From assembly GCA_947624645.1 (NCBI GenBank), contig CANQLG010000003.1:1-64000 (forward strand): a stretch of 64,000 bases of DNA. The letters run 5' to 3'. The notes beneath the pieces were generated by a model. The model was not told the DNA's origin. It saw nothing but the letters and a program-made list of their open reading frames with translations, and made no database searches. Both the position numbers and the translations under genes were made by a program. The first letter of the stretch is position 1. Every line of letters begins with the position of its first letter. Source of the stretch: Candidatus Gastranaerophilales bacterium. Its GTDB lineage: Bacteria; Cyanobacteriota; Vampirovibrionia; Gastranaerophilales; Gastranaerophilaceae. Below are positions 1 to 64,000 of this stretch, in pieces.

Positions 1-19
1 AGCAATAAAATTTAATATG

Positions 20-46
20 TGCGGTTCGAATCCTTCCGTCCCACCA
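20..46 (+). tRNA. tRNA 3'-end-like fragment (T-loop plus CCA), probably a remnant or window-truncated
   Basis: A canonical T-loop (GGTTCGAATCC) is followed by an acceptor-like run ending in CCCACCA. The 5' strand of the T-stem (TGCGG) does not pair with the 3' strand (CCTTC), and the distance from T-loop to CCA is one base shorter than in a standard tRNA. The AT-rich bases just upstream do not resemble an anticodon arm. It could be a tRNA 3' end left by integration (an attachment-site remnant), a degenerate tRNA, or the tail of a gene lying mostly outside the window. Confidence 0.35.
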
Positions 47-534
47 TGCTCAAACTAAGTGATTCAAATAATCAAACTAAGTGTTTCTTTACACCCTCTG
101 TTATCAAAGGTGTTTTATAACAATTTTGGGTTACAGAAAAATCCAATCTGTCCGATTTTAAGTATTTTGTGTTTTCTAAAAGCCAAATTTTACAAATAAA
201 TATGTATCAAGTTCTTATTTCCGTAAGGAAATATCCTATGAGTAATATTGTATATTTATAACTAAATAAAATAACATAGGTTCCAGAAGAATATTTTTCT
301 GTTGTATAACGGAACCTTAACGGAACTTTTTAGGAACCATACAAAACCTTTATTTTTTAGCCATTATAATATTATTAAATCTCAAAAAGCTTATGATTAA
401 AATAGTCAAATTTATACCTTCACATCTTAATTGCAAAGATTTTGTAATTCCTTGATAAAGTAAACATTTCAGAGAATTATAAAAAGTTTTAGCAAAAAAA
501 TTACTTTTTATTTTTTAATTACTTTCTTTACAGT
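47..534. other. AT-rich non-coding stretch with an inverted repeat
   Basis: No convincing gene is visible. AGGTTCC (278-284) is the inverted complement of GGAACCT (311-317), and the interval holds a smaller hairpin (CAGAA 284-288 with TTCTG 297-301). Two further GGAAC-type copies follow at 322-326 and 333-338. This could fold into a branched RNA or cruciform, but there is no T-run, so it is not a standard terminator. The 200 bases before the next gene are very AT-rich with no clear ribosome-binding site. Confidence 0.4.
50..83. repeat. 12-bp direct repeat TCAAACTAAGTG (two copies)
   Basis: TCAAACTAAGTG occurs at 50-61 and again at 72-83, directly after the tRNA-like CCA end. Short direct repeats beside a tRNA 3' end can mark integration or recombination scars, but two copies this short can also arise by local duplication. 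Confidence 0.45.
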
Positions 535-1758
535 ATGCAAATTTTAAAAAATAACTTTACATTATATTCAAATAAAATTTTTACCGTAAGTTTTGCTAAT
601 AAACGCACATATGGGAATATATTAGGACCTGTAAAAGACACATTTCAAAGGAATAACATTCTTCTAAAAGAGAATAGAAGCGGTGAATTTATTGAAGTTA
701 AGCCCTGTGAACCTCAAAAAAAATATTGTGCGGAGGATTTTTTTAATAAATTAAAATATGAAAATGCACAATGCAAATATATTAGAAAAAATATAACCGA
801 TTACAAAATATCCCAAGAGACAATAGATGAAAACAAGGAAGCTCAGCAATTTGCAAGACAACTTGAAAAATTAACTGTTACACAGCAAAAAGAAACAGTT
901 AAATTATATTCCAAACAAACAGGTTTCCCTAATCTTCAAAAAGTAAGAACAAATATGGAACAAGAAGTTGTCAGTGCTATACACGAGCTGGCAAAAAAAG
1001 AAAATTTTCAAGTAAAATTTATAGGATACGATAAAAACTGTTCTTTAGGAAGAACTCTTGCACTTCCCGGGAGCGACATTGATGCGCTTTATATGATAAT
1101 TGACTATAAAGATAAACCCGATTGGTTTACAGGTGCTATGCGCTGGAAATTTAAAGATTTTGTTAATCAAAGATTGGTTAATACTCCGGCAGGACATCTT
1201 CCTGAAGTTTTATCAATGAGTTTTATAGATGACGGATTAAAACTTGCATCAAATGCCTTTGAAGAAAATAACTTTTCACAAACGGAACTTAAAAAATTTA
1301 GGGAAAACTTAACTGATAGTTCAAATGACTTTGTAAAAAGTGCCGAATTTAATATTCGGCTTGCAAAAAAATTACCTGATGATACTTTAACCAGAGATAA
1401 ATTCTACAAAACCGCTATGCTGGTTGAACTTATAAGAGAAGGAATAATATTAGAAAATAACTTTTCAGAAGATTTTATTAAAAAAGTTAAAGATTCTCCG
1501 CTTTATAAATACAGCAATATTATGAAAATGAAGGGCTTTAGCGATAAACCAAAAAGAAAACACCTTGACAGGCTTAAATTAACTAAAGATTTTAATGAAC
1601 TTGACGAAGCGGAACAATTTGAAATTGTAAAATCATTAATATATGCCTCTTTGAATATTTTTGATACAAAATACCAGAATTTATTTAATAATAACAATTC
1701 CCAAGGTCAAGATGAAATGGGCAATATTCTGGATATGTATAATATGTTAATGCACTAA
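535..1758 (+). CDS. nucleotidyltransferase-fold protein of unknown substrate, N-terminally tagged
   Basis: A 407-residue protein. Around residues 164-190 it has a nucleotidyltransferase (MNT/polymerase beta-like) signature: a glycine-rich stretch with C-S-L-G-R-T followed by L-P-G-S-D-I-D, where D181 and D183 would bind the metal. The first 23 residues (start MQIL, then TVSFAN) resemble the N-termini of several other unknown proteins in the window. The middle and C-terminus are lysine-rich, helical and not recognised. No Shine-Dalgarno is visible before the ATG. It stands alone, without a HEPN or antitoxin partner, so a toxin-antitoxin role is not supported. The fold is inferred from the motif; the function is unknown. 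Confidence 0.7.
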   Translation: MQILKNNFTLYSNKIFTVSFANKRTYGNILGPVKDTFQRNNILLKENRSGEFIEVKPCEPQKKYCAEDFFNKLKYENAQCKYIRKNITDYKISQETIDENKEAQQFARQLEKLTVTQQKETVKLYSKQTGFPNLQKVRTNMEQEVVSAIHELAKKENFQVKFIGYDKNCSLGRTLALPGSDIDALYMIIDYKDKPDWFTGAMRWKFKDFVNQRLVNTPAGHLPEVLSMSFIDDGLKLASNAFEENNFSQTELKKFRENLTDSSNDFVKSAEFNIRLAKKLPDDTLTRDKFYKTAMLVELIREGIILENNFSEDFIKKVKDSPLYKYSNIMKMKGFSDKPKRKHLDRLKLTKDFNELDEAEQFEIVKSLIYASLNIFDTKYQNLFNNNNSQGQDEMGNILDMYNMLMH

Positions 1759-2005
1759 AAAAGCACACTAACATATTTATTACGGTTATTCCGCTGTTAT
1801 CTTGAAAATTTCCCAAAATAAAATAACCTTTGAATGAAAGATTTATCAGTTTTTCGGATAACTTGATTGTATAAGCGATTGCCGGCGAACTTTCAAGAGC
1901 CGGTATTATCCTTTCCGTTTCAGAAAGTTTGAAAAAAGCGTTTACCGCCTCAATATCATTAGCAGTAACATATTTGCAATGTAAATTCTTTTTTATTTTT
2001 TCCAA
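1685..2005 (-). pseudogene. possible gene fragment, unknown
   Basis: An open frame of 106 codons whose only start is a TTG immediately after a stop, with no ribosome-binding site. Its first two thirds read like real protein (ending near L-S-F-K-G-Y-F), but the C-terminal part runs antisense into the 3' end of the neighbouring nucleotidyltransferase-like gene. It is best seen as the decayed remains of a small gene, or as chance. The rest of 1759-2196 holds nothing else that I recognise. Confidence 0.25.
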
Positions 2006-2196
2006 TCACATATTTATCCAATAGAATTATCAACGGATTCATCAATTGCATCACATATTGCAAATATTTTTTTCGATAATTATTATATAGTACCTTTTGC
2101 AAACACACGCTGTCAAAGCATACTCAAAATGTTAATATTAATTTCAAAAGTCTCTATTAACTCATAACAATACTCGAACAAAGTATTTTTATACAC

Positions 2197-2661
2197 TTAA
2201 ATTTTAAGAGTTTTTTGTTGTTGATAATATATTTCGGTATCACAAAAATTTTCTAATTCTTTTGCAAGCTCAATTGATTTTTCCACATCAGATAATTCAT
2301 CAAACATAGCTGCTTTACTTTTGGCTTCATCGTATGACAAAAATGGAATTAAAACTGTTGAAACTTCATTTTTTCTGGAATTACCGTATATGGCCATATT
2401 AGTTTGGCAGTATATACCCAAATTACGATATTCTAAGACATTTGCCCAGTTCTCTTCAAAAAAACGATTATCTTTAGGTACAACTTTCATTCCTCTTAAA
2501 CCTACATTTAAATCAACGTGTTTATAATTTTTCATTGATTGTTCGGCAATAGCCAAAGCTTTTTTATCTGCTTTTGACAATTTGTTCAAATAGAACTGCG
2601 AGCCTCTTTTATATTTAAGTGCAGTAAAATTTTGATTAGTTGAAATATTTAATATTCTCAT
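2197..2661 (-). CDS. hypothetical protein with N-terminal aromatic motif
   Basis: A 154-residue protein, charged and soluble, with no recognised domain. It starts M-R-I-L and carries N-F-T-A-L-K at residues 11-16, a pattern like that in other unknown proteins here. An AAAGG-type ribosome-binding site lies seven bases before the ATG. The C-terminal half is predicted helical and acidic. It lies downstream of the glycosyltransferase on the same strand but is separated from it by about 90 AT-rich bases, so cotranscription is uncertain. No function can be assigned. Confidence 0.7.
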   Translation of the reverse strand: MRILNISTNQNFTALKYKRGSQFYLNKLSKADKKALAIAEQSMKNYKHVDLNVGLRGMKVVPKDNRFFEENWANVLEYRNLGIYCQTNMAIYGNSRKNEVSTVLIPFLSYDEAKSKAAMFDELSDVEKSIELAKELENFCDTEIYYQQQKTLKI

Positions 2662-2754
2662 GTTTTTTCCTTTTTTGTATATTTGTACAAAATTTAAAAA
2701 AATTAATTTTTGCTATTTTTGCTGTTAATAAATTAAGCAAAAAAATTATTGGAT

Positions 2755-3720
2755 TTAAAATCTTTCTTTTTCAATTTCTGATATTTTTATGTTAAATAGC
2801 TTTATTACTTTTAGTTTTTTAGTGAATTTAAGATAAGATTTTATTTCAAATATAAACGGAATTCCTTGAGATTTATATAAAACTCCGTTTTTCTTGACTT
2901 CTTTAACTTCATCAAAAACATTTTCTTCATCAATATTTTCTAAAATTGTTGATTCATATTCAATGGTTTTCTTTTCCATTTGAATCATTTTTTGATGATT
3001 TGAAACAGTATTATTTGAGTGTTGTCTGTATGAAAATAATATTTCATCAAGATATTTCATTTTATATTTTTTAGATATTTGAAGCATAAGATAATAATCT
3101 TCCAAGGGTGCTTCTTTTTTAAAAACTATACCATTTAAAGCTTCTTTTCTGATAATGTAACCGTTGGGAATATAATTGCCTCCATATAAAGATTTATACG
3201 TACCGAATTTTGAATCGGTAAACTTAAATTTATTTCTTTTTTGCAATAATGCCCCAAAAGTGTTATAGGTATTTTTATTTGATTTATATATGAGATTATT
3301 ATTTTTATCAAAAAAACAAATTTCCCCCTCGGAATCAATTAATTCATTATCCCCGACGCATAGTCCGTATTCGGGATTTTTTTCCAAAAAGCAGACTTCT
3401 TTTTCGATTGCATTTGGTTTGGCAATATCATCTGATGCGATTAAGTATATATATTCTCCGTTGCATTTTGATAATAATCTGTTTAATGTAATACAGGTTC
3501 CCATGTTTTTTTGAGCAGTATATTCAAATCTTGTAAAGCGGTTTTTACATTCGGCTTCCATTGCTTTTATTTTTTCAAAAGTGGAATCTTTTGAACCGTC
3601 ATCAATAATTATCAATTCAATTGTTTTATATGATTGGTTAATAATTGATTTTATTGTTTGCTGAATATATTTTTCGTGATTATATGCCGGAATAATTACG
3701 CTAACAAGTTTATTGTCCAT
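2755..3720 (-). CDS. family 2 glycosyltransferase
   Basis: A 321-residue GT-A enzyme expected to transfer a sugar from a nucleotide donor during surface polysaccharide assembly on the cytoplasmic side of the membrane. The N-terminus has the GT2 opening V-S-V-I-I-P-A-Y-N-H (residues 6-15), then I-I-I-D-D-G-S and the metal-binding A-S-D-D near residue 96. A basic C-terminal tail follows, without a membrane segment. The ATG has a good AAGGAC site and overlaps the end of the upstream isomerase gene by 11 bases, so the two are translationally coupled. Donor and acceptor sugars cannot be read from the sequence. Confidence 0.93.
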   Translation of the reverse strand: MDNKLVSVIIPAYNHEKYIQQTIKSIINQSYKTIELIIIDDGSKDSTFEKIKAMEAECKNRFTRFEYTAQKNMGTCITLNRLLSKCNGEYIYLIASDDIAKPNAIEKEVCFLEKNPEYGLCVGDNELIDSEGEICFFDKNNNLIYKSNKNTYNTFGALLQKRNKFKFTDSKFGTYKSLYGGNYIPNGYIIRKEALNGIVFKKEAPLEDYYLMLQISKKYKMKYLDEILFSYRQHSNNTVSNHQKMIQMEKKTIEYESTILENIDEENVFDEVKEVKKNGVLYKSQGIPFIFEIKSYLKFTKKLKVIKLFNIKISEIEKERF

Positions 3721-4129
3721 TTTGTCCTTTATTTTGATTGACCGTTTTTAAAAATACATTATAATCCCTGATATATTCATTCTCATCATAATAAGAAGAA
3801 GCCAATATCATAAGTTTGCAGCCGTAGGAGAAGTTCTGCATTTCTCTCCACATGTTTTTACCGATATAAAGACCTAAGTCGGGTCTATTTAATAAAACTT
3901 TTTCTCTTTTTATTCCGTCATCAAGAATAAATTCGCAAGCGCCATCCATTGCAACAATAATTTGTTCCATATTCGTATGAGCATGCATACCTCTTTTTTG
4001 ATTGGGTATTGTATCAAATATCCAATATACGCGTTTTATTTCAAAGGGAACATTATGATTTCCTTCAAGAGAAATTAATTTACCTCTTTCATCTCCGAAA
4101 ATCTTCATATCAATCAGTTTATAATTCAT
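3710..4129 (-). CDS. FdtA/WxcM-type dTDP-keto-hexose isomerase-like cupin
   Basis: A 139-residue single-domain cupin of the WxcM/FdtA/QdtA family, which isomerises dTDP-4-keto-6-deoxyglucose to a 3-keto sugar on the way to amino-deoxy sugars. Visible family marks are F-G-D-E-R-G-K-L near the start, V-Y-W-I-F, R-G-M-H-A-H (the catalytic histidine pair) and the C-terminal I-R-D-Y-N-V-F-L. An upstream in-frame ATG at 4156 is possible, but the start chosen here matches the family N-terminus and has a GGAG upstream. It is coupled to a glycosyltransferase gene. The specific isomer and acyl-sugar product are not determined, and rmlA, rmlB and the aminotransferase are not nearby. Confidence 0.85.
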   Translation of the reverse strand: MNYKLIDMKIFGDERGKLISLEGNHNVPFEIKRVYWIFDTIPNQKRGMHAHTNMEQIIVAMDGACEFILDDGIKREKVLLNRPDLGLYIGKNMWREMQNFSYGCKLMILASSYYDENEYIRDYNVFLKTVNQNKGQNGQ

Positions 4130-4381
4130 ATATACTAATGCTTCTCCTTTTTCCATGGAATTTCAGGATTATATTTTTGCTAATTTTAACATGAAAATAT
4201 TATAAAAAAAACTTTATAGATTGCTCCATAAAGGTAATATTTTGTTGGAAAGTTTACATTATTTAAAAATAATGTATAGTTCAAGTATTTGGAATGAATT
4301 TATGATACACAAATATCAGCCTTATGTCTATTACCCACATGGCTATATTTGTCATAATGGGAGACTTTATAGTATACAAAA

Positions 4382-5485
4382 TCAGAACAAAGACTGTTGA
4401 ACGTCAAAACTGTTAAGATTAAAACATTTGCAGGCAAAAGGTGTCAGTTTTCTTCCTCTTGGGGTTCTTTGAATAAAACCCTTTTGTACCAAAAAAGGCT
4501 CATAAACATCTTCAATTGTTTTAACATCTTCACCGAGGGCAGTTGCAAGCGTTTCTATGCCTACGGGACCACCCGAATATTTATCTGCAATAATGGAAAT
4601 AAGTGCTCTATCCGTATTATCCAATCCGAATTTATCTATTTGTAATATGTCAAGAGCCATATTTGCAACTTTATCTGTGATTATACCGTTTGATTTAACT
4701 ATTGCATAATCTCTTACCCTTTTTATGAGTCTGTTTGCAATTCTTGGTGTACCTCTTGAGCGTTTTGCCACAGCGTGGGCACCTTTTTCGTCTAATTGAA
4801 TATCTAAGATTTTTGCGGTTCTTTGGATTACTTTAGTAAGTTCATCATCAGTATAAAATTCTAATCTGTGGATTATTCCGAAACGGTCTCTTAAAGGTCC
4901 TGACAGGGCACCTGCTTTTGTTGTTGCTCCTATAAGTGTAAATTTCGGAATCGGTATTCTTAATGATTTTAATGTTTGCCCTTTACCTGTTGTCATATCG
5001 AGATAAAAATCTTCCATTGCTGGATAAAGGATTTCTTCCGAAATTTTATTAAGTCGGTGAATTTCATCAATGAATAAAATATCGCCTGCTTTTAAAGTCA
5101 TTAAAATCCCGATTATATCTCTCGGGCGTTCAAGCGACGGCGCAGATGTAATTTTAATATTGGTATTCATTTCGGTAGCAATAACGGAAGCAATTGTTGT
5201 TTTCCCAAGCCCCGGGGGACCGTAAAATAATATATGGTCCAGAGGTAAATCTCGTTTTTTCGCCGCTTCAATGGATATTTTTAATGTTGATTTTAAAGCT
5301 TCCTGTCCGATATATTCATTAAAATGTTTAGGTCTAATATTCGATTCAAAAGACATATCATAGGAAGTTTCTTCCATAGCAATATTGTCATTTTTAGTGT
5401 TATTAAATTTTATATTATTGTCGTCGTCCGATATTATTGCCAATTTTTTGCGCCTCTCATTTATTATAATATCATCAGTTTTCAA
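4382..5485 (-). CDS. ruvB: Holliday junction branch migration ATPase RuvB
   Basis: The AAA+ motor that drives branch migration with RuvA in recombination and repair. Walker A G-P-P-G-L-G-K-T is at residues 89-96, Walker B I-D-E-I-H-R near 139-143, sensor 1 G-A-T-T, and the arginine finger lies in G-P-L-R-D-R-F-G. The winged-helix end has R-T-P-R-G-R. The open frame starts with TTG and gives an N-terminus about 30 residues longer than usual. An ATG at 5377 would give a typical length, and neither has a clear ribosome-binding site. The gene diverges from gatA; ruvA and ruvC are not here. Confidence 0.96.
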
Positions 5486-5540
5486 AAAAGTAACATTTTT
5501 AGTTTATAATATTCTTAAAGAGCATGAGAGGAAAATAAAA

Positions 5541-7019
5541 TTGGATATAAAAGAATTGATATCAAAGCCGTCAAGTGAACAAAGAAAGGCTTTAATAAAT
5601 AAAGAAGTCAGTGCGCTTGAATTAACAAATGCGGCTTATGAACAAATAGAATTAACCGATGAAAAAGTAGCGGCATATAATTCTTTAACAAAAGATTTGG
5701 CTGTCGAAACAGCGAAAAAAGTTGATGAAAAGATTAAAAATAACGAAGAATTACCGCCTTTAGCAGGTATAACATTAGCCCTAAAAGATAATATCAATTT
5801 AAAATCATATCCGACCACTGCATCAAGCAAAATATTAAAAAATTTCATATCACCGTTTGATGCGACAGTTACAAAAAAATTAAAATCAAATTTAATCCCG
5901 ATACTTGGAAAAGTTAATTTAGATGAATTTGCAATGGGCTCAAGTACGGAAAATTCGGCATTTAAAATAACAAGAAATCCTTGGAATTTGAATAAAGTTC
6001 CTGGCGGCAGCTCTGGCGGAAGTGCGGCTGCTGTTGCGGCGGGAGAAGCTACGGTAGCTTTAGGCTCTGATACGGGCGGAAGTATAAGATTGCCTGCAAG
6101 TTATTGCGGACTTGTAGGTCTAAAGCCCACATACGGCAGAGTATCCCGTTACGGATTAATAGCGTTTGCTTCTTCACTTGACCAAATCGGGCCGATAACT
6201 AAAAACGTTGAAGATTCCGCATTACTTTTAAATGTTATAGCGGGTCTTGATGAAAAAGATTCAACTTCTTTAAATCAAAAGGTACCTGATTTCACCAAAG
6301 ATTTAAAAAAAGATATAAAAGGTTTAAAAATCGGTTATATAAAAGAATTATGTACAGAAGGACTGGCCCCTGACGTTTCCGAAACAGTAAAAAAATCCTT
6401 GGAAATATATAAATCATTGGGCGCAGAAATTATTGAAATATCATTACCGCTTATTAAATACTCTATTGCAGTATATTATATAGTTGCAACAGCAGAAGCA
6501 AGTTCAAATTTGGCACGTTTTGACGGTGTAAAATACGGATTCAGAGCAAAAGATGTTGATAATATATATGATATGTACGTAAAAACAAGAGCTCAAGGGT
6601 TCGGGGATGAAGTAAAACGCAGAATAATGCTTGGAACCTATGCTCTGAGCTCGGGGTATTATGACGCATACTATAAAAAAGCACAGCAGGTAAGAAGATT
6701 AGTTAAAAATGATTTTGATTCGGCATTTAAAAAAGTTGATATATTATTGTCACCTACATGCCCGCATACCGCATTTGATATCGGTTCAAAGGTTCAAGAT
6801 CCGTTAAGTATGTATTTAACCGATATAGCAACAATAACGGCGAATTTAGCAGGAATTCCCGCTATGAATATTCCTGTCGGATTGGATAGAGATTCAATGC
6901 CTATTGGAATACAGCTTCAAGCGGATTGTTTGCAAGAATCAAAATTATTAAATGTTGCCTTTCAACTTGAACAAGCTGTACAATTTGATTATAGTATTCC
7001 TATAAAGAAATTGGTGTAA
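5541..7019 (+). CDS. gatA: aspartyl/glutamyl-tRNA amidotransferase subunit A
   Basis: The amidase subunit of GatCAB, which converts misacylated Glu-tRNA(Gln) or Asp-tRNA(Asn) to the amide form using ammonia from glutamine. The Ser-cisSer-Lys triad is visible as K82 (L-K-D-N-I), S157 in P-G-G-S-S-G-G-S and S181 in D-T-G-G-S. I chose the TTG start because GAGAGGAAA lies a few bases upstream and the resulting 492 residues match the family; the frame stays open further upstream. A TATAAT at 5504-5509 could be its -10 element. It is followed without a gap by a secreted protein gene; gatB and gatC are elsewhere. Confidence 0.96.
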   Translation: MDIKELISKPSSEQRKALINKEVSALELTNAAYEQIELTDEKVAAYNSLTKDLAVETAKKVDEKIKNNEELPPLAGITLALKDNINLKSYPTTASSKILKNFISPFDATVTKKLKSNLIPILGKVNLDEFAMGSSTENSAFKITRNPWNLNKVPGGSSGGSAAAVAAGEATVALGSDTGGSIRLPASYCGLVGLKPTYGRVSRYGLIAFASSLDQIGPITKNVEDSALLLNVIAGLDEKDSTSLNQKVPDFTKDLKKDIKGLKIGYIKELCTEGLAPDVSETVKKSLEIYKSLGAEIIEISLPLIKYSIAVYYIVATAEASSNLARFDGVKYGFRAKDVDNIYDMYVKTRAQGFGDEVKRRIMLGTYALSSGYYDAYYKKAQQVRRLVKNDFDSAFKKVDILLSPTCPHTAFDIGSKVQDPLSMYLTDIATITANLAGIPAMNIPVGLDRDSMPIGIQLQADCLQESKLLNVAFQLEQAVQFDYSIPIKKLV

Positions 7020-7904
7020 ATGAGAAAAAAATTAATTTTATCGATTTTTATATTTTTAATACAGGTTTTTGCTTTTACTTATAACAGTGTATATGCGCAG
7101 ACTGTTGAGATAAGTGATGAAGCTCATCAAAAGGCTGAATATTCCTATAAAAAAGGTATAGAAATGGTAAGAATAAAAGCCTACGACCAGGCAATTACGG
7201 CATTTCAAAATGCCCTTCAATACAATCCTAACTTAACGGATGCTTTATATAATATTGCATCAATATATTGCGCTCAAAAAAAGTATGATGAAGCTTATAA
7301 AACTTATGTGAAGATTATAGAAATTAATCCGTATGATTATGATTCGATACTTCAAGTTGCAAAACTTGCATATAATAAGCAGAATTATTCATTGGCAATG
7401 AAATATTTGAAATATATCCCTGATGATTATGAAAATTATTATATGGTTCAGCAGTTATACAGTGATGCAAAAGAGCAATTTGAAACTCAAAAAAACAGGG
7501 TTGAACGCTCAAAGTTGACTACCGCAAATAAAAATGAACGTGTTTTAATAGATAAATTTAATTCTCCGGCGGGAATGGCTGTTGATTCAAACGGAAATAT
7601 GTACGTGGCAGCATATTCAGATAATGCAATAATAAAAGTTGACAAAAATAAGAATAAAACAAATTACGTAAAAGATTATCTTTTGAATGGACCTGTCGGT
7701 TTGGCTATTGATATGTATGACAATCTTTATGTGGCAAATTACGACGGTAACAATATATTGAAGATAACAAGATCAGGTCATGTCAGTGTATTTATGGATA
7801 AAGTTTCAAAACCTTATTTTTTGTATATAAAAGATGATATTTTATATATTTCAGAGCAAGGTAATGATGTTGTTTTAACTTATAATTTATCAAATCATAA
7901 ATAG
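7020..7904 (+). CDS. secreted TPR and NHL-repeat protein
   Basis: A 294-residue protein with an N-terminal signal peptide (basic start, hydrophobic core, cleavage likely after V-Y-A). Residues about 35-160 form tetratricopeptide repeats (for example A-F-Q-N-A-L-Q-Y-N-P-N). The C-terminal part carries two or three NHL/beta-propeller-like blades (P-A-G-M-A-V-D-S-N-G and P-V-G-L-A-I-D-M-Y-D). Too few blades are present for a closed propeller, so it may dimerise or be a shortened form. The ATG directly follows the gatA stop codon, implying cotranscription. Likely a periplasmic or surface scaffold; no partner is known. Confidence 0.8.
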   Translation: MRKKLILSIFIFLIQVFAFTYNSVYAQTVEISDEAHQKAEYSYKKGIEMVRIKAYDQAITAFQNALQYNPNLTDALYNIASIYCAQKKYDEAYKTYVKIIEINPYDYDSILQVAKLAYNKQNYSLAMKYLKYIPDDYENYYMVQQLYSDAKEQFETQKNRVERSKLTTANKNERVLIDKFNSPAGMAVDSNGNMYVAAYSDNAIIKVDKNKNKTNYVKDYLLNGPVGLAIDMYDNLYVANYDGNNILKITRSGHVSVFMDKVSKPYFLYIKDDILYISEQGNDVVLTYNLSNHK

Positions 7905-7911
7905 ATATCGA

Positions 7912-9342
7912 TTATATAAGACGTTTGGCATAACTGCCACCAACCTCATACAAAGTGGTATTTTGGCGTATAAAGTTATTAAATTCTTTAATTTTATCGG
8001 GTGTGAGCGCTTCATCTTTTTCATAATCGGGGCAGACAGATTCAAAAGCAACAAGCATTCCTTTTGAGTTTTCTGTCAGTTTATTGAAAAATTTAAGCAT
8101 ATTTTCTTGTACAACTTGTTTTGAACCGTTAAAATAATGGGAAAAATAATATGGGTTAGATATTGCCATAACCGGTCGTTGAGATTCTTTACTAAAACAT
8201 TCAATCATTTCATCATATAATTTTTCATCAGAGGAAACTACTTTGCCCTGAACGGGGTCAAAATGGGTTGAATATTCATCAAATACTTCTTTAATACTTT
8301 TGTTTACATCACTGTTTTTAATAATATCAGAGCCTAAAGCGGAATGTGTTTTTTCATCGGAGCCCAGATATACTTTATCCAATTCACTTAATATTTCTTC
8401 GGCTTCGGACAAAATGTCTTCAGGCACCATTGATATACCTCTGATAGCTGTGTCGCCTTTGGTTTCGGCATATTCTCTGGCTCTCCAGTACAAATTGGAA
8501 ACGGTAAACCCTTTTTTGTATTTAATTTTGTTTTGCTTTGCAAATTCGATAACGTTATATGCAAATTCAGGATACAAAGCATTAACTTTTTTTATGAAAT
8601 CAATAATCATTGTTTTTCGTTTTTGTATTGTAGATTCAACAAAATCAATAACGTTAGGCGAGAACGGATTGATTCCGTATAATAGCATATCGCTGTTTTC
8701 GTAACCCAGCATGGAATTGGGAGCCTCATGGGCAAATGATAATTTTATTCCGGGAATGAATTTAACATTTTGGAATTTTTTTGGTTGAGAGGCAATAATT
8801 CTTACGGCGTGCTGCACACCTTCAATTGAGTCTTTATCCGTAAGAGCAAAAATAAAGGGTTTTCCCGTTTCTTTACTGTATTTATCGGCATATTGGGCAA
8901 CACTATCCAATAAATCAATTACATTTTCTTTCCCGTCCGAAAAACTTGTTTGATAATCTAAATCAGCGCAATAAATCCCTGATGCCAAGTTTTTATTTGA
9001 ATATATATAACTGTCTGCTGTCATAGAAGGCAAAATCTGCATAAATTCTCCCGAACTCATAAGACTTGACAGATTTGAAGCCGGGTAATTACAATCCATT
9101 ACTTTATTTAAACCTTCTGCAACTTCGGCAGCATATGGAGTAGGTATTTCATAATTTGATAAATCGGCAATATTATTTTTGTTTGATTTAAATATACGTT
9201 TTAATAGTCCTTTAAAGGCTAAAGGCTGGGCGGAGGAAACAAAGCAGTCAGATGAATTTTGTTTTTTTATAAAGCTAAAATTCTTTGTCTGCTTAGGATA
9301 TGATGAATTAATATGTATATGCGGTTGAATTTTTATTTCCAT
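7912..9342 (-). CDS. degenerate PHP-domain protein (metal ligands lost), N-terminally tagged
   Basis: A 476-residue protein built like the TrpH/YciV-type PHP phosphoesterases, but with the metal-binding positions changed. The first motif, normally D-L-H-x-H-S-x-x-S-D-G, reads D-L-D-Y-Q-T-S-F-S-D-G (127-137). The second, normally T-D-H-D-S-x-x-G, reads T-D-K-D-S-I-E-G (168-175). The third, normally P-G-I-E, reads P-G-I-K (197-200). The C-terminal G-G-S-D-F-H equivalent reads G-G-S-Y-A-K. Residues 1-50 form a low-complexity leader ending L-A-F-K-G, a motif shared with other proteins here. The fold is probably kept and metal catalysis lost; a scaffold or binding role is inference. It converges on the TPR gene with a 7-base gap. 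Confidence 0.8.
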   Translation of the reverse strand: MEIKIQPHIHINSSYPKQTKNFSFIKKQNSSDCFVSSAQPLAFKGLLKRIFKSNKNNIADLSNYEIPTPYAAEVAEGLNKVMDCNYPASNLSSLMSSGEFMQILPSMTADSYIYSNKNLASGIYCADLDYQTSFSDGKENVIDLLDSVAQYADKYSKETGKPFIFALTDKDSIEGVQHAVRIIASQPKKFQNVKFIPGIKLSFAHEAPNSMLGYENSDMLLYGINPFSPNVIDFVESTIQKRKTMIIDFIKKVNALYPEFAYNVIEFAKQNKIKYKKGFTVSNLYWRAREYAETKGDTAIRGISMVPEDILSEAEEILSELDKVYLGSDEKTHSALGSDIIKNSDVNKSIKEVFDEYSTHFDPVQGKVVSSDEKLYDEMIECFSKESQRPVMAISNPYYFSHYFNGSKQVVQENMLKFFNKLTENSKGMLVAFESVCPDYEKDEALTPDKIKEFNNFIRQNTTLYEVGGSYAKRLI

Positions 9343-9357
9343 TAATTAAGTATTCCT

Positions 9358-9645
9358 TTAGTGATTTTTTTTAATATTACCGCTAACTAATAAAACTGCG
9401 GCGCATGCTGCAATGTATTTAAGTAGTGGAATAAACTTTTTGTTTTTTGATTTTTTATTTTGTAAATACAAGGAATATCTTGCACCTTTTCTTATGTCAT
9501 CATTTATTTTGAGCTGTGCTTCCAAATTATATTTTGGCAGCACTGATGCGGGATGAACCAATCTTGAATCAGTATTGGTTTTAAGCTTTTTGGCTGCTGC
9601 AATGTTATTTACGGCGCTTACTTGGGAATTTATATTATTGGACAT
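9358..9645 (-). CDS. small membrane-anchored hypothetical protein
   Basis: A 95-residue protein with a hydrophilic N-terminal two thirds and one hydrophobic segment near the C-terminus (about residues 73-90), flanked by lysines, so probably tail-anchored. The start was chosen at the internal ATG with AAAGG eight bases upstream; a longer frame begins 21 bases earlier. It lies 15 bases upstream of the degenerate PHP gene on the same strand, so the two are probably cotranscribed and may work together. No homologue recognised. Confidence 0.65.
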   Translation of the reverse strand: MSNNINSQVSAVNNIAAAKKLKTNTDSRLVHPASVLPKYNLEAQLKINDDIRKGARYSLYLQNKKSKNKKFIPLLKYIAACAAVLLVSGNIKKNH

Positions 9646-9841
9646 GATATATACCTTTAGCGACATTTATAAGTCAGATAAAAATATATTTTGTTAAAAT
9701 ACGGAGCTGATTTTTTAAAAAAGTTACATTTATTAATAAATAAGATGTAAACTTTTGTTAAAAGGAATGTATAATAAAAGCAAGAAAAAGTCTTTATAAG
9801 CATTAATACAATATAATTTTCTGCATGAGAAGGAGCTAAAA

Positions 9842-12800
9842 GTGAACGTTCAAAAAGGTAATTTAAACCCCCAAAGAGTATCATTTTCAGGTCATAAAAA
9901 GACAATAGACAAGACAGGATATGAGAAACATAATTTCTTCTATTTGTATGATCCTGCAAAATATAGCTGTGAGGTTGAATTATATAATATCAAAAAAGAT
10001 AAAAACGGGAATTATAACATAGCGGAAAAGGGAGCTCCCGCAGCAAAACTGGATATGATTGACGGCGGTATAAGCCAAGATATGTCGGAAATATATGAAA
10101 TAGATTCAACAGAAGGTTTTGCATACAGATTTAAGTTAACGGATAAACAAACAAAAGAGGTTTCGTATGCATACGATAACGGTTCCGTTATAGGTATATT
10201 TGATGATAAAAATACGGATAATAAGTACAATGTAGTACTAAGTAATCGTGCAATAATTAATAAAAACGGCCCGATGCAATTAATAATGCCGGATGAATAT
10301 TATCCCGGTATTGAAAAAAACGGGAATAAGCCTCGATATAATGAAAGTTTGAGAGCGAAAGCATTATCAAGTGTGAGAACTCATGCCAATAAATTGGGCG
10401 GTAATTTTTACGGAATAATAGCAAGGCTGCCGCAAATCCAAAAAGAGGGAATAACAAGAATTGTAGGTACGCCGTACACAAAAGATTTAATATCTTCACA
10501 TAAATATTGGACGGAAAATGCCTATCAGGTATCGCCTGATTTAGGCTCGGAAGAAGATTTTAAAATACTTCAGCAGGAATTATTTAAAAACGGAATAAAT
10601 TGGATATCGGATGCAGCACTTGTAAATGAGGGCTTTGGCGGTATTCATTTGTCGGAATTACTGCGTAAGGGTTCTGATTCGGTATCAAAAAATATGTTCA
10701 GAGCTGAAGAAAGAATAGCTTTAGGAATATTACCCGATAACTCCAAAAATACAAGTATGAAAATAATTAATGCTCCTTATAAAATAAATGATGCGGGAAA
10801 CATTGAAAAAAACGATAAAGGCTATAATCCTGCAAAGCCTACATATATACAATTTTATGATAAAAGACTTGCAAGTAAAGAACAGATAGAATCGGATTCT
10901 CCGATAAGAGGAACCACATACGATAACAAAAATACAGACAATATATATGAAATAACAAAACATGATGATGCCGTATATCCTTTTCCGATAGAAGTAAGTC
11001 CGGTTGAGCTGGAAAGAAACATAAAAAGGGTTTTTGATTCAAAGAAGAAAATCGATTTATCGGATATAGACACAATAAAAAGCCTTACTGATTTTTCTAC
11101 ATTCAGCGTTGTAAATAAAAGCAATGCAAGCGGATTAGAAGTATGGGACGGGAATGTAGATATAGCAAAATTAAATTTTTATAGAAGTGCAAAAGATGAT
11201 TCAAGATTTATCAATATGCCGTTAGCGCAAAGACAAGAAGCAATAGCTGACTTTGATAGAGGTGCATTGGCAGTTCGAGATTATGCAATAAATTCAGGTA
11301 AATATTGGACAAAATTAGCAGATGATGCTCAGTTTGAATATGTATCAACCTCACTGGCACATACTGCTTCTAATGCTCATGAATATATGGAAGCAATTAA
11401 AAAAATGGCAACAAACGGCTTAATGCCTCCAAGCGTTCTTGATAATATTGATGAAGAAGTCATACAAAATGTATTGGATGGAGATTATAATTTAAAAAGA
11501 CTTGATGAATGGGATATGCGCTCTGAAATCAATCCCGATGGGTACGGAAATGAATATACTCTTGATGATTATATTTTAAGACAAACTATGGATGTGCCGT
11601 TGGAAACAATGCCGTTTGCAACAAATTTATTGGGAGTTTTAACTTCACCGTATATTGCAAAAAAAGCTAATACTGAAGAGGAACTCGGTGTATCAAGATA
11701 TGATATTATGAAAGCAGGGAATCCTAATTTACCGGATAAATATTCTAATGTTTATTCTCAAGTTGAAGAAATTTATTTAAAAAATATAGTTCCCGTTATT
11801 AAGTCAATAGTAAAAGATATTCCGGGAATTGAAGAAGATGGGGAAATAAGCGATTATGGCAAGTATGTTATATCGGAAATTACGCCCGAGATAACAAAAT
11901 ATATATTTGTAAAAGCATTAAATCCGAGAGCAAAAATTTCAATTGACAGTGATTATCATATAGATTTTTCAAAAGCCGATCCTGAAGAGATAACAATGCA
12001 ATCAATCGGGATTCCATACAGCGGAAAAACCTCCGAACAAGAAGCTCAAATATTGGTAAATGTTTTAAAATCGGGAATAAAAAATGTTCTATACTCAAAT
12101 GATATTGCTGATATTAAAGAAAAAATGTCAGAAAGATTCAGATATCGCAGTTTAAATGATTTTAAAGTTGCAGAAATGATAATCGACAGAACCGAATCAG
12201 GACTCGGGTGGAGAATAGATGCAGCAAAAGATATATCGGCAATAGATGCCGTTCGTTCCGACGCCGATAGTATGACTCAGGCGTGGAAAAATGTTATTGA
12301 TTTTTGGAAATCATATAATCAGGCAGTATTGACCGTAAATCCTCATGCATATACGACTGCCGAAATTACCGATTTATATGATTTATTCAAAGATAATAAG
12401 AGCAATATGTTTGAAAATGACGGAGATGCAGAAAGAAAGTTTATTCAAGAAACAGGTATTACGGCTGTTGCAAATTATAATTACTTTTTCTCGCTATTAC
12501 CTGACTTATTTGCAAATGCATCGTTTGAAAACGGTACGCCAAGTTGGATGTCGGCTCAAGAGATAAACAAAGAATTAAGAAACAAACTGGATGAGGGCTG
12601 GTGCCATGATGAAAGAGTAAATCCGGGATTCTTATTTCAAAGTCCCGAAGATGGAGTTGCCAATTCCTATACTTTTGTCGGAAACCATGATAAACCTCGT
12701 GCACTTCATTGCTTGGCACTTGATATGAATTTATTTAATTCTGATTTTTCAAGTGAAGACCATAAAACAAGAGCTGCAAAATGTTTAATGAAAAATAAAT

Positions 12801-13813
12801 CAAATATTGATTATGATAAAGTTAATCCGATGGCAATAGCAATGGGCGAAAGATTAAATATTGCTTTTGATGAATTGCTAAAGGATAAAGAATTAAAATC
12901 CGAGATAAAAACAGCTGTAAGCCAATTGTCATCGGGAACATTTAAAGGGAAAAATTTTGATGCCGCTGCCTTTGGTACACGTCCGTTTGAAGTGGCAATA
13001 AAAAGTGTATTGGATCAGGCAGAATACAACAGCGGCAATAAAATTAATAACAGGGATGAGCTTGAAGCAAAAGTTCTTGAATCTGTATTAACTCCTGCTT
13101 TTGACAGATTTTATTCAATATATAAATTGTTGATAACACTGCCGGGAAGCCCTACCGATTTTGCGGGCGATAGAGTTGGAGCCAGCGGTTATGAAACAAA
13201 AGCTAAAAATTATCATCAACAAAACAGAAATGTTATCCGTTGGGAATGGTTGAATGATTCTCAAGATAACAGATATAAATTTGTAAGAGAATTTTATGAA
13301 AAAATGAATGAAATTGCAAATTTAAGGCATCAAGAAAGTTTAAGTGCCTTAAATGACGGAGCAACGGTTACATTGCCTATCATCAAAATTTCAAAAGATA
13401 AGGACGGCAAAACTCAAGTCAATACTAATGATAATATTCAGGCAATGCTCAGATATAATGATTCAGGCTCTGTTGTATTATCATTGCATGATTTGTCGGG
13501 AGCAAGCTCTCCATATACATCTACAATGGATAGAAAAGAAACTAAAACAGGTACTTTAGCAGACAGTCCGGATAACAGAATTGTTTTATCTTCAGAATAT
13601 ATAAATGCAAAACAAGGATTAAAACATGGAATGGCTGTCGGTACAAGATTCAAAAATATAAGAACTTCCGATAATTCTGTATATAAAATTGCTAAAATGG
13701 TTAAAAACGGTAAGGAATATTACTATTTAAAACGAGAAACTGCACAAGGCAGAGAAATTCCGATAACAATTAAACCGGAAGATTTAAATACGCTGATTTT
13801 ATATAGAGAATAG
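9842..13813 (+). CDS. very large GH13-like (alpha-amylase superfamily) protein, N-terminally tagged
   Basis: A 1323-residue protein. A beta-sandwich-like N-terminal region is followed by a GH13 barrel: region I near residue 256 (S-D-A-A-L-V-N-E), region II G-W-R-I-D-A-A-K with nucleophile D793, region III T-A-E-I-T with acid/base E841, and region IV G-N-H-D with D950. The downstream G-S-P-T-D-F-A-G-D-R and Y-H-Q-Q-N-R also fit the family. All three catalytic carboxylates are present. About 530 residues separate regions I and II, far more than usual, so domain B is greatly enlarged, as in some trehalose-forming members. No signal peptide: the N-terminus is M-N-V-Q followed by R-V-S-F-S-G at 12-17. 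A GTG start with AAGGAG seven bases before it is clear. Substrate unknown. Confidence 0.85.
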   Translation: MNVQKGNLNPQRVSFSGHKKTIDKTGYEKHNFFYLYDPAKYSCEVELYNIKKDKNGNYNIAEKGAPAAKLDMIDGGISQDMSEIYEIDSTEGFAYRFKLTDKQTKEVSYAYDNGSVIGIFDDKNTDNKYNVVLSNRAIINKNGPMQLIMPDEYYPGIEKNGNKPRYNESLRAKALSSVRTHANKLGGNFYGIIARLPQIQKEGITRIVGTPYTKDLISSHKYWTENAYQVSPDLGSEEDFKILQQELFKNGINWISDAALVNEGFGGIHLSELLRKGSDSVSKNMFRAEERIALGILPDNSKNTSMKIINAPYKINDAGNIEKNDKGYNPAKPTYIQFYDKRLASKEQIESDSPIRGTTYDNKNTDNIYEITKHDDAVYPFPIEVSPVELERNIKRVFDSKKKIDLSDIDTIKSLTDFSTFSVVNKSNASGLEVWDGNVDIAKLNFYRSAKDDSRFINMPLAQRQEAIADFDRGALAVRDYAINSGKYWTKLADDAQFEYVSTSLAHTASNAHEYMEAIKKMATNGLMPPSVLDNIDEEVIQNVLDGDYNLKRLDEWDMRSEINPDGYGNEYTLDDYILRQTMDVPLETMPFATNLLGVLTSPYIAKKANTEEELGVSRYDIMKAGNPNLPDKYSNVYSQVEEIYLKNIVPVIKSIVKDIPGIEEDGEISDYGKYVISEITPEITKYIFVKALNPRAKISIDSDYHIDFSKADPEEITMQSIGIPYSGKTSEQEAQILVNVLKSGIKNVLYSNDIADIKEKMSERFRYRSLNDFKVAEMIIDRTESGLGWRIDAAKDISAIDAVRSDADSMTQAWKNVIDFWKSYNQAVLTVNPHAYTTAEITDLYDLFKDNKSNMFENDGDAERKFIQETGITAVANYNYFFSLLPDLFANASFENGTPSWMSAQEINKELRNKLDEGWCHDERVNPGFLFQSPEDGVANSYTFVGNHDKPRALHCLALDMNLFNSDFSSEDHKTRAAKCLMKNKSNIDYDKVNPMAIAMGERLNIAFDELLKDKELKSEIKTAVSQLSSGTFKGKNFDAAAFGTRPFEVAIKSVLDQAEYNSGNKINNRDELEAKVLESVLTPAFDRFYSIYKLLITLPGSPTDFAGDRVGASGYETKAKNYHQQNRNVIRWEWLNDSQDNRYKFVREFYEKMNEIANLRHQESLSALNDGATVTLPIIKISKDKDGKTQVNTNDNIQAMLRYNDSGSVVLSLHDLSGASSPYTSTMDRKETKTGTLADSPDNRIVLSSEYINAKQGLKHGMAVGTRFKNIRTSDNSVYKIAKMVKNGKEYYYLKRETAQGREIPITIKPEDLNTLILYRE

Positions 13814-13820
13814 AATAAAT

Positions 13821-13864
13821 AAAAAATTCCTTTTTGTAGTAAGATAAAAAAAAAGGAATTTTTT
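13821..13864 (+). terminator. 15-bp hairpin before cysS, overlapping its ribosome-binding site
   Basis: AAAAAATTCCTTTTT (13821-13835) pairs perfectly with AAAAAGGAATTTTTT (13850-13864) around a 14-base loop, ending in a T-run. It can end transcription of the GH13-like gene. The only Shine-Dalgarno-like sequence for cysS (AAGGAA) is inside the 3' arm, so read-through RNA would hide it. Confidence 0.65.
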
Positions 13865-13867
13865 ATT

Positions 13868-15307
13868 ATGAAATTGTTTAATACTTATTCAAATTTATTG
13901 GAAGAATTTAAACCGATAAAAGATAATAAAGTAAGTATGTACGTGTGCGGACCTACCGTATATGATTATCCTCATTTGGGACACGCCAGATGCTATATTA
14001 CATGGGATATGTTATACAGATATTTAAAGTTTTTGGGATATGATGTTACATATTGCCGTAATATTACTGATGTTGACGATAAAATCCTTAAAAAGGCACG
14101 GGAAGAAAAAACTACCGCAGAAGTTATTTCAAGAAGATATTATGAAATTTTCTCAGAATCAATGAAAAAATTGAACGTATTAAAACCTGATATTGAGCCG
14201 TTTGCGACAAAAACATTGGGAGAAATGATTTCAATAATAAAAGATTTAATCAACAAAGGCTATGCCTATGAAGTTCAAGGTGATGTGTATTTTAGAGTAA
14301 AGAAATTTAAAGAATACGGGAAATTGAGCAAACAGCCGATAGAAGATTTAATAGCAGGCGCCAGAGTAGAAGCATCAGATATAAAAGAGGATGTATTGGA
14401 TTTTGCATTATGGAAAAAAGATGAAGAATTCGGCTATCCGTCGCCTTGGAGTAAAGGCAGACCGGGCTGGCATATAGAATGCAGTGCAATGTCAAGGAAA
14501 CATTTAGGTATAACAATAGATATTCACGCAGGCGGAGCTGATTTAATCTTTCCTCATCACGAAAATGAGATAGCACAATCCGAATGTGCCAACGGCTGTA
14601 AATTTGTTAATTATTGGCTGCATAACGGATTTGTAACCATAAATAAAGAAAAAATGTCAAAATCACTAAAGAATTTTGTCACAATAGATGATATGCTTGC
14701 TCAATATGATGCAAATACAATAAGGTTATTTATATTGACAAATCATTACAGAATGCCTGTTGAATTTTCATCAGAGGCGCTTGATGGCGCAAAATCAGGT
14801 TGGAAACGTATTCAAACTTCACTAAACGAAGCTTTAAGATTCATAGGCAAAGACAACTTTGTTGATGTTATTGATACTGATGAAATCAAACAGTTTAAAG
14901 AAGCAATGGACGATGACTTAAATACCTCAAAAGCAATAGCCGTAATTTTTGAAACAGTTACCAATTTAAACAAATCCGTAAGTGAAAAAAATACGGAAGC
15001 TACAAAAAAATATGCTTCAATTGTATCATTATTGACCGGTGTTATCGGATTTAAAATTGAAAAAGAAAAGCTTTCGGAAAATGAACTCCAAAAAAGGCTT
15101 GATACAATATTATCAGGATTAGACTTTTTAACCGATGAAGATAAGCAATTAAAAGGTTATATGCTGATTGACAAAATTATTGAGTACCGTAATAAGGCAA
15201 GAAAAGAAAAAAATTGGGAGTTATCAGATAAGGTAAGAAATTTATTTGATTCTGTTTCAATAGTATTAAAAGATACAAAAGATTCAACGGTATGGGAGGA
15301 AAAATAA
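13868..15307 (+). CDS. cysS: cysteinyl-tRNA synthetase
   Basis: A 479-residue class I synthetase charging tRNA(Cys). The HIGH-type motif appears as Y-D-Y-P-H-L-G-H-A-R (about residues 34-43) after the zinc-binding cysteine of V-C-G-P-T. The KMSKS loop is E-K-M-S-K-S-L-K-N-F (about 263-272). Family marks I-D-I-H-A-G-G-A-D-L and F-P-H-H-E-N-E are present, the latter containing catalytic-site histidines. The anticodon-binding C-terminus is full length. A strong hairpin lies over the leader, so translation or read-through may be controlled. A bidirectional terminator follows the gene. Confidence 0.97.
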   Translation: MKLFNTYSNLLEEFKPIKDNKVSMYVCGPTVYDYPHLGHARCYITWDMLYRYLKFLGYDVTYCRNITDVDDKILKKAREEKTTAEVISRRYYEIFSESMKKLNVLKPDIEPFATKTLGEMISIIKDLINKGYAYEVQGDVYFRVKKFKEYGKLSKQPIEDLIAGARVEASDIKEDVLDFALWKKDEEFGYPSPWSKGRPGWHIECSAMSRKHLGITIDIHAGGADLIFPHHENEIAQSECANGCKFVNYWLHNGFVTINKEKMSKSLKNFVTIDDMLAQYDANTIRLFILTNHYRMPVEFSSEALDGAKSGWKRIQTSLNEALRFIGKDNFVDVIDTDEIKQFKEAMDDDLNTSKAIAVIFETVTNLNKSVSEKNTEATKKYASIVSLLTGVIGFKIEKEKLSENELQKRLDTILSGLDFLTDEDKQLKGYMLIDKIIEYRNKARKEKNWELSDKVRNLFDSVSIVLKDTKDSTVWEEK

Positions 15308-15374
15308 ACCGGGAACTTTTATATATACACGACTGTCTTAGTTAAAGGAAGAGGTAGTTGGTAAGTATAAATAC

Positions 15375-15405
15375 AAAAGAACACGACTTATAGTCGTGTT
15401 CTTTT
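15375..15405. terminator. bidirectional intrinsic terminator
   Basis: AAAAGAACACGACT (15375-15388) pairs with AGTCGTGTTCTTTT (15392-15405), a perfect 14-bp stem with a 3-base loop, A-run on one side and T-run on the other. It sits between cysS and the convergent small membrane protein gene and can serve both. Confidence 0.85.
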
Positions 15406-15423
15406 AAAACAAACAATTTTAAA

Positions 15424-15519
15424 TTAGTGTGCTTCGCTGCGTTTTTCAAACATAGAGGGTAGTGCAATAAGCAAGAAGTACATTAAAGCTCCGAATAATA
15501 ATAAGTAAAGACCATCCAT
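15424..15519 (-). CDS. 31-residue single-pass membrane microprotein
   Basis: A short frame encodes M-D-G-L-Y-L-L-L-F-G-A-L-M, then a continuous hydrophobic segment, P-S-M-F-E-K-R and a hydrophilic tail ending E-A-H. AAGGA lies nine bases before this ATG; an alternative ATG two codons earlier is too close to that site. The gene is isolated and ends just before a bidirectional terminator, which supports real expression. Size and layout resemble small transporter or oxidase subunits (for example KdpF-like or CydX-like), but no kdp or cyd genes are nearby, so the partner is unknown. Confidence 0.6.
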   Translation of the reverse strand: MDGLYLLLFGALMYFLLIALPSMFEKRSEAH

Positions 15520-15609
15520 AACCATACATCCTTATTTAAATAACCACACACTTATTATATTCCCCAAATTACTTTTTCTTAAACATTACGCTATAATGTT
15601 GAGGTAGAT

Positions 15610-15951
15610 ATGGATAAATCAATAATAAAAAAATTACTTTCGGGATTATGCTGCAATGTATGTAAACATGATTTTGATGAGGAATCAATAATTATAAAAC
15701 GTGCTGAAAAAAATCTTATGGTGATACAAATAGTATGCCCCGAATGCGGAAAAAGTTTCGGAATAGCATTATTGGGAATCGGTTCTGTTGCTTTGAAAGA
15801 TAAAGATAGTGAAACAGCACTTGAAATACAGCCCACTCCGATGCCGATAACATACGATGATGTTTTGGATGCTCATAAGTTTATAGACAAACTTGAAAAA
15901 GACTGGTCTAAATATATTCCCGATGAATTTAAGAATATCAAAAATAATTAA
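15610..15951 (+). CDS. zinc ribbon hypothetical protein
   Basis: A 113-residue soluble protein with two C-x-x-C knuckles, C15-N-V-C18 and C43-P-E-C46, forming a zinc ribbon in the first half. The rest is acidic and helical, ending in an asparagine/lysine-rich tail. GAGG lies six bases before the ATG. It is convergent with the SpoIID gene, and the stop codons of the two share the same TTAA. No function can be assigned; DNA, RNA or protein binding are all possible. Confidence 0.75.
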   Translation: MDKSIIKKLLSGLCCNVCKHDFDEESIIIKRAEKNLMVIQIVCPECGKSFGIALLGIGSVALKDKDSETALEIQPTPMPITYDDVLDAHKFIDKLEKDWSKYIPDEFKNIKNN

Positions 15952-16820
15952 ATGTCCCAATTATCACTGAGTTTAGCAAATTTAAAATCTTTGTAAAAAT
16001 AATTTAGTATCTGAAAAGCATTATAGCCTTTTCCTGCAAGATTATTTGCACCTGTTTGGCTCATACCTACACCGTGTCCGTTCTTTTTAGTGCCCTCATC
16101 AAAAGAATAAACCGACTGCAGAAAAGATTTACCCGAATTCCAAACTTTTGTTTGCCCGCCGGAGCTGGCATGATAATATGTAGGTAATACTTTTTTATCT
16201 TGAACTAAAACAATTCCTTTTGTATCTTCAACCGCTCTTGTTGTGGAGGCTTTTTCGGCACTTGCACCCCCGTATGCCTGATCTGCTGTTGTATCAACTA
16301 AATCAAACCCTTTGGATGCATGTTTACCGGCAGTTCTTGTAGCAACGGCATAGCTTCTTGCCGCTATTGCCTGAGCTCTGAGAGCCTCGGTATTCCATTT
16401 TGAAGGCATTTCTGCCGGTACAACTCCTTTAAGATAATCTTCCAATGGAAGTTTATTTATTAAAGTCGCCCCAGCATTCCCCCAATTCAATATAATAAAA
16501 TCACCTCTGTACCAAGCTCTTTTGCAGCATAAAAACCCCGGGGTTTTAGTCCTGATTAATATTTGGTTAGTACCCAATCCGACTTCTTTTTTATTAACAA
16601 TTACGGCAAGCTCATTCCCTTTTGATCTGAACTCATAAACCTTCATCGGTCTTATTTCGTATAAAAGCCTGTCTTTTGCAGTGTCATATATTTCAGCATA
16701 AACTGAAGAAGCGATCTTAATTTCTTTTTTGTCTGTTTGCAGACCTATTTTTATTGCTTCTGCTCTTAAACTTAATACAGTTAATATAAAAAACACTAAA
16801 ATAACTTTTTTTATAATCAT
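15948..16820 (-). CDS. short SpoIID/LytB-domain protein
   Basis: A 290-residue exported protein with a signal peptide (hydrophobic core, cleavage near A-E-A). The SpoIID fold is clear: L-E-D-Y-L-K-G-V-V-P-A-E-M, A-L-R-A-Q-A-I-A-A-R-S-Y-A, D-Q-A-Y-G-G and the C-terminal H-G-V-G-M-S-Q-T-G-A. SpoIID proteins cleave or remodel peptidoglycan glycan strands. Compared with the usual family, the segment between the S-S-G-G block and the H-G-V-G-M-S-Q block is only about 30 residues, shorter than expected by roughly 100. Non-sporulating bacteria, including cyanobacteria, carry such proteins, so this does not imply sporulation. Confidence 0.88.
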   Translation of the reverse strand: MIIKKVILVFFILTVLSLRAEAIKIGLQTDKKEIKIASSVYAEIYDTAKDRLLYEIRPMKVYEFRSKGNELAVIVNKKEVGLGTNQILIRTKTPGFLCCKRAWYRGDFIILNWGNAGATLINKLPLEDYLKGVVPAEMPSKWNTEALRAQAIAARSYAVATRTAGKHASKGFDLVDTTADQAYGGASAEKASTTRAVEDTKGIVLVQDKKVLPTYYHASSGGQTKVWNSGKSFLQSVYSFDEGTKKNGHGVGMSQTGANNLAGKGYNAFQILNYFYKDFKFAKLSDNWDI

Positions 16821-16951
16821 ATCCCAAATGTATAATTTTATTCAATCATATACATAATAACATATAAAAAACCCTAAATCCAAAAATTCATATAAAAAGA
16901 GGATAAACGAACAAATAAAACATTTTATTTCCATCATAAATACGGGGTATT

Positions 16952-16980
16952 TTGACTTTCAATATATTATCATTAAGTAT
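16952..16980 (+). promoter_or_regulatory. possible promoter of the flagellar operon
   Basis: TTGACT (16952-16957) is a good -35 element. The -10 is poor (TAAGTA or AAGTAT at 16974-16980). It lies about 20 bases before the first flagellar gene with AAAGGG as ribosome-binding site. No sigma-28 or sigma-54 consensus was seen. Confidence 0.35.
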
Positions 16981-17000
16981 GAATAAAAAAGGGAAAAAGT

Positions 17001-17693
17001 ATGTTAAACGGCGGTGTACATTTTACTGAAAGAGGAATAGTTAATAACATTCGTGCCATGAGATTGCAAACTATGTTAATGGGTATCACGAATGAAAACG
17101 TAAACGGCTTTGATAAAATAGGATATCAAAGAAAAATTCCTGTGGTATCTTCATTTGCCGAATTTATAGGAGAAGATGCGCTTTCTACAACAACGGATGA
17201 CAGCGTTGGTAGATTGGGTTTTACCAATAATCCGTTAGATTTTGCACTTGCCGAAAAAGGATATTTTAAAATATTAACAAAAGAGGGAATACAGTTAACC
17301 CGTGACGGTAGATTTAAGTTAAATAAAAACGGAGAATTGCTTTCTCTTGAAGGTGGCAAGGTATTGGATAATATGGGTAATCCGATAATATTGCCGTTAG
17401 TGCCTGAAAGTTTGGATCAAGTATCGGTTGACTTAAACGGGGTTGTAAAAGTTCTAAATAATAAAACAAGAAAATTAGAAACAGCGGCTACATTAGGTAT
17501 AGTAACGCAAGACGGAGTAGCAGTCCTCGCTCCTAACGTAAGACAACGTTACAGCGAATTTTCAAACGTAAATTTACAGACCGAATTTATGGATGCAATG
17601 ATGTATCCGAAAACATTTGAAGCCAATAGACAACTATTTCAGATTCAAAACAGTAATTTACAAAGAGTAATTTCTTCTCTCGGAAGTAATTAG
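17001..17693 (+). CDS. flagellar basal-body rod protein, FlgF/FlgG family
   Basis: A 230-residue axial protein of the rod. The N-terminal helix contains the family signature in altered form (E-N-V-N-G-F-D-K-I-G-Y), with the mid-region hallmark T-R-D-G-R-F-K-L-N-K-N-G and the C-terminal helix E-A-N-R-Q-L-F-Q-I-Q-N-S. It is first in the main flagellar operon, 11 bases before a second family member. The start has AAAGGG upstream. Being paired with a FlgG-like gene, it is the best candidate for FlgF, but the family cannot be split firmly by eye. Confidence 0.88.
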   Translation: MLNGGVHFTERGIVNNIRAMRLQTMLMGITNENVNGFDKIGYQRKIPVVSSFAEFIGEDALSTTTDDSVGRLGFTNNPLDFALAEKGYFKILTKEGIQLTRDGRFKLNKNGELLSLEGGKVLDNMGNPIILPLVPESLDQVSVDLNGVVKVLNNKTRKLETAATLGIVTQDGVAVLAPNVRQRYSEFSNVNLQTEFMDAMMYPKTFEANRQLFQIQNSNLQRVISSLGSN

Positions 17694-17704
17694 GAAGGTT
17701 CTAA

Positions 17705-18418
17705 ATGACAACATTACAAGGCATAATTAATAAAGGTATTATAAATGCGGAATATCAATTTGAAAAAATGGGATATATATCAACTAATGTTTCAAATTAT
17801 AATACCAACGGATATAAAGGGGTAAGATTTGAGCAGATTCTTGATGAAAATGGTTTTTTAACCGGAGTAGAAAGAACGGATTATTCTCAAGGTACAATTC
17901 AAAGAACAGACAGAGAATTTGATATTGCAATAGACGGTATGGGCTTTATTCCCGTTACATCTCCGACAGGCGAAGTTTCATATACAAGAGAAGGTTCATT
18001 AAAGCTGGATAAAGACGGATATATAATTACAAATGACGGATGTTTGATAGGTGACGGAATACAGGTTCCCGTAAATTACGGGCACTTGAGAATAAGAGAT
18101 AACGGAGATGTTGAAACATATTCCGATGACGGAACTCAAAAAGAATATCTTGGAAATATTCCGCTTGTAAATTTTCAAAACCCCGAGGGTTTAAAAAAAG
18201 CCGATAATAATAAATACTATATTACGGTTGAATCCGGGGAACCTGTTTTATTAAAAAATCATAAAAGAATAAAACAAGGCAGTCTTGAAGCAACCAATAT
18301 AGATATGATGAATGAAGTAAACTCTATATTAAGACTGAATGCTTCAATGCTTGCAAGTTTTAAAGTAATACAAACAATAAATGAAATGTATGCAAAAACA
18401 CTTCAATTAAATCAATAA
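17705..18418 (+). CDS. flgG: flagellar basal-body rod protein FlgG-like
   Basis: A 237-residue distal rod protein. The N-terminal signature S-T-N-V-S-N-Y-N-T-N-G-Y-K-G is close to the family consensus, followed by D-I-A-I-D-G-M-G-F and T-R-E-G-S-L-K-L-D-K-D-G. The C-terminus (N-I-D-M-M-N-E-V-N) matches the conserved FlgG/FlgF end helix. The order FlgF-like then FlgG-like mirrors many bacteria. An AGGAAGG site precedes the ATG. Whether it is FlgG in the strict sense needs a tree of all three such proteins in this window. Confidence 0.85.
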   Translation: MTTLQGIINKGIINAEYQFEKMGYISTNVSNYNTNGYKGVRFEQILDENGFLTGVERTDYSQGTIQRTDREFDIAIDGMGFIPVTSPTGEVSYTREGSLKLDKDGYIITNDGCLIGDGIQVPVNYGHLRIRDNGDVETYSDDGTQKEYLGNIPLVNFQNPEGLKKADNNKYYITVESGEPVLLKNHKRIKQGSLEATNIDMMNEVNSILRLNASMLASFKVIQTINEMYAKTLQLNQ

Positions 18419-18432
18419 GAAAAGGTGAGTAA

Positions 18433-18783
18433 ATGATAGTACCGAATAACCCGATAGGAAGAACATTAAATGCATTGGATTTGATAGCGGAAAGACAAAA
18501 AGCGCTGTCATCCAATTTGGCAAATATGGATACTCCGAATTACAGAAGAAAAGATATATCATTTTCTCAATATTTAGGCGGTACGGCAAATCCGTTGGAA
18601 ACAAAACTTGCAGCAACACTGGGGCCATCGCCTGTAACGATTGAAACAACCGATGAAAAAGTAGATCCTGCATCGGAATTATCCGAAATGCAGAAAAATT
18701 CCCTGTTGTTTACGGTAGCTGCAAGGAGAATGACATCAATAATTACCGAAATGAGAACAGTAATAAATATGGGTAACAGCTAA
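18433..18783 (+). CDS. flgB: flagellar basal-body rod protein FlgB
   Basis: A 116-residue proximal rod component. The N-terminal helix ends with the signature L-S-S-N-L-A-N-M-D-T-P-N-Y-R-R-K-D, and the C-terminal helix is M-Q-K-N-S-L-L-F-T-V-A-A-R-R-M. Length is near the usual 130. Its stop codon overlaps the flgC start by one base (TAATG), so translation is coupled, as is typical for flgBC. Confidence 0.95.
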   Translation: MIVPNNPIGRTLNALDLIAERQKALSSNLANMDTPNYRRKDISFSQYLGGTANPLETKLAATLGPSPVTIETTDEKVDPASELSEMQKNSLLFTVAARRMTSIITEMRTVINMGNS

Positions 18784-19226
18784 TGGGAATATTAAGCGCA
18801 ATGAATATAGGCTGTGATGGCCTAAGAGTACACGGAATGAGATTGGATATAAATTCAAAAAATATTGCCAATCTTGATACACCTAATTATGTAAGGAAGA
18901 TACCGTTAATAGTATCTACTGACAGAAGTTCATTTTTAAGTGTAATGAACCAAATGAAAGAGTCGACATTCGGCGCAGGAACACTTCCGTATTCAACAGG
19001 AAGTGTTGCAATGGCGGGATTGGTGGAAGATCCTACACTCGGAGATAAAATATATAAACCCGGTCATCCTGATGCCGATGAAAACGGATATATAAGAACC
19101 TCCAATGTGGATCCGTTGGTGGAAATAACGGATGCTACAATGGCACAAAGGGCATACGAAGCAAGCCTCGCAATAGTAACCATGACAAAAGCAATGGCGG
19201 ATAGAGCGGCGGCAATCGGAAGTTAA
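18783..19226 (+). CDS. flgC: flagellar basal-body rod protein FlgC
   Basis: A 147-residue proximal rod protein paired with FlgB. It has the N-terminal S-K-N-I-A-N-L-D-T-P-N-Y-V-R-K signature, the central D-E-N-G-Y-I-R-T-S-N-V-D-P block and the C-terminal A-Q-R-A-Y-E-A-S-L-A helix. All are textbook FlgC features and the length matches. It sits directly between flgB and the transglycosylase that probably opens the wall for the rod. Confidence 0.96.
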   Translation: MGILSAMNIGCDGLRVHGMRLDINSKNIANLDTPNYVRKIPLIVSTDRSSFLSVMNQMKESTFGAGTLPYSTGSVAMAGLVEDPTLGDKIYKPGHPDADENGYIRTSNVDPLVEITDATMAQRAYEASLAIVTMTKAMADRAAAIGS

Positions 19227-19249
19227 CAAATAAAAACGGGTAGTGTGTA

Positions 19250-19945
19250 ATGTTTACGGGATTTATACAAAATTTATTAAATTCATCAGGGCAGGCAAAT
19301 GCAATAAGGCGTGCTCAACAAATTGATACTTATGTTCAGAGTCAAATGAAACCTGAACAAAATGAAAATATTGAATTTAAAACATTTGAAGATGTAATGA
19401 AATCATCATTAAATGTGCATACAAGATTTAATACAAATCCGATAACTCCGCCGGAAACAAAACAAGTGCATTTCGGGAAATTAACAACAAACAGAATTAA
19501 AAATGATGATTTATATATTCCCGATGAAATTGATGCAATATCGTATTCACAAATGTCTAAAATGGCTGAAAAATCACATATAAAAGACTTAATATCAAAA
19601 ATTTCAAAAAAACACGGTATTGATGAAAAGCTTGTAAATGCGGTTATAAAACAAGAATCAGGATATAATCCGAATGCAAAATCTTCCGTCGGAGCACAAG
19701 GCTTAATGCAATTAATGCCTTCAACGGCAAAGGCTTTGGGGGTTACAGATCCGTATAATCCGGTTCAAAATGTAGACGGAGGTGTAAGGTATCTGAAAAG
19801 TATGATGGATAGATATAACGGCAATATAGTGTTGGCTCTTGCCGCTTATAATGCAGGCCCCGGAAATGTAGATAAATATGACGGAGTACCTCCGTTTAAA
19901 GAAACTCAAAATTATGTAAGAAGTATCTTAGCAAATTATCTGTAA
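19250..19945 (+). CDS. SLT-type lytic transglycosylase in the flagellar operon
   Basis: A 231-residue protein. The C-terminal 115 residues are a lysozyme-like transglycosylase domain with catalytic Glu in [10 protein letters not shown], then [12 protein letters not shown] and [10 protein letters not shown]. The N-terminal half is low complexity and has no signal peptide, so export probably uses the flagellar system, as for FlgJ. It lies between flgC and fliE, supporting a role in making the hole for the rod. V-H-F-G-K occurs near residue 75. It lacks the FlgJ rod-cap domain in recognisable form. Confidence 0.9.
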
Positions 19946-19960
19946 TAGAAAGGCATAAAA

Positions 19961-20302
19961 ATGATTGAAAACAGATTAGTACCTAATGTAAATATATTTT
20001 CCGATATGTTATCATCAATGCCCATAGATGAATTTTCACAAAAAGGGTTCGGAAGCGCAAATATAAAAGAATCTGATAACGTTAGCTTTAAAAATGTATT
20101 GTCTGGAATGGTAAGTAAATTAAATAATGAAATAGACAAACCTGACCAATTATTAAATGAGCAAATGATGGGTAATCCGGAAGTTGATATCCATGATGTA
20201 ATGACAGCAATGGCTAAAGCGGAATTGGGTATAAGTATGGCTACCCAAATAACATCAAAAGTTGTAAATGCATACAGCACTGTAATGCAAATATCTATAT
20301 AA
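19961..20302 (+). CDS. fliE: flagellar hook-basal body complex protein FliE
   Basis: A 113-residue adapter linking the MS ring to the rod. The C-terminal half has the family pattern: V-D-I-H-D-V-M-T-A-M-A-K-A, I-S-M-A-T-Q-I-T-S-K-V-V-N-A-Y and the final M-Q-I. The N-terminal 40 residues are less conserved. GAAAGG precedes the ATG. About 77 bases separate it from fliF, longer than other gaps in the operon, and hold a possible internal promoter. Confidence 0.92.
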   Translation: MIENRLVPNVNIFSDMLSSMPIDEFSQKGFGSANIKESDNVSFKNVLSGMVSKLNNEIDKPDQLLNEQMMGNPEVDIHDVMTAMAKAELGISMATQITSKVVNAYSTVMQISI

Positions 20303-20379
20303 GCTTTGTAAAGTAGTTACCCGTTATAAAAAAAAATAGTATAATATCAAATAAGCAGAATTTAAAAGATTAGGGATAT

Positions 20380-22029
20380 ATGAATTTTAAAGAATTATTG
20401 CAAAATAAAAAAATACTTTACTCGGTGATAGGCGGAGCAGGTGCTTTAATCTTTTTAATAATCTTAATAATAGCATTTTCCGTATCGGGTAAACAAAATG
20501 GAACGGAAATTATTGATAAAATTGAAAAAGAACCGTTTGATATTGTAACAACGGATAATCAAGGTAAAGCGATAGAGATACAAAGTATACTTGCCAGACA
20601 TAAAATAATAGCAAAACGAAAAGTAGACGGGACAAAGACAACAGTATTTTTAGAAGGCGGAAAATATACAAATACTCAGCGTGACAGTGCTCTTTTATTA
20701 CTTGTAAAAAGCGGATTAATAGATCAAAATGTCGGGCTTGAAATATTTGACAAAAATGATTTTACTTCAACAAGAGAAGATAAAAGAATAAAACTTGCAA
20801 GAGCGGTAAATGGCGAACTTTCAAGATTAATAAGAAAGATGCCGAATATAGATAATGCTTCTGTACTTGTTTCTATACCCGAAAATACGATGTTTAAAGC
20901 CGATAAAAAACCGATAAGTGCAACTGTAATGTTGACGGTTGCAAGCGGTGTAAAGCTTGACAGTTCCGTAATAAAAGCAATAAAAAGTTTGCTAATGGGG
21001 TCGGTTGTTGATTTGGCAGCCGAAAACATATCTATTACTGACTCTAACGGTAATGTTTATAACAGCTTGGTTAAATCAATAGATGACCAAATTTCAAAAA
21101 TACAAGAAAATGACAGCTATATGCAAAATAAAGTTGCCGCACAATTGGATATGCTTTTAGGACATGGTAATTATGTGGTAACGGTAAGTACATTTTTAAA
21201 TCAAGTACCAAAGGAAACAACAAGTATACAATATAATCCTAACGGAAAGACATCATTAACCGAACAAACATTCCAAGAGGGACTCGGCGATAATTCGGAA
21301 GATTCAAATAAAGGCTCTGATGCGGTGAGTGTGTACTTGCCTAACGGGCTTCAAAGTTCAACATCAACTTCAACTCAAAATAAAAATTATTCAAGAGTAG
21401 CAAGTGAAACGACTTATGGCGTAGATAAAACCCATACAAGCGAATATTATAAAACCGGAATAATAGAAAAAATATCGGTAGCGGTGACAATGAATGCGGA
21501 TGCAATGCCACCGAATATGACTGAAGAAGAATTAAAAGAACAAATAGCACATGCGGCATCTCCGAAAGTTTCGCCCCAAGATGTATCAATAGCTTATGCG
21601 GAAACGATAGATCCTTACCTCGCATCGGATAGACCCGTTAATCTGCCCAAACCGGAAGCATCCGGGAATCCTTGGTGGCTTGCAATAGTATTACTGTTAA
21701 TTGGTCTTGTTGTAGGATTTGTATTTGTACATAAAAAGTTAAAAGATTCATCATATGATCAGGTTGAAGAATTGAAAAAATTAAAAGAGAAAACTTCTCT
21801 TCAGGAAAAACAGATTGTGGATGTAAATTTAAAAGCTGCCGAGTTAATAGAAAAACAAAGTATTCTTACTCAAGAGTTGTTGGAACAGCAAAAACAGATG
21901 CAATTGGAGAAAAAGGCAGCTCCTGATATGTCATTAGAACAGGTTATAGATGATGTTACGTCTGATTTAAACTATGCAGACAGTAAACAAACGGTAAAAG
22001 AGCTGAAAAGCTGGATAGAAAAAACATAG
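20380..22029 (+). CDS. fliF: flagellar MS-ring protein FliF
   Basis: A 549-residue inner-membrane ring protein on which the basal body assembles. There is one membrane segment near residues 14-36 and a second near 427-447, with the large periplasmic ring-building region between, including A-R-A-V-N-G-E-L-S-R-L-I and A-S-V-L-V-S-I-P-E. The C-terminal cytoplasmic tail is coiled-coil rich and ends in a helix that should bind the rotor protein. A TATAAT near 20341 and GGGATAT before the ATG suggest an internal promoter. The next gene occupies the FliG position. Confidence 0.95.
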   Translation: MNFKELLQNKKILYSVIGGAGALIFLIILIIAFSVSGKQNGTEIIDKIEKEPFDIVTTDNQGKAIEIQSILARHKIIAKRKVDGTKTTVFLEGGKYTNTQRDSALLLLVKSGLIDQNVGLEIFDKNDFTSTREDKRIKLARAVNGELSRLIRKMPNIDNASVLVSIPENTMFKADKKPISATVMLTVASGVKLDSSVIKAIKSLLMGSVVDLAAENISITDSNGNVYNSLVKSIDDQISKIQENDSYMQNKVAAQLDMLLGHGNYVVTVSTFLNQVPKETTSIQYNPNGKTSLTEQTFQEGLGDNSEDSNKGSDAVSVYLPNGLQSSTSTSTQNKNYSRVASETTYGVDKTHTSEYYKTGIIEKISVAVTMNADAMPPNMTEEELKEQIAHAASPKVSPQDVSIAYAETIDPYLASDRPVNLPKPEASGNPWWLAIVLLLIGLVVGFVFVHKKLKDSSYDQVEELKKLKEKTSLQEKQIVDVNLKAAELIEKQSILTQELLEQQKQMQLEKKAAPDMSLEQVIDDVTSDLNYADSKQTVKELKSWIEKT

Positions 22030-22044
22030 TGGAGTAAAAAGGTA

Positions 22045-23040
22045 ATGCCGATAGAGGGGTTTGATTATAAAGCATTTGCATTAGATTTATCGAAACAGGC
22101 TCTTGATGTATTAATGCAGCCTAGTACCAATGCTGCACCTGATACTCTCAGCCAGCAAGATAAAAAAAATATAGTAGAAACAGTAAGAAAATTTTGTTTC
22201 ATGGCGGGTGAGGCATTAAGTAATGATCCTCAGTTGAAATTCAATGCCGATCAGGCAAGTTTAGTTACGCAATTTATAGGTGAATGGACTTTCCATAAGT
22301 CTATTGATTTAATAAACGGTAAAGTTCCTCAAGATTTTCGTGACGGCATACTTCAAGTTGTTGCGGCAAATATATTTAATACTGCAAAACTTGCCATAAT
22401 TAAAAATATGCCCCAAGACAGTTTAATAAATTTAATAGAAGAAAAAGTCAGAAATGTATATAATGATGAACTGCAAAAACTCGTTAAAAAAGGTGTTTTC
22501 AGTCAAAAACAGTTTGAAACGGCTTCTAGCGTTTCAAATTTAAATGATATGGTTCAAAAAACAGAGGATGAATCAAAACTGATTCAGGCACAGGAAGAAG
22601 TTTCTCAAAATTCTCCGATGTTAGACACTAAAATATTAAAATTTGCAGCTTTAGCTATTGTATTAAAAAAACTGTCAGAAGAAAAACGTCAATCAATACT
22701 TGATTCTTTGGAAAAAGAGGATAAAGGCCACGTTATAAATTATATGAAAATGGCCAATTTAGAGGAAAAAATAGACCATAAAATTATAATAAAATCCTTG
22801 CAGGAAATGAAAAAATTGCTGCCTTTGTCAAATATAGTCAATGTGCCGAAGTTATTAAATTCTCATCATAAATTATTAAGTATAACAGCCCCTCAGAAGT
22901 TGGAAAAAATTGCCTGTCGGGAAAGAGAATCAGTTAAAGATTTTATACTCGATGAAACCTTTAGGGCAACTGACTTTTTTTCTCCAAGGGTAATTCAATC
23001 TCTTGTAAAAAGTATAGAAGATAAAATTAATGATAATTAA
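22045..23040 (+). CDS. divergent FliG-like protein in the FliG position
   Basis: A 331-residue soluble protein between fliF and fliH, where fliG usually lies. Residues about 197-265 (L-K-F-A-A-L-A-I-V-L-K-K-L followed by S-I-L-D-S-L-E-K and V-I-N-Y-M) resemble the FliG middle armadillo repeat, normally E-H-P-Q-T-I-A-L-I-L. The E-H-P-Q motif itself is absent. The C-terminal 80 residues do not show the usual charged torque helix clearly. FliG is essential as the rotor face contacting the stator, so this is either a very divergent FliG or a replacement. Good GGAG site before the ATG; overlaps fliH by 11 bases. Confidence 0.6.
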   Translation: MPIEGFDYKAFALDLSKQALDVLMQPSTNAAPDTLSQQDKKNIVETVRKFCFMAGEALSNDPQLKFNADQASLVTQFIGEWTFHKSIDLINGKVPQDFRDGILQVVAANIFNTAKLAIIKNMPQDSLINLIEEKVRNVYNDELQKLVKKGVFSQKQFETASSVSNLNDMVQKTEDESKLIQAQEEVSQNSPMLDTKILKFAALAIVLKKLSEEKRQSILDSLEKEDKGHVINYMKMANLEEKIDHKIIIKSLQEMKKLLPLSNIVNVPKLLNSHHKLLSITAPQKLEKIACRERESVKDFILDETFRATDFFSPRVIQSLVKSIEDKINDN

Positions 23041-23812
23041 GAAGAAATACGCAAAAGAAATAGTTGTTGAACAAGAACAGCCCGAGCAAATTGAGGCTTT
23101 AATTGAAGTTGAAGATATCCATGAAAACGATAATATAAAAGAAGACATTAAACCTGAAAACTCCTTGGTACAAGATAATATAGAACAGCCTAATGATGAT
23201 GATTTTAATTTAGACATAGAAAATATAAAGTTTGATTCACGCCAAGAACGAAGGGAAGGTACCAGAAGGCGGGGTTATAGGCGGTCGCAAGACAGAAATG
23301 TAATAACAAGGGCACAAAAAGATGCTATTTCCATTAAAGAAGCCGCCAAAAAAGAAGGTTATGAAGCTGGAATAGAAAATGCAAATAAAGATTTAGCTGA
23401 TTTAAGAAATAATTTTGCGCAGTTTTTTAGATATAAAGAAGAAGTATATGAAAAAGTTTCTGGTTGTATTATGGATATAGCGGTTGAAATAGCAGCAAAA
23501 ATCCTTAATAAAGAAATAGAAACGGATAAAAATTATATACTTCCGATAATAAAAGGTGCGGTTGAAGAGATAAATAAAACCGAAAATAAAATAGTGCTAA
23601 AAGTAATGCCAAAGGATGTAGATATTGTAAGAGATAAAGTAAGTGAAGTATTTTCGGATAGTTATTTTGAAGCAAAGATATCCGTTATACCTGATGCAGA
23701 GATAAAAGAAGGCGGAGTTAAAGTGGAAACGTCAAACGGCGTGATAGATGCCACTATTGAAACGCAATTGTCAATAATAGAAAAAGCCCTAAAGAAAAAG
23801 GAGGAAAGTTAA
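23030..23812 (+). CDS. fliH: flagellar export regulator FliH
   Basis: A 260-residue protein that holds the FliI ATPase and links it to the export gate. The N-terminal 90 residues are acidic and disordered, with an arginine-rich patch (R-R-E-G-T-R-R-R-G-Y). The middle has the family G-Y-E-A-G-I-E-N-A glycine-repeat helix, and the C-terminal part (I-A-V-E-I-A-A-K-I-L, I-K-E-G-G-V-K-V-E-T, T-Q-L-S-I-I-E) matches the FliH/V-ATPase E-subunit fold. It starts inside the end of the FliG-position gene, so the two are coupled. Confidence 0.9.
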   Translation: MIIKKKYAKEIVVEQEQPEQIEALIEVEDIHENDNIKEDIKPENSLVQDNIEQPNDDDFNLDIENIKFDSRQERREGTRRRGYRRSQDRNVITRAQKDAISIKEAAKKEGYEAGIENANKDLADLRNNFAQFFRYKEEVYEKVSGCIMDIAVEIAAKILNKEIETDKNYILPIIKGAVEEINKTENKIVLKVMPKDVDIVRDKVSEVFSDSYFEAKISVIPDAEIKEGGVKVETSNGVIDATIETQLSIIEKALKKKEES

Positions 23813-23816
23813 TACC

Positions 23817-25919
23817 ATGGCGCAGCCTCAGGGCACAAATCCTTCAATAGTCAGTGAAATAGGTTTAGCGGTATTTGTAATACTGTTAATTGTTTTGTTG
23901 ATTATAGAATTGCCGCCTGTCATAGTAAACTTTGCAATAAGCTTTAATATAACACTTGGTATTTTATTGTTGATGATATCATTATACATCCAGCGTCCTT
24001 TAGAATTAGCGTCATTTCCTTCAATAATATTAATCGGTACTATGTTTAGGCTTGTATTATCAATAGCATCGACAAGGTTAATATTATCAAAAGGAGAAGC
24101 TGGTGAGGTTATTGATGCATTCGGAAATTTCGTAACCGGCGGTAATTTGGTAGTAGGTTTTGTAATATTTATAATTATAACAATTGTCCAGTTTATGGTA
24201 ATAACAAAAGGTTCAGAACGTATTGCCGAAGTTGCCGCAAGATTTGCATTAGATGCTATGCCTGGTAAACAGATGACAATAGATGCGGACTTTAATGCCG
24301 GATTAATTTCTCCCGAAGAAGCAATAAAAAGAAGAGAAGATTTACAGCGAGAGTCAAACTTATACGGTTCAATGGATGGTGCAATGAAATTTGTAAAAGG
24401 TGATACAATGGCAGGTATCATCATTGTTGTAATAAATATAGTAGGCGGATTGGCAGTCGGAATGTTGATGCAGGGTATGCCGGCAGGTGAAGCCGTACAA
24501 AAATATACGGTATTAACCGTAGGTGACGGATTGGCAGCTCAATTACCATCATTATTAATGGCAGTATCAGCCGGTATTGTAATGACACGTTCTACCGCAT
24601 CAGGCGGTTCTTTAGGCGGAGATTTGGCAGGTCAAATTTTAAGTAAACCGTCAAGTTTGATTTTTACGGTTGTATTTTTGATGATTATTGCGTTAACAAG
24701 TTTTGTGACGGGGCTGCCTTGGTACACGTTTACTTTATATGCACTTGTTATTATGGCGGCATTTTTAATAGTTTCCGTAAATAAAGATGTTCAGTCACAA
24801 TTAGGTCAGTTGGATGCCGTAAAAAAGAGTATGAGTGATTTAACTAACCCTAACAGAATGTATGAACGTTTAGGTGTTGATGTATTAAATCTGCAAGTAG
24901 GAACAGGTTTATTGGTTATAGCCGATCCTGAACAGGATGGCTTATTATTGCCTAAAATTGCGGCCTTAAGACAACGTGTAACGGATGAACTCGGTTATAT
25001 TATTCCAAATATTCGTATTATGGACTCATCTGCAATCGGTGCGAATGAATATATGATTTCTGTTCGAGGGAATACGGTTGCCACAGGTACCGTTTATCCT
25101 AAAAAGAGTATGGTTATAGCCGATCAGTGGGATGCATTAGGTAAAGAAGTACCAAAAGATGCAATAATCGGGGTTGATCCTACATATCAAACTCAGGCAT
25201 ATTGGATGGATACGGAATTTTTAAAGGATGAAAAAGATGTTGCCGCAGTTGATTCCGTTGACGTTATTATTACTCACTTACAAGATTGCGTAAGAAAATA
25301 TGTTGATGAAATAATGACAAAGACTGATGTACTTAAACTTATGGAGCTTGTAAAAAGTCAAGATCCAACGCTTGTTAATGACCTTGTTCCTACAATTATT
25401 TCAACCAGTGACTTAAGAAAAATCTTTGTTAACTTAATAAGAGAAAAAGTTTCAATAAAAGATATTATATTTATTTTTGAAAGATTGTGCGATTATGCAA
25501 GATTTTCAAAAGAACCTGATATATTATCGGAACGATTGAGGGCGGCACTCGGCAGACAAATATGCTTGGCAAACTCAAATCAAGACAAAGTTTTATATGC
25601 TCTTACACTTTCTCCCGAATGGGAGAAAACCCTTGATGACAGTTGTCAAAGAACGGAACTCGGGACTATGTTTCTGTTAAATCCGATGCAGGTTCAAGAA
25701 TTAATTGAATCTGCCGCATCCACATTAATCCGAGCACATCAAAGCATAAATGTTCAGCCTGTAATACTTTGTTCACCAAGGATAAGGCTGCCTTTATATC
25801 AATTATTGGAAAGACATATTCCGACAATTGTTGTTATTTCATATTCTGAACTTATAACTGATATCAGAGTAGAAGCTGTTGATACAATCGGTGAATCGGC
25901 TAATTATAATTACGAGTAG
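23817..25919 (+). CDS. flhA: flagellar export gate protein FlhA
   Basis: A 700-residue integral membrane component of the type III export gate. The first 325 residues carry eight hydrophobic segments, with the FHIPEP-region sequence seen as F-A-L-D-A-M-P-G-K-Q-M and the G-D-G-L-A-A-Q-L-P-S-L block. The cytoplasmic half (E-R-L-G-V-D-V-L and the L-R-A-A-L-G-R-Q-I region) is full length. A strong AAAGGAGG site precedes the ATG. FlhA pulls subunits from FliI and chaperones; the other gate genes (flhB, fliP, fliQ, fliR) are outside the window. Confidence 0.97.
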   Translation: MAQPQGTNPSIVSEIGLAVFVILLIVLLIIELPPVIVNFAISFNITLGILLLMISLYIQRPLELASFPSIILIGTMFRLVLSIASTRLILSKGEAGEVIDAFGNFVTGGNLVVGFVIFIIITIVQFMVITKGSERIAEVAARFALDAMPGKQMTIDADFNAGLISPEEAIKRREDLQRESNLYGSMDGAMKFVKGDTMAGIIIVVINIVGGLAVGMLMQGMPAGEAVQKYTVLTVGDGLAAQLPSLLMAVSAGIVMTRSTASGGSLGGDLAGQILSKPSSLIFTVVFLMIIALTSFVTGLPWYTFTLYALVIMAAFLIVSVNKDVQSQLGQLDAVKKSMSDLTNPNRMYERLGVDVLNLQVGTGLLVIADPEQDGLLLPKIAALRQRVTDELGYIIPNIRIMDSSAIGANEYMISVRGNTVATGTVYPKKSMVIADQWDALGKEVPKDAIIGVDPTYQTQAYWMDTEFLKDEKDVAAVDSVDVIITHLQDCVRKYVDEIMTKTDVLKLMELVKSQDPTLVNDLVPTIISTSDLRKIFVNLIREKVSIKDIIFIFERLCDYARFSKEPDILSERLRAALGRQICLANSNQDKVLYALTLSPEWEKTLDDSCQRTELGTMFLLNPMQVQELIESAASTLIRAHQSINVQPVILCSPRIRLPLYQLLERHIPTIVVISYSELITDIRVEAVDTIGESANYNYE

Positions 25920-25923
25920 ATAA

Positions 25924-27273
25924 ATGTTAGAACAAAGCAAAGAAAAATCAATTGAATATGTAAAAAAACAGGCGTTTGAAATAATAAATTCCACGAAACT
26001 GTATTCATTTAAAGGTACTGTTTCAAAGCTTTTAGGATTAACCGTTGAAGTAAAACTGCCGGGATTAAAGATTGGTGACTTATGCTTTATAGAAACAACG
26101 GCAGGAGAGAGAAAACCCGCCGAAGTTGTTGCTTTTAAAGGAGAAAATGCTCAACTGCTTCTTTTATATGACGGAGCAGGTATAGGACAGGGCAGTTTGG
26201 TTACGACAACGGGTAAGGCGATAAGTATACCTATGGGGGATTTTTTGCTCGGTAGATTAATAAGCCCTTTAGGTGAGCCTATTGACGGGAAACCGCTTGA
26301 TATACGAGGCGCAAAATGGGTTAATATAGACAATGATCCGCCTGATGCTTTTGATAGACCAATTATAAAAACAGTATTTTCAACGGGAGTAAGAGCGATA
26401 GATGCCATGTTAACACTTGGTGCAGGTCAGAGAATGGGATTATTTGCAGGATCTGGTGTAGGTAAAAGTACTATGCTCGGTATGATAGCGAGAAATTCTG
26501 ATGCAGATGTTAACGTTGTTGCATTAATCGGAGAACGAGGACGTGAGGTAAAGGAATTTATTGAAAATTCTCTCGGGGAAGAGGGTATGAGAAAATCAGT
26601 AATAGTGTGTTCAACTGGAGACCAACCGCCTTTAATCAGACAAAAATGTTTGCTTTCCGCTACTTCAGTATGTGAATATTTCAGAGATCAGGGGAAAAAA
26701 GTTTTCTTAATGACCGATACCGTAACTCGTTGTGCTATGGCAGGCAGAGAGGTGGGCCTATCAATCGGAGAACCGCCCACTATAAAAGGTTATCCCCCGT
26801 CAATATTTTCTTGGCTGCAAAGAGCGCTTGAACGCAGCGGTAACAGTGAAAAAGGTTCAATTACCGCATTATATACAGTCCTGATGGAAGGTGATGATAT
26901 TACTGACCCCGTTGTTGATACGGTCAGAGGTATTGTTGACGGTCACATATTTTTATCACGTAAAATTGCGGAAATGAATCATTATCCCGCAATTGATGTA
27001 CTTGGTTCTATTAGCCGTTTATTTACTGAGATTGTCACTGATGAACATAAAGAAGCCGCAAATAAAATGCGTAAAATAATGTCTTTGTACCGAGAAAATA
27101 AAGATTTGATAGATGTCGGTATGTATAACCCGGGTACAAACCCTAAACTGGATATTGCTATTGAACTTATGCCGCAAATAAATGCCTTTTTACAGCAAAG
27201 AACTTCAGACAGTGTAACTATGGAATCAACCATCGGGACATTAATTTCTATGATGAAAGATGTTGATATTTAA
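25924..27273 (+). CDS. fliI: flagellar export ATPase FliI
   Basis: A 449-residue F1-beta-like ATPase that energises substrate release for flagellar export. Walker A is G-S-G-V-G-K-S-T (about residues 177-184), Walker B L-M-T-D-T, and the family block R-E-V-G-L-S-I-G-E-P-P is complete, along with E-R-S-G. It starts four bases after flhA and ends the operon. Its stop codon and the stop of the convergent aroE share one TTAA, so no terminator fits between them and transcripts must overlap. Confidence 0.97.
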   Translation: MLEQSKEKSIEYVKKQAFEIINSTKLYSFKGTVSKLLGLTVEVKLPGLKIGDLCFIETTAGERKPAEVVAFKGENAQLLLLYDGAGIGQGSLVTTTGKAISIPMGDFLLGRLISPLGEPIDGKPLDIRGAKWVNIDNDPPDAFDRPIIKTVFSTGVRAIDAMLTLGAGQRMGLFAGSGVGKSTMLGMIARNSDADVNVVALIGERGREVKEFIENSLGEEGMRKSVIVCSTGDQPPLIRQKCLLSATSVCEYFRDQGKKVFLMTDTVTRCAMAGREVGLSIGEPPTIKGYPPSIFSWLQRALERSGNSEKGSITALYTVLMEGDDITDPVVDTVRGIVDGHIFLSRKIAEMNHYPAIDVLGSISRLFTEIVTDEHKEAANKMRKIMSLYRENKDLIDVGMYNPGTNPKLDIAIELMPQINAFLQQRTSDSVTMESTIGTLISMMKDVDI

Positions 27274-28121
27274 TCAACCATTTCTTCAAGTGCTGCTATT
27301 TTCATTTTTAAAGTATCGGGTTTTTTCCCCGTCCATATTTCAAAAGCTTTTGCACCTTGATATATTAGCATATCGAGTCCTTGAATAGTTCTTATATTAT
27401 GTTTTTTAGCCAATCTTATCAACTCTGTTTTCAATGGATTATAAACTATATCATATATAATTCCATCTTTATTCATAGTCTTTACTGTTTCTTCATCAAT
27501 GGGAGATATACCCATAGCTTTGCTTCTCATGCCGATAGGAGTTGTATTAACAAGTATTTTATATTTTGATAAGTCTTTCAAATTTTCTATCTGAAGACAA
27601 TTAATTTGGACACCGGAGAAATTGGCTCTTAGGGCATCTGCCATCTCTGAGGCATTAATTGTATTTCTTGCATAAAAGTCTATGGTTTTAGCTTTTAAAA
27701 TAGAAAGTGCAACGCCGACAGCCCTTGCTGCTCCGCCCGAACCTAAAACTGCCGCTTCATTTCCTTGTATTTCTTCTCTTATATCTTCCGGTATTGCTTC
27801 TACAAAACCGTATACATCAGTATTGTATCCGTATAATGAAGAATCAGGCATTATTTTTATTGTATTTGCACTGCCTGCAATATTGGCAACACTATCTACT
27901 CCGCTTAAAAATAAAGTTATCGGTACTTTTAACGGAATTGTTACATTAAATCCCTGAAATTTGTTTGTTCGCAGATACTTTAATCTTGATACCAAATCTT
28001 CCTGCTGCGTTTCCATAAGTTCATAACTTCCGTCCAGCCCCAATGATTTAAACGCAGCTTCTTGTATCACTTTTGACATGGAATGTGATAAAGGATATCC
28101 TATAAGTCCGAATTTATACAT
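27270..28121 (-). CDS. aroE: shikimate dehydrogenase
   Basis: A 283-residue NADP-dependent enzyme reducing 3-dehydroshikimate to shikimate in aromatic amino acid synthesis. The N-terminus has G-Y-P-L-S-H-S-M-S, the catalytic lysine is in V-T-I-P-L-K-V, and the substrate Asp is in Y-N-T-D-V-Y-G-F. The nucleotide fold has G-S-G-G-A-A-R-A, and the end has G-L-D-M-L-I-Y-Q-G-A. The gene begins three bases after the topA stop and is last in a dprA-topA-aroE run. The other shikimate genes are not here. Confidence 0.96.
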   Translation of the reverse strand: MYKFGLIGYPLSHSMSKVIQEAAFKSLGLDGSYELMETQQEDLVSRLKYLRTNKFQGFNVTIPLKVPITLFLSGVDSVANIAGSANTIKIMPDSSLYGYNTDVYGFVEAIPEDIREEIQGNEAAVLGSGGAARAVGVALSILKAKTIDFYARNTINASEMADALRANFSGVQINCLQIENLKDLSKYKILVNTTPIGMRSKAMGISPIDEETVKTMNKDGIIYDIVYNPLKTELIRLAKKHNIRTIQGLDMLIYQGAKAFEIWTGKKPDTLKMKIAALEEMVD

Positions 28122-28124
28122 ATT

Positions 28125-30362
28125 CTACTCTTCTTCCATTTCTTTTGTATATGAACATTTTTTATTACTGCAAACTAATTTTTTCTCTTTTTTTGTTATT
28201 TTTTTAACCAGAATATTTCCGCATTCGGGGCATTTTTCGTTAACGGGTTCGTTCCAGGATACAAAATCACAATCGGGATAATTACTGCATCCGAAGAATA
28301 CTTTCCCGTATTTGGATTTTCTGAATATAATTTCTCCGTTGCCGCATTTTGGGCACTTAACGCCTGTCGTTTTAATAATGCGTTTTCTGTGCTTGCATTG
28401 TTCATTGGTGCATTCAAGATACGGGCCGTAGGGACCTGTTTTTTGTACCATAGGACTGGAGCATTTTTCACATTTTTCATCGGTTGCTTTATTTTGTTCG
28501 ATAACTTGGCCGTCTTTATTTAACGGCATCATTGTTTTGCAATTGGGATAATTGGAACATCCCAAAAACTGGCTTCCGTATCTGCTTGTTCTTACTACCA
28601 TTTTGCTTCCGCAGGCAGGACATATTACATCTGATTCAATAGTTACTCTTTGCATATGTTCTTTTGCATTTGTTACCGTTTCAACAAACGGAGTGTAAAA
28701 TTCTTGTATTACTTCATTCCATTTCAGTTTGTCTTCTGCAATGTCATCAAGTTTTGTTTCCATATTGGCAGTGAATTGGTAGTTCATTATATCTTTAAAA
28801 TGTTCAACTAATTGTTTGCATAATGTCATACCGAGAGAAGTCGGAGCAAGTGCTTTTTCTATTTTTTCAACATAATTTTTTTGCTGAATCTTGGAAATAA
28901 TTGGTGCATATGTAGATGGTCTGCCTATTCCGTATTCTTCCAGTGCTTTAACAAGCGAAGCTTCCGTGTATCTAGGAGGCGGACTTGTAAAATGTTGTTT
29001 TGGAAATACTTCACTCAGTTTTAAACTTTCACTTTCCTTAAGGTCGGGAATTTTTACGGTTTTTTCTTCTTCGTCATCTTCATTATATACTTTCAGATAT
29101 CCGTCAAAGGTTATTTTGCTTATTCCTGATTTAAACAGGCAATCCCCTGCTTCAATATCAATTGTTGTATTTTTAACGGAAGCATTTTCCATTTGAGATG
29201 CTACAAATTTACTCCATATTAGTTTGTATAGGTGATATTGTTCATTGGAAAGATATTGCTTTATACTTTCGGGTGTTCTGTTTATATAAGAAGGTCTTAT
29301 GGCTTCATGGGCATCTTGTACGTTTTTTGATTTTTTAACATAATTATTCGGAGTTTTGGGGTAATAATTTTCACCAAAATTAGTTGTTATAAATTCTTTT
29401 GCAGCAGCTTGTGCATCATCGGATATTCTTACGGAGTCTGTTCTCATATAAGTTATCAGCCCAACGGGGCCTTCTGTACCTATTTCTATTCCCTCATATA
29501 ATTTTTGAGCAATCTGCATGGTTTTTGAAACACCATAACCCAGTTTATTTGAAGCTTCCCTTTGAAGTGTAGATGTTATAAACGGTGCTGTTGGCTTCCT
29601 TGTTGTATTTCTTGTAGTTATTTTTGATACTTTAAATTCTCTTTTTTTATCTTTAATATACTCAACAATTTTGTCAGCTTCCTGTTCATTTTTGATATCA
29701 GGTTTTGCTTGTTTATATTTTGCGAGTTCAGCTTGAAACTTTGATTTTCCTTTTAATAAATCTGCATTTATTGTCCAGTATTCCACAGGGGTAAATGCAT
29801 TTATTTCATCTTCCCGTTCGCAAATCATTTTGAGAGCGACACTTTGTACTCTGCCTGCCGACAAATGATAATTATGCATTTTTTCCCATAAAACGGGGCT
29901 GATTTTGTATCCTACAAGTCTATCCAAAATCTGTCTTGTTTGCTGGGCTTTTACTCTATTCATATCTATTTGGCGTGAGTGCTCAACAGCATATGTTACG
30001 GCTTTTGGGGTAATTTCATTAAATTCAATTCTGTATACTTTTTCGTCCGGAACTTCTATTACCTGTCTTACATGCCAGGCAATTGCTTCTCCTTCACGGT
30101 CAGGGTCGGATGCAAGGTAGACCTTATCTGCTTTTTTTGCTAAATCATTCAGCTTTTTTACTACTGATTTTTTTTCAGGTATTATCTCAAATGTAGGAGT
30201 AAAATTATGCTGTACATCAAATCCCAATACTTTTGGCGGGAAATCACGTATATGTCCGTAGCTTGCTTCTATTTCGTAATCAGAGCCTAAAATCTTCTTG
30301 ATTGTTTTAGATTTTGCGGGTGATTCCACTATTACTAGTATATGTTCTCTCTTCTTTGCCAT
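28125..30362 (-). CDS. topA: DNA topoisomerase I
   Basis: A type IA topoisomerase of about 745 residues that relaxes negative supercoils. The N-terminal Toprim domain opens V-I-V-E-S-P-A-K-S-K-T and has S-D-P-D-R-E-G-E-A-I for metal. The catalytic tyrosine is in T-Y-M-R-T-D-S. The C-terminus carries four zinc fingers with C-P-x-C or C-x-x-C pairs, three with G-C-S-N-Y-P or similar blocks. The start M-A-K-K-R-E-H fits the family; an in-frame ATG 57 bases upstream would overlap the end of dprA by 4 bases and gives an odd extension. It sits in the common dprA-topA order. Confidence 0.97.
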   Translation of the reverse strand: MAKKREHILVIVESPAKSKTIKKILGSDYEIEASYGHIRDFPPKVLGFDVQHNFTPTFEIIPEKKSVVKKLNDLAKKADKVYLASDPDREGEAIAWHVRQVIEVPDEKVYRIEFNEITPKAVTYAVEHSRQIDMNRVKAQQTRQILDRLVGYKISPVLWEKMHNYHLSAGRVQSVALKMICEREDEINAFTPVEYWTINADLLKGKSKFQAELAKYKQAKPDIKNEQEADKIVEYIKDKKREFKVSKITTRNTTRKPTAPFITSTLQREASNKLGYGVSKTMQIAQKLYEGIEIGTEGPVGLITYMRTDSVRISDDAQAAAKEFITTNFGENYYPKTPNNYVKKSKNVQDAHEAIRPSYINRTPESIKQYLSNEQYHLYKLIWSKFVASQMENASVKNTTIDIEAGDCLFKSGISKITFDGYLKVYNEDDEEEKTVKIPDLKESESLKLSEVFPKQHFTSPPPRYTEASLVKALEEYGIGRPSTYAPIISKIQQKNYVEKIEKALAPTSLGMTLCKQLVEHFKDIMNYQFTANMETKLDDIAEDKLKWNEVIQEFYTPFVETVTNAKEHMQRVTIESDVICPACGSKMVVRTSRYGSQFLGCSNYPNCKTMMPLNKDGQVIEQNKATDEKCEKCSSPMVQKTGPYGPYLECTNEQCKHRKRIIKTTGVKCPKCGNGEIIFRKSKYGKVFFGCSNYPDCDFVSWNEPVNEKCPECGNILVKKITKKEKKLVCSNKKCSYTKEMEEE

Positions 30363-30415
30363 TGATTTCTTTTTATTTACTAACCTAGATAATATTATCA
30401 TTAAATTGTGTATAT

Positions 30416-31507
30416 TCAAGTATTTAATATATATTTTTCGCCGTTTGTTTTTGAAATTATACCCTCAAGCTCCAATTTTGTAAGTATTACCATAAGTTCC
30501 GAAATTTGAATATTTGATTTCAACGCTATTTCATCAATAGCTAGCGAATCTTTACTAATAAAATTAACTATATTATTTTCCTGCTCCGTAAGATTTAATT
30601 GTTTTTGTTCAATATTATCGGTTATTTCTATTTCCCAGTTTAAGCTGTCAAGAATATCTTGAGTATCAGTTATAATAGCGGCGCCGGATTTAATAAGTGC
30701 ATATATACCTTTAGTATTCGGATTAGAAATCAGTCCAGGCATACACATAAGTTCTCTGCCCTGTTCAAGAGCGAGTCTCCCAGTAATCATTGCTCCTGAT
30801 TTTATTGCTGCTTCTGCAACAAGTACACCTTTTGATATACCCGATACTATCCTGTTTCTTACGGGGAAATGCCAACTTAACGCATCAACATCAGGCCAAT
30901 ACTCTGTTATTACTGCACCGTTGCCGTTTATTATTTTATTAAATAATTCAATATTGGATTTCGGATAAATTTTATCGAATCCTCCGCCTATTACCGCTAT
31001 TGTTTTCAGATTATTTTCTATCGCTGTTTTATGTGCTACCGTATCTATACCCTCAGCCATACCGGAAACTATACAAACATCAGTATTTCTTAGACCTGAT
31101 AAGATGTTTTTTAATGTGACTTTAGAATTTTCACTCGCTTTTCTTGACCCTACAACAGCTATTGTCCTATTTAAATTGCATAAAGATATATCTCCAAGCA
31201 TAAACAGACCCGTCGGAGGATTATCTATTTGCCTTAGTAAATACGGATATCTTTCATCTTCGGGGTGAATAAAATCAATTCCTCGTTTTTTAATATACTC
31301 CTTACATTCATCGGGATTTATTGTTTTTCTTTCATTAAGAAAACATTTAATTTGACGCTCTTGTAAACCTTCAATTTTCCATAAATCATAAGCTTGTGCA
31401 TGCCAAGCTAATTCAATTGAGCCAAAATAATTATATAATTTATTTACTAATGCTGAAGATGTTTTTTCTAATCTTGCAAAAGCATACCAATATTTATCAT
31501 TTTTCAT
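30416..31507 (-). CDS. dprA: DNA processing protein DprA
   Basis: A 363-residue single-strand DNA binding protein that loads RecA on incoming DNA in natural transformation. The Rossmann-like DprA core has V-V-G-S-R-K-A-S, I-V-S-G-M-A-E-G-I-D and V-I-G-G-G-F-D-K-I-Y-P, with F-P-V-R-N-R-I-V-S-G-I-S. A helix-hairpin-helix-like region precedes it and a winged-helix domain follows. It is first in a run with topA and aroE. No Shine-Dalgarno is visible before the ATG. Presence alone does not prove competence, as other com genes are outside the window. Confidence 0.95.
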   Translation of the reverse strand: MKNDKYWYAFARLEKTSSALVNKLYNYFGSIELAWHAQAYDLWKIEGLQERQIKCFLNERKTINPDECKEYIKKRGIDFIHPEDERYPYLLRQIDNPPTGLFMLGDISLCNLNRTIAVVGSRKASENSKVTLKNILSGLRNTDVCIVSGMAEGIDTVAHKTAIENNLKTIAVIGGGFDKIYPKSNIELFNKIINGNGAVITEYWPDVDALSWHFPVRNRIVSGISKGVLVAEAAIKSGAMITGRLALEQGRELMCMPGLISNPNTKGIYALIKSGAAIITDTQDILDSLNWEIEITDNIEQKQLNLTEQENNIVNFISKDSLAIDEIALKSNIQISELMVILTKLELEGIISKTNGEKYILNT

Positions 31508-31556
31508 AAAAAATAAATATCATATATAAAAAACCAAGTCCAGTTCTAAACAAAAA

Positions 31557-31781
31557 TTAAGCTAAACAAACTTTACCCTTAACTAAATTTTCATATTGAG
31601 TTTTATAATAAGCAGCCAAACGACATGCCATCTCATATTTTTGTTCCGATGTATAAGGGTCTTGTTTTATAAAATTATCGGGAATCTCTTTTTTCTTTAC
31701 ACGCTTTTTCCCTGAAAATTCTGGTTTTATAGGCTGGCAGCTTTCTGCTCGCATTACAGGATTAATAGCTTGTATTTTCAT
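31557..31781 (-). CDS. small tagged hypothetical protein
   Basis: A 74-residue basic protein with no recognised fold. It starts M-K-I-Q and carries P-E-F-S-G-K-K at residues 20-26, the same N-terminal motif as the GH13-like and degenerate PHP proteins. The rest is a single predicted helix with cysteines at 15, 52 and 72. GGGAG lies five bases before the ATG. It stands between dprA and a metallopeptidase-like gene on the same strand. Being almost nothing but tag plus helix, it may be useful for working out what the motif does. Confidence 0.65.
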   Translation of the reverse strand: MKIQAINPVMRAESCQPIKPEFSGKKRVKKKEIPDNFIKQDPYTSEQKYEMACRLAAYYKTQYENLVKGKVCLA

Positions 31782-31863
31782 GACAACTCCCTTTTATACA
31801 TAGATCTTTCCCAAATACTACCATGATATAAGGTGATTTGCAACTGTTTTTATGGGCTAATTA

Positions 31864-33600
31864 TTATATTTTATTTAATAAATAATCAGCTAAAGGTGTT
31901 GTTATTATTCCGTTTAGAGCTTTATCGGTTTCCTTTAATTTTTTTGCGACTTTTTCCATTGCTTCAGTCCAAACAAAATAATCATTTATGAATTTTTCAC
32001 CTCGGTTAAAATCTTGCGACAGTTGAACTTCTATTATCTCAGTCAGCATTTTTCTTGCGGCAGGTATCATTTTATTTAAATTAATATCAATTATGCCGTC
32101 TTCATTTACAGACATTGCCCCCTCTTTTATAAAGAAGTATGCTTGCATAACTGTTCTTACTCTGTGGGCTTGAGATAATTCGGGTTTTGCTTTCAAAAAG
32201 CAATTCGCCCCAAAGGTTGTAAGAATTTGTAATTTTTCTTCTTCCGTATACACATCTGCTTTGACTAAACATTCCAATAAAGCGAGTGAACCCATATCTG
32301 CTTTATTTTCTTCGATAATATTTTTATACTTGCCAAGTGCTTCCGTACCTGATTTGGGCCCTAAAGAGTGAACATTTTCATGCCCGATTGTAAACCAGTG
32401 GTCTGCTTCGGGGTTGTAATATTTATGAAGATCTTTCTTTAATGTGGCATTAAGTCGTTTTTTACGGCGCTCTATCACTTCGGGGGAATTATTAGTACGA
32501 ATTTGTCTGTGATATACATTTCTTCTTCCGCCTCCTATTGTCAGGGACAGTTTATCATTATTGGGAAGATTTTGAGCTATCGTTATTCCGCCTCTATAAG
32601 CTCCCTCATCACCTCTGAGCGATACTATGTCTACATCTGCCATTGTTTGAAGATTATCACTTTCGGATGAAATATTTTGTTCATATTTATCTTTCAGGGG
32701 CATATTTTCTGCCATTAATGGTAAATAATTTTTTATTTTTAATAAGTCATTTGTTCCTTTTTTATTTACGATTCCGACCCTTATTCCGATAGAGTCTTTT
32801 GAAACAGGGGTTATATTATTTTCTTCCAGCAACTTTTTTAGTTCCTTATCTTCAAGAACGCTGCCTGTATATAAATCGGCATATTGTTCTCTTGAAATTG
32901 TAAATTCCAACGGAGTATCTTGAAGGGATGCCCATTTCTTATCTGCCTGTGCATCAAGCATAGGGTTATTTTCTTTTAAAGCTTTGGACTGCAATTTAAG
33001 ATATTCATTAAAATCCTTATTCGTTGATGTTTGGGCTGCTTTATCCAGTTCTTCCGCAATTATATTGAATTCTTCTTTAAATTCTTCGGTATAATCCTTG
33101 CCGATAAGTTCATTGCCGTTTCTTTTCACAATTGTTCTTTGATTTAGTATTTTTTGAACCTCGGTCTTTTTTCCTGATTTAAGCATATTTTTTATAATTG
33201 TATGAAATTCTTCTTTTGATAAATCGCTCGGATAAAATGCTTTGCCCTCAAGCTCTTTTGCATCTTTTAATAAAATAACAGGTTTTGATTCCGAATCTAT
33301 ACCGATTATACCGAGCTGCGCATCAAAAAGTACTTTGGTTAATTGTGCGGATTTATTTCCTTTTTTTATTTCATCTTCTAAATATGCTTTAAACGGTAAA
33401 TTAAGTTCGTTATCTTGCTTCATATATATTATGTTCGCATATTCTGCCGCTTTTATAAGGTGTTTTAAGGCTTCTTTATCACCTTCAGCTAAGTCTGTAT
33501 ATTCTTTTGCATCTTTATCAAGCAAGGGTTTTCTTATTAAATAATCTTTATGGGTTCTTTTTTCTAACTCTTCTTGAGACAAATTTAATTCAAATATCAT
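31864..33600 (-). CDS. M49-like (dipeptidyl peptidase III-type) metallopeptidase
   Basis: A 578-residue soluble protein without signal peptide. Near residue 405 it has H-E-N-V-H within T-I-G-H-E-N-V-H-S-L-G-P, and about 30 residues later E-E-N-K-A-D. Together these match the zinc site of M49 peptidases: a histidine pair separated by Glu, then the E-E-x-[RK]-A-D motif whose first or second Glu binds zinc. DPP III usually has a six-residue H-E-L-L-G-H; here the spacing is the common five-residue form. DPP III removes dipeptides from peptide N-termini. GGGAG precedes the ATG by eight bases. The assignment is by motif and distant architecture only. Confidence 0.72.
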   Translation of the reverse strand: MIFELNLSQEELEKRTHKDYLIRKPLLDKDAKEYTDLAEGDKEALKHLIKAAEYANIIYMKQDNELNLPFKAYLEDEIKKGNKSAQLTKVLFDAQLGIIGIDSESKPVILLKDAKELEGKAFYPSDLSKEEFHTIIKNMLKSGKKTEVQKILNQRTIVKRNGNELIGKDYTEEFKEEFNIIAEELDKAAQTSTNKDFNEYLKLQSKALKENNPMLDAQADKKWASLQDTPLEFTISREQYADLYTGSVLEDKELKKLLEENNITPVSKDSIGIRVGIVNKKGTNDLLKIKNYLPLMAENMPLKDKYEQNISSESDNLQTMADVDIVSLRGDEGAYRGGITIAQNLPNNDKLSLTIGGGRRNVYHRQIRTNNSPEVIERRKKRLNATLKKDLHKYYNPEADHWFTIGHENVHSLGPKSGTEALGKYKNIIEENKADMGSLALLECLVKADVYTEEEKLQILTTFGANCFLKAKPELSQAHRVRTVMQAYFFIKEGAMSVNEDGIIDINLNKMIPAARKMLTEIIEVQLSQDFNRGEKFINDYFVWTEAMEKVAKKLKETDKALNGIITTPLADYLLNKI

Positions 33601-33615
33601 TATATTATCTCCCGT

Positions 33616-35415
33616 TTATCTTTGTAAAATTGTATCTGGTACTTCATAGTATTGGCAAGAAGGACATTTTTCTTTTGCATAGTATAATCCTTCTTCTCCT
33701 TTAAATCTTGATTTATAGTTTGCTATAACTCTTGAGGGGTATTGAGGTTTTTTTATACAGTATACATAAGCATTTTCATTTTCGCCTGAACCCAAAGATT
33801 TAATTTGCATAAACCTGGAATCTTTATATTCAACATAAACGGGTCTTTGCGTATTTGAGTTAGGATCTGAAATTCTTGTATTAATCCAATATTTTTTACC
33901 GATATAATTAACTCCGAGTGTTTTTAAAATACCGTTTAACTCGGGGATATTAGGTACTCTGCCTCCGTTTGCCATACAGTATGCTTCTTTATCGTATCTG
34001 GTTTTCATTACCGGAGTTTGGTTTACTAAATCAAAGGCAGGAGAACAAAAACTTTGTTTCCATATTTGAGATTCCTGTGTAATTGTCATATTGTCGTATT
34101 CCTCAAACGGATAATAGCACAGTCTTATTTTATCCGTATTTTTTTGAACGGCGGAATTTAATCTTGATTCTTCCGTTTCATATTGCGAATTTATCATTAT
34201 GGAAGGATTATAATTATATCCTTTTTGTATCAACTCGTTAAGTACTTCGGGAGTTACTTCTTTTACGCTGAAATTAACATGTTTTTTTTCGGTATTTATT
34301 ATATCCTTTTTTGGCAGTTCAAAAGAACTTGTTTGTTTGGTTTCTATTCCTGCAAATTCTTTTAATTTATCCACATCAAAAGGTTTATTCATCATATCTT
34401 TTAAATTTGCAGCTTGTTCTTTTTTGACATTTCTGTAAAAGAATAATTTATTATTAAATCCGTAATTGGAAGTATTTTTTGCTATACAGTATACGGAAGG
34501 TGTAACTTTTTCAGGTTTTCTTATTATTTCGTATGACATATTTTTAAAATGGAGTACAAGCGGATATTTACCGTCTTTATCACTTGTCCAATAATATTTT
34601 TCTCCGAAAGTATCAAATTTATTAAATATAATATGATAAATTTCAAGATAATTTGGAACTTTTGCATCCATGGAAGAACAGAAGTTTTCAGCTTCATAAT
34701 ATTCTTCTTGAGGAATTGATTCGGATGTATAAAAGAAAGGTATTTTAACTTCATCTCTTGACATTTTTTTCTTTGCATAAGGGCTTACATTATTTATCTT
34801 TAAAAATTCCGTAGAGTAACTAATCGGCAATTTTGAGCTTTTGTATTTATCCTGATTTTGAATATTTGATATTTTTGTTATTTCATTAAAACCTTTATAG
34901 GCACAAAATATTATGTAGATAATAAACAGGAATATTATAAAATATTTTAATTTTGAATTTTTCTTTTGGCGAAGATTTAGTCCCGGTACAATAAGCGCAG
35001 GTACTATAAAATATATAAAAACTCCCAAAACAATAGAAGGGAAAAGCATGGATATTGTACTCATAAAAAAGGTGAAAATAAATGTTACATTCGCAGCATC
35101 TTTATTTATTATTACCAGAAATATTGCGCTTGCAATTAATATAAACAGTATAAAAGCAAGGAAAAAGGCTATACTTAAAGGATAATTAATGTATAGCACT
35201 TCTTTTTTTAATTCCGAAATATTATTTTTAACTTTATCTGAAAAAAGTATTAAATATATAAACAATATAAATCCGTTTAAATACAGACTTAAATATGTAT
35301 AATAGTCTTTACTTCCTTTTGTATATAGAAAAATAGCTATATTTGCCAATATTATAAACAATGTTATGACAATATTTAACTTTAATAATTCTTTAGGACT
35401 TGAAATTTTTTTCAT
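33616..35415 (-). CDS. membrane protein with two DUF1566/lectin-like domains
   Basis: A 599-residue protein. The first 175 residues hold five or six hydrophobic segments. Two related extracytoplasmic domains follow. In the first (about 236-310): A-E-N-F-C, K-V-P-N-Y-L-E-I, Y-Y-W-T-S and V-Y-C-I-A. In the second (about 480-570): K-E-A-Y-C, R-V-P-N-I-P-E-L, K-Y-W-I-N and V-Y-C-I-K. This cysteine, proline-glutamate and tryptophan layout is that of DUF1566/Lcl or sulfatase-modifying-factor-type folds, often adhesive. A strong AGGAAGG site precedes the ATG. It lies upstream of the M49-like gene with a 15-base gap, so they are probably cotranscribed. Confidence 0.72.
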   Translation of the reverse strand: MKKISSPKELLKLNIVITLFIILANIAIFLYTKGSKDYYTYLSLYLNGFILFIYLILFSDKVKNNISELKKEVLYINYPLSIAFFLAFILFILIASAIFLVIINKDAANVTFIFTFFMSTISMLFPSIVLGVFIYFIVPALIVPGLNLRQKKNSKLKYFIIFLFIIYIIFCAYKGFNEITKISNIQNQDKYKSSKLPISYSTEFLKINNVSPYAKKKMSRDEVKIPFFYTSESIPQEEYYEAENFCSSMDAKVPNYLEIYHIIFNKFDTFGEKYYWTSDKDGKYPLVLHFKNMSYEIIRKPEKVTPSVYCIAKNTSNYGFNNKLFFYRNVKKEQAANLKDMMNKPFDVDKLKEFAGIETKQTSSFELPKKDIINTEKKHVNFSVKEVTPEVLNELIQKGYNYNPSIMINSQYETEESRLNSAVQKNTDKIRLCYYPFEEYDNMTITQESQIWKQSFCSPAFDLVNQTPVMKTRYDKEAYCMANGGRVPNIPELNGILKTLGVNYIGKKYWINTRISDPNSNTQRPVYVEYKDSRFMQIKSLGSGENENAYVYCIKKPQYPSRVIANYKSRFKGEEGLYYAKEKCPSCQYYEVPDTILQR

Positions 35416-35475
35416 AAAACCTTCCTAATTAGAATATTACAATAAAATTATATTTTTTTATTCATATTATTATTG

Positions 35476-35481
35476 TATAAT
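35476..35481 (+). promoter_or_regulatory. -10 element (TATAAT) of kdsD
   Basis: A perfect TATAAT would place the transcription start near 35488. That leaves a 23-base leader holding AAGGAAGG, which supports the GTG start of kdsD over the ATG at 35487. The -35 region is just a T-run. Confidence 0.55.
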
Positions 35482-35510
35482 TATAAATGATTTTTAAGGA
35501 AGGTGTAAAA

Positions 35511-36494
35511 GTGGAAATTATACAAAAGTCAACAATGGGGGAACTTGCAAAAGAAGTGTTCCAAATTGAATCTGATTCAATATTAAAACTGAAAGAAAGA
35601 ATAAATGATAATATAGAACAGGCAATTTCATTAATTATAAATTCAAAAGGCAGGGTAATCGTTACGGGAATGGGGAAATCCGGTTTAATAGGCAGAAAAA
35701 TCGCTGCTACTTTGTCATCGACAGGTACACCTTCATATTTTTTACATCCGGCAGAAAGTACACACGGAGACTCGGGTATAATTACGAGAGAAGATGTTGT
35801 AATAGCAATATCAAATAGCGGAGAAACTCAGGAACTGTTAAATTTATTGCCTTTAATTAAACGTTTTGAAGTACCGTTGATAGTCTTAGCAGGCAACAAA
35901 AATTCAACTTTAGGAAAAAGTGCTGATATTTATTTTGATATTTCGGTAGAAAAGGAAGCATGCCCGTTAGGTAAAGCCCCAACGGCAAGTACTACCGCAA
36001 CGCTTGCTATGGGTGATGCTTTGGCAATATGTTTACTTAAAAAGAGAGGATTTTCAGCCGAAGACTTTTTACTATATCATCCCTCAGGCGCTCTTGGCAA
36101 GGGTGTTTTGTATATGGTAGGTGATTTGATGCTTAAGGATAAGTCACTTCTTCCTATTGCGCATGAAGATGATACTTTCTTAGAAACGGTAGATTTGATA
36201 TCTAAAAAGAAATTGGGATGTGCCTTGATTGTTGATTCTGATGAAAAATTAACGGGACTGTTAACGGATGGTGATATAAGAAGAATTTTGTTAAGATATC
36301 CCGATGTTTCTGTATTAACAAATAAAAATGTTATGACAAAAAATCCTAAAACAATATCAGCAGAGTCGATGGCAACAAAAGCTTTGGCGTTTATGGAAAA
36401 ATATTCTATTACTGCACTTGCGGTTTGCGATGAAAATAATCATCCGACAGGTATAATTCATATCCATGATTTATTGAGAGCAGGAGTTGCATAA
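35511..36494 (+). CDS. kdsD: D-arabinose 5-phosphate isomerase (SIS plus CBS pair)
   Basis: A 327-residue enzyme making arabinose 5-phosphate, the first step to Kdo of lipopolysaccharide. The SIS domain has V-T-G-M-G-K-S-G-L-I-G and A-I-S-N-S-G-E-T-Q-E, then G-K-A-P-T-A-S-T-T-A and Y-H-P-S-G-A-L-G; two CBS motifs follow, ending I-H-D-L-L-R-A-G. I chose the GTG start because AAGGAAGG is seven bases upstream; an ATG 24 bases earlier coincides with the likely transcription start. It overlaps kdsC by one base (TAATG), so the two are coupled. Confidence 0.95.
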   Translation: MEIIQKSTMGELAKEVFQIESDSILKLKERINDNIEQAISLIINSKGRVIVTGMGKSGLIGRKIAATLSSTGTPSYFLHPAESTHGDSGIITREDVVIAISNSGETQELLNLLPLIKRFEVPLIVLAGNKNSTLGKSADIYFDISVEKEACPLGKAPTASTTATLAMGDALAICLLKKRGFSAEDFLLYHPSGALGKGVLYMVGDLMLKDKSLLPIAHEDDTFLETVDLISKKKLGCALIVDSDEKLTGLLTDGDIRRILLRYPDVSVLTNKNVMTKNPKTISAESMATKALAFMEKYSITALAVCDENNHPTGIIHIHDLLRAGVA

Positions 36495-36997
36495 TGAAAA
36501 CAAAAGAATTGGAACTGAAATTATCGAAAATAAAACTGGTTGCATTTGATGTTGACGGTGTAATGACGGATGGAAGCCTTACTTTTGATGAGAACGGAGT
36601 TGAATATAAAACTTTTAACGCCAAAGATGGGCAAGGTATTGTTATGCTTAATAAAGCAGGAATAATTACAGCTATAATTACGGCGAGAGATAACGGAACG
36701 GTTAAACATAGGTTTGAAACTTTGGGTATGAGTAAGCTTTATATGGGTCAAAAAAATAAAATTCTTGCAATGAAAGAACTCGTTGCTGAATATAAATTAG
36801 ATTTATCTCAAGTTGCCTATATGGGTGATGATTTACCCGATTTATGCGTTTTAAAAGAAGTAGGACTTGCCTGCTGCCCAAGTGATGCGGTTGAAGAGGT
36901 GAAAAAAGTCTGCCATTTTGTTTCTTCCTTTGGTGGCGGTAAAGGCGCTATAAGAGAACTTACGGATTTAATTTATAAGACTCAATTTAAACAATAA
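36494..36997 (+). CDS. kdsC: 3-deoxy-D-manno-octulosonate 8-phosphate phosphatase
   Basis: A 167-residue HAD phosphatase that removes phosphate from Kdo 8-phosphate. The nucleophile motif is F-D-V-D-G-V-M-T-D-G (D19 and D21), with T-A-R-D-N as motif II and M-G-D-D-L-P-D as motif IV, and no cap domain, as expected for KdsC. It is coupled to kdsD. Its 3' end overlaps the convergent coaX by 30 bases. Together with kdsD this indicates a lipopolysaccharide-bearing outer membrane; kdsA and kdsB are elsewhere. Confidence 0.94.
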   Translation: MKTKELELKLSKIKLVAFDVDGVMTDGSLTFDENGVEYKTFNAKDGQGIVMLNKAGIITAIITARDNGTVKHRFETLGMSKLYMGQKNKILAMKELVAEYKLDLSQVAYMGDDLPDLCVLKEVGLACCPSDAVEEVKKVCHFVSSFGGGKGAIRELTDLIYKTQFKQ

Positions 36998-37726
36998 ATT
37001 CATCCCAATTAAGGTTAAATCGGGATTTACATAATCAAATTTACGTTTTAGAAACTTGCTTATAACTGTTGAATATCCGCCTGTTGCAATAATTGTCGGT
37101 TTTTCTCCGATTTCTTTTTCGCAGGCATCTATTAATCCATCAATCATTGCTGCATGACCTATTACAATCCCGGATAACATAGCATCTATCGTGTTGGTAC
37201 CTATTGTATGGTCAGGAGTTTCAATGCTTAATTTAGGTAATTTGGAAGTACGATTGCTGAGTGCTTCCGCCTGAATTTTCATGCCGGCTGTAATTATTCC
37301 GCCTATAAATTCCTGATTTGAGTTTACTATGTCAAATGATGTTGCTGTCCCAAAATCAACTACTATTGCGGGTGATTTATATAAGTATGCCGCAGCACAG
37401 GCATTTGCAATTCTGTCTGCTCCCACTTGGGAGGGAATATCGGTTTTTATTTTGATATTCATTTTGCTTTTGTGTGAAATAATTATTGAATCAATATTCA
37501 AATATTTTTTTATTGCGGTTTGCAATTTTTCTGTTAATTGAACGACTACACTGGATATAATTGCATTAGTGATATTGATATCTTTTAAAAGATTTTTTAG
37601 AAAAACACCGTATTCATCTTCCGTTCGATTTATCTCTGTTGAAAGACGCCACGAATGGACAATTTTATCCTCATCAAAAATTCCTAAAGTTATATTTGTA
37701 TTTCCTATATCAACAGTCAGCAGCAT
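36968..37726 (-). CDS. coaX: type III pantothenate kinase
   Basis: A 252-residue ASKHA-fold kinase that phosphorylates pantothenate, first step of coenzyme A synthesis. The phosphate-binding motif is V-D-I-G-N-T-N (residues 5-11), the pantothenate and cation site G-A-D-R-I-A-N, the catalytic V-D-F-G-T-A-T-S-F-D and the ATP-side I-A-T-G-G-Y. GAGG lies just upstream of the ATG. panB and panC, which supply its substrate, are 15 kb away in the window. Its end overlaps kdsC antisense by 30 bases. Confidence 0.96.
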   Translation of the reverse strand: MLLTVDIGNTNITLGIFDEDKIVHSWRLSTEINRTEDEYGVFLKNLLKDINITNAIISSVVVQLTEKLQTAIKKYLNIDSIIISHKSKMNIKIKTDIPSQVGADRIANACAAAYLYKSPAIVVDFGTATSFDIVNSNQEFIGGIITAGMKIQAEALSNRTSKLPKLSIETPDHTIGTNTIDAMLSGIVIGHAAMIDGLIDACEKEIGEKPTIIATGGYSTVISKFLKRKFDYVNPDLTLIGMNLLFKLSLIN

Positions 37727-37802
37727 TTTTTAACCTCACTTTTATTCTACCAAAAACAAATTTTATGCTACAATTATGGAAATTTTACAATAAGGAGCGA
37801 TT

Positions 37803-38105
37803 ATGTACGATATTTTATTACAAAGTTTTCAGTTAAAATCAATGAGTATTTTTGAAGCCGGCATGCTGATATGTTTCGGGGCTAGCTGGCCTTTTGCGGT
37901 TATGAAAACATACAGGACAAAGGCTGTAAAGGGAAAAAGCAGGCTTTTTCTTTCTCTTATTATTATAGGCTATTTATTCGGTATAATTAATAAAATCATT
38001 AATTCTATGGATTTTGTTTTTTGGCTGTATGTTATAAACTTATTACTGGTAAGTTCGGATTTTGTGTTATGTCTGATTTATAGAAATATAAAGGAGCCGC
38101 AATGA
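37803..38105 (+). CDS. PQ-loop (SemiSWEET-like) small membrane protein
   Basis: A 100-residue protein with three hydrophobic segments, the arrangement of SemiSWEET half-transporters. The first ends in G-A-S-W-P-F-A-V-M-K-T-Y-R-T, followed by the basic K-G-K-S-R turn and G-Y-L-F-G-I-I-N-K. Similar PQ-loop proteins of unknown substrate occur in many gut Firmicutes. A clear AAGGAG site precedes the ATG, and its stop overlaps the next start (ATGA), so the two are coupled. Sugar transport is only a possibility. Confidence 0.7.
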   Translation: MYDILLQSFQLKSMSIFEAGMLICFGASWPFAVMKTYRTKAVKGKSRLFLSLIIIGYLFGIINKIINSMDFVFWLYVINLLLVSSDFVLCLIYRNIKEPQ

Positions 38106-39103
38106 ACAAAAAATCAATGATATATATATTAACGATAATATTTGCAATTATTCAGGCAAATACAGCATTCGCAATAACAAATATTCCTGAAAGAGTGAGT
38201 ACTGCTGCTGTTTCTTTAGCTCAAGATGAAGATAATATTGATAGTGAAGAAACTGATATTATAAAAAGAGTAAGTTTGAGAGATAAATTCAGACGCAGTC
38301 CTGAAGCTCAAATTAACAGTTTTTTTAAAGCTTATGATAAATATTCATCCAAAAATAATATTGAAAAGTTAAAAGGATTATATTCGGAATCTTTTATTAA
38401 TAATGACGGTTTTGATAAAGAAACTGTTTTTAAATTAATGCAGATGTCTGCTGATACATATAAAGAAATAAAATATTCAACTAATATACAAAGTATAAAA
38501 ATAGACGGTAATTATGCGGTAGTCAAAGTACATGAAGTCGCAACTGGTGAAACATTAAAACCTATGGAAAAAGTTGGAGATACGGGTTTTATTAATTCTG
38601 ATATTTATTATACTGATTATTTGAGAAAAGAGGATAACAGATGGAAGCTTCTGAGTAATGTAATTGATTATGAAAAAGTTGATTTGAAATATGGCGAAGC
38701 CAAAACTATAAATGTTGAAATAAATGCACCCGAATATATTTCGGAAGGAAAACAGTATGAAATAACAATGAAAACAAATACTCCAAGTGAAATGTTTTTG
38801 GTTGGTTCAATAGTTAACGAAGAAATTACTTATCCTCAAAAATCCGAACAGGACGTATATAAAGCGATAAAAAACGATGAATTATCAAGATTGGTTTATG
38901 CAAACAAAGATAATAAAAATGAGTATGCAACAGTGTCTTTAGCAATAACAAGGGCAAAAGTTGAGCCTGATACTTTAGTATTAAATATGACAGGGATTGC
39001 ATTTGTAATGAAAAGAGTTAATGTTTTACATTTAAATAAAGTTAATATAGAAAAGGAGGATAAAAATGCAAAAGAAGAACAAAAACAATTATCAGTTAAT
39101 TGA
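38102..39103 (+). CDS. secreted protein with an NTF2-like domain
   Basis: A 333-residue exported protein with a signal peptide (cleavage near A-F-A). Residues about 70-190 have the alpha-plus-beta pattern of NTF2/SnoaL-like domains, with F-F-K-A-Y-D-K-Y and a closing R-W-K-L-L-S-N-V-I. A second beta-rich part (about 205-305) may be an Ig-like module. The end is lysine-rich and overlaps the next gene by 38 bases. The gene is coupled to the small membrane protein upstream. Specific function unknown; such domains often bind ligands or peptidoglycan partners. Confidence 0.7.
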   Translation: MNKKSMIYILTIIFAIIQANTAFAITNIPERVSTAAVSLAQDEDNIDSEETDIIKRVSLRDKFRRSPEAQINSFFKAYDKYSSKNNIEKLKGLYSESFINNDGFDKETVFKLMQMSADTYKEIKYSTNIQSIKIDGNYAVVKVHEVATGETLKPMEKVGDTGFINSDIYYTDYLRKEDNRWKLLSNVIDYEKVDLKYGEAKTINVEINAPEYISEGKQYEITMKTNTPSEMFLVGSIVNEEITYPQKSEQDVYKAIKNDELSRLVYANKDNKNEYATVSLAITRAKVEPDTLVLNMTGIAFVMKRVNVLHLNKVNIEKEDKNAKEEQKQLSVN

Positions 39104-39560
39104 TTTTGGGAGCATAATAAAATATTTTGTAATGTGGCTGATATTCGGTCTCATTGCATACGGTATCAAAATGGTAGTTTTGAGAGCGTTTGAAGCATCT
39201 CCTACTCATCAAGTCGGCAATGGTATTTTAACTTTATATGAGGTGCATAATACCGGTGCGGCATTTAATTTATTTGCCGGTCAGCAGGAAATTATTATTA
39301 CTGCATCTGTTATAGCATTACTTATATTAACAGGATTTGCAATAGTATGGTCCGGCAGGCTGTCTTATCAGGCTGTATCTGCTATGTCTCTGTTAAGTGC
39401 AGGTATTACAATGAATTTATGGGAAAGATTGAATCTGGGTTATGTAATTGATTATATCCATTGTGAATTTGCGCCTAATATACCGGTATTTAACGTTCCT
39501 GATATTATGATATTTATAGGTGCTGTTTGTCTTATACTTTCCGTATTTTCAAAAAGATAA
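39066..39560 (+). CDS. LspA-like signal peptidase II, catalytic Asp position is Glu
   Basis: A 164-residue four-helix membrane protein with the landmarks of prolipoprotein signal peptidase: N-T-G-A-A-F (62-67), G-Y-V-I-D-Y-I (125-131) and F-N-V-P-D (142-146), which supplies one catalytic aspartate. The other, normally in G-N-x-x-D-R, reads M-N-L-W-E-R, so E120 stands where Asp is expected. The enzyme cuts lipoprotein precursors at the lipidated cysteine. A strong AAAGGAGG lies before the ATG, inside the end of the upstream gene. It may be an active variant, or a paralogue with the true lspA elsewhere. I therefore give no gene symbol. Confidence 0.75.
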   Translation: MQKKNKNNYQLIDFGSIIKYFVMWLIFGLIAYGIKMVVLRAFEASPTHQVGNGILTLYEVHNTGAAFNLFAGQQEIIITASVIALLILTGFAIVWSGRLSYQAVSAMSLLSAGITMNLWERLNLGYVIDYIHCEFAPNIPVFNVPDIMIFIGAVCLILSVFSKR

Positions 39561-39575
39561 CAGGTAAAGGCAGTA

Positions 39576-40502
39576 ATGACAAAAAAGTATGTATTTAGTG
39601 TCCAATCTTTAAAAGAACCGTTAAGGTTGGACACTTTTTTGTCATCAATTGATATATTTAACTCCCGCTCTCAAGTGCAGAACTTAATAAAAAAAAATCA
39701 GGTTTTTGTTAATGATGAAATAAAAAAACCTTCTTATCTTGTTAATAATGATGATGAAATTACAGCTATCTTAAGTGAATCATTATCTATATTGATAGAA
39801 CCTGAAAATATCCCTTTAGATATTGTATGGGAAGATGAAGATATATTGGTTGTAAATAAGCCGAAAAATATGTTAACTCATCCGACTTTAAAAGAAACAA
39901 AATCAACTTTGGTAAATGCATTATTGTATAAATATGGATATGATGGATTATCGGACATAAACGGGATAATGCGTCCGGGGATAGTTCATAGGCTTGACAG
40001 AAATACTTCGGGGCTTTTAATGGTTGCAAAAAATAATGCCGCACATGAATTTATATCGGAACAAATTAAAACAAAAACAGCAATCAGAAAATATTTGGCT
40101 GTTGTTCACGGAAATTTTGAACAAGAAGAAGGAATAATAGATTTACCAATCGGAAGAAATCCAAATAAACCCGAAAAAATGGCTGTAATTGATACGGGAA
40201 AACCTTCTGTAACATACTATAAAGTACTTGAAAATTTTAAAGGTTATTCTTTTATTGAATTAACGCTCCATACAGGCAGAACCCATCAAATCAGAGTTCA
40301 TATGAGCCATATAAATCATCCTATTATAAATGATTCACTGTATAATAATATTCCGTTTAAAGTAAAAACAACTCAGCAAGTGCTGCAAGCTTACAAGCTT
40401 CATTTTACCGCTTTAATAAATAATGATATAATTGAACTTGAAATAAAACCTGATAATGAAATAGAAAAAGTCTTAAAATTTCTTAGGAGTAATCAAAAAT
40501 GA
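39576..40502 (+). CDS. RluD-family pseudouridine synthase
   Basis: A 308-residue RNA modification enzyme. An N-terminal S4 RNA-binding domain (L-D-T-F-L-S-S-I) is followed by the RluA-type catalytic domain: V-N-K-P-K-N-M-L-T-H-P, the catalytic G-I-V-H-R-L-D-R-N-T-S-G-L and the T-G-R-T-H-Q-I-R-V-H block. The S4 domain points to RluC or RluD, acting on 23S rRNA. It follows the LspA-like gene by 15 bases, an order (lspA then rluD) common in bacteria, which supports the LspA call. The stop overlaps the next start. Confidence 0.93.
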   Translation: MTKKYVFSVQSLKEPLRLDTFLSSIDIFNSRSQVQNLIKKNQVFVNDEIKKPSYLVNNDDEITAILSESLSILIEPENIPLDIVWEDEDILVVNKPKNMLTHPTLKETKSTLVNALLYKYGYDGLSDINGIMRPGIVHRLDRNTSGLLMVAKNNAAHEFISEQIKTKTAIRKYLAVVHGNFEQEEGIIDLPIGRNPNKPEKMAVIDTGKPSVTYYKVLENFKGYSFIELTLHTGRTHQIRVHMSHINHPIINDSLYNNIPFKVKTTQQVLQAYKLHFTALINNDIIELEIKPDNEIEKVLKFLRSNQK

Positions 40503-40861
40503 AAAGTAAATATGTATTTATAACTGTTGAATCGATATTATTTATACTGTTTTTATATTTGATAATAATAAATTACAATATAAAAACCACCTCGCAATTT
40601 GCAATTTCTATGAATAACGGAGTTGTTGAATTGAGTACATTTTTTGTAGTAATCGGGATATATGTTTTTGGAATATTATCAGGATTTGTGTATTCAATGG
40701 TGCTTGGTTCAAGATATAAAGACCAAATAGAATTTTATGCAAGAAAAACCGAAAAATTATCCGTACAAAATGAAATAGATACGGATGAAAGAGAAGCACT
40801 TCAAAGAAAAATTGCTTCACTTGAAATAGCACTTGATAATGCTTTAAAAAATAAAAAATAA
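40499..40861 (+). CDS. LapA-like membrane protein with coiled coil
   Basis: A 120-residue protein with two hydrophobic segments (about 6-26 and 46-70) and a charged C-terminal coiled coil, the layout of LapA/DUF1049 proteins, which help envelope assembly in some Gram-negatives. The second segment contains G-I-L-S-G-F-V-Y-S. Coupled to the pseudouridine synthase by an ATGA overlap with TTAGGAG upstream. The family match is by layout and a weak motif, so function is tentative. Confidence 0.6.
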   Translation: MKSKYVFITVESILFILFLYLIIINYNIKTTSQFAISMNNGVVELSTFFVVIGIYVFGILSGFVYSMVLGSRYKDQIEFYARKTEKLSVQNEIDTDEREALQRKIASLEIALDNALKNKK

Positions 40862-41024
40862 TTATTTAAAAACTCATTTATAGTTATTTCAAAGTCAAAA
40901 ACTTTGAAGTAATTTTTAGCATAAAAAATTAAAAAATATTAAGAAGCTTTTTATATTTTGTCAAAAATTAAAATTGATTGTTTTAATAAAAGCACAAAAT
41001 AAAATAAACGAAAGAAGTAAGATA

Positions 41025-41696
41025 ATGATAATACCTTTAATTTTCCCTTTCCCTAAAAATTCAAATACACAACCCGATAAAAAGAATTCTAAAATATCAA
41101 AAGATTCAATCCAAAGGTCTTTGTCTCAAGAGCCTCAAGATAATTCTGTAATATACGGTTTAACAAAAAATATTGCCGGCAAGGCAGAAATTCAAAGTTC
41201 TAAAAAAAACCAAGAACAAAAAGAAGATATGTTGATAAAAACAGGCATGAGTTTTTTAACTAATATTCCCGCAAATTATAAACATAAAGAACTGCCTTGT
41301 ATAGCGGAAAATGAAATAAGAAAAGTTAAAGCTCAAAACGGAATTATTATATTGCATAATAATAAACCATTTGACGGAATAGTAAAAGATAAAACCAAAA
41401 ACGGTAAATATTATGAGATGATAGTACAAAACGGTATGCCGTTAAAAAGGCAGTTGGTAAAAAATATTGAAGACAACGGAAATGTAAATATAATAAGTGT
41501 TGACTTCGTTAAAAGATATAACGGCGGTTTTTTTGCGAAGAATGTGGAACATATAACGGTAAGTCCCGACGGATATAAAGTATCAAAAAATCAGCCCTAT
41601 GAATACCGATATAAATCAATATATAAAACGCATCCATATACAATAAGATTTTCGCCCTCCGGTGATTTTGAATTTGTGACTAAACACAGAAGATAA
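41025..41696 (+). CDS. hypothetical protein, basic and partly repetitive
   Basis: A 223-residue protein I do not recognise. The first 70 residues are polar and probably disordered (asparagine, lysine, serine, glutamine). The C-terminal 130 form a beta-rich domain with K-N-G-K-Y-Y-E-M-I-V-Q-N-G-M-P-L, resembling short MORN-like strands (F-D-G-I-V-K-D and related). I chose the ATG with GAAAGAAG upstream; an in-frame start 51 bases earlier exists. It lies alone before the ribosomal operon. MORN-type repeats can bind membranes or glycans, but this is only a hint. Confidence 0.55.
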   Translation: MIIPLIFPFPKNSNTQPDKKNSKISKDSIQRSLSQEPQDNSVIYGLTKNIAGKAEIQSSKKNQEQKEDMLIKTGMSFLTNIPANYKHKELPCIAENEIRKVKAQNGIIILHNNKPFDGIVKDKTKNGKYYEMIVQNGMPLKRQLVKNIEDNGNVNIISVDFVKRYNGGFFAKNVEHITVSPDGYKVSKNQPYEYRYKSIYKTHPYTIRFSPSGDFEFVTKHRR

Positions 41697-41740
41697 TTTA
41701 ATATAATTTAAAACAACAAAAAGAATATTATAGTATTTTG

Positions 41741-41769
41741 TTGACAATGGATTATGCTTGTAGTATCAA
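41741..41769 (+). promoter_or_regulatory. probable promoter of the rpsL-rpsG operon
   Basis: A perfect TTGACA (41741-41746) is followed after 17 bases by TATCAA (41764-41769) as -10. This places the transcription start near 41776, giving a leader of about 115 bases. Confidence 0.55.
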
Positions 41770-41780
41770 TAAATGTATAT

Positions 41781-41880
41781 GATGGAAAGCGAGTGGTTTG
41801 TTTGTGCTGAACGACCACAGTCGGTAACCAAATGACGGCGAGGAGGCGGCAGGCGGTTACGGATAGAAAATAAACATACA
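41781..41880 (+). promoter_or_regulatory. GC-rich structured leader upstream of rpsL
   Basis: In an otherwise AT-rich genome this leader is notably GC-rich, with the run GACGGCGAGGAGGCGGCAGG. GTGGT (41793-41797) can pair with ACCAC (41814-41818), and GTAACC (41824-41829) with GGTTAC (41855-41860). It reads as a conserved RNA fold, possibly a ribosomal-protein autoregulatory site or another cis-regulator. No small open frame explains the composition. A clean AAGGAG follows just before rpsL. Confidence 0.5.
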
Positions 41881-41890
41881 AGGAGAAAAC

Positions 41891-42268
41891 ATGCCAACAA
41901 TAGCACAGTTAGTACGTAAAGAACGTAAAAGAACAACTGATAAGACTAAATCGCCGGCGTTAACAAATTGCCCTCAAAGAAGAGGAGTTTGTACAAGGGT
42001 ATATACAACAACCCCTAAAAAACCAAACTCAGCTTTAAGAAAAGTAGCAAGGGTAAGATTAACGAACGGATTTGAAGTTACTTCATATATTCCCGGTATC
42101 GGACATAACTTGCAGGAGCACTCTGTTGTATTAATCAGAGGCGGCAGGGTTAAGGATTTACCTGGTGTAAGATACCACATAGTAAGAGGTACTTTAGATA
42201 CAGCAGGCGTCGCAAACAGAGCTAAATCAAGATCTAAATACGGCGCTAAGAGAGCTAAAAAGAAATAA
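41891..42268 (+). CDS. rpsL: 30S ribosomal protein S12
   Basis: A 125-residue decoding-site protein. The streptomycin-contact loops are wild-type-like: [11 protein letters not shown] and [12 protein letters not shown]. The basic C-terminus S-R-S-K-Y-G is complete. It has a strong AAGGAG and is first gene of a two-gene str-type operon with rpsG; fusA and tuf, which usually follow, are absent because a terminator comes directly after rpsG. Confidence 0.99.
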
Positions 42269-42283
42269 GAAAGGCGATTTATA

Positions 42284-42754
42284 ATGTCAAGACGTAGTAA
42301 ACCTGCAAGAAGAATACCTGCTCCTGACGCTGTTTATAATAGCACTGATATTGCTAGCTTTATCAACAGACTGATGAGACGCGGTAAAAAATCTGTTGCA
42401 GAAAGAATATTTTATTCAACATTAGAAAACTTAAAAACAAAATCAAAAGATGAACCTTTAGAAATCTTCAAAAAAGCTTTGACAAATGCAACACCTTTAT
42501 TGGAAGTTAAAGCAAGAAGAATCGGCGGTTCAACATATCAAGTTCCTCTTGAAGTTAAAGCAGATAGAGGTATGGTATTAGGTTCAACTTGGATTATTGA
42601 AGCTGCTAAAAAACGCAGCGGTAAATCCATGATTGAAAAATTAACCAATGAATTAATGGATGCTTCAAACGGTACGGGCGCAGCTTGTAAAAAACGTGAA
42701 GACACTCATAAAATGGCTGAAGCAAATAAAGCTTTTGCTCATTACAGATATTAA
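42284..42754 (+). CDS. rpsG: 30S ribosomal protein S7
   Basis: A 156-residue 16S-binding primary assembly protein. Conserved stretches include V-K-A-R-R-I-G-G-S-T-Y-Q-V-P, the basic N-terminus S-R-R-S-K-P-A-R-R and the C-terminal E-A-N-K-A-F-A-H-Y. It follows rpsL by 15 bases. In E. coli S7 represses its own operon by binding between rpsL and rpsG; the short gap here leaves little room, so control may lie in the leader before rpsL instead. Confidence 0.99.
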   Translation: MSRRSKPARRIPAPDAVYNSTDIASFINRLMRRGKKSVAERIFYSTLENLKTKSKDEPLEIFKKALTNATPLLEVKARRIGGSTYQVPLEVKADRGMVLGSTWIIEAAKKRSGKSMIEKLTNELMDASNGTGAACKKREDTHKMAEANKAFAHYRY

Positions 42755-42773
42755 TATTTTTAATACATAAATT

Positions 42774-42802
42774 AAAGAGCCCTTTTTAAAGGGCTCTTTT
42801 TT
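42774..42802 (+). terminator. intrinsic terminator after rpsG
   Basis: AAAGAGCCCTTT (42774-42785) pairs perfectly with AAAGGGCTCTTT (42788-42799), ending in a T-run. It closes the rpsL-rpsG unit, and may also serve the convergent lipoprotein gene. Confidence 0.9.
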
Positions 42803-42817
42803 GTGGCTATTATTTCT

Positions 42818-43294
42818 TTATTTATGACCATTTGATCCCATTCCGTTTGGCGGATGATTACCATTCGGGGGATGTCCATTTGGTGGTCTGTTTCCGTGAT
42901 GAGGCGGCATCGGCGGTTTCCAATTGGGAGGCGGAGGCGGAGCCATATGGTGCCTATTATTAGGTCCCCAAAAACCAAATCCAAATCCCGGGACTGTTAT
43001 ACTTAAACCACCCATATTTGAATATACTCCGTATGGTCCTATTGTTGTGTACGGATAGTAATTATATTGCGGCGGGGTAATATAATTTATATTCGTTTCA
43101 TTAACTTCAATTTTAGGCGGAACCTGATCATCAGCATTATCTATTTGACTTCTTATAAGTGTTTGAATACTGCTTGAATTTTCGCTGTCAATTCCGCCTA
43201 TACTTAAAGATTGAGATTTCATTTCTGCGTTTGAACAGCTCCCAATAAAAAATATAAGAACGGAAATTATAATCGACAATCTTTCTTTTTTCAT
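42818..43294 (-). CDS. proline/histidine/asparagine-rich lipoprotein
   Basis: A 158-residue predicted lipoprotein. The signal ends in a lipobox F-I-G-S-C, so the mature protein starts at that cysteine. The middle is polar, and the last 50 residues are a low-complexity tail of proline, histidine, glycine and asparagine with P-P-N-G repeats and a P-P-P-P-P run, which may bind metals or form a flexible linker. The start chosen has AAAGG six bases upstream; an in-frame ATG 48 bases further up is less likely. No homologue recognised. Confidence 0.75.
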   Translation of the reverse strand: MKKERLSIIISVLIFFIGSCSNAEMKSQSLSIGGIDSENSSSIQTLIRSQIDNADDQVPPKIEVNETNINYITPPQYNYYPYTTIGPYGVYSNMGGLSITVPGFGFGFWGPNNRHHMAPPPPPNWKPPMPPHHGNRPPNGHPPNGNHPPNGMGSNGHK

Positions 43295-43356
43295 AGCAAC
43301 CTTTCTTAGAGAACTCCTGTTTTTGATAACGAACAATATCAAAAATAGTTCATTTT

Positions 43357-43857
43357 TTATCTATAATTTTGAAATTGCAGCGGGATATTATAATTATCTT
43401 CATTACCTCTTAATGTTTTAATAACGGCTTGCAATTCATCTTTATCTTTACCCGAAACTCGAATTTGGTCGCCTTGAATTGAAGCTTGAACTTTTAGTTT
43501 TGTATTTTTTATATCCGCAACAATTTTTTTTGCTAAATCTTGTGTTAATCCCTTTTTAAGATTGAATACTTGGCGGACATTGCCTCCGAGTGCATTTTCA
43601 ATAGGCTGCGCATCCAGTATTTTTATGCTTAAAGAGCGTTTTATCATCTTGGATTGAAGAATATCCAAAATATTTTTCAATTTCATTTCATCGTTAGTTG
43701 TAATTGTTATTGATTTATCCGTATCTAAAATAACATCAGAATTTGAACCTTTCAGGTCAAATCTTGAAGTGATTTCTCTTTTAACTTGGTCAACAGCATT
43801 AACAAGTTCTTGTTTATCAAACTCGGAAACGATATCAAAACTGCAATCTTTTGCCAT
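43357..43857 (-). CDS. yajQ: YajQ family nucleotide-binding protein
   Basis: A 166-residue protein with the opening S-F-D-I-V-S-E-F-D and D-L-K-G-S-N-S, and the final D-N-Y-N-I-P-L-Q-F-x-N-Y-R, all diagnostic of YajQ. Members bind cyclic di-GMP or nucleotides and, in some species, act with a transcription factor. AAGGAG precedes the ATG. It lies alone between the lipoprotein gene and a small membrane protein gene on the same strand. Confidence 0.96.
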   Translation of the reverse strand: MAKDCSFDIVSEFDKQELVNAVDQVKREITSRFDLKGSNSDVILDTDKSITITTNDEMKLKNILDILQSKMIKRSLSIKILDAQPIENALGGNVRQVFNLKKGLTQDLAKKIVADIKNTKLKVQASIQGDQIRVSGKDKDELQAVIKTLRGNEDNYNIPLQFQNYR

Positions 43858-43938
43858 AAAAAACTCCTTTTTCTTTTATTATACACGATAGTTTGTATAT
43901 AAAAAAGTGAAAAGATTATCCGGAAATTATTTTATATT

Positions 43939-44325
43939 TTATGCCTGAATTTCTAATACTTTGCTGTTTTGTTTATCGGCTTGAGTGCTTCTTATTTTAT
44001 TTGCCAATAAGTCGGCGCTTTTTCCGATTAAGCCGCCGGCTAAAGTGAACATAAGAGTTGTCACTGCACAAACTCCTGCAATAATTCCATATACTTGAGA
44101 TTTTGTTGCATAATTATTGGTATAAAGATTCATTAATTGGTCTTTTAAATAATTAATATAATTAGTTTTAGTGCCGTTTTCTAATAACAAACCGGGTGAT
44201 AATAAGCAGGCTCCTGAGTACAATGCACCTGCTGCCACTCCTATTTTTTTACCGTTAGTTGATTTTTTATATTGGTTGCCTTGTTTTGTGTATCCGTATT
44301 TTACATTTGTTATTGTATTATTCAT
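43939..44325 (-). CDS. small hypothetical membrane protein
   Basis: A 128-residue protein with two hydrophobic segments (about 29-48 and 84-108) separated by a polar loop, and a charged C-terminal tail. GGGAG precedes the ATG. No recognisable family. It diverges from the SOS cassette, whose operator lies about 110 bases from its start, so it is probably not under the same control. Confidence 0.6.
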   Translation of the reverse strand: MNNTITNVKYGYTKQGNQYKKSTNGKKIGVAAGALYSGACLLSPGLLLENGTKTNYINYLKDQLMNLYTNNYATKSQVYGIIAGVCAVTTLMFTLAGGLIGKSADLLANKIRSTQADKQNSKVLEIQA

Positions 44326-44429
44326 AACAATCTCCCATCCTGTCGTGTTTCTTTTAGTTTAAACCCTGTAACATATAAATTTGATACCAATTAGAAAATT
44401 ATTTAATAAAACTTAATAGGTTTAACATA

Positions 44430-44458
44430 TTGACATTTTATAGACAATTGTCTATAAT
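44430..44458 (+). promoter_or_regulatory. consensus sigma-70 promoter of the SOS cassette
   Basis: TTGACA (44430-44435), a 17-base spacer and TATAAT (44453-44458) match the consensus at every position. The expected start of transcription, about seven bases downstream, falls on or next to the ATG at 44465, implying a leaderless message. Confidence 0.85.
44438..44457. promoter_or_regulatory. 20-bp palindromic operator, likely LexA/UmuD-type repressor site
   Basis: TTATAGACAATTGTCTATAA is a perfect inverted repeat filling the spacer and overlapping the -10 element, the classic place for a repressor. The adjacent gene encodes a LexA-like self-cleaving regulator, so autoregulation is inferred. 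The sequence differs from the E. coli LexA box. Confidence 0.8.
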
Positions 44459-44464
44459 AAAAAT

Positions 44465-45040
44465 ATGTTAACCGAAAAACAAAAAATATTCTTTGAAAAA
44501 CTAAAAGAATTATATGGTCAGGAAGTACTTCCGAGTTTTGATTTAATGGCAAAAGAGTTTGGATTTAAACATAAAAACTCAATTTGGCAGTATTTTAATA
44601 AACTGAAAGAAGAAAATCTTATCCAAGAAAAAAATAACAGATTTTATATAAATAAAGACCTGTTTGGAGCTGTATTATTTTCTTCCGTAGTCAAAGCAGG
44701 ATTTGCATCGGTTGCTGATGATTATGTTGAAAAAAGAGTTTCACTTGATGAAAGTTTTAATATAAACAGTCCGTCCACGTTCTTGTTTACCGTCTCAGGA
44801 GATTCGATGATTGACTTAGGCATTTATGAGGGTGACAAGGTTATAATACAAAAAACCAACACGGCAAAAAATGGAGATATAGTTGTTGCATTTATAGACG
44901 GAGGCTATACTCTCAAAACATACAAAAATAAAAACGGGAAGGTTTGGCTGGAACCCGCAAACAAAAATTATCCCAATTTATATCCAGAGGAACAGTTGGT
45001 TATATTTGGAGTAGCACAAGGGATAGTAAGAAAATTTTAA
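44465..45040 (+). CDS. LexA/UmuD-like self-cleaving repressor
   Basis: A 191-residue protein. The N-terminal 65 residues form a LexA-type winged helix (F-E-K-L-K-E-L-Y then S-I-W-Q-Y-F-N-K-L-K). The C-terminal peptidase S24 domain has the cleavage site A78-G79 in V-K-A-G-F-A-S, nucleophile S114 in S-G-D-S-M-I-D and general-base K151 in L-K-T-Y-K. It thus combines a DNA-binding domain with a UmuD-like body and sits directly before a Y-family polymerase, so it may act both as local LexA and UmuD. A palindrome in its promoter is the likely target. No ribosome-binding site is present. Confidence 0.88.
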   Translation: MLTEKQKIFFEKLKELYGQEVLPSFDLMAKEFGFKHKNSIWQYFNKLKEENLIQEKNNRFYINKDLFGAVLFSSVVKAGFASVADDYVEKRVSLDESFNINSPSTFLFTVSGDSMIDLGIYEGDKVIIQKTNTAKNGDIVVAFIDGGYTLKTYKNKNGKVWLEPANKNYPNLYPEEQLVIFGVAQGIVRKF

Positions 45041-45136
45041 ACAATTTACAAATTCAAATATACACATTTATTCTTCTGTTGCGGGGTAATATTCCTCCCA
45101 AACACCCCGCAAAGTTTTTATTAAAGGTTTTTGGTT

Positions 45137-46351
45137 ATGACAGATAAAATAATTGCATTAATAGACGGTAATAATTTTTTTGCAGGTTGTGAAATATTGA
45201 TGAATCCTAATTTGATAGGTAAGGCAGTATGTGTTTTAAGTAATAATGACGGCTGTGTTATAGCACGTTCCAATGAAGCAAAAAAGATGGGGATAAAAAT
45301 GGGTATGCCTTATTTTATGGCGAAACGTGAGTATCCTAAAGCTATTTATTTAAGTGCGGATTTTTCCTTATATCATGATTTATCTCAGCGATTAATGATA
45401 TATTTAAACAATTATTCGGATAAAATTGATGTTTATTCAATAGATGAAGCATTTATAGATATAACGGGATTAAATAAATTTTTGGGGCTGTCACTTCAAG
45501 AATTGGCTTATAAAATAAAAACAGAAATAGAAAAAGACATAGGTATAAGTGTTTCTGTCGGGGTATCTTATTCTAAGATATTGGCTAAAACCGCATCTTA
45601 TAAAGCAAAATCAAGACGGGGAATTTATGTAATAGAAAAATATTTAATTCATAACGAACTTCAAAATATTCCTGTTGAAGAGGTTTGGGGTGTAGGTAGA
45701 AATATAGCAAGAAGTTTAAGAAGCCAAGGGATTTTTTATGCGGATGAAATTTTATTAAAAGATGATAATTTTTATAGATATAATTATGGAAAAAAGGGGC
45801 TGGAGCTTAAATATGAACTTTCGGGAATAAGCGTTTTACCTGTTACGGGAATAGTTGAAACTCCCAAATCAATACAAAGAACAAGGGCGTTTCCTGAATT
45901 TTCGTCAAATAAGGAATATATTTTTACGGAGCTGGAACTTCATCTTCATAATGTTTGTAAAAAACTAAGGGAAAATAATCTTAGGACTTCATTTATTGCT
46001 GTAATGCTTAGGACTAAGGATTTTAGAGTGTATTACAATGAAGTAAAACTTGATTTTTATACAGATTCGGAACTTATGTTAAAGGATAAAATTTCTAAAT
46101 TATTAAATAATATATTTATTGATGATATTATCTACCGAGCTTCAGGTGTTTATGCATCGGGTTTTAGTGATGATACAATGGTTCAATTAGATTTATTTGA
46201 GAATAAACAAAATAAAAAGAGTGAAAAATTATCTTCTGTTTTGGATAAAATGGAGGATAAATACGGAAAAGGTATAATTTCTTTCGGGCGCTGCGGGATA
46301 AAAAATATAATGGAACAACATAAGCGAATTGCAAAATTTCGGCCTATTTAA
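45137..46351 (+). CDS. umuC: UmuC-type Y-family DNA polymerase
   Basis: A 404-residue translesion polymerase subunit. The palm has I-A-L-I-D-G-N-N-F-F at the start, Y-S-I-D-E-A-F-I-D-I with the catalytic carboxylates, and the S-V-G-V-S-Y-S-K-I-L-A-K-T block. The little finger follows with K-S-I-Q-R-T-R, and the end carries the UmuC-type G-I-I-S-F-G-R-C-G. It has I-D-G-N-N, typical of UmuC, rather than the DinB I-D-M-D. It follows the LexA/UmuD-like gene by 96 bases and is presumably induced with it after DNA damage. AAAGG lies nine bases before the ATG. Confidence 0.94.
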   Translation: MTDKIIALIDGNNFFAGCEILMNPNLIGKAVCVLSNNDGCVIARSNEAKKMGIKMGMPYFMAKREYPKAIYLSADFSLYHDLSQRLMIYLNNYSDKIDVYSIDEAFIDITGLNKFLGLSLQELAYKIKTEIEKDIGISVSVGVSYSKILAKTASYKAKSRRGIYVIEKYLIHNELQNIPVEEVWGVGRNIARSLRSQGIFYADEILLKDDNFYRYNYGKKGLELKYELSGISVLPVTGIVETPKSIQRTRAFPEFSSNKEYIFTELELHLHNVCKKLRENNLRTSFIAVMLRTKDFRVYYNEVKLDFYTDSELMLKDKISKLLNNIFIDDIIYRASGVYASGFSDDTMVQLDLFENKQNKKSEKLSSVLDKMEDKYGKGIISFGRCGIKNIMEQHKRIAKFRPI

Positions 46352-46358
46352 ATTAATG

Positions 46359-46388
46359 TTGGAAAGAGTTTTATTTATATGATATAAA
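46359..46388 (+). promoter_or_regulatory. possible promoter of the TolC-like gene pair
   Basis: TTGGAA (46359-46364) and TATAAA (46383-46388) are 18 bases apart, just downstream of umuC. The implied start, near 46395, would clip AAGGGAAG, so the exact boundaries are uncertain. Confidence 0.4.
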
Positions 46389-46409
46389 ATTATAAGGGAA
46401 GTGTGGATT

Positions 46410-47252
46410 TTGAATAGAAAATTAAAAAACAGTTTAATAATTTTTTTGTTAATAAGCATATTTTCTTGCTTTGAGTGTTTCGCCGCCGAGATAATTAATC
46501 TTGAAAATGTAGAAAAAAATAAAATAACATTGCAGGGTGAAAAAAATGTTGCCGATAAAAATCTTGTAATAAAAGACAGAAGCGTAGTTGAAGATTTAAT
46601 CAGGATGCAGAAAGAAGAAGAAGTAAAAGATATTGAGTTATTGTGGCATGCAACTATTGAAAACAATAATTTAATAAAATTTACGATGGATAAATTAAAT
46701 ACCCCCGAATCTCAAAGGAGATTACACTCGTCAATAATGGCAAAGAGCTTATCATCGTTAATATATGGCGCAAGTTTTGTTCCGATGTTTATGGGAACAA
46801 ATGCAATGATACAATCGGCATCATTTTCGGCAGGAAGACTTGCCAATAATTTCTTGAATAAAGAAGCAGCAACAGGTCAGCAAACTCCGATTACGGATAC
46901 CGAACTGATACAGCTTGCAGGTACAATCGAAGAACTTCAGGAAAAAATCATATCTTCATATTATGAGTACAAAGGTGCATTAAACAAGTTAAAAGATATT
47001 CGTTCGAGAATAATTTTATACAATAAAAATTATTCCAAAGCGCTTGAAAATAATTCTTTGTCGGAATTAATAGTATCTTCGGCATTATATGAAGATATGC
47101 AGCTTCAAGAGTATAAACAGGAACAGGAAGCAAAGAAATATTATTTATCACTTGAACGTTTAGCAGGAAAAAAAGCTGTCGACAGTTTAATATTGTCTCA
47201 ATATGCTTTAAAAAATCAGTTAATAAACACGGAAAACATAAACAAACAATGA
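46410..47252 (+). CDS. exported TolC-like helical protein, first of a tandem pair
   Basis: A 280-residue protein with a signal peptide (hydrophobic core, cleavage near C-F-A-A) and long amphipathic helices. The C-terminal part (residues about 175-265) resembles one half of an outer-membrane efflux (OEP/TolC) hairpin, ending R-L-A-G-K-K-A-V. There is a glycine/alanine-rich hydrophobic patch in the middle (F-V-P-M-F-M-G). It is paralogous to the next gene, with which it overlaps by four bases. I prefer the TTG start, with AAGGGAAG at good distance, over the GTG nine bases upstream. Confidence 0.6.
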   Translation: MNRKLKNSLIIFLLISIFSCFECFAAEIINLENVEKNKITLQGEKNVADKNLVIKDRSVVEDLIRMQKEEEVKDIELLWHATIENNNLIKFTMDKLNTPESQRRLHSSIMAKSLSSLIYGASFVPMFMGTNAMIQSASFSAGRLANNFLNKEAATGQQTPITDTELIQLAGTIEELQEKIISSYYEYKGALNKLKDIRSRIILYNKNYSKALENNSLSELIVSSALYEDMQLQEYKQEQEAKKYYLSLERLAGKKAVDSLILSQYALKNQLINTENINKQ

Positions 47253-48115
47253 AAAAGTATCTGTATACAATATTAATATTAATTTTTTTGGCAAATATGT
47301 CTATTGGGGCTGATGATGTTTTAAAAGAGCCTAAAAAGCCTGTTTATCGTTTGGGAACCGGCTATGATATAGAAAAAGAGTATAGAATAACTGATATAAC
47401 GCAGAGACAATCCGAAAAAACCGCATCTTATGAAGAAGAATATATAAAAAATATAAGTTATGCCGATAGTTCATTAAAAGATTTATCAAATGAAATATCA
47501 AAACTTTTAGCGGTTGAAAAAGAAGAAATGCTTGAGCATATACAGATTTTATGGGCAGGTGCTGCGTTAAGAAGTGAAACAATAAAGTTTGCATTATATA
47601 AACTGGCAAATCCCGATGCCGATAAACCAGATGAAACTATTGTAAAAAAGATAATAAGACCCTTATCGACTGCATCGTCGATAGCAGGTGCAGGATTGGG
47701 CGACCCATTTAGCGCAACCGCAGCTTTAGTCAGCGGTCATTTACTTAATGCATTATCTTATAATGATAAAGATTTAAATTATAAGTATACAAAAGTTACC
47801 GATGCGGATATGATTGTGCTTATTACCAAAGTTGATAATATGCAAAAAAAAGTTATAGATATGTACTATGACTATATGACAAGTTATAATTTGCTGTCTA
47901 TGGCGGAAAAAAATCTCAAAAAACGTGAAGAAAAATATAATGCCTCTATATACCAAACAAAAGAACAACTTTTAATTGCAGATGCGTATTACAGGGCAGC
48001 TATTGATACTAAAGCAAAACTGGAATTGGAATTTTTGGAAAACAGAGCAGCTCTGGAACAATTGGTAGGAATAGAAGCACTTTTAGAATTTGAAAAATTG
48101 TTAATTAACAAGTAA
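47249..48115 (+). CDS. exported TolC-like helical protein, second of a tandem pair
   Basis: A 288-residue signal-peptide protein similar to its upstream neighbour in size, layout and local sequence (L-W-A-G-A-A-L versus L-W-H-A-T-I-E; D-A-D-M-I-V-L versus D-T-E-L-I-Q-L). The C-terminal helices (Y-D-Y-M-T-S-Y-N-L-L and A-D-A-Y-Y-R-A-A-I-D) show the heptad and alanine spacing of OEP/TolC coiled coils, ending L-E-Q-L-V-G. Each protein contains only about one hairpin, so a full channel would need several copies. Translationally coupled by an ATGA overlap. No pump or adaptor gene is adjacent. Confidence 0.6.
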   Translation: MKKYLYTILILIFLANMSIGADDVLKEPKKPVYRLGTGYDIEKEYRITDITQRQSEKTASYEEEYIKNISYADSSLKDLSNEISKLLAVEKEEMLEHIQILWAGAALRSETIKFALYKLANPDADKPDETIVKKIIRPLSTASSIAGAGLGDPFSATAALVSGHLLNALSYNDKDLNYKYTKVTDADMIVLITKVDNMQKKVIDMYYDYMTSYNLLSMAEKNLKKREEKYNASIYQTKEQLLIADAYYRAAIDTKAKLELEFLENRAALEQLVGIEALLEFEKLLINK

Positions 48116-48139
48116 ATTTTTATTCAATTATTATATGTT

Positions 48140-50338
48140 TTATTTTTTGCGTTCTTTCTTAACTTTTTTAGTTAATTGAGGCTGAGATTTAATACGAGAA
48201 TTCATTTGAATACGCTTAACAGAATGTACATCAGGCAGAGATTGAAACGCATTAATGACTGCATTTAATTTTTCAATACCGTTAACCTCAACGCCTAATT
48301 CAATAATACCGATTTTCTTGGCATAATTTGTTTTTACGTTAGCATAAGTAATATTAGTATTGCAATCGGCAGCTTTGACTAAAATATCTTTAAGCATTCC
48401 CATTTTATCAACGCAATTAATTTTAATTGAAGTAACATAAGTTTTGTTTGGGTTTTCACTGTTACGCCAGCTGATTTTCATCAAACGTTCTTCAGGTACC
48501 GTATCAAGAGAAGGGCAGTCAATACGGTGAATAGTAACTCCTTTACCTCTCGTAACAACGCCTACAATGTGTTCTCCCGGTACCGGAGAACAACATTTTG
48601 CAAAGCTGTATAACATTCCTTCCAAACCTACGATTTCATCTTTGTATGTACTTTTCTTTTTATTTGAAACGTAATTGTTCTTATTTTCTTCGGCAGGTTT
48701 TTTAATTTTGCTCGTAACTTTATTTATAGTAGTTTCACCGTTGCCTATTGCTGCAAAAAGGTCATCTGTTGATATATAATTGAGGATTTTAGCAATTTCT
48801 GCGAAAGTACCGTTTTTCATATTTTCATCAAATACGGCTTTGGTAATTTCATTTTCCAACATTGATTTTCCGGTAACAATGTATTCGTCACGGTTATGTT
48901 TCTTAAACCATTGTCTTATTTTGGATTGAGCTTGTTTTGTAACACAAAATTTAAGCCAATGAAGCTTTGGTTCGCCTGTTTTTGAGGTAAATAATTCAAC
49001 AATATCTCCGTTATTTAATTTTGTATCAAGCTGTGCGATTCTTCCGTTAATTAATGCGCCTGTTGTTTTATAGCCCACTTCAGAGTGGATTCTGAATGCA
49101 AAATCAATTGGTGTAGCATTTTGAGGTAATTCAATAATATCTCCCATAGGAGTAAAGCAAAATACCTGATTACCGAATAAATCTATTTTAACTTTTTCCA
49201 CAAAATCATTAGCATTAGATGCTTCTTTTTCAAGTTCAATCATTTGATTCATCCAAGAAAATTTAATATCATCTTCAGATGAAGCTTTAATGGAACCGGA
49301 TTCTTTATACTTCCAATGTGCGGCGACACCATATTCGGCAATTTTATGCATTTCATGTGTTCTTATTTGAACTTCAAGCGGCTTTTGTTTAGGACCTATA
49401 ACCGAGGTATGGAGTGATTTATAACCGTTTCCTTTTGGCATGGCTATATAATCTTTAAATCTGCCGGGGATTGGTTTAAATAATGAATGGATTATCCCGA
49501 GTACTTCATAACATTGCCGTTCGGTATTAACGATAACCCTTACTGCCGTAATATCGTATAAGTCATTAAAAGCGACATTCAGCCTTTGCATTTTTTTATA
49601 GATACTGTAATAATGTTTCGCACGTCCTGTAATATCAGCTTCGATTTCATTGCGTTTTAGGCTGTCCGAAATTTCATCAATAAGTAATTTAACGGTATTT
49701 TCCCGTTCAACTTTTTTTTGGGCAACCAGTTGAGCTATTTCAAAATATTTTTCGGGATTCAGGTATCTTAAAGATAAATCTTCAAGTTCCGCTTTTATTT
49801 TACCGATACCTAAACGATTTGCAAGCGGGGCAAATATATCAAGAGTTTCCTGAGCGATTCTTACCTGCTTATTAGGTGCCATATAGTTAAGTGTACGCAT
49901 ATTGTGGAGTCTGTCAGCCAGTTTTAGAAATATTACCCTGACATCTTTTGCCATTGCTATAAACATACGTCTGAAACTTTCAGCTTGACGTTCTTCTTTT
50001 GACTTAAACTGATATTTATCCAGTTTTGTAACACCCAATACTAAATTTAAAACGTCTTCTCCAAATTCTGCGCCGAGCTGTTCTGCGGTTAACCCCGTAT
50101 CTTCTATTGTATCGTGCAGAATTGAAGCCATAAGTGTGTGTTTATCCACTTTCAGGGTTGCCAAAATTTTGGCTACTTCAACAGGGTGTATAATATAGGG
50201 TTCTTCGCTAACTCTATATTGTCCTTCATGTAATTTTTCGGCAAATTTATATGCTTTATATATTTCTTGAATATCTTCTTCCGAGCGGTTTTGTTCCCGT
50301 AAAATTTGTTCTAAACCGCTAAATATATTTTCTTCCAT
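48140..50338 (-). CDS. rel: bifunctional (p)ppGpp synthetase/hydrolase Rel
   Basis: A 732-residue long RSH enzyme of the stringent response. The HD hydrolase site reads H-D-T-I-E-D-T (about 74-80) with Y-I-I-H-P-V-E-V, the synthetase has G-N-G-Y-K-S-L-H-T-S, followed by TGS (C-F-T-P-M-G-D-I-I-E-L-P), a helical region, the C-C-S-P-V-P-G zinc-finger-like motif and a C-terminal ACT domain. Both active sites look intact, so it can make and degrade the alarmone. No Shine-Dalgarno before the ATG. It diverges from the DUF167 gene across 57 bases. Confidence 0.97.
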   Translation of the reverse strand: MEENIFSGLEQILREQNRSEEDIQEIYKAYKFAEKLHEGQYRVSEEPYIIHPVEVAKILATLKVDKHTLMASILHDTIEDTGLTAEQLGAEFGEDVLNLVLGVTKLDKYQFKSKEERQAESFRRMFIAMAKDVRVIFLKLADRLHNMRTLNYMAPNKQVRIAQETLDIFAPLANRLGIGKIKAELEDLSLRYLNPEKYFEIAQLVAQKKVERENTVKLLIDEISDSLKRNEIEADITGRAKHYYSIYKKMQRLNVAFNDLYDITAVRVIVNTERQCYEVLGIIHSLFKPIPGRFKDYIAMPKGNGYKSLHTSVIGPKQKPLEVQIRTHEMHKIAEYGVAAHWKYKESGSIKASSEDDIKFSWMNQMIELEKEASNANDFVEKVKIDLFGNQVFCFTPMGDIIELPQNATPIDFAFRIHSEVGYKTTGALINGRIAQLDTKLNNGDIVELFTSKTGEPKLHWLKFCVTKQAQSKIRQWFKKHNRDEYIVTGKSMLENEITKAVFDENMKNGTFAEIAKILNYISTDDLFAAIGNGETTINKVTSKIKKPAEENKNNYVSNKKKSTYKDEIVGLEGMLYSFAKCCSPVPGEHIVGVVTRGKGVTIHRIDCPSLDTVPEERLMKISWRNSENPNKTYVTSIKINCVDKMGMLKDILVKAADCNTNITYANVKTNYAKKIGIIELGVEVNGIEKLNAVINAFQSLPDVHSVKRIQMNSRIKSQPQLTKKVKKERKK

Positions 50339-50383
50339 AGCAATCTTATTTTACAATTTATTTTGCTTTTTTTCCAGTCCTTG

Positions 50384-50389
50384 TATAAT
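50384..50389 (+). promoter_or_regulatory. -10 element (TATAAT) of the DUF167 gene
   Basis: A perfect TATAAT lies six bases before the ATG, the same spacing as in the SOS cassette, so transcription would begin at the start codon. The -35 is weak (TTGCTT with a 15-base spacer). Confidence 0.45.
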
Positions 50390-50395
50390 ATTTTT

Positions 50396-50731
50396 ATGAA
50401 ATCAGAATTTAAATTTGTATCTCAAGTAAAAGAAGGTGTGTGCTTAACCGTAAAACTGGTGCCAAATTCTTCTTTTAATAAAATTGTAGATTATACCGAG
50501 GAATTTATACGAATAAAAATAGCAGCCCGCCCTATTGAGAATAAGGCAAATAATGAGCTTATAAATTTTTGTTCGGATATTTTCGGAGTTAGTAAGTCTA
50601 AAATATCTGTTATATCAGGTGAAAAATCAAAGTTAAAGCGAATACTTTTTAAAAGTTCAAATTGTGACCTTATTATACAAAAACTTATGTTTGTGTTAGA
50701 CTCTTGTCAAAAGGAAAATAATAAGGGATAA
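50396..50731 (+). CDS. DUF167 (YggU) family protein
   Basis: A 111-residue protein of the widespread DUF167 family. Diagnostic segments are T-V-K-L-V-P-N-S-S, R-I-K-I-A-A-R-P-I-E-N-K-A-N-N and I-S-V-I-S-G-E-K-S-K-L-K. The ATG chosen fits the family start and lies six bases after a TATAAT, with no ribosome-binding site. The C-terminal 20 residues extend past the usual domain. Immediately upstream of secG. The molecular function of the family is not established. Confidence 0.9.
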   Translation: MKSEFKFVSQVKEGVCLTVKLVPNSSFNKIVDYTEEFIRIKIAARPIENKANNELINFCSDIFGVSKSKISVISGEKSKLKRILFKSSNCDLIIQKLMFVLDSCQKENNKG

Positions 50732-50734
50732 AAA

Positions 50735-50959
50735 ATGTTAACGACAGTATGGATTATTCAAATTATAAGTGCGGTATTATTAATATTACTGGTATTATTA
50801 CATTCACCAAAAGGTGATGGATTGGGTGCCATCGGTGGTGCTGCGAACTTATTTACATCACAAAAAAGTGCCGAAAAGGGCTTAAATCATTTTACATATA
50901 TCTTATCGGCAATCTTTCTTGTATGTTCTTTTATTACGGGCTATCATTTATTTCATTAA
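50735..50959 (+). CDS. secG: protein translocase subunit SecG
   Basis: A 74-residue membrane protein with two hydrophobic segments around a glycine-rich cytoplasmic loop: V-L-L-H-S-P-K-G-D-G-L-G-A then G-G-A-A-N-L-F-T-S-Q-K-S-A. It assists SecYE-SecA preprotein export. AAGGGA precedes the ATG, three bases after the DUF167 stop. Its stop shares one TTAA with that of the convergent dut gene. Confidence 0.96.
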   Translation: MLTTVWIIQIISAVLLILLVLLHSPKGDGLGAIGGAANLFTSQKSAEKGLNHFTYILSAIFLVCSFITGYHLFH

Positions 50960-51390
50960 AATCCGGTAGAACCGAACCCGCCCTCGCCTCGCTTTGATTC
51001 GGAAAGCTCGGTTACTACTTCTATTTGTGCCTTTTCCACTTTTGCAATTACCATTTGGGCAATTCTGTCATCAGGATTTATTGTATATTCTTCATTTGAT
51101 AAATTTACAAGTCCGACGCATACCTCGCCTCTATAATCAGCATCTACGGTTCCTACTGCATTTATAAGTGTTATACCGTGTTTAACGGATAATCCGGAAC
51201 GAGCTCTTATTTGTGCCTCATATTCAATAGGAATTTCTATTTTTATCCCTGTTGGAACAAGCACTCGTTCTAATGGTTTTAGAGTTATAGGTTTTTCTAT
51301 TGCAGCATATAAATCCATTCCCGAAGAACCTTCCGTTTTATATTCAGGCAAAAATTTATTATGAGCCATTTTTGTAATTTTCATTTTCAT
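50956..51390 (-). CDS. dut: deoxyuridine 5'-triphosphate nucleotidohydrolase
   Basis: A 144-residue trimeric dUTPase, which keeps uracil out of DNA and supplies dUMP. All five motifs are present: G-M-D-L-Y-A-A, R-A-R-S-G-L-S-V, G-T-V-D-A-D-Y-R-G, D-R-I-A-Q-M-V and the C-terminal R-G-E-G-G-F-G-S-T. GAGGAG lies eight bases before the ATG, which overlaps the upstream gene by four bases. Confidence 0.97.
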   Translation of the reverse strand: MKMKITKMAHNKFLPEYKTEGSSGMDLYAAIEKPITLKPLERVLVPTGIKIEIPIEYEAQIRARSGLSVKHGITLINAVGTVDADYRGEVCVGLVNLSNEEYTINPDDRIAQMVIAKVEKAQIEVVTELSESKRGEGGFGSTGF

Positions 51391-52391
51391 TGGTTAATCT
51401 CCTCTTGTTTCTGTTCATATAATACATATAAAGGCTGTCGATTTGTGATGGTTAAATTTTTTGATAAATTGTATTCGCCTTTTAATTTTAATCGGTATTG
51501 TTGAGTGGATTTATTGTCATAGGCTACTTTAAATCTATTTGTTACTATTATTTCTTTATTAAAGTTTAAAGACAAGATTGTATCCATACAATCAAGTTCT
51601 TTTTCAAGATTTGCACTATCTGTTATTGAACTTAAAACATAACAAAATGAAACGGATATCCCATATTTTTTAAATTCAAGTATAATCGAATCCAAAGTTG
51701 GTTTTATATAATATATAAAATCATCCGTGTAATTAAAATCTTTATACATTAGAAATAAATTTTTTCTGTAATAGCCCTTTTGCATTGGTTTTGAATAACT
51801 TATATTTTCCAAAAGTTTTTTATTTACACGTTGTTTCCATATTTCAACCTCTTGAAATGTCAGTTCAATATCATCTTGCTTCCTTTTTATTTTATTGATA
51901 TGAGGAGTAATGATAAATAACAACTTGGGAATTAACTCAATATTATTCTCGGGTGAAATTGCATCAGATGCAGCACTATTGCCATTTTCGGAATTCCCCA
52001 AAACGGGTTTTGCTGTTTTTCGTTTACGGATTTGTTTTGCTTTTAAACGCTGTTGTTCTTCTTGTTCTTCTAATTTTATCAATTTCTCAAACAAAAATTT
52101 TGTTACAAAATCAAAAATGAAACCGAGTAACAAACAAATTCCACCTATTATGGCAAGAGTAAAATCCGCAGTCATACCGTCCGGTTGATAATATTTGTTG
52201 ATTATTTGATACGGAATAACAAATAACCAATTAAACCTATATAGCCAACTGACTTCAAAACAGTTTAGAAACCAGAAAATAAATGATATTGCCGAATAAA
52301 AGAATAAAATGAAACGAATAATCCTAATCAAGTTTAAAACTTGACGGTATGTGTTTATTTGTTCTTTTAAAGAATTCTTTTTCCCAGTCAT
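51387..52391 (-). CDS. membrane protein, C-terminal part possibly a degenerate nucleotide cyclase
   Basis: A 334-residue protein with hydrophobic segments at about 20-45, 50-65 and 78-100, then a charged coiled linker (about 105-135) and a soluble C-terminal half. The last 60 residues, with C-M-D-T-I-L-S-L-N, E-I-I-V-T-N-R-F and L-K-L-K-G-E-Y, follow the pattern that ends class III adenylate/guanylate cyclase domains (G-x-I-L-I-S, L-K-G). The catalytic Asp residues and metal motif are not seen. The layout would be a membrane sensor. The call is weak; only the membrane topology is well supported. It lies between panC and dut with no clear ribosome-binding site. Confidence 0.45.
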   Translation of the reverse strand: MTGKKNSLKEQINTYRQVLNLIRIIRFILFFYSAISFIFWFLNCFEVSWLYRFNWLFVIPYQIINKYYQPDGMTADFTLAIIGGICLLLGFIFDFVTKFLFEKLIKLEEQEEQQRLKAKQIRKRKTAKPVLGNSENGNSAASDAISPENNIELIPKLLFIITPHINKIKRKQDDIELTFQEVEIWKQRVNKKLLENISYSKPMQKGYYRKNLFLMYKDFNYTDDFIYYIKPTLDSIILEFKKYGISVSFCYVLSSITDSANLEKELDCMDTILSLNFNKEIIVTNRFKVAYDNKSTQQYRLKLKGEYNLSKNLTITNRQPLYVLYEQKQEEINQ

Positions 52392-52392
52392 T

Positions 52393-53253
52393 TTATGTTA
52401 TTATATTATCTATTAATCTTGTTTTTCCTACCTTTACCGCAATAGCTACCAGTGAATTATCTTTTAATTTTTTAATTGGTTCGAACGAATTATAATCTCT
52501 AAATTCAAGATACTCTAACTCAATATTAGAATTAAGAATAGAAATTGCAGTATCGAACAATATATTTGTATCGGTAACCCCTTGTGAATATAAAGTCTTT
52601 ATTTGTTTAAGAGCTTTTGATACGGAAAGCGCCCAAGAACGTTCTTCATCAGATAAATATTTATTTCTTGAGCTTAAAGCAAGCCCGTCAGATTCTCTGA
52701 CAATAGGACAAGGAATTATTTTAATATCAAGATTTAAATCTTTAACCATTTTATTTATGATGAAAAGCTGTTGTGCGTCTTTTTGTCCGAAAAAAGCATA
52801 ATCTGCACCGGAAATGTTGAAAAGCTTAAGAACAACGGTAGCAACTCCGTCAAAGTGACCGGTTCTGGTTTTTCCGCATAAACAATCGGTGAATTTAAAC
52901 GGGGGATAAACAAATGTTAAATCGGTATTATTCAGACGATTATTTTCTCCGTACATTTCATTTGCACTCGGAGCAAATACGATATCGACCCCGAGATTTG
53001 AGCATAAATTTTGGTCCTTATCAAGAGTCCTCGGATATTTATCAAAGTCTTCACTCGGTCCGAACTGAATCGGATTAACAAAGACACTCACAATTACTTT
53101 ATCACAAGTTTCTTTTGCTTTTTTTATTAAAGATGCATGCCCGTTATGTAATGCTCCCATTGTCGGTACAAGCCCTATTGTACAATTGCTTTTTCTCCAT
53201 TCTTTTACGGTGTTTTTTATGTCTGTTATGTTATTTATTACAGCTGTATTCAA
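52393..53253 (-). CDS. panC: pantothenate synthetase
   Basis: A 286-residue ATP-dependent ligase joining pantoate and beta-alanine. The HIGH-like motif reads V-P-T-M-G-A-L-H-N-G-H, followed by V-F-V-N-P-I-Q-F-G, R-T-G-H-F-D-G-V-A-T and S-S-R-N-K-Y-L-S. I chose the TTG start, with AGAAGGGAA just upstream, since it gives the family N-terminus; the frame extends further upstream into panB without homology. It overlaps the end of panB by 23 bases, so the two are coupled. Confidence 0.96.
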   Translation of the reverse strand: MNTAVINNITDIKNTVKEWRKSNCTIGLVPTMGALHNGHASLIKKAKETCDKVIVSVFVNPIQFGPSEDFDKYPRTLDKDQNLCSNLGVDIVFAPSANEMYGENNRLNNTDLTFVYPPFKFTDCLCGKTRTGHFDGVATVVLKLFNISGADYAFFGQKDAQQLFIINKMVKDLNLDIKIIPCPIVRESDGLALSSRNKYLSDEERSWALSVSKALKQIKTLYSQGVTDTNILFDTAISILNSNIELEYLEFRDYNSFEPIKKLKDNSLVAIAVKVGKTRLIDNIIT

Positions 53254-54088
53254 GTTTTTCCCTTTCTTCTGCACAAAGATTAAACGCATGATTATTTTCA
53301 GGGAATAATCCTTGTTTAACCTCCTGATTATATTGTGAAATTGCATTTTTCATAATTTCTTGTAAATTTGTATACTGTTTAACAAATTTAGGAAGATTGC
53401 CGGGATATTTGCCTAAAATATCGTCAATAACAAGCACTTGACCGTCACAATATTTACCGGCACCTATTCCGATAGTAGGGATATTTAAATTTTCACTGAT
53501 AAATTTTGCGGATTCTTCGGGTACCATTTCAAGAACAATTGCAAAAGCTCCGTTATCTTCAAGCTTTTTTGCAGCTTGCAATAACTTTATAGTATTTTCG
53601 TATGATTTACCTTGGATAAAATATCCGCCAATTGTGTTTATATATTGAGGTGTGAAACCTAAATGTCCTACAACGTTTATTCCGCTTTGACTGAGGTGTT
53701 TTATCCCGTCGATTATAAAATCAGAAGCCCCTTCAAGTTTAACTGCTTTTGCTCCTGCTTGAATAAGCCTCCCCGCATTCAATGTTGTTTGTTCTTTTGA
53801 TATATGATATGAAAGAAACGGCATGTCGGCTATAACAAATGATCTTTTTACTCCGTTTACTACTGCTCTTGTAAAAGTAAGCATATCATCTATTGTTACT
53901 TTTAAGGTAGTATCATAACCTAAAACGGTCATTCCGACGGAATCACCCACCAATATCGAATCTACGCCCGATTCATCTATATATTTTGCACTGGCATAAT
54001 CATAAGCCGTCAGCATTGTTATTTTTTCGCCTGTTTCTTTCATTCGTTGAAAGGTTCTAAGTGTAACAGGTTTTATGTTATCATCCAT
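53231..54088 (-). CDS. panB: 3-methyl-2-oxobutanoate hydroxymethyltransferase
   Basis: A 285-residue (beta/alpha)8 enzyme adding a formyl-derived carbon to ketoisovalerate to make ketopantoate. Landmarks are T-A-Y-D-Y-A, V-G-D-S-V-G-M, M-P-F-L-S-Y, A-V-K-L-E-G-A, V-G-H-L-G-F-T-P-Q and I-G-I-G-A-G. AAAGGA precedes the ATG. The start overlaps the yvcK stop by one base. With panC and the distant coaX it forms part of the coenzyme A route; panE and panD are not in the window. Confidence 0.97.
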   Translation of the reverse strand: MDDNIKPVTLRTFQRMKETGEKITMLTAYDYASAKYIDESGVDSILVGDSVGMTVLGYDTTLKVTIDDMLTFTRAVVNGVKRSFVIADMPFLSYHISKEQTTLNAGRLIQAGAKAVKLEGASDFIIDGIKHLSQSGINVVGHLGFTPQYINTIGGYFIQGKSYENTIKLLQAAKKLEDNGAFAIVLEMVPEESAKFISENLNIPTIGIGAGKYCDGQVLVIDDILGKYPGNLPKFVKQYTNLQEIMKNAISQYNQEVKQGLFPENNHAFNLCAEEREKLEYSCNK

Positions 54089-55416
54089 TAGTGTTTTTCC
54101 TTTTCTTTTTTTCTGTACCAGTAATAAATAGTTCTGGCAAGTCTGACGGGAGAATGTCGAACAAAAGATGAGTGACCGTCTTCATAACGTTTATCTTCCA
54201 TCAGATTTTTTTGAACAATTTCTACCCCGAGTTTATTAATTTCTTCACGGTCAACTTTAACGGGTTCTGAACCTACATTTTTATATGGTTCTAACAGATG
54301 CTGCGGTAAATCATTATTAACCAGCACTGCATCTATGATTTTATTATATTTTGCGTGTACAAAAAGTGTTTTTATGTGATCGGAAACAGCGAATCCGTCA
54401 GTTTCTCCGGGCTGTGTCATTATATTACAGACGTATATCTTTTTTGCTTTGGAATCATTAACGGCTTTAGCGATATCATTGATAAGAAGATTCGGAATAA
54501 CGCTTGTATAAAGGCTCCCTGGCCCAAGAATTATCAAATCAGCTTCATGAATAGCCCAAATAACATCTTCTAAAGGTTTACAGTTATCGGGTTCCGAAAA
54601 TAACCGTTTTATTTTTTTGCCTGATTCAGGGATATTGGATTCGCCTTTTATAATTGTTCCGTCAGCCATTTCTGCAACAAGTCTCATATCATCTAATGTT
54701 GAAGGTAAAACTCTGCCTCTTATTGAAAGTACTTTTGATGATTCTTTTACTGCTCTGACCATATCACCCGTAATAGAACATAAAGCAGTTAAGAACAGGT
54801 TGCCGAAACTGTGCCCCGATAATCCCGCACAATCTTTAAATCTGTATTGAAATAATTTTGTAACCAAATCCTCATCATCAGCCAATGCCGCAATACAGCT
54901 TCTTATATCTCCCGGCGGCAATACTCCAAGTTCTTCTCTTAATTTCCCGGAACTCCCTCCGTCATCGCCAACTGTTACTACTGCTGTTATATTGTTGGTT
55001 ATTTTCTTTATTCCTTTTAGCATTGTAGAAAGTCCCGTACCGCCTCCGATTGCTACAATTTTAGGTCCGCGGTTTAACTTTCTTCTCCTGTATAAATCTT
55101 CCAATACTGCATGTCTGTTTCTTTCGTTGTTAACATCCAATATGGAATAATTTGTATTTAACCATCCGATAAAAAATAACATTCCGCCCAATATGATTAA
55201 TGACCATCCCGTTATTTCGGAAGGCAGCATTTGTGTTATTTTCATTATCATATTGATTAAAGAATAAACCGGCTTAAGATTGCATATTATGCATAATCCT
55301 ATTGCTGCGATTATTGCTCCGAATATTAACAATATGAACCATCTTTTTACTTCAAGACCGGGAAGCAGCCAACCTGCGTCTTTCGGAATTTTTAAAAAAA
55401 GTTTATTCAGTTTCAT
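54088..55416 (-). CDS. yvcK: YvcK/CofD-family protein (gluconeogenesis factor) with membrane anchor
   Basis: A 442-residue protein. Two hydrophobic segments occupy residues about 28-48 and 70-90, followed by the CofD-like domain: A-I-G-G-G-T-G-L-S-T-M-L, V-G-D-D-G-G-S-S-G and L-P-P-G-D-I-R. The inner region H-S-F-G-N-L-F-L and the late I-L-G-P-G-S-L-Y-T-S are also conserved. YvcK proteins bind UDP-sugars and support cell shape and growth on gluconeogenic carbon. The N-terminal membrane part occurs in cyanobacterial and related members. AGGAG precedes the ATG. Confidence 0.93.
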   Translation of the reverse strand: MKLNKLFLKIPKDAGWLLPGLEVKRWFILLIFGAIIAAIGLCIICNLKPVYSLINMIMKITQMLPSEITGWSLIILGGMLFFIGWLNTNYSILDVNNERNRHAVLEDLYRRRKLNRGPKIVAIGGGTGLSTMLKGIKKITNNITAVVTVGDDGGSSGKLREELGVLPPGDIRSCIAALADDEDLVTKLFQYRFKDCAGLSGHSFGNLFLTALCSITGDMVRAVKESSKVLSIRGRVLPSTLDDMRLVAEMADGTIIKGESNIPESGKKIKRLFSEPDNCKPLEDVIWAIHEADLIILGPGSLYTSVIPNLLINDIAKAVNDSKAKKIYVCNIMTQPGETDGFAVSDHIKTLFVHAKYNKIIDAVLVNNDLPQHLLEPYKNVGSEPVKVDREEINKLGVEIVQKNLMEDKRYEDGHSSFVRHSPVRLARTIYYWYRKKEKEKH

Positions 55417-55427
55417 TATTTATACTC

Positions 55428-56198
55428 CTAAACCCAGCCCGAAGTTTCTGCTTTATTGTAATTTGATGGGGTAGGAGTTATAATTTCGTTTGATTTTTTT
55501 AACAATTGCAATACGTTCGGATTTTTTGTATTAAAGTGGAGTGTATCACAATTTACGGGCATAAACATTCCGTTTCTGAGTTTTATTTGAGAAGAAAACA
55601 GTATTGTTCTAATTCTGTTTAATGCATCTTCTTCATTTATAAATTTTGTTGATTCCCAATCAACTTGAAAATCTTGTGTGTAAAATCTGTCTATAAAGAC
55701 TTCACGATTGATGACTAAACCGGTTTCGACGGAAACTTGATTTAAAATATCATTGTCAAGACAGGTATAATTTAGCCATTTGTCGAATTTTTTTATTGCT
55801 CTTGCTATTGCCAGTGAAAACTCCAAATCTTCACTTGCTTGTTTGTACATAGCGCCATGTGGTCTTACGTGGTCTATTTCCACTTTATAAGACTTGGCGA
55901 ATGATGTTATTGCGCCCAATTGATATAAAACTATTGCTTCTATTTCGTCTTCATTTAGTTTCATTGGTCTGTATCCTTGACCGGAAATATCGTTAAATCC
56001 TATATGAGCACCGATTGTAAGATTTTTTTCTTTACATTTTAATAAATATTCTTTTATTAAAATCGGATCTCCGGCATGAAATCCGCAAGAAATGTTTACT
56101 GAACTCACATAATCCAATAGCTCGGTTTCTTTATCATTTTTATACATTCCGAAACCTTGTGCAGCATCTATATTAAAATCTATATGTTTTGACGGCAT
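55428..56198 (-). CDS. pxpA: 5-oxoprolinase subunit A (LamB/YcsF family)
   Basis: A 256-residue protein of the PxpA family, which with PxpB and PxpC cleaves 5-oxoproline. Core motifs are N-I-S-C-G-F-H-A-G-D-P, T-I-G-A-H-I-G-F-N-D and H-V-R-P-H-G-A-M-Y. The usual N-terminal D-x-G-E-G-F-G reads D-A-A-Q-G-F-G, replacing the Glu that is part of the active site. The start chosen has AAAGGGG six bases upstream. pxpB and pxpC are not adjacent, so the complex may be split or this copy may have drifted. Confidence 0.85.
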   Translation of the reverse strand: MPSKHIDFNIDAAQGFGMYKNDKETELLDYVSSVNISCGFHAGDPILIKEYLLKCKEKNLTIGAHIGFNDISGQGYRPMKLNEDEIEAIVLYQLGAITSFAKSYKVEIDHVRPHGAMYKQASEDLEFSLAIARAIKKFDKWLNYTCLDNDILNQVSVETGLVINREVFIDRFYTQDFQVDWESTKFINEEDALNRIRTILFSSQIKLRNGMFMPVNCDTLHFNTKNPNVLQLLKKSNEIITPTPSNYNKAETSGWV

Positions 56199-56410
56199 AT
56201 ATATCCCCTTTACCAAAACTATTTATTTACACTTTCACTCCTATATTATACACTAATATTGATTTTAGTCTATTTTTTACGATATATAAAGTTTTCTTTG
56301 ACTTATTTATTTTAAACATTAAAAATAAATCAAAATTCATCTAAAAAGAGGTATGGATTTAGGAAAAAAAATAGCATAATTTTAATGTATAAGTGTAAGT
56401 ATAAAAGTTT

Positions 56411-56869
56411 ATGCCATTTAGATACAGATTACAAAAAGTATTGGACTTTAGAATAAGAAAGAAGGAAGAACAGCTTCAAGAAGTATTAAAAGCCAAAAAT
56501 GAGGTAGACAGAATCCAGTCACTAATTGATTTAAACAATCAGGAAATCCTGGGAGTAATTAATATAATGCGTTCTACCAAAGATTTCAGAATGATGGATT
56601 CGTACGATAAATATCTGAAACATCTTTATGAAAAAGGTGAAGAACTGGAAAAACAAAAACAAGAAGCTATAAGGTTACTTGAAATAGAACAGGAAAAACT
56701 TGTTGAACGTGAAAAAGAAGTAAAAGTACTTGAAAAACATAAAGAAAATTCTTTGGAAGAATACAGACTTGAAGAACGAAGAGCTGAAACTAAATTGCTT
56801 TCAGAAGTCGGAGTTCAGAAGCATTTTCAAAAGACACGTGAACGAAAAGAAGAAGAAGGCGAAGATTAA
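56411..56869 (+). CDS. fliJ: flagellar export chaperone FliJ
   Basis: A 152-residue, almost wholly coiled-coil protein that sits in the FliI hexamer and carries chaperones to the export gate. It opens F-R-Y-R-L-Q-K-V-L-D-F-R, typical of FliJ, and contains long alternating Glu/Lys heptads. Its length matches the family. No ribosome-binding site is visible before the ATG. It begins a second flagellar cluster nearly 30 kb from fliI, whereas fliJ usually follows fliI directly. Confidence 0.88.
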   Translation: MPFRYRLQKVLDFRIRKKEEQLQEVLKAKNEVDRIQSLIDLNNQEILGVINIMRSTKDFRMMDSYDKYLKHLYEKGEELEKQKQEAIRLLEIEQEKLVEREKEVKVLEKHKENSLEEYRLEERRAETKLLSEVGVQKHFQKTRERKEEEGED

Positions 56870-56882
56870 TTAAGAGGTAAAT

Positions 56883-57509
56883 ATGAAGATTGAAACTCAA
56901 CTCAAACAAAATGTGGAAAATAAGGATAATAATGTACAATTATTGCCCGAAGATGCTCAATTATTGTATTCTTCCGGTTTACCGTTTTCGCAGATGATTA
57001 ATCAATTAAACAATCCTGAAACATTGCAGTCGTATGATATGTTGTCATCAATCGGATTGGATTATAACTATGATTCAATAAATATGGATATCGAAGATGC
57101 ACTATTTTTTATTAATCTGACTCAAGAAGGACAATTTTCGATAGATACGGCTCAAACGGGAGAATTTAGTAATTTGATACAGACACAAGTAACTCAAAAT
57201 GTTGTTTCACAAAAGTCTGTTGAAGTTACTAATCAATTAATGACGTTAATAGAAAAGGCTAATACCACACAAAAACCCGTCAGAATTTCTTTTGATAATG
57301 ATGTATCAGTAATAATCAAGATAGATAAACATGGAAAAATCAGTGCAGAATTTATTCCCGGCAGTATAGAAGTTGAAAATTATTTAAAAAATAATATAGC
57401 AGCCCTAAAGCAGAGATTTGACGAACAAAATCTGCCTTATAACGATTTATTATACAGACAAAATTCTAAACAAAACAGAAACAGAAATAGAGAAAAAGGA
57501 GAGCAATAA
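56883..57509 (+). CDS. short FliK-like hook-length control protein
   Basis: A 208-residue protein between fliJ and a hook/rod gene. Residues about 130-190 match the Flg_hook (FliK C-terminal) pattern: V-R-I-S-F-D-N-D-V-S-V-I-I-K-I, then K-I-S-A-E-F and L-K-N-N-I-A-A-L-K-Q. The N-terminal 125 residues are polar, without repeats. Typical FliK proteins are about twice as long. The C-terminus is a basic N-R-N-R tail. Its stop overlaps the next start by one base. Position and weak similarity support the call. Confidence 0.65.
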   Translation: MKIETQLKQNVENKDNNVQLLPEDAQLLYSSGLPFSQMINQLNNPETLQSYDMLSSIGLDYNYDSINMDIEDALFFINLTQEGQFSIDTAQTGEFSNLIQTQVTQNVVSQKSVEVTNQLMTLIEKANTTQKPVRISFDNDVSVIIKIDKHGKISAEFIPGSIEVENYLKNNIAALKQRFDEQNLPYNDLLYRQNSKQNRNRNREKGEQ

Positions 57510-58345
57510 TGCGTGATGCATTTATCAATGCTTTAAACACACAAAAAATTACGGCAAACTGGGTAACCGATATATCCGAAAACCTTGTAAATGTTTATAC
57601 CCCCGGGTATAGAGAAAAAAAGTTTACGTTTAAAACATTTTTGGATGGTTCGGTCGCAAATAATAGTCTGCGAAATGTAGGTCAAGGAAAATCTTCGCCA
57701 GGTACTTCCGATGAGAATATATATCTGGAGGGCAACGGATTTTTTGTATTAAGAAATGACCAAGGCAGAATTGTATATACAAGACTGGGAGAATTTAAAT
57801 TTGACTCGGAAGGTGTATACAGAAGCAAAGACGGGCAAACTGTTCAAGGATATATATTAAATGACAAAGGTGAAATAATGAACGGTGCAAAACCAATTGA
57901 TGCCGAAGATTTTGTAGATACGGCATTTGACGGCGGGGCCGCTTCTGTTCCGACTACAAATATTAAACTTTGGATAGATCCGTCAAACGGTAAATATTTG
58001 GGTAAATATGAAGAATTTGAGTTTAAAGATGACGGTATTTTATATGGTAAAGCAGACGGCGGAAAAATAAGAACCCCGTTATATAAAGTTGCGGTTATTA
58101 ATTTCCACAATCCGCAAGAGTTGTTTGAAGTTGCAGATGGTCAATTTATCGAAACCGAAGAGTCGGGTAAACCGGTTGTCGGCAGAGGTGAAGTAAGAGG
58201 CGGACTTTTAGAGTTATCTAATGTTGATTTTGATGCTAATACTGCATTTTATCAACAGGCTCAAATGCAGTTAGAACTCGCAAACCAATTGATAAAATCT
58301 CACAAACAATTGCTGCAAAATGCAATTGAATTAATGAGCAGCTAA
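57509..58345 (+). CDS. flagellar hook or rod protein, FlgE/FlgG family
   Basis: A 278-residue axial protein. The N-terminal helix has a changed signature (S-E-N-L-V-N-V-Y-T-P-G-Y), then L-E-G-N-G-F-F-V-L, T-R-L-G-E-F-K-F-D-S-E-G and a C-terminal V-R-G-G-L-L-E-L-S-N-V-D helix. An insertion of about 40 residues follows G-Q-T-V-Q-G-Y. FlgE usually lies beside fliK, and this position plus the insertion favours a hook protein, though it is shorter than most FlgE. GGAG precedes the ATG. A terminator follows the gene. Confidence 0.8.
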   Translation: MRDAFINALNTQKITANWVTDISENLVNVYTPGYREKKFTFKTFLDGSVANNSLRNVGQGKSSPGTSDENIYLEGNGFFVLRNDQGRIVYTRLGEFKFDSEGVYRSKDGQTVQGYILNDKGEIMNGAKPIDAEDFVDTAFDGGAASVPTTNIKLWIDPSNGKYLGKYEEFEFKDDGILYGKADGGKIRTPLYKVAVINFHNPQELFEVADGQFIETEESGKPVVGRGEVRGGLLELSNVDFDANTAFYQQAQMQLELANQLIKSHKQLLQNAIELMSS

Positions 58346-58392
58346 TAATTTTTTCAGACAAAAAACTCGAAAAACGGGTAACAATATGTCAT

Positions 58393-58421
58393 GGCTCAAA
58401 TATCATATTGAGCCTTTTTTT
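58393..58421 (+). terminator. intrinsic terminator of the second flagellar cluster
   Basis: GGCTCAA (58393-58399) pairs with TTGAGCC (58408-58414), followed by seven T residues, about 50 bases after the hook/rod gene. Confidence 0.85.
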
Positions 58422-58477
58422 GTGCAATATGCAAAAAAAAATATTTTTGTGTTTTGATAAAACTGAAGGAGAATATT

Positions 58478-59200
58478 ATGCGCATTGCGCAAGTTTCGAC
58501 ATATAAAGCAAAAACATATAATAATTCTATAAAAAAGCAGCCTAAAAGCATTTCTCGCAATAGTAATATTATGCTCAATGAATTTACTTTGCCTTCAGAA
58601 GTTATAAGAGCAAATTTCGGAATTTCTTTCGGAAAATTCAGAAAAGTTGCAAGTATTAAACTTATTGATAAAGATACGGAAAAACCTGTCTTGGCTGATT
58701 TAAAACGAGATAATATCGGCAAAGATTTTTTAATATATAAGATTTATGCAGGAAGAAAAGAACTCGGTTATATGGATTTGGATTGTTCTGCCATATTCCC
58801 TGAGGATAACAATTATGTAGTGACGGAACCTGATAATGAAATCCCCGAAATAACTCATCTTAGAAGTCTTGCGGGTGATAAATATTACGGAATAGGTACG
58901 GCACTTGTTAATGCCGCTATGGAAGAAAGTATTAAACGGGGTAAAAACGGAGCTTTATGGCTGAGAAGCGAAAAAGGATATGCCCATGCGCTTTCTGATT
59001 ACAGAGCCAATGAAAATCCTCTGCCGTTTTATTATAAATTAGGTTTTAGAGAAGTTGATTCCAAAACGGATAAGTTAATAAAACAGTGTATTAAAAATTC
59101 TGATTATAAACACCTTCCCGACTCTGCTTTATTGTTATTAACTTCACAGGCAGCAAAACAAAAGAATAAATATTTTGCTTCGCATTATTCATTATATTAA
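58478..59200 (+). CDS. GNAT-type acetyltransferase with an N-terminal tag
   Basis: A 240-residue protein. The acetyl-CoA loop is Y-Y-G-I-G-T-A-L (residues about 136-143), followed by the alpha helix A-A-M-E-E-S-I-K-R-G and late N-P-L-P-F-Y-Y-K-L-G-F, which is a GNAT hallmark. The first 55 residues are an unrelated leader: start M-R-I-A, then A-N-F-G-I-S-F-G-K at 46-53. GGAGAA lies upstream of the ATG. It is convergent with the LUD gene and their stops share one TTAA. The acceptor substrate is unknown. Confidence 0.82.
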   Translation: MRIAQVSTYKAKTYNNSIKKQPKSISRNSNIMLNEFTLPSEVIRANFGISFGKFRKVASIKLIDKDTEKPVLADLKRDNIGKDFLIYKIYAGRKELGYMDLDCSAIFPEDNNYVVTEPDNEIPEITHLRSLAGDKYYGIGTALVNAAMEESIKRGKNGALWLRSEKGYAHALSDYRANENPLPFYYKLGFREVDSKTDKLIKQCIKNSDYKHLPDSALLLLTSQAAKQKNKYFASHYSLY

Positions 59201-59847
59201 AATCCGAGTGATTCGTTGACAAGTATAATTTTTATTCGATTTTTTGGGTTACATAATCTTGTCGTGACGATATGAGAGCATATAGAATCTTCTGATTTGC
59301 AATCAAAGCAAATACCCGATTCAAAACAAGGGGTTTTTCTCGGAATCTGACCCGATACTCTTTGAATATTAACGGGTGCTGCATATTCTCTTGCTCTTGC
59401 AATTGCCTGTTCCAAATTGGTGCAGATTTTATTTATCCCTGCTATAATAATGACATTTTTTGGTCCAAACATTAAAGCTGCAACTCTATTACCTATGCAG
59501 TCAATATTTACGAGTTCTCCGTCTTTTGTCATTGCATTAGAGCCCATAAGATATGTATCTGCAAACAGTGATTTTCGCAGCAGTTCAATTTTTTCCTGTT
59601 GGTTTTTAGCTGTATCTCTGTTTATAATCGGATAATTATTTTTAATAAGGTAGTCTATAAGCCCTATTTCAACCGTAGACATAGAACCACCCCAAGCAGT
59701 AACTTCCGTTTCGGGTATTAATTCAAGGGCTTTTTTTAATGCTTCTTCTTTTGTACTTGCATAATATGCTTCAAAATGTCTTTTTTTGAAATTCTCTATC
59801 GTTTTTAATGCTAATTTTTCGTTTCGAAGTTCAATATAATTACTCAT
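59197..59847 (-). CDS. LUD-domain (LutC/DUF162-like) protein
   Basis: A 216-residue protein of the LUD family, related to lactate utilisation subunits. Landmarks are T-A-W-G-G-S-M-S-T-V-E, Y-L-M-G-S-N-A-M-T-K-D-G, L-V-N-I-D and F-G-P-K-N-V-I-I-I. Its C-terminal third contains C-F-E-S-G-I-C-F-D-C plus C-S-H and C-N-P, a cysteine set that could hold an iron-sulfur cluster or zinc. lutA and lutB are not present. AGGAG precedes the ATG, which overlaps the aldolase gene by eight bases. Confidence 0.88.
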   Translation of the reverse strand: MSNYIELRNEKLALKTIENFKKRHFEAYYASTKEEALKKALELIPETEVTAWGGSMSTVEIGLIDYLIKNNYPIINRDTAKNQQEKIELLRKSLFADTYLMGSNAMTKDGELVNIDCIGNRVAALMFGPKNVIIIAGINKICTNLEQAIARAREYAAPVNIQRVSGQIPRKTPCFESGICFDCKSEDSICSHIVTTRLCNPKNRIKIILVNESLGF

Positions 59848-60829
59848 AAAGGCTCCTATATATTTTTTCTATGTGAGATTTATCAAAAGTAAGTTTTTTA
59901 TCCTTATGTATCAGGTTAACTGCTTTATTTATTTGTTCAAAAGATAGTGATTTATCTTCATATAAGTACGTTACATAATCCGAGTGGCAATTATTTATTG
60001 CCGCCGTATAGTGGATTAAATTGTAACCCCATTCGTATTTGTTTTTTAAAGGAATTATTTCAGATTCAATAATTTTTGAAATTGTATTAATATTATAATT
60101 TTTTTTATATTGCAGATTTAAATATTGTGCCGTTAATTCAGTCGGAGCGTTTCCCGCACGTTTTCCCATGCCGTATAATGAACCGTCTATAATGATATTT
60201 CTGTCTGATTTTTCAATTATTTCAACGGAATTGGAAAAAGCCAGCTGCTTATTGTTATGTGCGTGAAATCCTATTTGTATTTTTTTATCAAGATGGCTGT
60301 CAAAAAGTTTAAGATATTTTAAAGTCTGATGTTTATTTAATAGTCCATAAGTATCAATAATATAAATAACTTCAGGTTTAAGCTTATCGGATAATGTCAA
60401 CAGTTGTTCAAGTTCATTTTTGTCATATGATGTTACGGAAACGGGATTAAGACTTATTGAATAGCCTTTATTCGTAAGCTTTTGTGCTAAATCAAAAGCA
60501 TCTTTTAATTGAGTTTTCTTAAACATTAACCTTATTAAATCAATATTGGCATTGGTTTTATTACAGATTTGATTTGTGTCATAATGACCTAAATTAATCA
60601 TTATTGCTGTTTTTGCTTTTTTATTATGTATTTTGGAAAACAAATTATTGTAATATTCCAAATTAAAAGAATCATCTTGGAGAAACCCTGCCTCAATAAT
60701 ATCAATATTAGAATCATTAAGCAGTTGAAGTATGTTTAAAACACAAGACGGTGTAAAATTCCAATTGATTAAAGAACCGCCGTCCCGTAAAGTACAATCC
60801 AAAAGTTTTATATTTTTATTTTTTTTCAT
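59840..60829 (-). CDS. HMGL-type aldolase-like protein
   Basis: A 329-residue TIM-barrel protein of the HMG-CoA lyase/4-hydroxy-2-oxovalerate aldolase superfamily. The start shows L-L-D-C-T-L-R-D-G-G (metal and catalytic Asp), then I-I-E-A-G-F, later V-Y-I-I-D-T-Y-G and the metal-binding G-F-H-A-H-N-N. Similar stand-alone proteins often occur near surface sugar genes. I chose the ATG giving K-K-N-K-N-I as start, because the -10 element lies nine bases upstream; there is no ribosome-binding site. The substrate is unknown. Confidence 0.85.
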   Translation of the reverse strand: MKKNKNIKLLDCTLRDGGSLINWNFTPSCVLNILQLLNDSNIDIIEAGFLQDDSFNLEYYNNLFSKIHNKKAKTAIMINLGHYDTNQICNKTNANIDLIRLMFKKTQLKDAFDLAQKLTNKGYSISLNPVSVTSYDKNELEQLLTLSDKLKPEVIYIIDTYGLLNKHQTLKYLKLFDSHLDKKIQIGFHAHNNKQLAFSNSVEIIEKSDRNIIIDGSLYGMGKRAGNAPTELTAQYLNLQYKKNYNINTISKIIESEIIPLKNKYEWGYNLIHYTAAINNCHSDYVTYLYEDKSLSFEQINKAVNLIHKDKKLTFDKSHIEKIYRSLYE

Positions 60830-60837
60830 ACCAAAAT

Positions 60838-60849
60838 TATTATATAATA
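60838..60849. promoter_or_regulatory. palindromic -10 shared by divergent genes
   Basis: TATTATATAATA is its own complement and contains TATAAT on each strand (60843-60848 plus, 60839-60844 minus). Only 48 bases separate the two start codons, so polymerases firing towards the aldolase and the carbonic anhydrase genes would compete for this site. Confidence 0.5.
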
Positions 60850-60877
60850 GAAAAAACATTGTAATAGGAATAAAAAA

Positions 60878-61459
60878 ATGAAAATACCCGATGCCGCTAA
60901 AAAAGAACTGGATAAACTTTTAGAAGGAAACAAAAAATTTGTAAACGGAACTGCTGCCCTAAAAAACATGAATTATGAAACATTTTGTAAATATGCATTC
61001 CATCAGGAGCCTTATGCGGTAGTGCTAAGCTGTTCTGATTCAAGAGTTGTACCTGAAATTATATTTGACTGCGGGATAGGTGAATTGTTTGTAGTGCGTG
61101 TTGCTGGTATAACGGCAGGAGATAATGTTATAGAAAGTTTAGAGTATGCCGTAAAAAAATTGAAAATTCAATTGTTAATTTTGCTCGGGCATGATGATTG
61201 CGGTGTGATGAAATATGCAAAAGAGCATTATCCTGAGCCGGTTGATGATTTTAAATCAATAATATCCTGTGTATATCCCGTATTGGATAAGCATGAGGAT
61301 ATAACATGTCATAATTATTTTGCTCAGCAGCATACGATTTGGGTAGAAGATGTTTTATTAAAACGTTCAAAGATAATAAAAACGGCAGTTGATAGAGGTG
61401 AATTATATATAGCTAAGTGTCATTTTGACCATTCAACAGGTTTGGTTAATCTTATATAA
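60878..61459 (+). CDS. beta-class carbonic anhydrase
   Basis: A 193-residue zinc enzyme interconverting carbon dioxide and bicarbonate. Zinc ligands are C52 and D54 or water in S-C-S-D-S-R-V-V, and H105 and C108 in L-L-G-H-D-D-C-G-V. The D54-R56 dyad is present. The length is that of the bacterial type. AGGAA lies upstream of the ATG. It is diverged from the HMGL-type aldolase gene and stands alone. No carboxysome gene is nearby. Confidence 0.95.
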   Translation: MKIPDAAKKELDKLLEGNKKFVNGTAALKNMNYETFCKYAFHQEPYAVVLSCSDSRVVPEIIFDCGIGELFVVRVAGITAGDNVIESLEYAVKKLKIQLLILLGHDDCGVMKYAKEHYPEPVDDFKSIISCVYPVLDKHEDITCHNYFAQQHTIWVEDVLLKRSKIIKTAVDRGELYIAKCHFDHSTGLVNLI

Positions 61460-61469
61460 CCTAAATTTA

Positions 61470-61498
61470 TTGACTGTAATAATTGCTTTTAATATAAT
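61470..61498 (+). promoter_or_regulatory. sigma-70 promoter of the FkbH-acyl carrier unit
   Basis: TTGACT (61470-61475), 17-base spacer and TATAAT (61493-61498). The transcript would begin near 61505, leaving a leader of about 48 bases with only a weak GAGAA ribosome-binding site. Confidence 0.7.
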
Positions 61499-61552
61499 TA
61501 CGGTATACTTTTTCAAGTTTTACGATATAAAAAATAAAAATGAGAATTAATA

Positions 61553-63343
61553 ATGGATGAATATATTAAACAGCTTGAATACCCAACCGACCCAAATTTA
61601 TTATTAACAAAGAAAAACAAGATTAAAAAATTTTTAACTGAAAATTATCCTGCCAAAATAAAAAAGAATATAGCAGTTTTAGGCGGATCAACGACGCATG
61701 ATATTGTTAAGGTTTTAGAGCTGTTTTTGCTTTATAACGGTATACAGGCTGAATTTTATGAGTGCGAATACAATCAATATTATGAAGATATAATGTATAA
61801 TAATGAGGCACTAAAGGCTTTTAAGCCCGATATTATTTGGCTTCATACAACATACAGAAATATAGAAAATCTGCCTGAAATTACCGATTCAAAAGAAACG
61901 GTTACCCAAAAGCTTGAAGCCGAATATAACAAATATTTTTCAATGTGGCAAAAGTGTTTTGAAGACTATAAATGCACAATCATTCAAAATAATTTTGAAC
62001 TGCCCTTCTTTAGAATTATGGGAAATAAAGATGTTGCGGATTACCACGGAATTATGAATTTCATTTTAAGACTCAATATGAAATTTTATGATTTTGCCCA
62101 AAATAGCGCTAACTTCTACATAAATGACATTAATTATACCGCATCAAGCTACGGGTTAAAGGAGTGGCACGATTTATCAGCATGGTATTTGTATAAATAC
62201 TGCTGCAAAATGGATGCCGTTCCTTATATATCATATAGTGTTTCACGAATAATAAAATCAATATACGGTAAGAATAAAAAAGGCTTTGTGCTTGATTTGG
62301 ATAATACACTTTGGGGCGGAATAGTAGGTGATGACGGAGTCGAAAATTTGGAGCTCGGGACAGAAACCGCCGCTGCTCAGGCATATACGGAATTTCAATC
62401 GTATCTTAAAAAGCTTTCAAATTTAGGGGTAATTTTAAATATTAACTCTAAGAATGACGAGAAAAATGCAATAGCAGGGTTAAATCACCCTGATAGCCTG
62501 CTAAAACCCGATGATTTTATTTCAATAAAAGCTAATTGGAACCCAAAGAGCCAAAATATGGAAGAAATAGCGCAGGAATTATCATTAGGGGCTGACAGTT
62601 TGGTATTTGTTGATGATAACCCCGCAGAAAGAGAGATTGTAAGAACTCAGGTTAAAAACGCCTGCGTGCCTGATATATCGCAAGTTGAGAAGTATATCAA
62701 AGAAATAGATAAGTACGGCTACTTTGAAGTAACCGCATTATCAAAAGACGATTTAGCCAAAAATGATATGTATAAAGCCAATATGGAGCGAGTTAAACTG
62801 CAGCAAACGTTCTCTAATTATAACGATTACCTTTTATCTTTAGACATGAAAGCGGTAATTAAGCCTTTTGAAGCAATTTATATGCAAAGAATTGCTCAAT
62901 TAACCAATAAATCCAATCAATTTAATCTTACGACCAAACGTTATTCCCAAAGCGAGATTGAACAAATTGCGCAGGATAAAAATTATATTACGCTATATGG
63001 CAAATTAACTGATAAATTCGGCGATAACGGGGTAGTAAGCGTTGTTATTGGAAAAATTTTAAAAGATGAGCTTCATATTGATTTATGGCTTATGAGCTGC
63101 CGAGTTTTAAAAAGAGATATGGAGTTTTCCATGATGGATGAACTTATTTCACAGGCTAAAAAACTTCACATATCAAAGATTTTCGGTTATTATTACCCTA
63201 CGGCAAAAAATGCAATGGTAAAGGATTTTTATCAGCTCCAAGGCTATACAAAAATCAAAGAAGATGATAAAGGCAACAGCACTTGGGAATATAAAATTCC
63301 CCAAAACTATGAAAATAAAAATAAAGTAATTAATGTAAATTAA
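61553..63343 (+). CDS. FkbH-like HAD-IIIC domain protein
   Basis: A 596-residue protein. An N-terminal SGNH-hydrolase-like domain opens with V-L-G-G-S-T-T-H-D (about 42-50). The middle has the HAD motif V-L-D-L-D-N-T-L-W-G-G-I-V-G-D-D-G (about 245-261) diagnostic of FkbH, with F-V-D-D-N-P-A-E-R-E as motif IV. A GNAT-like C-terminus has L-T-N-K-S-N-Q-F-N-L-T-T. FkbH proteins load a glyceryl unit from bisphosphoglycerate on an acyl carrier protein; one is encoded next. The pair probably supplies an acyl or glycerate group for a surface glycan or small molecule. Full length. Confidence 0.92.
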   Translation: MDEYIKQLEYPTDPNLLLTKKNKIKKFLTENYPAKIKKNIAVLGGSTTHDIVKVLELFLLYNGIQAEFYECEYNQYYEDIMYNNEALKAFKPDIIWLHTTYRNIENLPEITDSKETVTQKLEAEYNKYFSMWQKCFEDYKCTIIQNNFELPFFRIMGNKDVADYHGIMNFILRLNMKFYDFAQNSANFYINDINYTASSYGLKEWHDLSAWYLYKYCCKMDAVPYISYSVSRIIKSIYGKNKKGFVLDLDNTLWGGIVGDDGVENLELGTETAAAQAYTEFQSYLKKLSNLGVILNINSKNDEKNAIAGLNHPDSLLKPDDFISIKANWNPKSQNMEEIAQELSLGADSLVFVDDNPAEREIVRTQVKNACVPDISQVEKYIKEIDKYGYFEVTALSKDDLAKNDMYKANMERVKLQQTFSNYNDYLLSLDMKAVIKPFEAIYMQRIAQLTNKSNQFNLTTKRYSQSEIEQIAQDKNYITLYGKLTDKFGDNGVVSVVIGKILKDELHIDLWLMSCRVLKRDMEFSMMDELISQAKKLHISKIFGYYYPTAKNAMVKDFYQLQGYTKIKEDDKGNSTWEYKIPQNYENKNKVINVN

Positions 63344-63354
63344 AGGAGTTAATA

Positions 63355-63597
63355 ATGAACAAAGAAGAAGTTTATACTAAATTAAACGAAGTTTTTCAAG
63401 ATGTATTTGATGATGAAACAATAACAGTAAATGAAAATACTACGGCAGATGATATTGAAATGTGGGATTCTTTTGAGCACATTAATTTGATAAGTGCCGT
63501 TGAAAAAAAATTTGCAATTAAATTTAATATGAAAGAGATTGTAGAACTTCATAACGTAGGCGAAATGGCAGATTTAATTTTGAGCAAAAAGGACTAA
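63355..63597 (+). CDS. acyl carrier protein
   Basis: An 80-residue four-helix carrier. The phosphopantetheine serine is in M-W-D-S-F-E-H-I-N, matching the D-S-L/F consensus. It is acidic, as usual. AAAGGAG precedes the ATG, 11 bases after the FkbH-like gene, so it is most likely that protein's partner rather than the fatty acid synthase ACP. A glycosyltransferase-like gene follows. Confidence 0.93.
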   Translation: MNKEEVYTKLNEVFQDVFDDETITVNENTTADDIEMWDSFEHINLISAVEKKFAIKFNMKEIVELHNVGEMADLILSKKD

Positions 63598-63633
63598 ATA
63601 AGAATTAATAAATATTAACTTTTGGAGATTAAG

Positions 63634-64000
63634 AATGGTAAAACTTTTTAAGGTTTATAAAGAAAGATATCATAAAGTATATAAAATTTTAGGGGTAAAG
63701 TTTAAAATAAAAAGAGAAACTCATAAATATTTTACCTACATAAAAAATGATTCTCGCGTAAAAAATTATAAATTTGTTCATGTAATGAATAATGGTCTTC
63801 ATTCTGTTAATATTTTAAAGTTTATAAATAAAAATTTTGATAATTCCGAGCATTGTTTCATATTTCCTTGCATAATGTTTTATAAAACGCAAAAACAATT
63901 ACAAAACATAAAAAATGTTTTTTATTGCTCATTAGAAAGTATTGATTATAATTCTGTAAATAAAATTGTTATTCATGGTTTATTTGATTCCAAATTAATA
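63634..64000 (+). CDS. partial gene, possibly a WecF-like glycosyltransferase
   Basis: Open to the window edge: 122 codons seen, no stop. GGAG lies six bases before the ATG. The first 25 residues are basic with K-I-L-G-V-K-F-K-I-K-R, a motif common at the start of surface-glycan enzymes. Then F-V-H-V-M-N-N-G-L-H-S-V-N-I-L-K-F-I resembles the opening of TDP-Fuc4NAc transferase (family 56, WecF). It follows the acyl carrier protein and is probably part of a surface polysaccharide locus continuing beyond the window. The family call rests on a short N-terminal stretch. Confidence 0.55.

Follow-up and report, generated by a model that had tools for sequence, protein, structure and literature searches.

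The 476-residue protein encoded on the minus strand at positions 7912..9342 of the window, the 64,000-nucleotide stretch of Candidatus Gastranaerophilales DNA that we analyzed (assembly GCA_947624645.1, contig CANQLG010000003.1), is probably a soluble pseudo-phosphoesterase that acts by binding and has basic side chains in place of the metals. This pseudo-PHP protein, referred to here as P, belongs to the PHP superfamily by fold and by descent, the latter traced through its relatives, and the metal cage of RNase AM/TrpH-type PHP proteins (HxH, D, H, E, H, DxH) is missing from its sequence.

The PHP fold and its metal-ligand positions

An AlphaFold2 model of P, built without templates from 37 orthologues of which none has intact ligands, consists of a low-confidence tail (residues 1-64) followed by a PHP barrel that runs to the C-terminus and carries a helical insert at about residues 229-320. 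The mean pLDDT is 75 and much of the barrel lies at about 84-97, with low values in the tail, at residues 135-138 and in parts of the insert (300-346). A Foldseek search of the PDB with the model returned 9etk (RNase AM) at an E-value of 2.7e-9, then 2yb1 and 3e0f, with the next entry at 0.015. VIA-align gave Z scores of 16.4 for 9etk, 15.1 for both 2yb1 and 3o0f, and 14.3 for 7ug9, with the PHP domains of polymerases at about 10-11; PHP chains filled the top 22 rows (Z 9.4-16.4), and the first non-PHP row had a Z score of 7.3. An intact paralogue (L038), modeled likewise from its own 26-row alignment, matched the same PDB entries at Z 16.8-18.4. The predicted structure of P shows an RNase AM/TrpH-type PHP barrel; it was on the presence of a PHP barrel that the preliminary description of this DNA had staked its reading of the ORF.

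The query P had no direct match to Pfam PF02811 above the cut-off, the best value among the 37 members being an E-value of 0.082, and comparison of the P sequence with Pfam, NCBIfam and PDB sequences gave no significant PHP match; the sub-threshold matches of residues 163-208 were to RNase RNM and nucleoside bisphosphatase models. Recognition of P as a PHP protein therefore rests on the model and on its relatives. Profile-profile comparison aligned P with the sister set over 386 columns (E 2.5e-80) and with the paralogues at E 4e-54, and 11 of the 15 paralogues match Pfam PHP. The PF02811 cut-off is an aid to recognition and does not define membership in the PHP superfamily. No polymerase domain was found in P, which is a stand-alone 476-residue ORF and not a DnaE/PolC-type polymerase chain.

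The substitutions at the metal-binding motifs (all on the minus strand) are the same four that had been noted before, D-x-Q, T-D-K-D, P-G-I-K and Y-A-K. Motif I (8950..8958) reads D129-Y-Q131 for H-x-H, motif II (8830..8841) reads T168-D-K170-D171 for TDHD, motif III (8743..8754) reads P197-G-I-K200 for PGxE, and the last motif (7924..7938) reads G469-S-Y471-A-K473 for G-x-D-x-H. To these we add a fifth, in which the histidine of A-H-P is replaced by N396 (S395-N396-P397, 8152..8160). Eight ligands can be tested across the alignment, corresponding to cage positions 1, 2, 3, 4, 5, 7, 8 and 9 in a published numbering (PMC3666897). Among the 37 rows of the P clade, position 1 is always aspartate (D129), position 2 is glutamine in 29 and histidine in two, and position 3 is mostly serine, asparagine or lysine, with aspartate in three. 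Position 4 (residue 170) is arginine or lysine in 32 rows and histidine in one, and position 5 (residue 200) is lysine or arginine in all 37. The histidine of position 7 is missing in 37/37 (S/A/N/D instead), as is the aspartate of position 8 (F/L/Y), while position 9 is mostly K/N/T, with one histidine. Thirty rows keep none of the eight ligands and seven keep one, in contrast to a full set in 22 of 26 sisters, which come mostly from other genera, and in all 16 more distant relatives. The query retains a single canonical ligand, D136 of SFSDG, which 34 of the 37 clade members lack. Cage position 6, a histidine in some PHP proteins and D218 in P, is uninformative because most intact sisters already have glutamate there. 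P has also lost an H-Q pair (H412/Q413 in L038) whose conservation among intact relatives is at least 90%.

Of 50 columns that are at least 90% conserved in intact sisters, P keeps 29 and replaces 16. The 16 include all eight ligands (hypergeometric p 2.4e-5, a value that is indicative only, as the sequences are not independent of one another and the identity of the ligands was known in advance). In the aligned sequences, scaffold columns are kept and replaced columns concentrate at the catalytic center. Of the scaffold motifs named earlier, SFSDG is one only in part, given the loss of D136 in most of the clade.

The canonical ligands were not seen at shifted positions in the alignment of relatives; their presence at such positions had been singled out beforehand as adverse to this reading. 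Even so, P might bind metal through shifted or new ligands, such as H178 and H205 together with D129 and D/E218. H178 is found in 32 of 37 members, where it replaces a glutamate conserved in the sisters, H205 is present in at least 94% of P sequences, D129 is acidic, and position 218 is mostly so. We nevertheless regard such a site as very unlikely: the fixed or nearly fixed Lys/Arg residues at cage positions 4 and 5 would repel metal, and His205 already occurs in many intact sisters that have the full cage.

The mechanism that we favor for P is that an ionic network replaces the metal cage, with K200 and K/R170 as its positive partners and the invariant D129 as the negative one. There is a structural precedent for such an arrangement: variant polymerase PHP domains most often replace their ligands by arginine, arginines 10 and 203 of E. 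coli Pol III are listed at metal positions, and Barros and colleagues describe arginine replacement in variant PHP domains as structurally conservative (PMC3666897). With an ionic network in place of the cage, P would therefore not hydrolyze phosphoesters and would work by binding. A binding role is suggested because the chemistry appears to be lost while selection on the old site and the insert is strong. P would most likely serve as an adaptor or regulator that recognizes a protein or an anionic ligand, and the recognition surface may be formed by the remodeled mouth of the barrel and the strongly conserved helical insert (NLYWRAREYAETKGDTAI).

An alternative is that P has gained a new, metal-free catalysis at the remodeled site, using D129, K200 and Y124 or the newly conserved N271, S370 and E466. 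The old site has not been randomly eroded, with D129, K/R200 and P438 each present in 37/37 and 25 other positions newly fixed in the P clade. The residues at 136, 396 and 473, all former ligand positions, are free to vary, however, unlike those of a working active site, and no metal-free enzyme is known to us among PHP relatives. We consider this alternative unlikely, and we retain the binding role as the preferred reading of P.

Conservation of P and its locus

Some match to P occurs in 38 of the 41 genomes of this Gastranaerophilales genus and an orthologue in 37 (one of them cut by a contig end), counts that rest on metagenome assemblies of varying completeness. One genome (G027) has paralogue matches only, because its contig ends beside the GH13 gene described below. 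A comparison across 383 genomes of the order gave weaker matches beyond the genus, and these are the PHP relatives used here as sisters. A single-protein scan of the genome contigs with P found nothing; an alignment-based scan of the contigs yielded 58 loci. In a tree built without the ligand columns, P forms one clade (SH-aLRT 100). The sequences show that the ligand positions were replaced in the whole P clade, which is one clade and occurs in this genus only.

The gene order around P is conserved and consists of gatA, a TPR/NHL-repeat gene (7020..7904, plus strand) that is convergent with P, P itself, a 102-residue ORF (9358..9666, minus) and a gene for a GH13-like giant with an alpha-amylase domain match (9842..13813, plus). 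The 102-residue ORF shares the strand of P, sits just upstream of it across a gap of 15 bp, and encodes a weakly conserved protein with a hydrophobic segment at its C-terminal side. P was previously said to be followed by the GH13-like giant, which is accurate only in plus-strand coordinates; the giant is encoded on the other strand, upstream of P and divergent from it, with the 102-residue ORF in between. The TPR/NHL gene accompanies P in 34 of 37 genomes and the GH13 gene in 33. In two genomes (G005 and G019) P is kept with gatA and the TPR/NHL gene, and the GH13 gene is located elsewhere, accompanied by the 102-residue gene. The GH13 gene is thus a usual but not an invariable neighbor of P, and we did not adopt a functional tie between the two given its separation from gatA, TPR/NHL and P in these genomes. 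In genus g2, the TPR/NHL homologue has a PHP sister about 3-6 kb away, an arrangement that fits descent in place and does not prove it.

P is dispensable in some species, since two genomes (G021, locus L104, and G036, locus L106) have the usual neighbors without P, about 0.5 kb separating the TPR/NHL and GH13 genes. In two further genomes (G008 and G027) a contig end falls at the expected place of P.

The N-terminal tail of P (residues 1-64; 9151..9342, minus) has pLDDT values under 50 and contains a short AFKG motif. A strict [SATP]FxG motif is present in 19 of 36 clade tails versus 4% of shuffled tails, and this FxG motif is possibly a targeting signal. An FxG motif is common to the N-terminal tails of P and of the GH13-like giant (SFSG; 9842-9920, plus).

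Estimates of dN/dS for P (NG86) were 0.07-0.18 in the closest pairs, more distant pairs being near or beyond saturation at synonymous sites, and the tail evolved faster than the core in 5 of 6 pairs examined. These substitution patterns show that the gene is under purifying selection. It might still be supposed that P is what remains of a once active PHP gene in decay, considering that partial ligand losses in two sister proteins (L086 and L094) show that the family degenerates and that G021 and G036 lack P although the rest of the locus is intact. We rejected decay on the dN/dS values, from which it follows that P is not a decaying gene; moreover, the ORF is intact in the 37 genomes apart from the contig-end cut, and identical replacement residues are fixed throughout the genus. 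Decay is accordingly the least credible of the alternatives. The earlier proposal that the fold was kept while metal chemistry was lost gains support from the purifying selection and the genus-wide conservation, metal and activity being probably absent. By its sequence, P is a pseudoenzyme in the sense that its catalytic residues are lost and its gene is under purifying selection.

Pseudoenzymes commonly act by regulating an active paralogue, and P could be the catalytically dead partner of an active PHP protein in the same cell. Three genomes of the genus (G005, G038 and G006) do carry an intact copy of the sister type in addition. Most of the genus lacks such a copy, however, and the window's own genome (99.8% complete) has no second relative of P at E-values up to 1, which makes this mode of action highly improbable for P.

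Intact sisters and a nucleotidyltransferase-like neighbor

An N-terminal hydrophobic segment (at least 1.6 on the Kyte-Doolittle scale in a 19-residue window) is present in 16 of 26 sisters versus 0 of 36 P proteins, with medians of 1.68 and 0.42, and in the sisters it presumably serves as a membrane anchor. For most of the sisters from outside the genus, and for L039 inside it, an adjoining gene on the same strand belongs to one family, which carries the motif GYDxxCSVGxxxAxPGSDxDKAYI. The motif resembles a nucleotidyltransferase signature, and from it the family is read as nucleotidyltransferase-like; the family had no Pfam match. Members lie at L119 10543-11667, L124 4903-6453, L128 4850-6436 and L121 2073-3197, and in several loci (L119, L124 and L128) the PHP and nucleotidyltransferase-like ORFs overlap or abut. 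The family profile was restricted to the core region with PHP ORFs removed, and an unrestricted iterated profile was discarded after it drew in PHP proteins. P has no such neighbor. The window does contain a lone nucleotidyltransferase-like gene (535-1758, plus), but we rejected a tie between it and P, as other genomes have the gene only patchily and without linkage to P.

Two sisters, L086 (G081) with 4/8 ligands and L094 (G078) with 3/8, lie inside clades of intact proteins with starred support and, by their sequences, are independent partial ligand losses outside the P clade; L084 and L087 each miss one ligand. In G078 the PHP protein L094 and its neighbor, in which GGPLDR replaces GSDxDK, both have changed motifs (L122, 5658-7019 and 7019-8173). 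Correlated motif loss in the two genes is suggestive but not strict, as in G319 only the nucleotidyltransferase-like neighbor has a changed motif.

We put forward, tentatively and with somewhat more doubt than conviction, that Gastranaerophilales have an undescribed two-gene system in which a membrane-anchored PHP phosphoesterase is coupled to a nucleotidyltransferase-like protein. One genus would have lost the metal cage together with the partner gene and the membrane segment, and would then have turned the PHP half into a soluble, metal-free binder; in another genome both halves would have lost their motifs together.

A dispersed repeat of about 81 bases, with a predicted hairpin of -14 kcal/mol, has 18 matches in G038, eight in G037, nine in G030 and none in the window's genome. 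It occurs at L031 564-644, at L039/L128/L190 and at other places in these three genomes. Copies fall in short ORFs or outside coding sequence, and in G038 two PHP-family proteins also carry the repeat in frame within their N-terminal tails.

Comparison with known PHP proteins

Known examples of inactive PHP domains come mainly from replicative polymerases. P is a conserved, ligand-less PHP protein that stands by itself, and together with its intact relatives in sister genera it provides a before-and-after series for the conversion of a multinuclear metal enzyme into a binding protein, and with the independent partial losses elsewhere the order of ligand loss becomes open to study. The comparison further suggests that uncultured gut bacteria carry a PHP-nucleotidyltransferase gene pair that has no annotation.

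The best fold matches of P, the RNase AM/TrpH (YciV) and Cv1693-type phosphoesterases (9etk, 7ug9 and 2yb1), have the same order of motifs. P differs from them in lacking the metal cage, in having much longer stretches between motifs and in having about 120 residues before motif I. The intact Gastranaerophilales sisters (L038 and most of L084-L103) share the scaffold motifs and the insert with P, at roughly 27-34% identity over the 386 homologous columns; unlike P, they retain the full set of metal ligands, and most of them have a hydrophobic segment at the N-terminus and a nucleotidyltransferase-like neighbor.

The PHP domain of the E. coli DNA polymerase III alpha subunit (PMC3666897) resembles P in that the barrel is kept and ligands are lost, and in both proteins the residues that adjoin the ligands stay conserved. 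In the polymerase, basic residues replace ligands and occupy the metal positions, a placement that the sequence of P suggests by analogy. The polymerase PHP is, however, a domain of a larger enzyme with 5 of 9 ligands replaced, whereas P stands alone, has no polymerase part and keeps at most one of eight.
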